Assembly (NCBI GenBank): GCA_002784945.1
Contig: PFMD01000028.1
Span: forward strand, 1 to 38,395
DNA from: Candidatus Kerfeldbacteria bacterium CG_4_10_14_0_8_um_filter_42_10
GTDB lineage: Bacteria; Patescibacteriota; Patescibacteriia; UM-FILTER-42-10
Length of the DNA stretch: 38,395 nucleotides
Reading direction: 5' to 3'
Shown here: in pieces, positions 1-38,395 of the stretch
Layout: each line of letters begins with the position of its first letter
Position numbering within the stretch: the stretch's first letter is position 1
Notes under the pieces: model-generated
What the model was told of the DNA's origin: nothing
Databases searched by the model: none
What the model saw: the letters and a program-made list of their open reading frames with translations, nothing else
Position numbers and translations under genes: made by a program

Positions 1-77
1 TTTATTTCACCCAATGATTACTTAATTAAAACGTTAAAGCCTGTTCCAACTTGTTAAGATTACCCTCAATCATGGCC

Positions 78-106
78 TTGACAAAAATATCCTTTTGATG
101 TATTAT
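78..106 (+). promoter_or_regulatory. sigma70-like promoter (TTGACA-17-TATTAT)
   Basis: TTGACA at 78-83, 17-nt spacer, TATTAT at 101-106; upstream of the ORF at 153. Confidence 0.75.
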
Positions 107-152
107 GACTGGAAAAACAAAAATCGCTCTAGTCTAAATTGTGAGGCAAGTC

Positions 153-581
153 ATGAAAAAAGGTACCGCAATACCAGCACAAACAGTTGACATCGAGGTC
201 TCGGTTGTTCTTTTTCCCACGACCTATGACCTCGAAAAACTCCCGCCTGGCTTCAAATGCGAAAAGGATGTGACAGGAGTCAGACTAGGCTACTCCATTG
301 GTCCGTTTGAATTTCCTGAACTCACCGAGGATGATTCGCAACCCGGCGACGGAGTCCGGCACCATCTGAAGCCTGGCGTTTGGGATGAGAAGCTGAAACC
401 GGTTTGGCTAAACGCATATGCCGACGCCAAGCGGAAAGCCTCGGAACTCGCCCCCGCCTTTCAAGGATGGAGTATATCCAGTATCTCACTCTCGGTCCAG
501 GGGAATTTATCAGCGATCGTGGCTGCATCCACGTTCGATTCCCAACACATGGGAGAGAAGTTCCCAATCATCAATTTTTAG
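153..581 (+). CDS. hypothetical protein
   Basis: ORF track 141..581 (GTG start); ATG at 153 is preceded by GAGG (tGAGGcaagtcATG), so it is the likelier start; own promoter and terminator. Confidence 0.6.
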   Translation: MKKGTAIPAQTVDIEVSVVLFPTTYDLEKLPPGFKCEKDVTGVRLGYSIGPFEFPELTEDDSQPGDGVRHHLKPGVWDEKLKPVWLNAYADAKRKASELAPAFQGWSISSISLSVQGNLSAIVAASTFDSQHMGEKFPIINF

Positions 582-612
582 CCTCGTGTTTCAAGGCTAC
601 CTGTTCTTAACT

Positions 613-654
613 CCGGATGTCAGCTTAATCGAGTCGGCATCCGGTATTTTATTT
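613..654 (+). terminator. candidate Rho-independent terminator
   Basis: CCGGATG...CATCCGG followed by TATTTTATTT, just downstream of the 153..581 ORF. Confidence 0.6.
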
Positions 655-661
655 AGCAGGA

Positions 662-776
662 GTTAGCTTGTAGCTTTTTAGCTTATTAGCAGGCTTCGTT
701 GTTCTATTATTTCATGGCTTTTATTTCAACAATGAAGTAATGAACATCTAAAAAAAGCTACCACCTACAAGCTAAC
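662..776. repeat. AT-rich nested inverted repeat (AGCT-word family)
   Basis: GTTAGCTTGTAGCTTTTTAG ... CTAAAAAAAGCTACCACCTACAAGCTAAC, with an inner arm GTTCTATTATTTCAT / ATGAAGTAATGAAC. Confidence 0.65.
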
Positions 777-777
777 C

Positions 778-2610
778 TCACTCCCATTCAATTGTCGCGG
801 GAGGTTTATTCGTAACGTCATAGAAAACCGCGTCAATTTCTTTTAGCTTCATTATTTTATTGGCCATTGCTTTGACATGTTTTAGCGGAAGCCTGGTAAA
901 ATTGGCGGTCATGGCTTCGGTGGAATTTATTGGGCGCAGGACAATGGATTCTCCTCCCCCAAAAGACAGCGGAATTAATACTACGGGAAACTGCCAAATC
1001 GATTCATAGAGCTTATTTTTACGGAGATAATCATTTACCAGAGCATCCGCTTCTCTTAACAAGTCCAATCGCATTTTGGTTAAATATGATTTTTTCAGGC
1101 GGAATTTTGAAATAGCGGTTTTGGTTAATAACCAGATGACCCGGTTAATCTCCCTGATATTATTGGTTATGTCGGTAGATGCTTTTTCTAAAGTTTTAAA
1201 ATTTGTATTTCCCGCCAAAACGCACGGGTGAGCATAGGTTCGCGAATCGCCTTGCACTCCTACTGATTTTATAGGAAGAATTTTAACTTTAAGCTTATAT
1301 TGCCGGGCAATCCCGTTGATTTTCCCTAACGGCTTGGGACCAATAGGATATTCCTTGTCGGCGCAAAGGCAGCGAATGCCTAAGCCCGGCCCAGGAAAGG
1401 GATGGCGATAAACCAAATTATGCGGCAAGCCCAGCATCTCCCCGACCTGCCTGACTTCATCTTTGTACAGTTCTTTTATCGGCTCAATAATTTTCCCCTG
1501 GTTAATCATCTTTTGGACGGCTTCTACCCGATTATGATGAGTTTTAATTACCGCGGCATGCTTGGTTCCACCGGTCTCGATAGTATCTGGGTAGATTGTC
1601 CCCTGCCCTAAAATCCATTCTTTTGGATTCAACCTTAACTTTTTCGTTTCCTGATCTTGGACCGTAATAAATTTCTGGCCAATGATTTTTCTTTTATTTT
1701 CCGGATCAAAAACTCCCGTTAATGAATTTAAAAATTCTTCCGAAGCGTTAATCCTATGAAAATTGGTGAAACCGTTCTTCCTAAAAACAGATTCGATTTC
1801 TTTTTGTTCGTTCTGGCGCATTAAACCGTTGTCGATATTCAGGCCATAGACTCGGCTCGGCCCTAAAGCCTTATTTAATAAGGCGAAACAAACGGTGGAA
1901 TCAACGCCGCCGGAAACCAAAAGAAAAACTTTTTTGCCTTTTAGCCGCTCTTTGATTTTTTTGGTTTCTTGGGTAATAAACGTTTTCATATCCCAGTTTT
2001 TTCCGGCTCGGCATACCTTATAGATAAAATTGTCCAGAATTTTCATTCCGCTTGAGGTATGAGTAACTTCGGGATGAAATTGCAAACCAAAGATATTCCT
2101 TTGGTAATCGGCCACGGCGGCAGTGGGACAATCAACGGTAGTAGCAATTATCTCAAAACCAGGCGCCAGTTTGGAAACATAATCGCCGTGGCTCATCCAT
2201 ACCGTTTCCTGATCCGAAAGACCGCTGAATATCCCCTTCTTCTGCTTAAGATAAACGATTGCTTTGCCGTACTCTTTGGTTTTTCCTCGGGAAACTTTGC
2301 CGCCTAAAATATGACTGATCAACTGGTGGCCATAGCAAATTCCTAAAACAGGCGTTCCTAATTTAAAAACGCCGGAATGACATTTCAAAGAGTCATCCTC
2401 GGAAATATTTTGAGGACCGCCTGAAATGATTATTCCCTTAAATCCTTTTAATTGCCGAGGAGCAACGTCATTCGGCAGAATTTCGGAATAAACTCCCAAG
2501 CGCCGGATCCGATTAGCAATCAGATGAGCGTACTGACCGCCGAAGTCTAGGACGGCGATTTTGTTTTCATTGTTCCATTTTTTCATAGTTTCCTCGCTTC
2601 CTTGTTTCAC
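778..2610 (-). CDS. guaA: GMP synthase (glutamine-hydrolysing), long form with expanded C-terminal dimerisation domain
   Basis: 610-aa ORF; GATase Cys motif GICYGHQ, SGGVDSTV P-loop, PGPGLGIRC, ILPIKSVGVQGDSRTY, C-terminal YDVTNKPPATIEWE; internal ATG at 2586 is an alternative start. Confidence 0.97.
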   Translation of the reverse strand: MKQGSEETMKKWNNENKIAVLDFGGQYAHLIANRIRRLGVYSEILPNDVAPRQLKGFKGIIISGGPQNISEDDSLKCHSGVFKLGTPVLGICYGHQLISHILGGKVSRGKTKEYGKAIVYLKQKKGIFSGLSDQETVWMSHGDYVSKLAPGFEIIATTVDCPTAAVADYQRNIFGLQFHPEVTHTSSGMKILDNFIYKVCRAGKNWDMKTFITQETKKIKERLKGKKVFLLVSGGVDSTVCFALLNKALGPSRVYGLNIDNGLMRQNEQKEIESVFRKNGFTNFHRINASEEFLNSLTGVFDPENKRKIIGQKFITVQDQETKKLRLNPKEWILGQGTIYPDTIETGGTKHAAVIKTHHNRVEAVQKMINQGKIIEPIKELYKDEVRQVGEMLGLPHNLVYRHPFPGPGLGIRCLCADKEYPIGPKPLGKINGIARQYKLKVKILPIKSVGVQGDSRTYAHPCVLAGNTNFKTLEKASTDITNNIREINRVIWLLTKTAISKFRLKKSYLTKMRLDLLREADALVNDYLRKNKLYESIWQFPVVLIPLSFGGGESIVLRPINSTEAMTANFTRLPLKHVKAMANKIMKLKEIDAVFYDVTNKPPATIEWE

Positions 2611-2620
2611 GGTTTCATGG

Positions 2621-2710
2621 TTTTTATATTGTTGTATTGTTTTATTGTTGTATTGTTTTGGATATTAATAACAATTTAACCATATAACAATATAGCAATA
2701 CAACAATAAA
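2621..2710. repeat. ATTGTT-word inverted repeat, copy 1
   Basis: tatattgttgtattgttttattgttgtattgtt ... aacaatttaaccatataacaatatagcaatacaacaataaa. Confidence 0.6.
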
Positions 2711-2755
2711 TGCTTGATATAATTCTAAATTATCTTTACAATAAAGACAATAAGA

Positions 2756-2830
2756 TTAGCTTATTAGCTTATTAGCTTATTAGGTTATAAATTATTAGCG
2801 TTCTAAAAAGCTAAAAAGCTAAAAAGCTAA
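2756..2830. repeat. TTAGCT-word inverted repeat in guaB leader
   Basis: ttagcttattagcttattagcttattag ... ctaaaaagctaaaaagctaaaaagctaa. Confidence 0.65.
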
Positions 2831-2840
2831 TTCCTAAAAA

Positions 2841-4313
2841 ATGTTTACCCAATTCGAAGAAACCCTAACCTTTGACGACGTCCTTTTGGTTCCCATGAAA
2901 TCGGCTGTTCTTCCTAAAGAAACTGAGATTAGCACCCGTCTCACGAAAAAAATTTCCTTGAAAATTCCCTTGCTTTCTTCTCCCATGGACACGGTTACCG
3001 AATGCAAAATGGCCATCGCTTTGGCTTTACAAGGGGGAATCGGAATAATTCATAAAAACCTTACTCCCGAAAATCAGGCGAAGGAAGTAACTTACGTAAA
3101 GCGTTTTGAAAACGGATTTATTGAAAATCCGGTCACTTTGCAGCCGGAGGACAAAATTTCCGAAGTGGCCGAAATTAAAAACACCAAGGGCTACAAGAAA
3201 ATTCCAATAGTCGACGGAAAGAACAAACTGGTCGGTTTAATCACCGAGTTGGATTACTTTCTGCCGGAAGATGAAAAGCTGCCCGTTAAGTTCCGAATGA
3301 AACCGATAGAAAAAACGGTAGTCGGCCGGCAAGGCATTACTTTGAAGCGCGCCAATATCATAATTCGCGATAACAACCTTTCCGTTCTGCCGATCGTTGA
3401 TAAAACCGGCCGATTAGTCAGTATGGTTACCAGAAGCGATTTGGAAAAAAATGAGTTGTACCCCAACGCCTGCAAGGATGAAAAAAAACAATTGAGAGTG
3501 GGCGCGGCCATTGCCGTCGGTAACGAAGCCCTAGAACGGGCGCGCTTGCTCACCGGAGCGGGCGCCGACGTTCTGGTAATCGACACCGCCCACGGCCATT
3601 CCCAAGGAGTGTTGGATACGCTGCGCGCTTTAAAAAAAGATCGCCTTTTTTCCAAGATTGAAATAATTGTCGGCAACGTCGCCACGGAAGAAGGGACGCG
3701 CGACTTGATTAGGGCCGGCGCCGATGCCATTAAGGTGGGGGTCGGGTCAGGCTCTATTTGTACCACCAGAATAATCGCCGGTGTGGGCGTTCCCCAGATA
3801 AGCGCCATTAAAGCGGCGGTTAAAGGAAGAGGAAAAAACAATGTACCGATAATCTCGGATGGCGGCGTCAGATACTCCGGCGACATTGTTAAGGCATTGG
3901 CCGCCGGCGCTGATTCCGTTATGATTGGCGGTCTGTTTGCCGGCTGCGACGAAACGCCGGGCCGCGTCGAATACGAAGGCGGCCGAATGTATAAGAGCTA
4001 CCGCGGTATGGGCTCGCTAGAAGCCATGACTCACGGTTCTAAAGACCGTTACGGCCAAGCCGACCAAAAAGATGCGACCAAGCTGGTTCCAGAAGGAATT
4101 ACCGGCAAAGTCCTTTATAAAGGGCATCTCGCCGATTATGTCTATCAAATTATTGGCGGCCTGCGCTCCGGAATGGGATACTTAGGAGCAGCCACAATCA
4201 AAGAATTGCAGCAGAAGGCCCACTTTATTAAAATCAGCAACGCCGGCTTGAAGGAAAGCCACCCCCATGATATTTCCATTGTAAAGCATCCGCCGAATTA
4301 TCCCGTTGATTAA
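2841..4313 (+). CDS. guaB: IMP dehydrogenase with CBS domains
   Basis: 490 aa; TFDDVLLVP, GSICTTRIIAGVGVPQ, SDGGVRYSGDIVKALAAGADSVMIGG, YRGMGS. Confidence 0.98.
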   Translation: MFTQFEETLTFDDVLLVPMKSAVLPKETEISTRLTKKISLKIPLLSSPMDTVTECKMAIALALQGGIGIIHKNLTPENQAKEVTYVKRFENGFIENPVTLQPEDKISEVAEIKNTKGYKKIPIVDGKNKLVGLITELDYFLPEDEKLPVKFRMKPIEKTVVGRQGITLKRANIIIRDNNLSVLPIVDKTGRLVSMVTRSDLEKNELYPNACKDEKKQLRVGAAIAVGNEALERARLLTGAGADVLVIDTAHGHSQGVLDTLRALKKDRLFSKIEIIVGNVATEEGTRDLIRAGADAIKVGVGSGSICTTRIIAGVGVPQISAIKAAVKGRGKNNVPIISDGGVRYSGDIVKALAAGADSVMIGGLFAGCDETPGRVEYEGGRMYKSYRGMGSLEAMTHGSKDRYGQADQKDATKLVPEGITGKVLYKGHLADYVYQIIGGLRSGMGYLGAATIKELQQKAHFIKISNAGLKESHPHDISIVKHPPNYPVD

Positions 4314-4443
4314 AAAACAGAAGGGTATTAGCGTCATTCTGACCCGAGTATGCGAGGGGAAGAATCCCGTTGATAATACAACGGGATCCCTCGTCCCGCG
4401 TAACGGGACTTAGGATGACGGCGTTTTCACCCTTCTGTTTTTT
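4312..4443. repeat. REP-like large palindromic element acting as a possible bidirectional terminator
   Basis: Perfect 15-bp IR AAAAAACAGAAGGGT (4312-4326) / ACCCTTCTGTTTTTT (4429-4443) enclosing CGTCATTCT/AGGATGACG and CGAGGG-ATCCCGTTG/CAACGGGAT-CCCTCG nested stems; between convergent guaB and the amidohydrolase gene. Confidence 0.8.
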
Positions 4444-4446
4444 TGT

Positions 4447-5880
4447 TTATCGCTTTCTCAATTTAATATGCGCTTCTTGAAGTTGGAGCAATAGCTCGCT
4501 TTCATCGATTAAATTATTCATTCGATTGGAAATAACAAAATCACCGTTAATCATCAAATCGCGGACATTCCTACCGCCATGGGTAATCATATTGCTCACT
4601 AAAGTCAGCGGCTGATCCGGATCGTATGGCAAAAAACCGCGATCTTTTAATTTCCAGAAGGCTAGATCCGCTCTGAACCCTGGAATAATTTTTCCGGTTT
4701 TTGGCAACCCGATAATTTTGGCGCCTTGGCCGGTTATCATATTGAAAAGATCTTCGTAGGGCACGATTCTTTTTTCCTGGTGCATGGTTTTAGTCTGGAG
4801 CGCCTCCGTTAATAAATCCAGTCTGCTTTTACTGACCACGCTGTCGGTACCTAAAGCAATGCGGTCCGTTGCCTTGAGCTCATGAAAAAGCGGATAGTTG
4901 AAATGCCCGCTTTTATGCAGAAGATTGGAGGTAGGCAGATGAATCACGCCGGCCTTTCTTTTTTTTATGAGCAGAATTTCTCTTTTGGTCAAATGGATGG
5001 CGTGCGATAAAAGAGTCAAATGATTCAATAATCCGTATTTTTCTAGAACCAGAACGGGCAAATCATGATGCCTTTCGTAACAACGTTCGTTCGATTCTTT
5101 GGTTTCGGCCAGATGGAGAGTAAACAAAGCGCGGTATTTTTTTTGCAGCTGGGCGATTCTTTTTAAAACCGAGGGTGATGCTTTGGCTAATTCGTGAATC
5201 GCCATGGCCGGCTGGGTATAACAATGATTTTTGTTTTTTAAATATTTTTCCACTAACGCCGGCGAGTTTTGCGGATGGGAATTACTGACCGCGCTTAAAG
5301 CATTTATGACATTCTGTTTGGTCGCTTGGGCGGCCTGATCAATCGGTTCAAAAACTCCGTAATGGCTTAATGTAGTAGTGATTCCCGAGCGCTGCTGTTC
5401 GGTAAAATCTCCTAGTGCTCCTAGTAAAAAATCCTCTTCCTTCATTTTTCCTTCCAGCTGAGCCATTCCTTTTAAGGTTTCGTCCAGATTGTCTTCGGAA
5501 AACGTCAAAGTTGATCTTAAAAGATACATGGGCGGATGAGCATGCGTATTGACAAAGCCAGGAGTCACGACAATACCGCCCCTAAGTTCGGCATCATAAA
5601 TCAAATCAATTTTCTTAAGCAGAGCGCCCGAAAACTTTTGGGAATCGAAAATCTCGCTGATTATGCCATCTTGAATTAAAATGGATTTCCCCTTAAGCAC
5701 CTGCAGCTTGTCTTTCCCGTCGATAGTTATCAAAAAAGGAATACCGTGAATCAGAATTTTTTTAGGCATCCCTTCTCTTAAAATTGAATAGCGGCTTTTG
5801 TTTTCCCAGCGCTTGACGAACAAACCGTCTTTATGGCGATTTTTGACCTTATCGAGGATTTCGGAAAAGCCGGAATTCAT
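4447..5880 (-). CDS. amidohydrolase family protein (SAH/MTA- or guanine-deaminase-like)
   Basis: 477 aa; NTHAHPP metal motif, LHLAETKES, LSHAIHLT, LGTDSVVS, GFRADLAFW; start may lie at the internal Met of MPKKILIHG. Confidence 0.85.
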   Translation of the reverse strand: MNSGFSEILDKVKNRHKDGLFVKRWENKSRYSILREGMPKKILIHGIPFLITIDGKDKLQVLKGKSILIQDGIISEIFDSQKFSGALLKKIDLIYDAELRGGIVVTPGFVNTHAHPPMYLLRSTLTFSEDNLDETLKGMAQLEGKMKEEDFLLGALGDFTEQQRSGITTTLSHYGVFEPIDQAAQATKQNVINALSAVSNSHPQNSPALVEKYLKNKNHCYTQPAMAIHELAKASPSVLKRIAQLQKKYRALFTLHLAETKESNERCYERHHDLPVLVLEKYGLLNHLTLLSHAIHLTKREILLIKKRKAGVIHLPTSNLLHKSGHFNYPLFHELKATDRIALGTDSVVSKSRLDLLTEALQTKTMHQEKRIVPYEDLFNMITGQGAKIIGLPKTGKIIPGFRADLAFWKLKDRGFLPYDPDQPLTLVSNMITHGGRNVRDLMINGDFVISNRMNNLIDESELLLQLQEAHIKLRKR

Positions 5881-5973
5881 GAGATTGTTGAAATAATTTT
5901 AAAACGCTCTCATCCCGAGCAAAGCGAAGGATTTAATTTAACTAACTTTAGAGACCCCTCATTTCATTCAGGG

Positions 5974-6001
5974 TGAAATTGTTGAATTATCAACAATTTC
6001 A
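5974..6001. repeat. perfect 12-bp hairpin next to the queG stop codon
   Basis: TGAAATTGTTGA-atta-TCAACAATTTCA. Confidence 0.6.
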
Positions 6002-7093
6002 TTATAGCAGGATTTGTTTTTTTGCCCAAAGGGCGTGGGATTTTATTATAGGATCAGAATTATTCAGCAAACACTCAACTCCCTTCAAGGCCGGCTTGCT
6101 GCCCCAGTTTCCTAACGCTATCGCTACATTACGCATAAAGCCGCCGTACTTTGCCCGAAGCATTGGTTTTCCCCGGAACCGCTCTTGGAATTCAACTTCT
6201 GACAATTTAGCCAGTTCTAAAAGCGACGGAGCAATTTGATCTTCAAGTAGGTGAGGATACATATCCTTACCTACGGTTCCAAAAAACAATGCTGGTTCCG
6301 CTTTACTGTTCCAGGGACAAACTTCTTGGCAGATATCGCAGCCGAAAATCCTATTTTTCATCAGGGGCCGGAATTTTTCCGGAATCTCCCCTTTTAATTC
6401 AATGGTTAAATAGGAAAGGCATTTGCGGGCATCCAGCAATTTTTTATCTACCAGCGCTTTGGTCGGGCAGCGATCCAGGCACCGCTGGCAGGTGCCGCAT
6501 GACCCCACAATTTTTGGTGAATAGGACGGCAAAGCAACATCTAAAAATATTTCTCCCAAAAAAAGGTAGGAGCCCAGTTGGTAATTTATTAAATTAGTGT
6601 TATTGCCGATAAATCCCAATCCGGCGCGGTAAGCCAGTTCCCTTTCTAAAATAGGGCCGGTATCAACATAAGATTTAGAATTGACTTTTTGCTTCAAAAT
6701 TCCGGAAAGCTGGCCGGCAAATTCTTCCAGTTTTTTCACAACCAGTTTGTGGTAATCCTCATGCCAGGCATAGCGGGCAATGATTCCGCGCGAAGGATCG
6801 TTTTTGATTTCATCGGGCAAATCCTGCAAGTAGTAGTTGATTCCAGCCAAAATAACGGACTTTGCTTCAGGAAATATTTCTAGAGGATTAAGTCTTTTTT
6901 CTTTACCCTGCCTGATCCAATCCATTTCTCCGGCATAGCCACGCTTGAGCCATGCATTCAGATTTTTGGCATACTTACTTGATTCAACTGGAATAATCCC
7001 GATTAAATCAAAACCTAGCTGTTTTTGCAGTTCGATTATCTCATTCGTTAAAGCCATAATGTCATTGTAGCAAAGCTGGGGGTTAAAATTCAA
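6002..7093 (-). CDS. queG: epoxyqueuosine reductase
   Basis: 363 aa; two 4Fe-4S motifs CGTCQRCLDRCPTKAL and CDICQEVCPWN, INYY, YVDTGPILERELAYRAGLGFIGNNTNLI. Confidence 0.95.
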   Translation of the reverse strand: MNFNPQLCYNDIMALTNEIIELQKQLGFDLIGIIPVESSKYAKNLNAWLKRGYAGEMDWIRQGKEKRLNPLEIFPEAKSVILAGINYYLQDLPDEIKNDPSRGIIARYAWHEDYHKLVVKKLEEFAGQLSGILKQKVNSKSYVDTGPILERELAYRAGLGFIGNNTNLINYQLGSYLFLGEIFLDVALPSYSPKIVGSCGTCQRCLDRCPTKALVDKKLLDARKCLSYLTIELKGEIPEKFRPLMKNRIFGCDICQEVCPWNSKAEPALFFGTVGKDMYPHLLEDQIAPSLLELAKLSEVEFQERFRGKPMLRAKYGGFMRNVAIALGNWGSKPALKGVECLLNNSDPIIKSHALWAKKQILL

Positions 7094-7218
7094 AAAGCAA
7101 AAGTCAAAAGTTCAAATCAAAATTTAAAATTATAAAATAAAAGTAGACTTTTTACTTATTACTCGCAATGCGGTCCTTTTAGGATCGCTAAGGAAAATCC
7201 TTCGGTTTATGTGAGAAT

Positions 7219-7267
7219 AAAAAAAAGTTCCCCGCCTTGATATGATCAAAGCAAAATGGCGGGGAAC
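7219..7267 (-). terminator. Rho-independent terminator (minus strand)
   Basis: GTTCCCCGCC/GGCGGGGAAC 10-bp stem (7227-7236/7258-7267); 8 A on + strand at 7219-7226 gives a U-tract on the minus transcript. Confidence 0.8.
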
Positions 7268-7495
7268 CCCGGACACGCCTATGCCAGCGCGATCTACTGC
7301 AACCAAAGGAGGTATGTGTGCTATTCTTCGTCACTGAACTGCTCTTCTGCTTGCAAATGCCGATCTCTCAAAGAGACCTGAACTACTGCCCAAGAAAGGC
7401 CGCGCTGGACTTCGGCAGCCCTTTCGTGTCCAATAAAGGACTGCGTTTGGTTTACCCTTCGGCGGACAATAGGCAAGAATCCCGGATTGATCAGC
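7222..7495 (-). ncRNA. candidate ncRNA transcript of unknown family (about 274 nt)
   Basis: Bounded by the minus-strand promoter at 7502-7530 and terminator at 7219-7267; no ORF with an SD on this strand downstream of the predicted TSS. Confidence 0.45.
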
Positions 7496-7501
7496 AAGAA
7501 T

Positions 7502-7530
7502 AGAATATCTCGAAATTTTTCCCTTGTCAA
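7502..7530 (-). promoter_or_regulatory. sigma70-like promoter (TTGACA-17-TATTCT) on minus strand
   Basis: Reverse complement of TGTCAA (7525-7530) and AGAATA (7502-7507), 17-nt spacer. Confidence 0.7.
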
Positions 7531-7674
7531 CAAATAGGTAACCCCATGGCTCCGCGGGCGCGGCGTTGCCTGCGGGATCAATAGCATTTAATAGGCCAAA
7601 CGAATTGGGGATAAAATTGATGTTTTTAGGGCATTGTGTATAATAAAGAATAATATTATTAACAAAAATAAATT

Positions 7675-8061
7675 ATGGAAGAAACAAAAGCCCATTCCTC
7701 GTCAGTACGCCTTTTTTATTTTTGGACCGGTATTGTGGCCACTTTTACCTACCGGGCCATTATTATTCTCAATAACTACAGCGCTCTTTGGGTAAAGGTA
7801 TTTTGGTATATCGGTACGGTCGGCTTTGTCATCTATTTTGCCCACCGCTACCAAATTTCCGAAAAGCGGGCGAGACTGATTAAAGAAAGCGGATTGGTGG
7901 AAAAAATTAACGGCTTGCCGGAATTGAACCAGACTGACCGAGAAGCAATGAAATACATCTTCGGCACATTGACTACTTCTAAGGAAAAATGGAATTATAT
8001 CGCAATTTTTGTTTTATCCGGTCTATCTTTGATTATCGGACTGTACCTGGATATTTTTTAG
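7675..8061 (+). CDS. hypothetical membrane protein
   Basis: 128 aa, hydrophobic segments at both ends. Confidence 0.75.
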   Translation: MEETKAHSSSVRLFYFWTGIVATFTYRAIIILNNYSALWVKVFWYIGTVGFVIYFAHRYQISEKRARLIKESGLVEKINGLPELNQTDREAMKYIFGTLTTSKEKWNYIAIFVLSGLSLIIGLYLDIF

Positions 8062-8131
8062 AATCTCCCTGCTCTTTTAGATTAGATTCTTTTCTGTTAA
8101 ACTTAAGTTAATTTAAGAATTAAATAGAGCA

Positions 8132-8605
8132 ATGAGAGAATCGTTTCGAACCGGCTTAAGTTTTGGCCTAACTTCCGGCATTATTACCACTTTGGGATTG
8201 ATGGTGGGTTTAAATTCCGGTACTCATTCCCGAATAGCGGTGCTGGGAGGAATTTTAACTATTGCCATTGCCGATGCCTTATCCGACTCCTTGGGGATTC
8301 ATACTTCCGAAGAGGCTGAGAATCACCATACCCATCATGAGGTTTGGGAATCAACTTTCTCTACTTTTGTCGCCAAGTTTTTATTTGCCCTGACTTTTGC
8401 CGTTCCTATTCTGCTTTTCAGCCTTTCTACCGCCGTAATCGTCAGTATCGCCTGGGGATTATCAATGCTGATTCTCCTCAATTATCGTATCGCTAAACTC
8501 CAAAAGATTACTCCCTGGAAAGTCATTTTGGAACATTTAACTATTGCCGTTGCGGTAATCATCACCACTTATTTTGTCGGAATTCTGCTCTCTTACCTTT
8601 CTTAA
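8132..8605 (+). CDS. VIT1/CCC1-family-like membrane protein
   Basis: 157 aa; FRTGLSFGLTSGIITTLGLMVGLNSGT, ADALSDSLGIHTSEEAE. Confidence 0.75.
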   Translation: MRESFRTGLSFGLTSGIITTLGLMVGLNSGTHSRIAVLGGILTIAIADALSDSLGIHTSEEAENHHTHHEVWESTFSTFVAKFLFALTFAVPILLFSLSTAVIVSIAWGLSMLILLNYRIAKLQKITPWKVILEHLTIAVAVIITTYFVGILLSYLS

Positions 8606-8619
8606 ATCCAAGTTAATTT

Positions 8620-9132
8620 ATGTCGGAAAAAATAATTATCATTGACGAGGGGGATAATGAGATTGGTAGTGAAGAAAAAATAAAGGTGCATCGGAATGGC
8701 TTGCTGCACCGCGCCTTTTCTATTTATATTTTTAATCAGCTGGGCCAGCTTTTAATTCAGCAACGGGCGCTGGACGCCTACCACTCGGAAGGACTATGGA
8801 GCAATTCGTGCTGCAGCCATCAGCGGGAAAAGGAAAAACTGGCAGAAGCGACTCACCGCCGGTTGCAGGAAGAATTGGGGTTTGATTGCTCCTTGGAAGA
8901 ATTATTTACCTATTCTTACCGGGTGGAATTTGAGAACGGCTTAGTGGAAAACGAACTGGTCCACGTTTTTTTCGGGGAATATGATGGAAAAGTGAACCCC
9001 GACCCAAAGGAAGTCGCCGATTGGAAATGGATTGATTTGGATGAAGTCAAAGAGGATGTTAAGGAAAATCCGGACCAGTATTCCTATTGGTTTAAAAAAT
9101 CACTCAAGCGAATTATCGCCGAGCGAAATTAA
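8620..9132 (+). CDS. idi: isopentenyl-diphosphate delta-isomerase type I / Nudix family
   Basis: 170 aa; LLHRAFSIYIFN, WSNSCCSHQR, RRLQEELGF, ENELVHVFFG. Confidence 0.9.
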   Translation: MSEKIIIIDEGDNEIGSEEKIKVHRNGLLHRAFSIYIFNQLGQLLIQQRALDAYHSEGLWSNSCCSHQREKEKLAEATHRRLQEELGFDCSLEELFTYSYRVEFENGLVENELVHVFFGEYDGKVNPDPKEVADWKWIDLDEVKEDVKENPDQYSYWFKKSLKRIIAERN

Positions 9133-10019
9133 TGAATAACCGTTTCATTCTTTTTGTCGGGGGCGGCTCTTTGGCCGGTGTTTTTGGCGCGGGCGCGGTA
9201 ACGGCTCTGCAAAAAATGGATTGCTATAATCAGATTGAAGCGGTTTACGGAGTTTCCGTCGGTGTATTCATTGGAGCCTATTTCTTAACCAGACAAACGG
9301 AGCTGGGATCATCCATATTTTACGAAGATTTAACCCATGATTTTGTTTTTCCTAAACGGATCCCCAAAGGATTGATTCAACGACTGTGGCATGGATACGT
9401 GAAGCCGTTCGCCCCGGAAAAAATATTGAACGCCGTTGATCTAAACTACCTCTTTGAAGTGGTGAAGCACCGAAAGCCTTTGGACATTCCTAGGTTAAAA
9501 TCGCAGGGCACTCCCCTTTTTGCCAAGCTTTTGAACCTAAAAACGGGAGAAGTAGTTTACCAGCGCGTCGATAATAGCAATGATCCCCTGACGGTGATAG
9601 AATCGGCAGTAAGCATTGCTCCTTATTATTTTTCTTATCGGAATACTTACGGCCATATCGATGCCGCACCCAAAGAGCCGATCGGACTCAAGTATCTTGT
9701 GGAAAAATATCCTGGCCAAAAAATTGTAATGATTTTAAATCAGTCCTTGGACCGGAAATTCCGGCATCATCTTAAAAACGTTTTAGAAGGGATTGGAGCC
9801 AACCCCATGTATGATCTGCCCTTTTTTGACTATTTGACCAATAAAGAGAAATCCTTAAGAACGGATCTGGCGCTCGCGAAAAATAATTCAAACGTGCTGA
9901 TTATCAGCCCGCCGGAAGGCCAGCACAGCCTCACCTTCACCACTAATCAGGCCAAGCTGCTTTCGACCTATGAAGCGGGTAAAAAAGAGGCGGAAAAAAT
10001 TAGTGAATTTGTTAATTAA
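9132..10019 (+). CDS. patatin-like phospholipase domain protein
   Basis: 295 aa; GGGSLAGVFGAGA oxyanion motif, GVSVG nucleophile elbow, HIDAAP at the position of the usual DGG/DGA motif. Confidence 0.8.
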   Translation: MNNRFILFVGGGSLAGVFGAGAVTALQKMDCYNQIEAVYGVSVGVFIGAYFLTRQTELGSSIFYEDLTHDFVFPKRIPKGLIQRLWHGYVKPFAPEKILNAVDLNYLFEVVKHRKPLDIPRLKSQGTPLFAKLLNLKTGEVVYQRVDNSNDPLTVIESAVSIAPYYFSYRNTYGHIDAAPKEPIGLKYLVEKYPGQKIVMILNQSLDRKFRHHLKNVLEGIGANPMYDLPFFDYLTNKEKSLRTDLALAKNNSNVLIISPPEGQHSLTFTTNQAKLLSTYEAGKKEAEKISEFVN

Positions 10020-10029
10020 AGCTCAAGGT

Positions 10030-10710
10030 CTAATCCGTTTTCTTTTTAAATCCGAACGCCTTGAGCATTAAGACGGTAATGATCCCCTCTCCGATTCCTA
10101 CAATTATGTGAGTGAGAATAAAATTATTATTCCAACTAGAACCAGCGATTACCGACTCTAAGGAATAGGCAAATGAAGCCAAAACAACACTGCTTCCGGC
10201 AGCAATAAATATTGCTGTTTTTATTCTCCTTAAATATTTTTTGAGAAAGTAATAAATATAATAACCGCCGATCGCTCCGACCACAGCCATATTGAATATA
10301 TTTGCTCCTAAAGCAACCATTCCGCCATCACCCAAGAACAAGGCTTGGATGATTAGAACTGCCGATAGTACGATCATTCCTTCTAAAGGACCAAGCAATA
10401 TTGCCGCTAACGCTCCTCCTAAAAAATGACCCGCCTCACCACCCACGATGGTAAAATCAATCATCTGAGCGGCAAAAATAAAAACTCCCACTAAAAACAT
10501 ATCCGCAAGAGTATTTTTTCCGTATTTCGTTATGGTAGTGGTTTCTCCCCCACCCATAGTGATGCCTTCCGGCGTAGCCAAAACCGGATTTTTTTGTCTG
10601 GCAAAAAAACTTTTTTTGATTTTTCTGACAGCCACTGCTCCCACCGCCGCCGTAAAGGCCATTAGCGAAGCGGAGGTGCCCGGTCCTAAAAATCCGTCAG
10701 GGAGATGCAT
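10030..10710 (-). CDS. cbiM: energy-coupling factor transporter S component, CbiM family
   Basis: 226 aa; N-terminal MHLPDGFLGPGT, GGEAGHFLGGALAAILLGP, GDGGMVALGANIFNMAVVG. Confidence 0.9.
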   Translation of the reverse strand: MHLPDGFLGPGTSASLMAFTAAVGAVAVRKIKKSFFARQKNPVLATPEGITMGGGETTTITKYGKNTLADMFLVGVFIFAAQMIDFTIVGGEAGHFLGGALAAILLGPLEGMIVLSAVLIIQALFLGDGGMVALGANIFNMAVVGAIGGYYIYYFLKKYLRRIKTAIFIAAGSSVVLASFAYSLESVIAGSSWNNNFILTHIIVGIGEGIITVLMLKAFGFKKKTD

Positions 10711-10719
10711 TTCGTAATT

Positions 10720-11469
10720 TTATTCTATTAAAAGAAGCAGGGCCATTATGCCAATCCCCGCCAACAATGAAAGTAACTGCAGAATTGACCTGCCCAGTTT
10801 ATTTTCTTTGACTAACTCCGGGATCAAGTCGGCTGTGGCAATGTAAATAAATCCGCCAATGGTAAAGGGAATCAGGAATTCATTTGACTTGGTAATAGAA
10901 TTTCCGATCATCAAAGTCAGCACCGCTCCAATCACCGCGGTAAAAGCGGAAAGATAGTTAAAAAATAGCGCTTTTTTACGGGAAAACCCCGCGTGCAGCA
11001 GTATTCCAAAGTCTCCGATCTCTTGCGGTATTTCATGTAAAATCACTGCCACGGTAGTAGCTAATCCCAAGGGAAAACTCACTAAATAACTTCCGGCGAT
11101 AATCATGCCATCGATAAAATTATGGGCGCCATCACCAATAATATTATTGATAGCCATGGGGTGAGGATGCTCTTCTGAGGTGGGAATATGGCAGTGCCGC
11201 CAGCATAAAATCTTTTCAATAATAAAAAAAGAGACTATCCCCAGCAAGATAAGATAAGGAATCATTTCGATGTTTTCAATCTCGTCATAGGCTTCGGGCA
11301 AAAGATGGATAAATGCTCCGCCCAAAAGAGATCCGGCGGCAAAACTGACTAAAAAAAGAAGAATCTTTTTTAGCCGTTCCAGGTTAAACGAAATTGTCAG
11401 CACTCCGATTAAGGAGATGCTGCTTACAATGAATACGCTAACAATCGTGTAGAGCCAAACTTGAGTCAT
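10720..11469 (-). CDS. ZIP family metal transporter
   Basis: 249 aa; GDGAHNFIDGMIIA and ILHEIPQEIGDFGILLHAG metal-site helices, His-rich loop. Confidence 0.93.
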   Translation of the reverse strand: MTQVWLYTIVSVFIVSSISLIGVLTISFNLERLKKILLFLVSFAAGSLLGGAFIHLLPEAYDEIENIEMIPYLILLGIVSFFIIEKILCWRHCHIPTSEEHPHPMAINNIIGDGAHNFIDGMIIAGSYLVSFPLGLATTVAVILHEIPQEIGDFGILLHAGFSRKKALFFNYLSAFTAVIGAVLTLMIGNSITKSNEFLIPFTIGGFIYIATADLIPELVKENKLGRSILQLLSLLAGIGIMALLLLIE

Positions 11470-11621
11470 AATGACTAATTATATCATATAAAGAATATTT
11501 CCTCCATTTTAACGAAATACTCCCGAATTCAGGTCAACTTGTAACATCTTAAGATATGCAACTATGAATAGAAAAATAGGTATATTATATGGAATGAACT
11601 TAAAAAAAGAATCGGAGGGGG

Positions 11622-11727
11622 TTTGGGGGCAACATTAAGCCCCAGAAAAACAAAACACGCCAAAATTGGCGAATCGGCGCTTTGTTGCCCCCAAAACTCT
11701 TTGGCACTTTCTGGTTACAGAAAGTGC
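11622..11727. repeat. structured intergenic element with nested inverted repeats
   Basis: TTTGGGGGCAACA (11622-11634)/TGTTGCCCCCAAA (11683-11695) perfect 13-bp IR, inner CGCCAA-aa-TTGGCG, then GCACTTTCTG-gtta-CAGAAAGTGC (11704-11727). Confidence 0.7.
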
Positions 11728-11811
11728 AATAAATATTTTATTATGACTAAAAAACTCTCTTTCAAAATTTAAGTTAACTATCTGACTCCCAATGAGGCCT
11801 TAAGCGTTGCG

Positions 11812-12432
11812 CTAAATTCCTGAATTCAAAACTATGCGTCGTGGCGAAGGAATGCGCTCAATCCGATAGACAAAAATTTTATCTTGTTCGGCAATCGGCT
11901 GCCAGTGCGGAAACCGGAAATAGTTGCTGATTATCAGGGCGCCCGGACGGAGTTCGTTTTTCAGTTTTTGCTCCAGCCGATCCATCATATAGAATACGCC
12001 GAACAGGACGATAATATCGTATTCGCTTAAATTTACTTTTAGATAATCGGCACGGTGAATAAAAGCATTTTCTGGCCCGGCCTTTTTTACTTTCCTCCGC
12101 GAATACCAAACTAAAAAAGGATTGATTTCTAATCCGTGCGCTTCTAAACCGTTGGCCGCCAAGGCCAAGACCAGCCGGCCGTCACCTGATCCTAAATCCG
12201 CTGCTTTAGCCCGAGGCCGGTCGCCGAGATAGCGCTTAACCAGCTCCAGCATTTTTTTGGTTTTTCCGGGAGTGGATACGGCAAAGGGCGCTCCCCGGAC
12301 AAAAGGAATGCCAAAATAGATGATAAACAACAGTAAAACCAGAATAAGAATCAGTTCTATAGTAACGATAAAATAAAACAAAGATTGTTCGTCTATAAAT
12401 AATTGAAGAGAATTCAAATCAGAGAAATCCAT
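11812..12432 (-). CDS. membrane-anchored class I SAM methyltransferase, FAM173/ATPSCKMT-like
   Basis: 206 aa; N-terminal TM, ADLGSGDGRLVLALA, GLEINPFLVWYSRRK, VLFGVFYMMDRLEQKLKNELRPGALIISNYFRFPHW. Confidence 0.8.
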   Translation of the reverse strand: MDFSDLNSLQLFIDEQSLFYFIVTIELILILVLLLFIIYFGIPFVRGAPFAVSTPGKTKKMLELVKRYLGDRPRAKAADLGSGDGRLVLALAANGLEAHGLEINPFLVWYSRRKVKKAGPENAFIHRADYLKVNLSEYDIIVLFGVFYMMDRLEQKLKNELRPGALIISNYFRFPHWQPIAEQDKIFVYRIERIPSPRRIVLNSGI

Positions 12433-13277
12433 TTCCTGATTTGGGATACCACTGGCCCCTCTTGGCCTTGCAAAGAATGCAAGGATTTAGAGACAATAAT
12501 GGTTTCGCTTTTAGGATTACCGGAATTTTTTTGAAACCAAACCGCAATTTGTTTTATCGGCCGATCGCGGTACTCGTCTTTCTCTGCCAAAACAACCAAA
12601 CAAGGATTCTTTATTTTTTTCAGAACAGTCGGTTTAGCACTGCCATCATAGGGAAAAAGGTTTTCTTTGCTTTTAGCGGTACACAGGCTTAAAAAGCGCT
12701 GAGCGTCGTCATATTCCGGCCATAAATCGAGCGGTAAAAGTCGGTGCGCCTGCTTTGACTTTACTAATCGGCGGGCCAGCTTTCCCACCGCCTTCAGCTT
12801 GGCTGTTCCGTATTCCTTAACCGCTCCGGCATAATCGCTCATGGGACATAACAGCACCGCTCCCTTGATTTTCACTTGGGTTTTTGCCAAATAATAGACG
12901 ATTTTCTGACAGCCGGTGGAATGACCCACTAAAATTATTTCTCGCACTCCCCTCTTTTTCATGAAATTAACGGCGCCGGTCAAATCATCGGTGCATTCCG
13001 CAAAAACTTCGTGCGCTCCGCCGGCCTGGATTGAGCGGTATCCTTTTTTACTACGCGTATCCAGTTTTTGAATCCGGGTTACTTTGTCGTGGCCACGGTT
13101 GTTAAAGGTTAAAACTGGCCCGACTTTAGCCAGTTCTTCTACCAGTTTTAATTTAGAGAATAAGGAGCTGGAAAGCCCGTGTACCAAAATAAACCCGCGC
13201 CGGGCTTTTGCAAATCCAAACAGCAGGCCGTTTAGCAAAATTTTTTTAGGAGTTATAATATCAGCTACTTCGGGCAT
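12414..13277 (-). CDS. alpha/beta hydrolase
   Basis: 287 aa; LVHGLSSS, NNRGHD, VGHSTGCQK nucleophile; overlaps the start of the downstream methyltransferase by 19 nt. Confidence 0.85.
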   Translation of the reverse strand: MPEVADIITPKKILLNGLLFGFAKARRGFILVHGLSSSLFSKLKLVEELAKVGPVLTFNNRGHDKVTRIQKLDTRSKKGYRSIQAGGAHEVFAECTDDLTGAVNFMKKRGVREIILVGHSTGCQKIVYYLAKTQVKIKGAVLLCPMSDYAGAVKEYGTAKLKAVGKLARRLVKSKQAHRLLPLDLWPEYDDAQRFLSLCTAKSKENLFPYDGSAKPTVLKKIKNPCLVVLAEKDEYRDRPIKQIAVWFQKNSGNPKSETIIVSKSLHSLQGQEGPVVSQIRKWISLI

Positions 13278-13296
13278 ATTCCCATTCTACCAAAAA

Positions 13297-13419
13297 ATCG
13301 CCTTTTGGGCGATAAAATATAAATTAGAGGTAGTCTTGAATATAGTGGATGGCAGACTAATCAGTCTGTTATCCCAATTAGAAACAAAGTTGCCTTTAGA
13401 AAATCACCTTTTGGGCGAT
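13297..13419. repeat. two copies of the ATCGCCTTTTGGGCGAT hairpin
   Basis: ATCGCCTTTTGGGCGAT at 13297-13313; ATCACCTTTTGGGCGAT at 13403-13419. Confidence 0.65.
13338..13388. repeat. direct repeat copy 1 flanking DUF559 segment
   Basis: gaatatagtggatggcagactaatcagtctgttatcccaattagaaacaaa. Confidence 0.9.
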
Positions 13420-13424
13420 TGAAA

Positions 13425-13808
13425 CTATTTTCCTCTTTTGATAATAGGAGAGGAAACGGACAATTGTTTTATAATTTTTTCGATAACCCCGTCAATACTT
13501 TCGTAAATATCTTTATTCGTAAATCTAATAATGTTTATTCCCAGTTTATTTATCCATTCACTTCTGACTTGGTCATGTTTTATCGCTTTAGTTTCGTAAT
13601 GCGAATCGCCGTCAATTTCTATGGCTAGTTTATATTTAGGGCAATAAAAATCCACCACGTATTTTCCAATGCTTACCTGCCGTTTAAATTTATATCCGAT
13701 TCCTCTATTCCTTAAATGTCTCCACAATATCTGTTCAGCATAAGTCATGTTACGTCTTAACTTCCTTCTTATAATTAACTCCGTCGTTTTATTGATATAA
13801 TCCGCCAT
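13425..13808 (-). CDS. DUF559 (Vsr-like) endonuclease domain protein
   Basis: 127 aa; LRRNMTYAEQILWRHLRNRGIGYKFKRQVSIGKYVVDFYCPKYKLAIEIDGDSHYE, RTxNKDIYESID. Confidence 0.92.
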   Translation of the reverse strand: MADYINKTTELIIRRKLRRNMTYAEQILWRHLRNRGIGYKFKRQVSIGKYVVDFYCPKYKLAIEIDGDSHYETKAIKHDQVRSEWINKLGINIIRFTNKDIYESIDGVIEKIIKQLSVSSPIIKRGK

Positions 13809-13825
13809 ACTTTTACCTCACCTTT

Positions 13826-13878
13826 CCTCTCCTTTTCAAGGAGAGGTACCTTATACTCCCCTCCTTGCGAAGGAGGGG
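13826..13878. repeat. paired perfect hairpins upstream of DUF559 gene
   Basis: CCTCTCCTT-ttc-AAGGAGAGG (13826-13846) and CCCCTCCTT-gcg-AAGGAGGGG (13858-13878). Confidence 0.85.
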
Positions 13879-14053
13879 CTGGGGGCGGTAGATTAAACAC
13901 AAAAGCTCCCTTTTCGAGGAAGCCCAATGAAATAATGTTACGACGATTAAATTGTGATGTCAATTAACCAAAAATCGTTATAAAAGCTCCTTTAACAATA
14001 TCCAATTAATTGATTATTGTTAAATAAATATGAATTGGCTGTGGTATTCTTCT

Positions 14054-14103
14054 GAATATAGTGGATGGCAGACTAATCAGTCTGCCATCCCAATTAAAAC
14101 AAA
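14054..14103. repeat. direct repeat copy 2 flanking DUF559 segment
   Basis: gaatatagtggatggcagactaatcagtctgccatcccaattaaaacaaa; contains perfect 12-bp hairpin GGATGGCAGACT-aatc-AGTCTGCCATCC. Confidence 0.9.
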
Positions 14104-14496
14104 CTAAATTTTTGTTCGGGATTTTCTTCTTTGTTCCCAAAGCCGGACCTGGGCTTCGCTCATGCCGAAGTAGTGCCCGACCTCATGATAAATGACTTCT
14201 TGAATCAGCGCTTTTATCCGTTGATCGTTATGGCCGGCTAGCTGCTCAATTGATTTCTTGAATAAAGTAATTTTATCCGGCAAAACCAAGGAGTAATTTA
14301 CCCCTCTTTTAGTTAAAGGTACTCCCTGATACAGCCCCAGCAATATTCCGCGGTATCTAATCCCCCGTTCTTTGAGTTCGGCCGGCCGGGCTTCTTTTTC
14401 CACCACAAAACCGACGTTTTCAATCTTCTTTCTAAATTTCTCCGGCAAAGCACTAAACGCATCAGCGGCGGCTTGTTCAAATTCCTCTTGATTCAT
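14104..14496 (-). CDS. zincin-like metallopeptidase family protein
   Basis: 130 aa; EVIYHEVGHYFG (HExxH) near the C-terminus. Confidence 0.85.
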   Translation of the reverse strand: MNQEEFEQAAADAFSALPEKFRKKIENVGFVVEKEARPAELKERGIRYRGILLGLYQGVPLTKRGVNYSLVLPDKITLFKKSIEQLAGHNDQRIKALIQEVIYHEVGHYFGMSEAQVRLWEQRRKSRTKI

Positions 14497-14541
14497 GGGA
14501 ATGTTTTTTATTCGCCGCCGTCATGCGCGAAGAATCCGCGA

Positions 14542-16692
14542 TTAGATGAATAACGGCGCTAGGACTAAGGTAATAGTAGAGAGTAATTTAATGAGAACGT
14601 GTAAGGATGGACCGGCCGTATCTTTGAACGGATCGCCCACTGTATCGCCCACTACCGCTGCTTTATGAGTATCCGATCCTTTGCCGCCCAAGTTGCCCGC
14701 TTCAATGTATTTTTTGGCGTTATCCCAGGCGCCGCCTCCGTTATTCATGAAAAGCGCCATTAAGATTCCACCAATGGTACCGACCATTAAAAAGGCGGCT
14801 ACTGCTTCCGCTCCAATATCTAGAAACCGAAATATAATTCCCACTGCTACTGGCATAAGCACAGCTAGCAGACCGGGCAAAGTCATTTCTTTTAACGCGC
14901 CTTTGGTAACAATATCCACGCACCGGCCGTAATCGGGTTTTTTGGTGCCCTGGAGGATTTCCGGGCTTTCTTTGAACTGGGCGCGCACTTCGTTGATTAC
15001 ATAGTAAGCGGCGCGGCCAACGGCTCGAATAGCAAAAGCGGAAAATAGAAAAACCAGCATCGCTCCCAGCAGACCGCCCACGAACACGGCCGGCTTGGCA
15101 ATATCCACGCTGGTTAAATTCAATCCGTAATTCCTTACTTCGTCGAGATAGGCGGAAAAAAGCAGAAAGGCGGCCAACGCGGCTGAGCCAATCGCGTAAC
15201 CTTTGGTTAAGGCCTTAGTGGTGTTGCCCGCCGCATCCAGTTGATCCGATACTTTGCGTACTTCTTCCGACTGTTTGCTCATTTCCACAATGCCGCCGGC
15301 GTTATCGGCAATCGGGCCGAAGGTATCCATTGCCAGAATATAAGCGGCAGTAGCTAACATGCCCATGGTGGCCACGGCCGTACCAAACAGGCCGGCGTCC
15401 GGAAAGCCGGAAGCCTTGCCTAAGTAGTAGGCTCCTAAAATGGATAGTGAAATAACGATAACCGGCAAAGCGGTGCATTCGAATCCTACGGACACGCCCG
15501 CAATAATATTAGTGGCCGGTCCAGTTTTAGAAGCTTCAGCAATAGAAAGTACCGGACGGTATTTGTATTCGGTGTAATATTGGGTGATGAAAACGAAAGC
15601 TACCGAAGCCAGAACTCCGATAATACCGCAGCCAAAGAAATACAACCAAGCGTTAGGCGCATAATCATTGAAAAGCAGCCAGCGGCTGGCAATGCCAAAA
15701 CCGATCAGGGCCAGAATCACCGATATATGATAACCGCGGTTCAAGGCCTTCATGGGCCGTTCTTCATTTTTCACCTTAACCAGCATAATTCCGACAATAG
15801 AGGCGATAATTCCAAAAGCGCGGGCGACGAGAGGAAACATCATTACTCCTAAAATCCACATGGGGCTGGCGTTCGGCAGTTTTAAGGCCATTACCGCTCC
15901 TAAAATCATGGCTCCGATATTTTCCGCGGCGGTTGACTCAAATAAATCCGCTCCACGGCCCGCGCAGTCACCCACGTTATCGCCGACTAAGTCCGCGATC
16001 ACGGCGGGATTTCTCGGATCATCCTCCGGAATGCCCGCTTCTACTTTTCCTACCAGGTCTGCCCCCACATCCGCGGCTTTGGTATAAATTCCGCCGCCCA
16101 GCTGGGCAAAAAGCGCCACAAACGAAGCGCCAAAACCGTAACCGACGATTAAAAAGGGAATTCGGGTTACTTCAACATCGGTGGTCAAACGGACCAGGGA
16201 ATAAAGACCGGCCACGCCCAATAAACTCATTCCTACCACCACTAATCCCGAAACCGCGCCCCCGCGGAGCGCTACTCTTAATCCTTCATTGATATTTTTC
16301 ATGGTGCCGGCCGCGGCCCGAATGTTCGAGCGAATAGAAATCCACATGCCGATGTATCCGGCCACTAAGGAGCAGGCCGCTCCCAAGACAAAGGATAATC
16401 CAACCCAAAAAGCCAATCCTAAACTGGAATCTATTGGGTCAAAGGCCTGATGATCCCGAATAAAACCGTAGCCAACAAAAAGAACCAGGGTGACGATTAC
16501 TGCTAAAACTATGATTGTTTTGTATTGGCGGCGCATAAATGCTTCCGCGCCTTCTTTGATTGCGCTCGAAATGGCCTGCATGGCTTGATCACCTACTCCT
16601 CTTTTCAAGACCCAGCGGGCAATAAGATAAGCGGCAATTAGGCCGATTACACTGATTCCTAGGATAATTCCTAGTAGTAGCACTTCGCTCAT
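14542..16692 (-). CDS. hppA: membrane-bound ion-translocating inorganic pyrophosphatase, probably K+-independent
   Basis: 716 aa; GGGIYTKAADVGADLVGKVEAGIPEDDPRNPAVIADLVGDNVGDCAGRGADLFES, GNTTKALTKGYAIGSAAL, GDTVGDPFKDTAGPSLH. Confidence 0.97.
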   Translation of the reverse strand: MSEVLLLGIILGISVIGLIAAYLIARWVLKRGVGDQAMQAISSAIKEGAEAFMRRQYKTIIVLAVIVTLVLFVGYGFIRDHQAFDPIDSSLGLAFWVGLSFVLGAACSLVAGYIGMWISIRSNIRAAAGTMKNINEGLRVALRGGAVSGLVVVGMSLLGVAGLYSLVRLTTDVEVTRIPFLIVGYGFGASFVALFAQLGGGIYTKAADVGADLVGKVEAGIPEDDPRNPAVIADLVGDNVGDCAGRGADLFESTAAENIGAMILGAVMALKLPNASPMWILGVMMFPLVARAFGIIASIVGIMLVKVKNEERPMKALNRGYHISVILALIGFGIASRWLLFNDYAPNAWLYFFGCGIIGVLASVAFVFITQYYTEYKYRPVLSIAEASKTGPATNIIAGVSVGFECTALPVIVISLSILGAYYLGKASGFPDAGLFGTAVATMGMLATAAYILAMDTFGPIADNAGGIVEMSKQSEEVRKVSDQLDAAGNTTKALTKGYAIGSAALAAFLLFSAYLDEVRNYGLNLTSVDIAKPAVFVGGLLGAMLVFLFSAFAIRAVGRAAYYVINEVRAQFKESPEILQGTKKPDYGRCVDIVTKGALKEMTLPGLLAVLMPVAVGIIFRFLDIGAEAVAAFLMVGTIGGILMALFMNNGGGAWDNAKKYIEAGNLGGKGSDTHKAAVVGDTVGDPFKDTAGPSLHVLIKLLSTITLVLAPLFI

Positions 16693-16986
16693 AAATAAAT
16701 TCCTTATTAATAATTAATCAAAAAACCCGGCCTTTTTATCGGGCTTTTTTAGAATTTTATTGATTTTGATAGTTGTTTTTCAAATCGAGAAACGACTTAT
16801 CACCAGTCTTCAATTTAAATCTCGTTCGCCCTTACAGTATATGGGAAAATCTAAATTAATTCAAGGCATTATTATTAATTGGTTTTTTTGGCCAAAAAAA
16901 ATCCCCCTAAAGGGAGAAAATTTGATAAAATTAAATATTTGAGGTAAGGTGATTTGACCAGTTATCGACTGCTCTGTGGAGGAAAA

Positions 16987-17091
16987 ATGGACTTTGAAGA
17001 TCGGGAACGACTGAAATTCCTGGTAATTGCCGTGATCGCAGGAATAATTATGGTGGTCATTTTTAAGTGTTGCGGACCAATCGTCCCTTAG
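16987..17091 (+). CDS. 34-aa single-TM small protein
   Basis: GGAGGaaaaATG start; MDFEDRERLKFLVIAVIAGIIMVVIFKCCGPIVP; followed directly by a U-tract terminator; not in the ORF track (too short). Confidence 0.6.
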   Translation: MDFEDRERLKFLVIAVIAGIIMVVIFKCCGPIVP

Positions 17092-17132
17092 GCCTTTAGC
17101 CAATCAATTTTTGATTCCGCTGAAGGCTTTTT
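17092..17132 (+). terminator. Rho-independent terminator
   Basis: GCCTTTAGC...GCTGAAGGC stem with nested AATCAA/TTGATT, then TTTTT. Confidence 0.75.
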
Positions 17133-17173
17133 ACTTTACCTTTTTCGCAATTTAAACTGATGTATTTCCAATC

Positions 17174-17217
17174 TTCCGTAAGAAAGCGCGAATACGTATT
17201 CGCGCTTTCTTACGGAA
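17174..17217. repeat. perfect 44-bp spacerless palindrome
   Basis: TTCCGTAAGAAAGCGCGAATAC|GTATTCGCGCTTTCTTACGGAA. Confidence 0.95.
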
Positions 17218-17269
17218 ATTTATGAGTAATCAACCCGATACACTTTCTCTCGAAAGTGTCCGGATCAAC

Positions 17270-17462
17270 AAAAAAATTACCCCGGGCCGTAAGGTTGTAA
17301 CCCGGGGGTGTCCGATCAAGTCTCCGTGAAAGTGCAAGGACACGGCCCACTTCCAGGATATCCCTGTCTAACCCTTATGAGACCGGGAAACGTCTTTCTG
17401 AGTTCCTCCCTGGCTGCGGCAGGAACTATACTTACCAGAAGCCCGCTAGGCCGACTCGGTGA
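17270..17462 (-). ncRNA. candidate structured ncRNA of unknown family (about 193 nt)
   Basis: Minus-strand promoter 17469-17497, no ORF, internal stems AGTTCCT/AGGAACT, GTGTCC/GGACAC and CGGCC/GGCCG, ending in terminator ACCCCGGG/CCCGGGGG (17279-17286/17301-17308) plus a U7 tract. Confidence 0.6.
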
Positions 17463-17468
17463 TTGTTA

Positions 17469-17497
17469 ATACTATTAAATGCGGTGAATTATGTCAA
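17469..17497 (-). promoter_or_regulatory. sigma70-like promoter (TTGACA-17-TAGTAT) on minus strand
   Basis: Reverse complement of TGTCAA (17492-17497) and ATACTA (17469-17474), 17-nt spacer. Confidence 0.75.
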
Positions 17498-17609
17498 TAG
17501 TAGATGATTTTATATCCCTAATATTTTGACATTATTCGTAAAAGGTATAAATTGGAATAATCATCAATATCAGTTCGTTAACAAAAACCCATATAAATTG
17601 AGGTCTGCC

Positions 17610-18872
17610 ATGAAAATCACCGTCCTGCGATTGATTGCGGCAATACTACTTATTACCGCCACAAGCTCCTGTAATAAAAACCCTGAAAATCCAATTGACG
17701 AACCGGTTATTCCCGGCTTCGGCAATTTGGTAATTCAAAGCCAACCTCTAGGAGCGCAAATCTGGATAACGGACTGGCTGAGCGACAGCCTGGCCGGAAT
17801 CACACCCGACACTCTGTTCAACCTGGCCAGCGGCGCCTGCGACCTTAGGCTGACCATGCCCGGCTATCTGCCCATTGATTTTACAGCGGTGGTTGTCGGC
17901 GATGACACCACCTTGGTAAACATTTCCATGGAAAACGCCCCTCCCTACAAAATCTTCTACATTAAGGGCGATTCTATGTTTACCATGGCCATGGACAGTC
18001 TTTACCCCGTGGTATTCGATACCGGCGGCTATACCAGCTCTTGGGCTTTAACCACCCAAATCTACAGTTCACCGGACAACAGCATGCTTGCTTACAGCAA
18101 CCAGGGCGGCATCGGAATGGTAATCAGGAATGTTAGCGGAAGTCTTGTTTCCTCGTTTCAGTACGGTTCGCGGGCCAATTCGTTCAATTGGTCGCACGAA
18201 GGAAACAAAGTCGTCAATGGCGTTTACTATGATGGCCTCTACGTTTATGACCTGGCAACAAACCAATCAACCAAAATTTACGACACTCCTGGTCAAACCT
18301 ACGACCATTGCCCGTCCTACTCGCCCGATGATAGCAAAATCGCCTTTGTCAACCATTCTTACGGTGGCTATAACAGCTGGGTGAGAATGATTAACTCGAA
18401 CGGAAGCAATGCGCAATCGTTAATCTGGCATTCCGTTACCGGTCAAACGATTTACGATGAAGAGCTGGACATTACCTGGGTTGCGGCTAATAAAGTACTG
18501 TACAAAATTTACTACCTCGGAATTTTCCAGGTAACCATCAATCCGGGTGACACAACCGAGCAACCGGTCGGACCTGAATACGCCATGTACTTGCGCGTTT
18601 CTCCCGATCAGCAGCACTATGCCTTTTACCGATCCTACCAGACAACGGAATGGGGTCTGTATCTTGGCGACATCCAAAATTGGCAGGCAACGCTTTTGGT
18701 CCAACGGCCAGTCAAAGGCATCGCCTGGTCTCCGAATAGTGATGCCATTGCCTTTACCAATGACGATGGCATTTGGTGGTGCAAGCTGGACGGCACGCTT
18801 TACCACTTGGTCAAATGGCCACTTCCCCACCCCTATTATTTTGGTTCGTTCAGCATTTGCGTTGTACCTTAA
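17610..18872 (+). CDS. lipoprotein with PEGA-like domain and TolB/PD40-like beta-propeller repeats
   Basis: In-frame ATG at 17610 gives signal peptide MKITVLRLIAAILLITATSSC (lipobox); PEGA-like LVIQSQPLGAQIWI...GITPDTL; SPDNSMLAYS, SPDDSKIAFV, SPDQQHYAFY, SPNSDAIAFT. Confidence 0.85.
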   Translation: MKITVLRLIAAILLITATSSCNKNPENPIDEPVIPGFGNLVIQSQPLGAQIWITDWLSDSLAGITPDTLFNLASGACDLRLTMPGYLPIDFTAVVVGDDTTLVNISMENAPPYKIFYIKGDSMFTMAMDSLYPVVFDTGGYTSSWALTTQIYSSPDNSMLAYSNQGGIGMVIRNVSGSLVSSFQYGSRANSFNWSHEGNKVVNGVYYDGLYVYDLATNQSTKIYDTPGQTYDHCPSYSPDDSKIAFVNHSYGGYNSWVRMINSNGSNAQSLIWHSVTGQTIYDEELDITWVAANKVLYKIYYLGIFQVTINPGDTTEQPVGPEYAMYLRVSPDQQHYAFYRSYQTTEWGLYLGDIQNWQATLLVQRPVKGIAWSPNSDAIAFTNDDGIWWCKLDGTLYHLVKWPLPHPYYFGSFSICVVP

Positions 18873-18896
18873 ATCACAAATCACAAAATGCTATAC

Positions 18897-18923
18897 CCGG
18901 GAATCCCCTTTCCCGGTTTTTTT
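18897..18923 (+). terminator. Rho-independent terminator
   Basis: CCGGGAA-tcccct-TTCCCGG-TTTTTTT. Confidence 0.85.
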
Positions 18924-18976
18924 ATCTATAAGAAACTATGATGACTGGTTGTAAATCCACAGCAAATTGCCATTTT

Positions 18977-19078
18977 ATCCCCACACCCTTCCGAATACCC
19001 TGTCCCGTTAAGCGGGAACGAAAGGATCATATTAAGCCTTTCCTTTGGAACTAATACCCCACCAGAAGGTGTGGGGAT
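18977..19078. repeat. multi-branched inverted-repeat element abutting the typA stop codon
   Basis: ATCCCCACACCCTTC (18977-18991)/GAAGGTGTGGGGAT (19065-19078) outer stem; inner GTCCCG-ttaa-GCGGGAAC and AAAGG/CCTTT stems. Confidence 0.65.
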
Positions 19079-20872
19079 TTATTCATCCTGGCGTTTGTGC
19101 CGGGTTCTTTCGAGAGCGGATAAATATTTTTTGCACAACCTAATGCTCTTGGGCGTAACTTCTAGATATTCATCATCATGTATAATGCTTAAAGCGCTTT
19201 CTAGGGTCAGCTCTACGGGAGCGGTCAGCCTAATGGCATCATCGGAACCAGAAGCTCGCATATTGGTTAAGTTCTTACCTTTGATCGGATTCACCACTAA
19301 ATCATTGCCTTTGGCCACATTACCAATAACCATGCCTTCGTAAACCGCGACGTTGGCTCCCAGATAAAGCGTGCCCCTCTCTTCCAGATTAGCCAGGGAA
19401 TAAGCGGAGGTCTTGCCGTTAAAGCCGGAAACCATGGAACCTAATTCGCTTTTTTCTATGGCGCCGGCATAGGGTTTAAAACCTAAAACATGCGTGCATA
19501 AAATGCCCTCGCCCCGGGTATCCACCACGAATTCATTGCGGTAGCCTAAAAGACCTCTGGTGGGAATTTCAAAAATCAAGCGGGTCGTACCCTGGTGGGC
19601 TTTGATGCTTAAAAGCTGGCCGCGGCGTTTGGATATTTTTTCAATAACCACGCCGGAATTTTTTTCCGGCACATCAATGGTTAATTCTTCAAAAGGTTCC
19701 AGCTTAACGCCGTTTTCTTCTTTGATGATTACTTGGGGCTGGGAAACTTGCAGTTCATAGCCTTCGCGCCTGATATTTTCCAGTAAAATGGCGATATGCA
19801 ATTCGCCCCGGCCACAGACTTTATAATAGGCCGTTTCGGAAAAATCGATTTTCAAGCCGACATTGACCTCTAATTCCTTGCGCAGGCGCTCCTTAAGCTG
19901 GCTATTGGTCACGAATTTGCCTTCTTTTCCGGCAAAAGGAGAATTGTTCACCAAAAAATTCAAAGAGATGGTCGGTTCATCAATGCTAATGGCCGGCAGC
20001 GGAGCTTGGCTTTCGTTCTCGGCAATGGTTTCGCCAATATCAATATCGGGCATGCCCGCAATCATCACAATGTCTCCGGCCGAAACTTCGGATACTTCCT
20101 TGCGCTCTAATCCATGAAAAGTGAATAGCTTGGTGATTTTACCCCGGCGCGGCTCAAGGCCTTTAGAACTGAGCACTCGGACTTCTTGAGCGGATTTGAC
20201 CTTTCCGGAATAAACGCGGCAAATGGCCAAACGCCCTAAAAAATTATCATAAGCCAAATTAAAAGGCTGGGCGGCAAACAATTCGGAGGCTGACTCCTCG
20301 GGCACGGCCGGCACATGTTTCAAAATAAGATCCAAAAGCGGATTTAAATCGGCCGATTCGTCTTCCAGATTCATTTTAGCCAGACCTAATTTGGAAGCGG
20401 CGTAAATTACCGGAAAATCCAATTGCTCGTCGCTGGCTCCCAAATCCAAAAATAATTCGTAAACCATTTCCGCCACTTCTTCAGGGCGTGCCGCCGGCTT
20501 GTCAATTTTATTGATTACCGCAATCGGTTTCAAGCCCAGTTCCAGCGACTTCTTTAAAACAAACTTGGTCTGGGGCATAGGGCCTTCTTGGGCATCCACC
20601 AAAAGTAAAACGCAGTCAATGGAACGCAAAATGCGCTCCACTTCGGAACTGAAATCGGCATGGCCGGGAGTATCCACGATATTAATCTTGGTGCCATTAT
20701 AAAACACTGAGGTGTTTTTCGAATAAATCGTAATGCCCCTTTCCTTTTCCAGGGTGTTGCTGTCCATGGTAACAGTACCGTCAGTCATGCCGGTCTGTTT
20801 CATTAAAGCGTCCGTTAAAGTTGTTTTGCCATGATCGACATGCGCGATAATGGCGATATTTCTTATTTCCAT
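19079..20872 (-). CDS. typA: translational GTPase TypA/BipA
   Basis: 597 aa; AHVDHGKTTLTDALMKQTG, ERGITI, DTPGHADF, NKIDKP, GRGELHIAILLENIRREGYEL. Confidence 0.97.
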   Translation of the reverse strand: MEIRNIAIIAHVDHGKTTLTDALMKQTGMTDGTVTMDSNTLEKERGITIYSKNTSVFYNGTKINIVDTPGHADFSSEVERILRSIDCVLLLVDAQEGPMPQTKFVLKKSLELGLKPIAVINKIDKPAARPEEVAEMVYELFLDLGASDEQLDFPVIYAASKLGLAKMNLEDESADLNPLLDLILKHVPAVPEESASELFAAQPFNLAYDNFLGRLAICRVYSGKVKSAQEVRVLSSKGLEPRRGKITKLFTFHGLERKEVSEVSAGDIVMIAGMPDIDIGETIAENESQAPLPAISIDEPTISLNFLVNNSPFAGKEGKFVTNSQLKERLRKELEVNVGLKIDFSETAYYKVCGRGELHIAILLENIRREGYELQVSQPQVIIKEENGVKLEPFEELTIDVPEKNSGVVIEKISKRRGQLLSIKAHQGTTRLIFEIPTRGLLGYRNEFVVDTRGEGILCTHVLGFKPYAGAIEKSELGSMVSGFNGKTSAYSLANLEERGTLYLGANVAVYEGMVIGNVAKGNDLVVNPIKGKNLTNMRASGSDDAIRLTAPVELTLESALSIIHDDEYLEVTPKSIRLCKKYLSALERTRHKRQDE

Positions 20873-20976
20873 AATTATTCGCTATTTAAAAAAATTACCG
20901 TCTCTTGTAATTTTTCAAACAAGTATGATACATCATTATAATTTAATTTTTATTTTTAATCAAGTATTGATGGTAT

Positions 20977-21015
20977 AAAAAAAGCCCGATGGTATCGATA
21001 CATCAACCAGCGGGC
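20977..21015 (-). terminator. Rho-independent terminator for pepT
   Basis: GCCCGCTGGTTGATG...CATCGGGC then TTTTTTT on the minus strand. Confidence 0.7.
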
Positions 21016-21067
21016 GGGTAATCCAGATAAATTTGAAAGACTCTTTTTGTAAGGAGCATGCTGATGT

Positions 21068-22315
21068 TCAGCGCGTCATTTGCGCGTAGCTGGTGATCGC
21101 GTCGAGAAGGACAGTTACGGTCGTTTCCATCTCCTCCTGGATCAGGTGCTCGTGCACGCCGTGTATGCGTCGGCTGCCGTAACCCAGGTTCGGCGATGGA
21201 ATATCCGAATAAGCCATGCCGAACATGGCGCCGTCGGTTCCGGCGCGGACGCGGTGTTCCCGGGGAGTGAGCCCGTTTTTCCGAAGAGCGTTGAAAATCG
21301 GGTCGAGCATTTCCGGGTGGGCCTTGATGGCCGGTTCGATGTTGATGTACTGCACCTCCGGCTCCCCTACCGTGAACGCGACGTCGTAACGTTCGGCCGC
21401 GATCTTGGCCAGGCGGGCCACCGTACCGTGAAGCAACGAAATTTCATCCCGCTCGAAGGTGCGCGGGATCACCGTAATCTGGGCCAGGGCAGCCGTGAAA
21501 GGACGAGTCGCGGGAACGTAGAGGAACGACTGGGCGCCGCTGCTCTGAGTGGGCATGACTTCGTTACCCAGCCTGTCCACAAAGCAACTACCCGCGTAAT
21601 GGGCGCAACGCAGATGCCCGCCGTCTTCCCCGGGATGGGCATCGACGCCTTTGAATTCAACATCCACACTCACACCGATGAAACACGCGGTGTCCACGGC
21701 TTCCGGTTCCTTGCCGTCCACGGTCAGGAAGAGCTTCCACTGGTCAACCACTTCCTTGGGCAGGAATTTGACGCCGACTTCGCCGATTTCTTCGTCCACG
21801 CAGACCCAAACCCAGATGGGGCCGTGCGCCATGCCGCTAATGAGCATCTCCTCAATGGCGGTGACGGTCGCGGCCGCGCCACCTTTGTCATCCGCGCCCA
21901 AAAGCGTCGTGCCATCCGAAGTAATGATGTGCTTGCCTTCCAGACCAACGAGTTCACTGGCCGGAATAATCACGCCGTTGTTGGGCAGAACGATGTCTCC
22001 GCCCTGGTAGTGGTGAACGATGGGCTTGGCCAGTCCTTCGCAGCCGAAATAGGTATCGACATGAAAAACCAGCGCAATTCCCGGCGTATTCTCGAAACCC
22101 GGCGTGGCCGGAATCTCGATCAGCTTGGACCCGTCGCCGAGACGGACCATCTGCGTTTCCAGAATGCCCATCTGGATGAATTCCCCGGCGATTTTTTCCA
22201 CCAGCACGAGTTCATTGGGATTACTCGGGTGAGGCGGATCAACGCCGGGCGTGGGTTGCACCGATCTGGTGTCCATCTGGACGTACTCCAGAAATCGGTC
22301 GTTTACACTTCTCAT
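21068..22315 (-). CDS. pepT: peptidase T (M20 family tripeptidase)
   Basis: 415 aa; VFHVDTY, TLLGADDKGGAAATVTAIEEM, VCVDEEIGEVGV, HPGEDGG, RAGTDGAMFGMAYSDIPSPNLGYGSRRIHGVHE. Confidence 0.95.
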   Translation of the reverse strand: MRSVNDRFLEYVQMDTRSVQPTPGVDPPHPSNPNELVLVEKIAGEFIQMGILETQMVRLGDGSKLIEIPATPGFENTPGIALVFHVDTYFGCEGLAKPIVHHYQGGDIVLPNNGVIIPASELVGLEGKHIITSDGTTLLGADDKGGAAATVTAIEEMLISGMAHGPIWVWVCVDEEIGEVGVKFLPKEVVDQWKLFLTVDGKEPEAVDTACFIGVSVDVEFKGVDAHPGEDGGHLRCAHYAGSCFVDRLGNEVMPTQSSGAQSFLYVPATRPFTAALAQITVIPRTFERDEISLLHGTVARLAKIAAERYDVAFTVGEPEVQYINIEPAIKAHPEMLDPIFNALRKNGLTPREHRVRAGTDGAMFGMAYSDIPSPNLGYGSRRIHGVHEHLIQEEMETTVTVLLDAITSYAQMTR

Positions 22316-22427
22316 CTGGACAACTCCAATGGTATGAACATCCTTGAGCTTCTTTATCTCAAGGTTTGTGGCCTTATCTAAACATAATGATGAAAAACGG
22401 TCAATATTATTTAGAAACAGTTTACCA

Positions 22428-22457
22428 TTGACAATAAATCATTTTTTCGACTATACT
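22428..22457 (+). promoter_or_regulatory. sigma70-like promoter (TTGACA-18-TATACT)
   Basis: TTGACA 22428-22433; TATACT 22452-22457; upstream of the helicase gene. Confidence 0.75.
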
Positions 22458-22497
22458 TGATGCTTATTAATAACGGATAACCAATCCAACCAATCAC

Positions 22498-23784
22498 ATG
22501 ACTTTATTAACCAACGAAAACCAGAGTTTTGACGGCCTAGGGATAGCGCCGAAAATTTTGGAAATACTGGATAACCTAAAATTCATCACCCCGACCCCCA
22601 TCCAGCGCCAATCCATTCCGGCGGCCTGCGAAGGCAAAGATATTATGGGCGTAGCCCAGACCGGCACCGGCAAGACGCTGGCCTTTGGCATTCCCATGAT
22701 TCAGCGGCTGGCTCAAATGAAGGGCTCAAAAGGACTGGTTATTCTACCCACTCGTGAACTGGCCATTCAGGTTAATGAGAGCTTACTGCAAATCGGCAAA
22801 AGCATCGGATTAAAAACCGCCATTCTAATCGGCGGCGAATCACCCAACCGGCAATTGCAGGCCTTAAGAAAAAACCCTCACGTTATTATTGCCACTCCCG
22901 GTCGGTTAAACGATCATCTGGAGCAAAAAAATATTAAGCTTGATCAGGTTAAAATTTTAGTGCTGGATGAAGCCGACCGCATGCTGGATATGGGTTTTGT
23001 TCCGCAGATTAACCGGATCGTCCAGCACGTGCCCCGCAACCGTCAAACCATGCTGTTCTCGGCCACCATGCCAAAGGAAATAATCAGTTTAGCCACCAGT
23101 TACATGAAGCTTCCGATTCGGGTAGAGGTGGCGCCTTCCGGCACGATTTCGCAAAAAGTCACCCAGGAACTATTTTTTGTCGGCAACAGCTCTAAATTGC
23201 CGCTGTTGGAAAAAGTTTTGAGCGAGTACCGCGGCAGCGTTTTAATCTTCAGCCGAACCAAATTTTCCGCCAAAAAAATCGCCCGCTCCCTAAGGAACGT
23301 CGGGCACAGCGCCACGGAAATTCATTCTAACCGCTCGCTTAACCAGCGGATCGAAGCCATGTCCGGCTTTAAGCTGGGCAAATACCGCATTATGGTCGCT
23401 ACGGATATTGCCTCGCGCGGCATTGATGTGGCGGGCATTGAACTGGTAATCAACTACGATTTGCCAAAAAATCCCGAAGATTACGTGCATCGCATCGGAA
23501 GGACCGCCCGCGCCGGCCACCAGGGACACGCCATCTCTTTTGCCACTCCGGACCAATCAAAAGACGTCCGAAACATTGAAAAACTGATTAAGACCCAGCT
23601 GTTAGTTTCGCCTTTGCCGAAACTGGCGGCAAAACAGGCTGCGCCAAACCAAGAAAGGCCTTTCCGGGAATTCCAGCCGTCGGCCAAACACAGACCTTCA
23701 CGCCGTTTTAATGACGGATACTCATCGCGAGAGGGTTCAAAAAAATTCTTCCAAAGAAAGCCGAGAAAATATAAAAGATTTTAA
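22498..23784 (+). CDS. DEAD-box RNA helicase
   Basis: 428 aa; AQTGTGKT, PTRELA, VLDEADRMLDMGF, SATMP, HRIGRTARAG; basic C-terminal tail. Confidence 0.97.
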   Translation: MTLLTNENQSFDGLGIAPKILEILDNLKFITPTPIQRQSIPAACEGKDIMGVAQTGTGKTLAFGIPMIQRLAQMKGSKGLVILPTRELAIQVNESLLQIGKSIGLKTAILIGGESPNRQLQALRKNPHVIIATPGRLNDHLEQKNIKLDQVKILVLDEADRMLDMGFVPQINRIVQHVPRNRQTMLFSATMPKEIISLATSYMKLPIRVEVAPSGTISQKVTQELFFVGNSSKLPLLEKVLSEYRGSVLIFSRTKFSAKKIARSLRNVGHSATEIHSNRSLNQRIEAMSGFKLGKYRIMVATDIASRGIDVAGIELVINYDLPKNPEDYVHRIGRTARAGHQGHAISFATPDQSKDVRNIEKLIKTQLLVSPLPKLAAKQAAPNQERPFREFQPSAKHRPSRRFNDGYSSREGSKKFFQRKPRKYKRF

Positions 23785-23806
23785 AAACCGGTAAAATCAA
23801 TCAGCC

Positions 23807-23833
23807 AAAAAACCGCCTTTCAGCGGTTTTTTT
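23807..23833. terminator. bidirectional terminator
   Basis: AAAAAACCGC-ctttca-GCGGTTTTTTT between convergent genes. Confidence 0.85.
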
Positions 23834-23865
23834 AATAAATCGAAATCCTGTTTGAATCAGTCTCG

Positions 23866-24453
23866 CTATTTTTTCGCTTTTTTGGCCGACGTTTTTTTAA
23901 CCGAAGGTTTTTTAGCCGTTTTTCCGTTGGCGGCAGATTTACCCTTGGCGGATTTTTCTATTTTTTTAACCGCTTTTGGCGCAGCTTCTTTTGGCGCCGA
24001 CTTTTTTTCCGAAGCCGGGACCAGCACTTTTAGAATTTGATCTAGTTTGCTGTTCAGAATGTCGAACTGTTTACTGGACTGTTCGCCGCCACCGCCCCTA
24101 TTTTTTTTACCGCCTTTTTTTTCAAAACAATCATTGCAGTAAACCGGTTTTCCTGCAGTAGGTTTAAAAGGAACCTCACAGGCCTTGCCGCAGATGTCGC
24201 AGGTTGCGGCGAACATTCTTTTTTCTTCAAAGCTGGGCCTGCGGTAATCTTCCTTTCGACCCCTTTTATTTTCAAAACAGCTGCTGCAGTATACCGGTTT
24301 ATCCCCACTGGGTTTAAAAGGAACTTCGCATTCTTTGCCACATTCCGCGCAAGTTGCTTGGTACATCTGTCTGTCATTATCTCTGCCCCCAAAACCCCGC
24401 GTGTTAAAACCTCCTCCTCTGCTTAATTTGCCACCTCGATTGAAATTTTTCAT
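23866..24453 (-). CDS. tandem zinc-ribbon (CxxC) protein with lysine/alanine-rich tail
   Basis: 195 aa; two repeats CAECGKECEVPFKPSGDKPVYCSSCF and CDICGKACEVPFKPTAGKPVYCNDCF; histone H1-like C-terminus. Confidence 0.85.
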   Translation of the reverse strand: MKNFNRGGKLSRGGGFNTRGFGGRDNDRQMYQATCAECGKECEVPFKPSGDKPVYCSSCFENKRGRKEDYRRPSFEEKRMFAATCDICGKACEVPFKPTAGKPVYCNDCFEKKGGKKNRGGGGEQSSKQFDILNSKLDQILKVLVPASEKKSAPKEAAPKAVKKIEKSAKGKSAANGKTAKKPSVKKTSAKKAKK

Positions 24454-24490
24454 GGTTTATTATCGTTAGTAAATGAATTTTGACACTTGT

Positions 24491-24519
24491 ATAGTACTTC
24501 TTCCTCGCTTAAAAATCAA
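24491..24519 (-). promoter_or_regulatory. sigma70-like promoter (TTGATT-17-TACTAT)
   Basis: Minus strand upstream of the zinc-ribbon gene. Confidence 0.5.
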
Positions 24520-24759
24520 TTACTTTATGCTGGCGCTAGGAATGATTTGCACGGAGCGGGTAATGGGCTAAGGAATGAAATGTGGGGATCAGGGTTTCAA
24601 GACACACTCCTTTTTCCCATTCCGAAACGCACTGCGCACTCCCACTTTCCTTTTTGTAAATTCCAAACCCTGCTTCTTTAGACTTTCCTATTAGAAGAAT
24701 AAACCCTCCCCGAGGTGCTCTTTACTTGTTAAAAAATAATCCTGGATTTATTCCAGGTT

Positions 24760-24945
24760 TTACCATTCCGTATCCTTTTTCCGATTGGCTTTTTGGGCTG
24801 ATATTCTTGCTTTAAACATCTTATCACCGATCGAAGCCGAGTCTAATACTCCGATGGCGGCCATGATCGCCTCTTTTTCTTCTTGAGAAAAAGAATGCTT
24901 TTCCATTGCCTTCGATAAAATCTCGATGGCTCTTTTGTATTCCAT
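24760..24945 (-). CDS. conserved-looking small hypothetical protein
   Basis: 61 aa, MEYKRAIEILSKAMEKHSFSQEEKEAIMAAIGVLDSASIGDKMFKARISAQKANRKKDTEW; followed by a CCTGGA/TCCAGG hairpin plus T-run on the minus strand. Confidence 0.65.
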   Translation of the reverse strand: MEYKRAIEILSKAMEKHSFSQEEKEAIMAAIGVLDSASIGDKMFKARISAQKANRKKDTEW

Positions 24946-25035
24946 TTTTCGTCTGTTAAAAACGATGTACGATTAATAATCCGAGCAATGGCTTCAATCG
25001 CCGCCGCTTTCAAAAATTCGCGAGATATTACTGTA

Positions 25036-25109
25036 TGGCTGGGGAGGTAGGATTCGAACCTACGATCATGGAGCCAGAATCCATTGCCTTGCCGCTTGGC
25101 TACTCCCCA
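25036..25109 (-). tRNA. tRNA-Gln (CUG anticodon), CCA encoded
   Basis: Minus strand TGGGGAGTAGCCAAGCGGCAAGGCAATGGATTCTGGCTCCATGATCGTAGGTTCGAATCCTACCTCCCCAGCCA; acceptor TGGGGAG/CTCCCCA, anticodon stem ATGGA/TCCAT, loop TTCTGGC. Confidence 0.93.
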
Positions 25110-25111
25110 AT

Positions 25112-25166
25112 ATCTAAACCTTACAATTACCAGTTTTAATTTTCAATTACTAATTACTAATTACCA
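25112..25166. repeat. TACTAATT/TTACCAGT word repeat between tRNA-Gln and dnaX
   Basis: acaattaccagttttaattttcaattactaattactaattaccagtta. Confidence 0.5.
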
Positions 25167-25167
25167 G

Positions 25168-26763
25168 TTATTCAACCACTTCTCCCCCAAAAGCGTCAAG
25201 GGCATCTTTTAAGGAATCATCCGCTGGATTATCTTTGAGTTCTTTTATCTTAGGCGCGATTTTAGTTCTTAATTCTTCTTGTACGACACATTTAATTTTA
25301 AGCGGCGAACCGAACGTTTTCTCCAATGCCTCTTCGATAATGATTTTGTTCTTTCGCTCCCACACCAGGTCTAAATGAAACCGGTAACCGAACCCCAGAG
25401 TCAACACATCAGCCTCTAGACTTAGAATCTCGCTAACGCGCAAGGTTAAGGCTAAGGAATGGTTATATTTTCTTAATTCATTCAACAACTGATTCCATTT
25501 CTGCTTTATTTCAGAGAGTTTGATTACGGTCGCTGCTTTTTGAGCCGGTTTTTCCTTAACCGCAACGGGGCTTTTAAGAATTACTTTTGTTTTAATTTCC
25601 GGTTTTTTTGAGTTACTGATTTTAGGGGGTGGCGTCGGCTTAGCCAAAGAAGGCGGGGTTTCCGGAGATTCGATTATTTCTAAAACGGCTATTTCTAAAG
25701 GTAACTGAATGATTTCGGAATTGGTTTTTAAAAGCGGCTCTTTGCTTAAAAAAACGTTAATCCATTTCAAAAGCTGATTGGCGCTGGTCTTTTCCACAAT
25801 TTTATTCAACCTTTTCACCTGCTCCGAATCAAGCTCAATAGAAGAAAACTCCTCCAAAAGCGGGGAAACTTTCAGCAAAATCGCTTTTCTCAATATCTCA
25901 ATCACATTTTTAGTAAAATGCTTTATGCTAATCCCTTCTTCTACTAAACGATTGAGTAAACTTAAGGCTTGGGCCGCGTCATTGATAAACAGGTATTCTA
26001 ACAGCTCAATGACCAGCTTGGCATCAGAATGAGGAATAACCAGTTCGGCCAGATCAAAAGTGATTTCCTTTTCCCCTAAGGAAAAAATCTGGCCCAGCAT
26101 GCTCTCGGCGTCACGGACGCTTCCCTCAGATGATAAAGCAATTGCTTCCAGCACTTTTTCATCCACTTTAACTTTTTCCGCCTGGGCGATTCGGGAAAGG
26201 CGATCGATAATATCTTTCACTCCTACCTTTTGGAAATCAAAGCGCTGGCAGCGGGAAATAATGGTAGAAGGAACTTTATGCAGTTCGGTGGTGGCTAAAA
26301 TAAATACTACGTTTTCCGGCGGCTCTTCTATAGTTTTAAGCAGGGCGTTAAACGCCGAGAGGGAAAGCATGTGTACTTCATCAATAATGAACACTTTGTA
26401 TTTGCTGGAAACCGGCACCACGCGGGAATTATTAATAATGTTTTCCCGCACATTGTCTACGCCGGTATGCGAGGCGGCATCAATTTCAATCAGGTCCAAC
26501 GAGCGACCATTGTTTATTTCGGTACAAGAAGGGCACTGGTTACAAGGCTCTGCTTTTCCGGAGGCGCGTTTTTGACAATTCAACGCTTTGGCCACAAGGC
26601 GGGCTATAGTGGTTTTGCCAATGCCGCGCGGGCCGCTGAATAAATAAGCATGGGCAATCCGGCCGCTTTCCAGTTCATTGGTCAGCGTTATTTTAATGTG
26701 ATTTTGATCGACTATCTCACTAAAGGATTTCGGCCGATATTTTCGATAAAGTGTTGAGGGCAT
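25168..26763 (-). CDS. dnaX: DNA polymerase III subunit gamma/tau
   Basis: 531 aa; YRPKSFSEIVDQ, GPRGIGKTTIARLVAKALNC, CNQCPSC, EVHMLSLSAFNALLKTIEEPP. Confidence 0.97.
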   Translation of the reverse strand: MPSTLYRKYRPKSFSEIVDQNHIKITLTNELESGRIAHAYLFSGPRGIGKTTIARLVAKALNCQKRASGKAEPCNQCPSCTEINNGRSLDLIEIDAASHTGVDNVRENIINNSRVVPVSSKYKVFIIDEVHMLSLSAFNALLKTIEEPPENVVFILATTELHKVPSTIISRCQRFDFQKVGVKDIIDRLSRIAQAEKVKVDEKVLEAIALSSEGSVRDAESMLGQIFSLGEKEITFDLAELVIPHSDAKLVIELLEYLFINDAAQALSLLNRLVEEGISIKHFTKNVIEILRKAILLKVSPLLEEFSSIELDSEQVKRLNKIVEKTSANQLLKWINVFLSKEPLLKTNSEIIQLPLEIAVLEIIESPETPPSLAKPTPPPKISNSKKPEIKTKVILKSPVAVKEKPAQKAATVIKLSEIKQKWNQLLNELRKYNHSLALTLRVSEILSLEADVLTLGFGYRFHLDLVWERKNKIIIEEALEKTFGSPLKIKCVVQEELRTKIAPKIKELKDNPADDSLKDALDAFGGEVVE

Positions 26764-26875
26764 ATTTTTGGTTAGTAAACTAATCCTAGTTTAGCCTTTA
26801 TTTGAATCTTCTGCAATCCTGATTTAGCGTAATAAAAAAACCCGGTTAAGGATTATTTGCCTAATTAATTAGAAA

Positions 26876-26940
26876 TTGTTTTATTGTTATATTGTTAAAT
26901 TGTTGGAAAATACCAGTAAAAAACAATAAAACAATTTAAA
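26876..26940. repeat. ATTGTT-word inverted repeat, copy 2
   Basis: attgttttattgttatattgttaaattgtt ... aaacaataaaacaattt. Confidence 0.6.
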
Positions 26941-26981
26941 ACCTAATAAGCTAAAAAGCTACAAGCTAATCTCCTAACTTC

Positions 26982-27665
26982 CTAAATCCCAATATCCTCC
27001 AGTTTTTCCTTTTCCTTATCTTCTTCTCTGCTAGGTTCCAGTTTTTCCTCTTTTTTCTCCAGATTATCTTCGAGCTGTTCCAATTCTGTAACTATCACCG
27101 ACTCTGCTCTATTTTCAATCGCTCCTCCGCCTTTGACCACATTCTCTACGGCCGCCCAGTTAGACTGCTTATCCTTGGGGACTAAAATGACCACTTCATC
27201 TCCGGCTTCTCCTTTAAAATAAGTAATGCTGGCTAAAAGCACCTTATAGCCCTTCCCGCTGGCGACTACTCGATATTCGCCGGTTTGCTCGTCTTGGATC
27301 AGGCTTCCGATCAGGCGCCGTCGTTCTACCGGACCGATTTGTTTATAAACAAAAGAACCATCGTCAGAAATGGTTAATTTCAGCACATCACCCTCTACTA
27401 ATTTAGATTTAGAGGCGTAATTTGCCGGTACGTTGTATTGTTTTTCATCCGGGCCCACCATATTCAGCCCGTCAAATATTCCTTCTATTATTCTTCCGCC
27501 CCCCGCCACCTTTCCTACTATTTTTGCTTTGGAGGCCGGTGCGTCATTGACTTCAAAAAGATCGGCTCCTGCCGCTTCGCTTAACATCTGCTTGGCGGAA
27601 CGGATGGCTTCTTCAGCCGAATCGATCATTTGTTTTATTTGCTCTAATTTATTTTCGTCGATCAT
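26982..27665 (-). CDS. hypothetical protein, CPR-style conserved family
   Basis: 227 aa; IIEGIFDGLNMVGPDEKQYNVPANYASKSKLVEGDVLKLTISDDGSFVYKQIGPVERRRLIG; coiled acidic C-terminus. Confidence 0.8.
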   Translation of the reverse strand: MIDENKLEQIKQMIDSAEEAIRSAKQMLSEAAGADLFEVNDAPASKAKIVGKVAGGGRIIEGIFDGLNMVGPDEKQYNVPANYASKSKLVEGDVLKLTISDDGSFVYKQIGPVERRRLIGSLIQDEQTGEYRVVASGKGYKVLLASITYFKGEAGDEVVILVPKDKQSNWAAVENVVKGGGAIENRAESVIVTELEQLEDNLEKKEEKLEPSREEDKEKEKLEDIGI

Positions 27666-27860
27666 TTTTATTTTCCTCCCAGAATTTTATTATTTGTTAT
27701 ATTTTGATATTTTTTTGTTTTAATTTGTTTTTTATTTTATATTATTTCCGAACTGTTTTATTTTTATTGTGAATCTATTTTATCATACCTTAAAAATTAG
27801 TCAAAGAAAATTAAAAAGGCCCGCTGCGACAGGCTCGAAAAATGGCTCAATTTAGCCGTT

Positions 27861-28409
27861 TTAAAAACGGTAGCAATAGATCGAATTACTGGTTTCGGTC
27901 GGTTTACTAACCACGGCCGGTGTAAAAGCTTTTATCGGAAAAACATACGAGACAATTCGGCTATCCTTTTTCATTTCTTTTTTGAATTTTGATTCCAGTT
28001 TTTTTAGGCCATACGGGGTAAGGAAAAAAACAATAACATTCGCCTGACTGAAATCAGCTCGAAAAAAATCTTTGTATAAAATTTTTACTCGTCCCTTCAG
28101 CCTATGAACAAAAAAATTGTTCAAGAAGAAAAGTCTTATTCTAGAAACCAAATAAGGAATAAACGAGATTTCATATCCGATAAACTGAGCATCATAGCGT
28201 TTAGCCAGTTCCAGGGTCACTCGACCGTCGCCGGAACCCAATTCATATACTACTTCGTCTTTTTTTATTCCGGCCAGTTCTGTAATTCTCAGCAAATCTT
28301 TTTTTCGCGCCGGAACCCAAGGAGCGGCCCGATAGCTGGCCAAGGCCATGGTGCCAAATACCAGTAAGATTAACAAAAGTAAGCCAAAATGAAAAAATAG
28401 TTCAGACAT
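27861..28409 (-). CDS. membrane-anchored class I SAM methyltransferase (same architecture as 11812..12432)
   Basis: 182 aa; N-terminal TM, APWVPARKKDL, YELGSGDGRVTLELAKR, GYEISFIPYLVSRIR. Confidence 0.8.
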   Translation of the reverse strand: MSELFFHFGLLLLILLVFGTMALASYRAAPWVPARKKDLLRITELAGIKKDEVVYELGSGDGRVTLELAKRYDAQFIGYEISFIPYLVSRIRLFFLNNFFVHRLKGRVKILYKDFFRADFSQANVIVFFLTPYGLKKLESKFKKEMKKDSRIVSYVFPIKAFTPAVVSKPTETSNSIYCYRF

Positions 28410-28412
28410 TCC

Positions 28413-28496
28413 TATTGCTTTATTGTTATATTGCTAAATTGTTTTATTGTTTCTAAAAAATAACAATTCAACAATTTAGCAATATAACAATTTAAC
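28413..28496. repeat. ATTGTT-word inverted repeat, copy 3
   Basis: attgctttattgttatattgctaaattgttttattgtt ... aacaattcaacaatttagcaatataacaattta. Confidence 0.6.
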
Positions 28497-28523
28497 TATG
28501 CGACAGTTAAAATAACGATCGAG

Positions 28524-31055
28524 CTAAATTTTAATTTCCGTTGTTTCTTTCTTTTTAGATCGCTCTAAGATTTCCGATTCAATAATGTTTCTTTCCCTTC
28601 CGTATTTCAATCGGGAGAGTTCTTTAATCGCCGGCACCATTTCGGGATTGCCTTTAGGCAGAGTTCTTCCCTTTACGTTAAAGGGCCGCGCATGGCTGTT
28701 ATCGATCAAAAGCTTCAGATTAAAGGTATATTTGTCGACATTCATAACGTCATATTCATTGAATACCGGATCGAACTGCTTAGCAAAAAGCTCGGCGTCC
28801 TCCACTCCGACCCGATAAGCCGCAATGGTCCCCACATTGCCGAAAACAGCGTCTTTAATGCTGGTATCGGTACCCTGGACCAGCTGCCCGACATATTGAT
28901 GCGCCATGGTCAGGGAAAGCTTGTATTTACGGGCTTCCGAAAGGATTACCGCAATGCTTTCCGTAACATAGTTTTGGAACTCATCGATGTAAAGATAGAA
29001 CGGTTTGCGCTGTGATTCAGGGAGATCGACCCGGCTTAAAGCGGCCATCAAAATCTTTCCCACTATTACCAGCCCCAGAAGTTCCGCGTTTAAGTCTCCG
29101 ATCCTTCCTTTCGACAGATTGATCAATAAAATCTTGCCTTGATCCATTGCTTCCCTAAAGTTGAATCCGCTTTTCTGCTGGGCAATAATCGGGCGCATAT
29201 AGTCATTGGAGATAAAGGTGTTCAATTTGCTGGTGATGTAAGGAACCATATTGGCCAACGCCGCTTCACCGCCCGCTTTTTCTGCTTCTTCTTCCCAAAA
29301 TCTCTTTACCACAATGTTAGTGGTTTTAGTAAGTTTGTATTTTCGGTATTCCTTGTCGGCAAGGACGCGGGGAATTTCCAACAAGGTGGCACCGCTTTCC
29401 GGATCATCCATCACCAAAAGCATGGCATTGCGCATGTACTGTTCAAACATCGGGCCGCCGGTTTGAGCCAGATTATACAACTTGTCAAAAATCTTGATCA
29501 TCTCGTTAATCACAAAAGTTTTCTGTTCCGGGTATTTGGGATCATACTCCATCAAATTCAGCCCAATGGGTCTTTGCAAATCCGCCGGATCAAAATAAAT
29601 TACGTCTTCGGCCCTACTTTTAGGAACATTAGGCAAAACATATTCATCAATCAATCCGCCATGCGGATCGATTAGGCAGCAGCCGTCGCCATTCTGAATA
29701 TCCTGAACGGCCATGTTCGCCATGGTATAAGATTTTCCTGAACCCGTTTGTCCAATTATATAGATGTGTCTTTCCCGATCGTCTTTTTTGATTCGTACTT
29801 CCGTTTTTTGGCCGCGGTATTCGCATTCACCCAAAATCACTCCGGTTTTAGGTAAATTGTTTGGCGGGGGCGCTTTTTTGGCGCCGAGCCAGCGAATGTT
29901 GGGAGTTTCGGTGTAAGGCAGCGGCAAATGGTAAAGGCTGACCACTTCTTCGGTGTTTAAAATGAATGCGCGCTTTTCGTTAAAATTGCGATAAATAAAA
30001 TCATGAATCAAACGGGGATTATTGCCCACTTGCACCGCGTTAAAACCATTGCCGTATTCGTAGCCGGAATATTGGGAAAAGGAATCAATGATATTTCTAA
30101 GATATGCTTGCGCCTGATCTTTTCGTTTGGCCGAGACCACGATCCGGATATTCACATCGAATCCGGCCTTGCTGGTTTTTTCTTCCAGGGATTTTACGAT
30201 CTCTTCTTCCATGGGTGAAAGCTGATGCAGCTGCTGTTTTTGAAGCAGGTCGTCTTCTTTGGATTTATGAATAAAGAACATTTTAAACATTCCGCTTAAA
30301 AATCCGAGAAAACCGCGGCCGCCCGCCGCATTCAGTGCTTCTTGCAACTTTTTACCCTGTTGCATTTCGGAAGCGACTTTGGCCGGCCAAGCATGCCACG
30401 AGGCTCTGGCCGAGCGAAGAATGATTTGAATCGCTCCGCCTTCATCCGTTTGGAATTTAGAAAGCGAATTGGTAATGGCGTTCAACGGATCGGATTCCAA
30501 TTTTTGGTAAGTTCGAATTGGGAAAATATATTTTTTCTTGAGTCTCAGGTAGGCCGCCTGAATTATCCCTTGGGGCGTGAAAATATTGTAATCTTCCACC
30601 GGATCAATTTGCGCTTCAGGATAATGGGCGTGCAGCTGCTGTTCTAAGAAGCGCCGGAAATACTTGGGGCAGGTAACGTAAAAGGAAATCGCATTATCTT
30701 TTTCCTTAACTATTTCCAAGGCGAAGTGGTCTTGACGGCCATATAAAAAAGTCCGTAGTCCGCTTTGGGGTTTTAGGCCTCCCAAATTAGCGTATAAGTT
30801 TTCCGCCATGCCGATTAACTGTTTAAGCTCTTTTTCTTTATCCTCTTCTCTGGAAAATTCTTTCGGCACCATCACCAATAAAGTAACGTTATGAAACTCC
30901 TCTGGCAAATTATACTGCTTTCTTAAAATTTTCCTCACAATAAAAATTACGGCGGCAACTGCGAAAACGATTGCCGCAAAAATAATCAATCCGATCACTA
31001 CCGGATTAGAAAAAATTGATTCTCCCGTAACGGGATTAGGCAAAGTATTCGACAT
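28524..31055 (-). CDS. T4SS/HerA-like DNA-translocation ATPase, membrane-anchored
   Basis: 843 aa; N-terminal TM, IGQTGSGKSYTMANMA Walker A, GCCLIDPHGGLIDEYVLPNVP, FYLYIDEFQNYVTESIAVILSEARKYKLSLTMAHQYVGQL. Confidence 0.9.
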   Translation of the reverse strand: MSNTLPNPVTGESIFSNPVVIGLIIFAAIVFAVAAVIFIVRKILRKQYNLPEEFHNVTLLVMVPKEFSREEDKEKELKQLIGMAENLYANLGGLKPQSGLRTFLYGRQDHFALEIVKEKDNAISFYVTCPKYFRRFLEQQLHAHYPEAQIDPVEDYNIFTPQGIIQAAYLRLKKKYIFPIRTYQKLESDPLNAITNSLSKFQTDEGGAIQIILRSARASWHAWPAKVASEMQQGKKLQEALNAAGGRGFLGFLSGMFKMFFIHKSKEDDLLQKQQLHQLSPMEEEIVKSLEEKTSKAGFDVNIRIVVSAKRKDQAQAYLRNIIDSFSQYSGYEYGNGFNAVQVGNNPRLIHDFIYRNFNEKRAFILNTEEVVSLYHLPLPYTETPNIRWLGAKKAPPPNNLPKTGVILGECEYRGQKTEVRIKKDDRERHIYIIGQTGSGKSYTMANMAVQDIQNGDGCCLIDPHGGLIDEYVLPNVPKSRAEDVIYFDPADLQRPIGLNLMEYDPKYPEQKTFVINEMIKIFDKLYNLAQTGGPMFEQYMRNAMLLVMDDPESGATLLEIPRVLADKEYRKYKLTKTTNIVVKRFWEEEAEKAGGEAALANMVPYITSKLNTFISNDYMRPIIAQQKSGFNFREAMDQGKILLINLSKGRIGDLNAELLGLVIVGKILMAALSRVDLPESQRKPFYLYIDEFQNYVTESIAVILSEARKYKLSLTMAHQYVGQLVQGTDTSIKDAVFGNVGTIAAYRVGVEDAELFAKQFDPVFNEYDVMNVDKYTFNLKLLIDNSHARPFNVKGRTLPKGNPEMVPAIKELSRLKYGRERNIIESEILERSKKKETTEIKI

Positions 31056-31057
31056 TC

Positions 31058-31549
31058 TTACTCTCCTTTTTTCTTTTTGATTATCTCCAAAATCCGATCA
31101 GTCTTGATTTTGGTTTCTTGCTCTAAAAAGAATTTGTTTACTCCGGGAATCAATTTCAGCCAGTCGCCAATAAGCTGAATTACCTTTTTAGCCGTAGCTT
31201 TGGCGGTTTGGATTAGATTCTCAATCAGCGTAGCGGTTTCTTCGCCCTTTTGCCGAAAAAGAAGCTTCTGATTGGCATCCATGCTTTGATAAATATCAAC
31301 TAAATCCTCCGAGAGGATTTTTTCGATTTCCCTTCTAGTTTCGGACTTGGGAACAGCTATTGGGGTAGGAGTTGTGGCGGCGGGAACCGGTTGAGCCGAG
31401 GCCGCTTTTTGTTCTTCCTTAGCTATCTGTTTTTCCAGCTCGGCTAGATCCTTTTCCAATTCCACTTTTTTTTCGTCAGTTTCGGGAATAATTGGTCTTT
31501 CCGGAATAATTTCAGGCTTAGGCTGCTGTTCAAATTGTTGTTCAGGCAT
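31058..31549 (-). CDS. hypothetical coiled-coil protein
   Basis: 163 aa, P/E/K-rich; 2 nt from, and probably co-transcribed with, the ATPase gene. Confidence 0.75.
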   Translation of the reverse strand: MPEQQFEQQPKPEIIPERPIIPETDEKKVELEKDLAELEKQIAKEEQKAASAQPVPAATTPTPIAVPKSETRREIEKILSEDLVDIYQSMDANQKLLFRQKGEETATLIENLIQTAKATAKKVIQLIGDWLKLIPGVNKFFLEQETKIKTDRILEIIKKKKGE

Positions 31550-31710
31550 GATAAAAAATTAAAGCTCAAAGCGAAAAAAATTGAGATAATCTGCCGTTCT
31601 AATCTTTAAATTTAAACTTTTAACTCTAAACTTTGCACTTTTATAGTATATCATATTTTCCCGTTTTTTTCAACTTATTTCCTAAAATACCCCCTACCTA
31701 CTTAGTGGGA

Positions 31711-31739
31711 TTGACAAAAATTGAGATTAGGTATATATT
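31711..31739 (+). promoter_or_regulatory. sigma70-like promoter (TTGACA-17-TATATT)
   Basis: TTGACA 31711-31716; TATATT 31734-31739; about 220-nt 5'UTR before the CDS at 31967. Confidence 0.8.
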
Positions 31740-31966
31740 TATCTGTTAAAATTAAGCTGCTAAGTACCAAGTACTAAGAAGGAAAAAGCGACAGATATTT
31801 GCCGTCTCTTGATAGCAGACCCCGCTAGAAATCGGGTAGCGGAAAAAAGCCTGTTGGGATGAATACAACGGTGTTTTCTAAAGGGGTAAATATGTGTCAC
31901 TTTTAATGGGAAGATCATTCGAAAAAAAATAGACCAAAAATAGACCTCTGAAAGGGGGAAAGTAGC

Positions 31967-32908
31967 ATGAGAAGCTGGATTCTTCTGCCTCTGCTGGCAA
32001 GCGTCTTACTGCTGGCCGGTTGCGGAGCGCACAGTCACTTGGAGCGGATTGATCATAATACCTGGAATTTCCACTGGGAAGCCTACCGGATCGCCGATCC
32101 GCAAATCCTGGTAGACGTTTATCGCGCCCAGGAAAACATCACGGAAGAGGATTGGATGTTGTTCGACAACACCGCCTATTTCACGGTAATTCCAGGACAC
32201 CCGAAATTTGACGGCAACGTCACTTCAGTAAAGGTGTATCTGGACAATAACGGACCGGTTTTCGCCGCTAAAGGAGGTGCGGGATACCAATTTGGTATCA
32301 CCACTGCTTGGAGCGTAGGCGAAAATTTGTTCTACAACGTTATGCCCGGCAAACACACCGTGGTGGTTCAAGTCGAATGGCAGTCCTGGAAACCGTTCTG
32401 GTTTAAAGGACAACAAACCCGAGACCTGACCACCTGGACCTACGCCATCATTGACGTAGACCAATCGTATCTGGCCCGAATGGATACCGATCCCGGGCTG
32501 TTCCGTGCCGCTAAAAAGGATGAGCCGCAATTGCTGGTTACTTACCTGGGCCGGCTGATTAACGTTACGGAGAAAAAGCGAACTATGTTCGAAAACTCCG
32601 AGACGTACCTGGTAGCGGTTGGGAATGACGACGATGGATACGTCAAGGACGTCATCGTATATCTCAACAATGTCCGGATTCCGGTTCACAAAGAAGGCGT
32701 CCATTATACCTTCGGCGTGACTACCGGGTATGGCAGCGGCGGCAACTACTATTACAACATCGGTTCCGGTAATTACAAGTTCCGGATCGAAGTAGTAAAG
32801 GTCAAACCGCCGAAGCCGGTGGCCCAGCCGCCTGGACCAGATGGAGAGGTCTATTCGCAGTTCGTACATTCCGAACTTGAGGTGGATCCGACCTATTTAG
32901 GTTGGTGA
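31967..32908 (+). CDS. lipoprotein with two homologous internal repeats
   Basis: 313 aa; LLLAGC lipobox; repeat 1 PQILVDVYRAQENITEEDW..., repeat 2 PQLLVTYLGRLINVTEKKR...; SD agggggaaagtagcATG. Confidence 0.85.
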   Translation: MRSWILLPLLASVLLLAGCGAHSHLERIDHNTWNFHWEAYRIADPQILVDVYRAQENITEEDWMLFDNTAYFTVIPGHPKFDGNVTSVKVYLDNNGPVFAAKGGAGYQFGITTAWSVGENLFYNVMPGKHTVVVQVEWQSWKPFWFKGQQTRDLTTWTYAIIDVDQSYLARMDTDPGLFRAAKKDEPQLLVTYLGRLINVTEKKRTMFENSETYLVAVGNDDDGYVKDVIVYLNNVRIPVHKEGVHYTFGVTTGYGSGGNYYYNIGSGNYKFRIEVVKVKPPKPVAQPPGPDGEVYSQFVHSELEVDPTYLGW

Positions 32909-32927
32909 TCTGCTTCGCTTACCAAGA

Positions 32928-32973
32928 GGGCGTGCATCTCTATAATCTATAAATAGAGATGCCCGCCTTTTTT
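32928..32973 (+). terminator. Rho-independent terminator
   Basis: GGGCGTGCATCTCTAT...ATAGAGATGCCCGCC-TTTTTT. Confidence 0.85.
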
Positions 32974-32999
32974 CTTTATGGGATATCGCGCCTTCTGCC

Positions 33000-33031
33000 G
33001 GGTAGGCGGAGCGACGTCGCTCCGCCTACCC
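33000..33031. repeat. perfect 32-bp spacerless palindrome
   Basis: GGGTAGGCGGAGCGAC|GTCGCTCCGCCTACCC. Confidence 0.95.
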
Positions 33032-33107
33032 TTTATTACTTTTGACAGAATTGAATTATTGCGGTAGTTTAAATATAAGATTAGATCTTTTTCCTGGGAG
33101 GCGGCCC

Positions 33108-33278
33108 ATGTCAACAACAGGCTTGATAGTACTGGGGGTTATTTTCGCAGCACTTATCGCGGTGGCGCTCTGGGCGATCAAAAAACTCCCTAAGACAGAG
33201 GAGATGACTTCTGAGGACAGAGAAATCTGGGTCCAGGCTATGATGGTAGATCCGTTCCTCAACTATCCTGTACTCTGA
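33108..33278 (+). CDS. 56-aa single-TM small protein
   Basis: GGGAGGcggcccATG; MSTTGLIVLGVIFAALIAVALWAIKKLPKTEEMTSEDREIWVQAMMVDPFLNYPVL; TTGACA -35-like box at 33042; terminator follows. Confidence 0.7.
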   Translation: MSTTGLIVLGVIFAALIAVALWAIKKLPKTEEMTSEDREIWVQAMMVDPFLNYPVL

Positions 33279-33301
33279 TTATCTCTAAGGTTCTTCATGT
33301 C

Positions 33302-33329
33302 AGGCAGTTGCCCGCGCGACTGCCTTTTT
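33302..33329 (+). terminator. Rho-independent terminator
   Basis: AGGCAGT-tgcccgcgcg-ACTGCCT-TTTT. Confidence 0.8.
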
Positions 33330-33346
33330 CTTTATCAAATAATGAC

Positions 33347-33375
33347 TTGCAAAAAATCGTAAAGTGTGCTACAAT
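33347..33375 (+). promoter_or_regulatory. sigma70-like promoter (TTGCAA-17-TACAAT)
   Basis: Upstream of the IR-bounded ORF and corA. Confidence 0.65.
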
Positions 33376-33408
33376 ATAACCATAAAGTGCTAAAACAAAC
33401 ACAAAAAA

Positions 33409-33615
33409 ATGAATCCCGTTAGAAAAAACAAATTTTGGTTTACCTATAATATCCAACGCTTAGAAAATAAACACCGGCATACCGATTGCACTGCTTATTT
33501 ACGGAAGCGCTCTACGGAAAACAATCATTATTTTTCAATTTTCAGCAAAGGTCGAGAACTATTTTTTATTTATTTTGAAGCGTGTTTAAAGCGCTTCTTT
33601 TTTCTAACGGGATGA
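33409..33615 (+). pseudogene. degenerate, truncated GIY-YIG endonuclease-like ORF bounded by inverted repeats
   Basis: 68 aa; FWFTYNIQRLENKHRHTDCTAYLRKRSTENN...IYFEACLKRFFFLTG resembles the GIY-YIG layout (YxYILQSxxNxxFYTGCTxxLRKR...LIYYEACL) with the catalytic YIG replaced. Confidence 0.55.
33413..33613. repeat. perfect 16-bp inverted repeats (arms 33413-33428 and 33598-33613)
   Basis: ATCCCGTTAGAAAAAA / TTTTTTCTAACGGGAT. Confidence 0.95.
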
Positions 33616-34538
33616 ACATCCAGGAAATTAAATCCAAGGATATGAGTTGGGTTAACATTATTAACCCCACTCAAGAAGAGATTGAACATCTCCGAAAAAC
33701 TTATAAATTCCACCCGCTGGATTTAGAAGATTGTTTAACGGTAACCCAGCGACCTAAGATTGATGAATACGAGAAGTATCATTTTATGGTGCTTCTTTTT
33801 CCGATTTACCACACGAAAACCCGTGAAATTACTCCCGAAGAAATCCATTTTTTTATCAGCAAGCACTACCTGATTACTATTCATAACAATGTGCTTTCGC
33901 CCGTCACCAATTTTTTTCACCTCTGCCAAAGCAGCCAAGAGGTACGAAAAAAGCATTTCGATGGCTCCGCCGAAAAACTACTGTATCACGTTTTAGATAA
34001 ACTGCTTACCTCTATTTACCCGATGCTGGATCATCTTAGCGTTGACATCAGCCAGGTGGAAAAAGGGATTTTTGCCGGTGACGAAAAAAAGATGGTTAAA
34101 GAAATTCTGGTAACCCGCCGGAATATCACCGACTTTCGCAAAATTATGCAGGCTCACAAAAAGACTTTGCAAAAGTTAACGGCCGGCCTGCAGGAAAGCG
34201 ACTTATTTCAAATCCAAAAAACTGACCGCTATTTCGACAACTTAGTGGATCACACTAAGGAGATTTGGGATGCCCTCGAAGGATACAAAGAAGCCATCGA
34301 AGCATTGCAGGAAACCAATGAATCGCTGATTTCTAATCGCATTAATGAAATAATGAAAACATTAACGGCTATTTCCGTGGCTATTCTGCCAGTAACATTG
34401 ATTGCCAGCCTGTTTGGCATGAACACTCCCAATTCTCCCTTTAGCAATCAGCCTCATGCCTTTTGGATAATAACCGCCATGAACTTATTGATAATGGCCG
34501 GCTTGATATTTTTCCTTAAAAAGAAAAGATGGATTTAA
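33612..34538 (+). CDS. corA: CorA family magnesium/divalent cation transporter
   Basis: ORF track 33582..34538; in-frame ATG at 33612 (MNIQEIKSKD); two C-terminal TM helices, ASLFGMNTPNSPF signature. Confidence 0.9.
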   Translation: MNIQEIKSKDMSWVNIINPTQEEIEHLRKTYKFHPLDLEDCLTVTQRPKIDEYEKYHFMVLLFPIYHTKTREITPEEIHFFISKHYLITIHNNVLSPVTNFFHLCQSSQEVRKKHFDGSAEKLLYHVLDKLLTSIYPMLDHLSVDISQVEKGIFAGDEKKMVKEILVTRRNITDFRKIMQAHKKTLQKLTAGLQESDLFQIQKTDRYFDNLVDHTKEIWDALEGYKEAIEALQETNESLISNRINEIMKTLTAISVAILPVTLIASLFGMNTPNSPFSNQPHAFWIITAMNLLIMAGLIFFLKKKRWI

Positions 34539-34582
34539 AACAGCTGCTTTAAAAGCAGGCGGAAATAAGTTATAATTCGATT

Positions 34583-34744
34583 ATGAGCAAAACGAATCAA
34601 AAAATCACTACTGAGGTAAAAATAGTTCCCAAAATAACCGAAAAAGTCGGAGAACTTATTGTTTTACTGGTAGCCTGCGTTATTTTAGGATCGGCTTTTT
34701 TGGCCGCAATCATTATCAGTTCAATTAAACTGACTAATTTATAA
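34583..34744 (+). CDS. 53-aa single-TM small protein
   Basis: [53 protein letters not shown]; 11 nt upstream of the AAA+ gene; below the ORF-track cutoff. Confidence 0.6.
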
Positions 34745-34755
34745 TAATTGCGATA

Positions 34756-35733
34756 ATGGAAATAACTACCCTTCCCTACTTTTTTATTGCTACCGTAATT
34801 ATTATTGGCATTGGGATCGCCGTCTGGCTTAACCAAAGAGCTTCTTCCGGAAACAAGGGATCAATGCTTGAGAAGTACTCCCGCGATCTTACCAAGCTTT
34901 CCGAAGAGGGCGAGCTTGATCCGGTAATCGGACGCTTTCACGAAATCAAAAGAGTGATTCAAATTTTGTCGCGCCGGACCAAAAACAATCCCGTTTTGAT
35001 CGGAGTTTCGGGAGTGGGTAAAACCGCCATAGTCGAGGAACTGGCCAATCAAATTCAACACGGCAATGTGCCGGATTCTTTGAAAAATAAGCGGGTTCTG
35101 GCTTTGGATCTTTCGGGACTAGTGGCCGGCACCAAGTACCGCGGAGAATTCGAACAGCGCTTGAAAAGCGTGGTGGATGAGATTAAAATAGCTAAGCGGA
35201 ATATTATTCTATTCATTGACGAGCTGCAAACTTTGGCCGAAGCCGGGGAAGCCACTGGCGCCATTGACGCTTCGGATATTCTTAAGCCGGCCCTGGCGCG
35301 CGGAGAGCTGCAGGCCGTGGGAGCGACCACTGAAGAAGAGTACAATAAATTCATCAAGACCGATCCGACCTTAGAAAGAAGATTCCAGCCGGTAATGGTA
35401 AAGGAACCGACTTACAACGAAACCCTGAAAATTTTAAAAGGAATCAGAAGAAAATATGAAGAGCACCACCGGGTTAAGATAACGGACGAAGCCATAAACG
35501 CTGCCGTTAAGCTGGCCGATGAATATCTTAAGGACCGCTATTTTCCCGATAAGGCAATCGATTTAATGGATGAATCGGCGGCGAAAGTACGCCTTTCCGT
35601 CGTTACTAATCCAGAAGAATATGAGGATAAGAATCCGACGGTAACGGGCAAAGATGTTGAAGAAGTAATCAATGAATGGACCAATGAATTGATCAGTTAC
35701 TCTTCTAAAAAACCTGAATCCAAACAAGCCTAG
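34756..35733 (+). CDS. TM-anchored ClpB/ClpC D1-like single AAA+ ATPase
   Basis: 325 aa; N-terminal [80 protein letters not shown] ends after the D1 lid. Confidence 0.9.
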
Positions 35734-35811
35734 GTATTAAAATCCCCTTTCTAAAAAACAGCATGGCAATTCATGCTTTTTTATTACTCCGAATTGTAGT
35801 AAAATAAACCC

Positions 35812-37194
35812 ATGACTGAAATATGCTTTTACAATACCCTCGCCCGCAAAAAAGAAGGGTTTAAACCAATTAAAAAAGGATTGGTTGGTTTATATACTTG
35901 CGGTCCTACCGTTTACAACTACGCTCATATTGGAAATTTAAGAACCTATGTTTTTGAAGATGTGCTGCGAAGGACTTTGGAATACAACGGATTGAAGGTA
36001 AAGCACGTCATGAACATCACGGACGTCGGTCATTTAACTTCTGATGCCGACACCGGCGAGGATAAAGTGGAAAAAGAAGCACGAAAAGAAAATAAATCAG
36101 CCTGGGACATCACTGATTATTACGCCGGCGTTTTCAAGAAGAATTTGCAGGAACTGAATATTAAACCTCCCGCGATCTGGTGCAAAGCGACCGATCACAT
36201 CAAAGAACAAATTGCCCTGGTAAAAAAGCTGGAAAAAAAAGGATTCACTTACCGCACTGGCGACGGCATTTATTTTAATACCGCGAAACTGAAAGACTAC
36301 GGCAAGTTGGCCAGGCTCGACGTAAGAGGCTTAAAAGCCGGCGCGCGCGTTGCGTTAAAAGACGAGAAAAAGAATTTGACTGATTTTGCCTTATGGAAAT
36401 TTTCACCGAAAGATTCCAAAAGGCAAATGGAATGGGATTCTCCCTGGGGATTGGGCTTTCCGGGCTGGCACCTGGAATGCTCCGCTATGTCCACTAAATA
36501 CTTGGGCCAGCCGTTTGACCTTCATACCGGCGGAGTGGATCATATTTCCGTGCACCACACCAATGAAATAGCCCAGAGCGAAGCCGCTAATGGAAAAACT
36601 TTGGCAAATTACTGGCTGCACGGAGAGTTTTTAATCATCCAAGACCAGAAAATGGCCAAATCGGAACAGAACTTTATCACTTTAGCTACCCTAAAAAATA
36701 AGGGGATCAATCCTATCGCCTATCGCTATTTGATTTTGACTTCGCATTACCGCTCCAAGCTGAACTTCAGCTGGAAAAGCTTGGCCGCGGCGGAATCGGC
36801 CTTAAAAAGCATTTACCATCAAGTGGAACAGTTCGATAATCCTAAAGTGGGTTGCGCCGAGCTGGAACAGAAATTCATTAAGGCGATTAACAATGATTTG
36901 GACACTCCTCAAGCAGTGGCGATCCTCTGGGAACTATTGAAATCAAACTATCCCACCAGCGCCAAAAAGAAAACTTTACTGGAGTTTGACCGCGTATTGG
37001 GCTTAGGATTAGACCAAATTGAGAAACAAAAGTTATCCCTTCCGAAAGCGGTAAGCAAGTTAGCCCAAGCTCGGGAGAATGCCCGAAAAAAGCAGGATTT
37101 TTCCAGGGCCGATTCCTTAAGGAAAGAGATTGAAAAACTGGGGTTTAAGGTTGAGGATACTAAAGACGGATTAACCATCACTAAGAAAGATTAA
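35812..37194 (+). CDS. cysS: cysteinyl-tRNA synthetase
   Basis: 460 aa; [59 protein letters not shown]. Confidence 0.97.
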
Positions 37195-37754
37195 TGCTAT
37201 CAGTCGATCACCTTATTTTTTGGGGATTTTACAACGCCTTACCCCACCTTCCGATTTTTAATGCTTTCTTTACTTTCATTTCTTATTTAGGATACCCCAA
37301 CTTGATCTGGGTTCCTTTAGTGATCGGTTTTCTTTTGTTTCACCATCAAAAAAGAGGATGGATCTTGCTGGAAGCGGTTTTTGCCATAGGGATCGGCGTG
37401 GTGTTAAATGAATACCTGATTAAGGAGATTTTTGTCCGACTGCGTCCGTTTGAAGTTTTTGCTAATCTTTCATCGCTGGATCCGACGGCAGCCGGGTTTT
37501 CTTTTCCCTCTTCCCACGCCGTGGCCGCTTTAAGCTTAGCCACGGTAATCGCCTTGTCCACCAAGAATACTAAGATCCAGGCACTGGCGGCAATTTATGC
37601 CATCTTGGTATGCTTTTCCCGAATTTATTTGGGTGTTCATTTTCCGCTGGATGTAATCGCCGGAGCGCTGTTGGGAATATTATTGGGCTGGCTTTCTTCT
37701 TACTTTCTTCCCCATTTCTATAAATCCCTTTTTCACAAAGAAGGGCATTTCTAA
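37194..37754 (+). CDS. PAP2 superfamily phosphatase
   Basis: 186 aa; KEIFVRLRP, FPSSHAVAALS, SRIYLGVHFPLDVIAG. Confidence 0.93.
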   Translation: MLSVDHLIFWGFYNALPHLPIFNAFFTFISYLGYPNLIWVPLVIGFLLFHHQKRGWILLEAVFAIGIGVVLNEYLIKEIFVRLRPFEVFANLSSLDPTAAGFSFPSSHAVAALSLATVIALSTKNTKIQALAAIYAILVCFSRIYLGVHFPLDVIAGALLGILLGWLSSYFLPHFYKSLFHKEGHF

Positions 37755-37762
37755 ACAAAATT

Positions 37763-37794
37763 AAGAAGGCGCGATTCGCGAATCGCGCCTTCTT
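37763..37794. terminator. perfect 32-bp spacerless palindrome, possible bidirectional terminator
   Basis: AAGAAGGCGCGATTCG|CGAATCGCGCCTTCTT between convergent genes. Confidence 0.85.
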
Positions 37795-37800
37795 TTGGTT

Positions 37801-38370
37801 TTAAATATCGTATTTGAATTTTTTCTTATTGGAAGCTCCCCCTTTAAGCAGAATCATCAAAAGAATCGGTGCCACAATCCAGATAAAGCGGCCCACTTCC
37901 GAAACAAAAATGGTTTGGGTGGACGGAGCCAGGTGTCCGGCGGCCGATTCGGGTAAAAACGACAAGGTAATGCTGATCAGCAACCCGACATGCAGAATAC
38001 TAAAGACAATCACCTGCCACCATTTGCCTCGATCATCTGAACTGGCCACGGTAGCGAGTAGTGCGGACCGGGAAAGCAAAAAGAATAGAAACACGAAAAT
38101 GGCCACAAAGGCGGTAATCCGCACGACAAAAAACTGATTGATCCCTACTTCGGTGTTCACATCATTAATGTAAGGCGCGGTATTGACCACGGCCAGGGCC
38201 ATATAAATACTGACCAAAATTACGATAATCCGGTCTCGGCCCAAGGACATGCCGTAAAGCAAAGCGGCGACCACAAAAAATAGGATAATAAACATATCCC
38301 AGGTGGGTTTTGACCAGTCAAAATTGGCGATCCAGGTACCGGTATTGGCGGCAACTGTAGCAAAAATCAT
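37801..38370 (-). CDS. hypothetical polytopic membrane protein
   Basis: 189 aa, several TM segments; GGAGGaaacaaATG start on the minus strand. Confidence 0.8.
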   Translation of the reverse strand: MIFATVAANTGTWIANFDWSKPTWDMFIILFFVVAALLYGMSLGRDRIIVILVSIYMALAVVNTAPYINDVNTEVGINQFFVVRITAFVAIFVFLFFLLSRSALLATVASSDDRGKWWQVIVFSILHVGLLISITLSFLPESAAGHLAPSTQTIFVSEVGRFIWIVAPILLMILLKGGASNKKKFKYDI

Positions 38371-38395
38371 TTGTTTCCTCCGTTATTTATCTTTA

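Follow-up and report, generated by a model that had tools for sequence, protein, structure and literature searches.

Introduction

Descriptions of the repeats known as BoxC, PIT or intrastrand-triplex repeats date from the 1990s, and hundreds of genomes contain them; we know of no factor behind their spread. Among domains of unknown function, DUF559, called YcjD in Escherichia coli, is very common. It shares its fold and its acidic and histidine positions with the EDxHD-type homing and mismatch nucleases I-Bth0305I and Vsr, but it is a standalone gene bounded by repeats, without intron or intein. To our knowledge it has no mismatch role, in contrast to Vsr.

In E. coli the repeat is now named TM_ECO, formerly BoxC and PIT. 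MG1655 has 23 copies, some as inverted pairs, and CD and NMR show that the sequence forms a triplex in vitro (Holder et al. 2015, PMC4666352). The same study found TM_ECO flanks more rearranged than controls and, by DMS footprinting, detected no protection of a triplex in vivo; its authors write that they had never come across genetic-mobility activities near these sites. Both this study and Hoyne 2000, as cited in PMC4666352, found no mobility gene associated with the repeat and proposed structure-induced instability. PMC4666352 mentions neither DUF559, ycjD nor a nuclease, and a non-exhaustive literature search found no paper linking DUF559 or ycjD with triplex repeats.

REPIN/RAYT systems (REPtrons; TnpA-REP with REP/BIME) are the other close comparison. 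Their low-copy nuclease gene is flanked by its palindromes, inverted palindrome pairs are dispersed in intergenic DNA, nuclease and palindrome form cognate pairs, and paralogues each have their own palindromes (PMC3116915, PMC8266576). DUF559 and its repeats are alike in each respect. The nucleases differ, HUH Y1 in REPIN/RAYT and PD-(D/E)XK/Vsr-like in DUF559, as do the palindromes, which carry a GTAG tetranucleotide in the one and, in the other, a G-rich mirror tail that could serve as a third strand.

Here we analyze a window, the whole 38,395-nucleotide stretch of a Candidatus Kerfeldbacteria contig. The initial annotation had proposed REP/RAYT-like logic with a Vsr-like nuclease at a DUF559 gene set among palindromes. 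The core of that idea is strongly supported, since palindromes of one class flank DUF559 in many phyla and are dispersed mainly in DUF559-positive genomes, but the direct repeats bracketing the gene and an ATCGCC hairpin do not belong to the conserved system. Going beyond that annotation, we describe a mirror tail rich in G and the arrangement of units in inverted pairs, and we identify the units as BoxC/PIT/triplex repeats. Compared with earlier studies of BoxC/PIT/TM, we link the same repeat to a nuclease and add candidate phyla to its range.

The DUF559 locus

The features of the locus are listed below in window positions; C49 is a contig of the window's genome (G000).

13337–13383, no strand: copy 1 of a 47-nt direct repeat, a separate dispersed palindrome class
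13425–13808, minus strand: DUF559 gene, 127 aa, predicted Vsr-like PD-(D/E)XK / EDxHD-type nuclease (PF04480, E=1e-32)
13765–13975, no strand: 211-bp segment holding the first 44 nt of DUF559, the inverted pair and a RAYT-type REP; 96% identical copy at C49:3664-3871
13814–13846, minus strand: triplex-type unit 1, hairpin CCTCTCCTT-GAA-AAGGAGAGG, linker AAA, mirror tail GGTGAGGTA
13847–13857, no strand: inverted-pair spacer, resembling the ACCTTATACT spacer of the genome's dispersed pairs
13858–13890, plus strand: triplex-type unit 2, in the opposite orientation to unit 1, CCCCTCCTT-GCG-AAGGAGGGG, linker CTG, tail GGGGGCGGT
13905–13923, no strand: RAYT-type REP palindrome GCTCCCTTTTCGAGGAAGC, a second, separate system; same sequence beside the RAYT gene on C49
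14053–14099, no strand: copy 2 of the 47-nt direct repeat, with a perfect 12-bp stem (14063–14074/14079–14090)

The Pfam match bears out the initial reading of the minus-strand frame as DUF559. An AF2/AlphaFold model of the window protein (mean pLDDT 86) matches 3HRL (E=2.5e-7), the I-Bth0305I catalytic domain 3R3P (E=1.9e-4) and Vsr 1VSR (E=8e-3) in Foldseek. The family's conserved pattern is RQ..IG.Y..DF.C...L.IE.DG..H ... D..R, with invariant alignment columns E, D, E..DG..H, D, R and Q. The window's DUF559 has both the fold and the catalytic-type residues of the Vsr-like PD-(D/E)XK (EDxHD) nucleases, and is predicted to nick or cleave DNA. 3HRL is the Neisseria gonorrhoeae DUF559 protein, and a triplex-type unit follows its gene; at this locus (L283, NGO0050-type) the gene adjoins CTCTCTCCC-TGT-GGGAGAGAG triplex-type units. 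Phage DUF559 amounts to three weak records.

Both perfect 9-bp hairpins annotated next to the gene are present, at 13826–13846 and 13858–13878, and these two CCYYCYY hairpins are the part of the locus kept beside DUF559 elsewhere. They belong to an inverted pair spanning 13814–13890. The window's DUF559 gene has units on its 5′ side only. Just 5 nt separate the tail of unit 1 from the DUF559 ATG, and this tail can also serve as a Shine-Dalgarno sequence. The window's own genome has about 25 units, mostly tail-outward inverted pairs about 77 bp long with a 13-nt spacer resembling AACCTTATACTT. Across the material, dozens of unrelated intergenic sites carry unit pairs without DUF559 gene fragments. 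An Rfam scan of the window found one tRNA and nothing else.

In the second copy of the 211-bp segment the DUF559 gene is truncated. A REP-associated tyrosine transposase (C49:4924-5532, L260; NF047646 above cut-off) with REP GCTTCCTCGAAAAGGGAGC lies 1 kb from this copy, and its REP recurs in the window at 13905–13923. Since the copied segment includes the REP and a RAYT is nearby, two palindrome–nuclease systems are nested here. The window protein (PF04480) is not an HUH/Y1 transposase (PF01797), the true RAYT being a different gene, and neither GTAG nor CGTC marks the units, with no GTAG recurring at the unit foot. Inverted palindrome pairs flanking the gene and genome-wide dispersal are both found. 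Because the Y1 nuclease and GTAG are absent, we do not file the DUF559 system as a REPtron.

Structure of the repeat unit

From the flanks of DUF559 loci, a unit reads as pyrimidine arm, loop, purine arm, about 3 nt and a G-rich tail, for example CCCCTCCTT-TTC-AAGGAGGGG-TTA-GGGGTGGTT. The tail is the purine arm written backwards, with A replaced by T or kept as A. We scored this relation on 69 units picked without regard to the tail. The match between tail and reversed purine arm (A to T) reached z=10 over swapped arms and z=16 over letter-shuffled arms. In the same 69 units the direct-repeat (z=2.7) and reverse-complement (z=1.1) relations gave no comparable score. Arm A corresponds to tail T or A in 188 of 210 positions, and arm G to tail G in 351 of 425.

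In sequence terms, this is how a third strand of the purine motif, running antiparallel, is encoded (G.G-C, T.A-T, A.A-T). The order of pyrimidine arm, loop, purine arm, linker and third strand with G.G-C and T/A.A-T triplets is that of BoxC/PIT/TM, for which inverted pairs and the TTA linker have already been described (PMC4666352). The window's units and the DUF559-linked units are thus BoxC/PIT/'intrastrand triplex' repeats, and a triplex is predicted for those of the window.

The modal linker is 3 nt. Several units have long linkers that fold into hairpins of their own, and because such a linker is itself a hairpin, the tail would stay in place; it is as if linker insertions were tolerated only where the tail stays near the stem. 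Linkers of this kind occur at L073, L099, L105, L107, L108, L109 and L111 and at C4:17028 in the window's genome. On the 3′ side of a gene the unit is inverted, so that tails point at the DUF559 gene; units are also arranged as tail-outward inverted pairs.

Association with DUF559 across phyla

The initial annotation had suggested comparing palindromes within 200 bp of DUF559 with those near other genes. We ran this comparison over many phyla. Bacterial genomes were scanned by protein alone with alignment A2 (alignment A1 was too divergent), and 80 DUF559 loci from more than 20 phyla were taken. Hairpins were defined by a pure pyrimidine arm of at least 8 nt and a loop of 3–8 nt.

The association between DUF559 and triplex repeats is very strong. 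Pyrimidine-arm hairpins lie within 200 bp of 57 of the 80 DUF559 loci (71%), against 17 of 623 control ORFs on the same contigs (2.7%; OR 88, p=1.9e-49), and on both sides of 27/80 loci against 2/623 controls. Narrowing the controls to ORFs below 200 aa gave 2.2%. Beside DUF559 there are about 0.5 hairpins per 100 bp, against 0.005 far away, a roughly 100-fold excess over distant background. A further set from multi-copy genomes had hairpins at 18 of 25 DUF559 loci; paralogues within one genome are 35–62% identical and have different hairpins. In other families of the window's class, polypyrimidine/polypurine hairpins nearly always accompany DUF559, and often a single hairpin sequence stands on either side of the gene. 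No such hairpins were found at DUF559 domains within large proteins (L036-L041).

Co-occurrence across genomes and arm classes

We searched 286 genomes of the window's class (237 genera) for units with a covariance model; counts near 24 are to be read as at least 24. Of 104 genomes with a good DUF559 match, 87 had units (84%), as did 41 of 182 without one (23%; p=1.5e-24); at least 5 units were present in 59/104 and 16/182, respectively. RAYT genes do not account for the association. Among DUF559-positive genomes, Y1_Tnp (PF01797) adds nothing (44/76 versus 15/28, OR 1.2, p=0.82), and among Y1-negative genomes the DUF559 effect holds (15/28 versus 7/98, OR 15, p=2.7e-7).

The covariance model finds no unit in 17 of the 104 DUF559-positive genomes, and 14 genomes without DUF559 carry at least 5 units. 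Six of the latter, at least 98% complete (G026, G031, G139, G150, G215 and G232), have 10 to at least 24 units and no DUF559. Their units could be orphan repeats or could have a different nuclease as driver. At 30 inspected loci with orphan units in genomes lacking DUF559, no DUF559 was found beside the units.

Arm sequence follows the DUF559 tree across phyla beyond chance. On a tree of 80 DUF559 proteins, built from 104 columns and poorly resolved in places, arm class takes 28 changes against 42.2 when shuffled, with 0 of 200 shuffles as low; host phylum takes 39. One supported clade with common CCCCCTT arms joins Thermodesulfobacteriota, Nitrospirota, Planctomycetota and Chloroflexota. On these sequence comparisons, cognate pairing of nuclease and repeat is well supported.

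Repeat units in E. coli

The E. coli DUF559 gene, ycjD, lies between sapF and fabI, with a unit 3′ of it. It is present at this one locus in 3366 of 5426 genomes. The unit, GGGGAGAGGGTTAGGGTGAGGGG, is the TM_ECO motif, identical to the string printed in PMC4666352, and occurs in 5118 of the 5426 genomes at 1–7 intergenic places; units persist in many strains without ycjD. Three records of the plasmid collection (NZ_OL790696.1, NZ_CP141089.1 and NZ_CP119142.1) are whole chromosomes filed as plasmids.

Units are dispersed, and their presence at a site is polymorphic. Between pstB and pstA, one strain group has a 92-bp unit-containing insert and another is uninterrupted. Copies of AACCGTGT flank the insert and one more lies inside it, and the difference could be either gain or precise loss of the 92 bp. 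Where a classical insertion sequence or MITE would show a target-site duplication and a precise empty site, there is this one clean empty site with its three AACCGTGT copies and a second, less clean polymorphic site between 3-hydroxybenzoate 6-monooxygenase and dusC. Absence of ycjD was considered as an empty site and rejected: an efflux operon occupies the place in strains without ycjD, so the site is not a clean one.

Interpretation

We favor the view, at a probability of roughly 0.6, that standalone DUF559 and BoxC/PIT/intrastrand-triplex repeats form a two-part selfish or domesticated system resembling REPIN/RAYT, and DUF559 probably cuts the folded unit and drives its spread. On an exposed strand, such as the lagging-strand template, the unit would fold into a hairpin whose groove would take up the G-rich tail as a third strand. 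The DUF559 protein, which resembles Vsr and homing endonucleases, would recognize its cognate folded unit and nick at or near it. Units, single or as REPIN-like inverted pairs, would then be copied to new intergenic sites via repair or replication, while the DUF559 gene, like a RAYT, would keep to one or a few copies, each accompanied by its own units. With the tail of the upstream unit at the position of a ribosome-binding site in about half of cases, expression could be self-limiting.

DUF559 may instead belong to the host and resolve triplex hairpins as a nuclease of repair or genome maintenance, retained close to the repeats and in the genomes that have them because they require processing, with something else spreading them. 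Vsr and Holliday-junction-type folds are repair nucleases, ycjD is low-copy and vertically stable in E. coli, and triplex repeats are tied to instability (PMC4666352). We consider this reading unlikely, as it leaves unexplained both the repeats bounding the gene on two sides and the arm class that follows the nuclease tree across phyla. It is less likely still that the repeats are a cis-regulatory part of the gene (a ribosome-binding site, attenuator or autoregulation operator), dispersed solely as a side effect of gene transfer and decay. In 24 of 50 cases no more than 20 nt separate the end of the tail from the start codon, and C49 holds a 5′ fragment with a truncated DUF559, but units also occur inverted 3′ of the gene, the dozens of unrelated intergenic pairs lack gene fragments, and E. 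coli PIT elements are cited in PMC4666352 as having no promoter or terminator activity.

The two other explanations seem to us very improbable. RAYT/IS200-like Y1 transposases or other elements could mobilize the units, with DUF559 as a passenger; one of the unit pairs, on C49, does have a RAYT with its own REP nearby, and this REP also stands beside the window's pair. That REP differs from the units in sequence and structure, however, and unit number is independent of Y1_Tnp given DUF559, a stratification on which we rejected the RAYT as driver. DUF559 could also be a defense or restriction nuclease located by chance in variable intergenic regions rich in repeats, in line with its weak similarity to PADLOC models such as mREase_II and Hhe. 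Against such a coincidence, control ORFs on the same contigs lack the repeats, and the arm-class correlation would be left unexplained.

Returning to the two-part system, DUF559 is the best candidate so far for the factor spreading the long-known 'orphan' triplex repeats, and the link gives each partner a testable role, in E. coli K-12 (ycjD) and with the solved homologue 3HRL. If it is true, logic of the REPIN kind has evolved more than once from nucleases unrelated to each other, and there is a reason for purine-motif triplex sequences in bacterial genomes. More tentatively, and at somewhat less than even odds, DUF559 could be a structure-specific nuclease acting on intrastrand DNA triplex that drives BoxC/PIT spread in most bacterial phyla. 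It would then be an independent REPtron-like system of Vsr/homing-endonuclease fold and the first mobile system on triple-helix DNA.

Other palindromes at the locus

The near-identical repeats annotated as bracketing the DUF559 gene are real, with 94% identity over 47 nt (13337–13383 and 14053–14099) and, in copy 2, the 12-bp perfect stem as described. None of 2000 shuffles of the same composition contained an exact 20-nt direct repeat within 1 kb. Their proposed role as bounds of the segment did not hold up, and we rejected them as cassette ends. Their palindrome, GGATGGCAGACTAATCAGTCTGCCATCC, occurs at seven places in the genome, and since five of these are away from DUF559, it does not define the ends of a cassette; it was found in only 3 of 57 relatives. 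The 47-nt repeat is therefore unlikely to be the end of a DUF559 element. Synteny of the locus, which lies between abhydrolase and zincin genes, is lost in the relatives G001, G002 and G025, so no empty site can be demonstrated at the window.

The ATCGCCTTTTGGGCGAT hairpin, said to occur twice at the edge of the segment, is exact at 13297–13313, but its second copy has one mismatch (ATCACC...), and this ATCGCC hairpin falls outside the conserved DUF559-linked set. Farther along, a degraded GIY-YIG-like frame at 33412–33616, which has no Pfam match, had been assigned to the same class of cassette. Its inverted repeat of about 16 nt (ATCCCGTTAGAAAAAA / TTTTTTCTAACGGGAT) is real but of a different, non-triplex type.

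At C53:595-627 in the window's genome, one hairpin of a unit pair is interrupted by an inserted GC-rich palindrome, a hint that unit folds are targets of other palindromic elements. The GG..GGNAGACTNATNAGTCTNCC..CC palindrome of the 47-nt repeats is confined to the window's family and G025. G002 has a copy 3′ of its DUF559 gene (C52:22750-22777), and another copy, on contig C2 of G025, lies inside a Y1_Tnp match.
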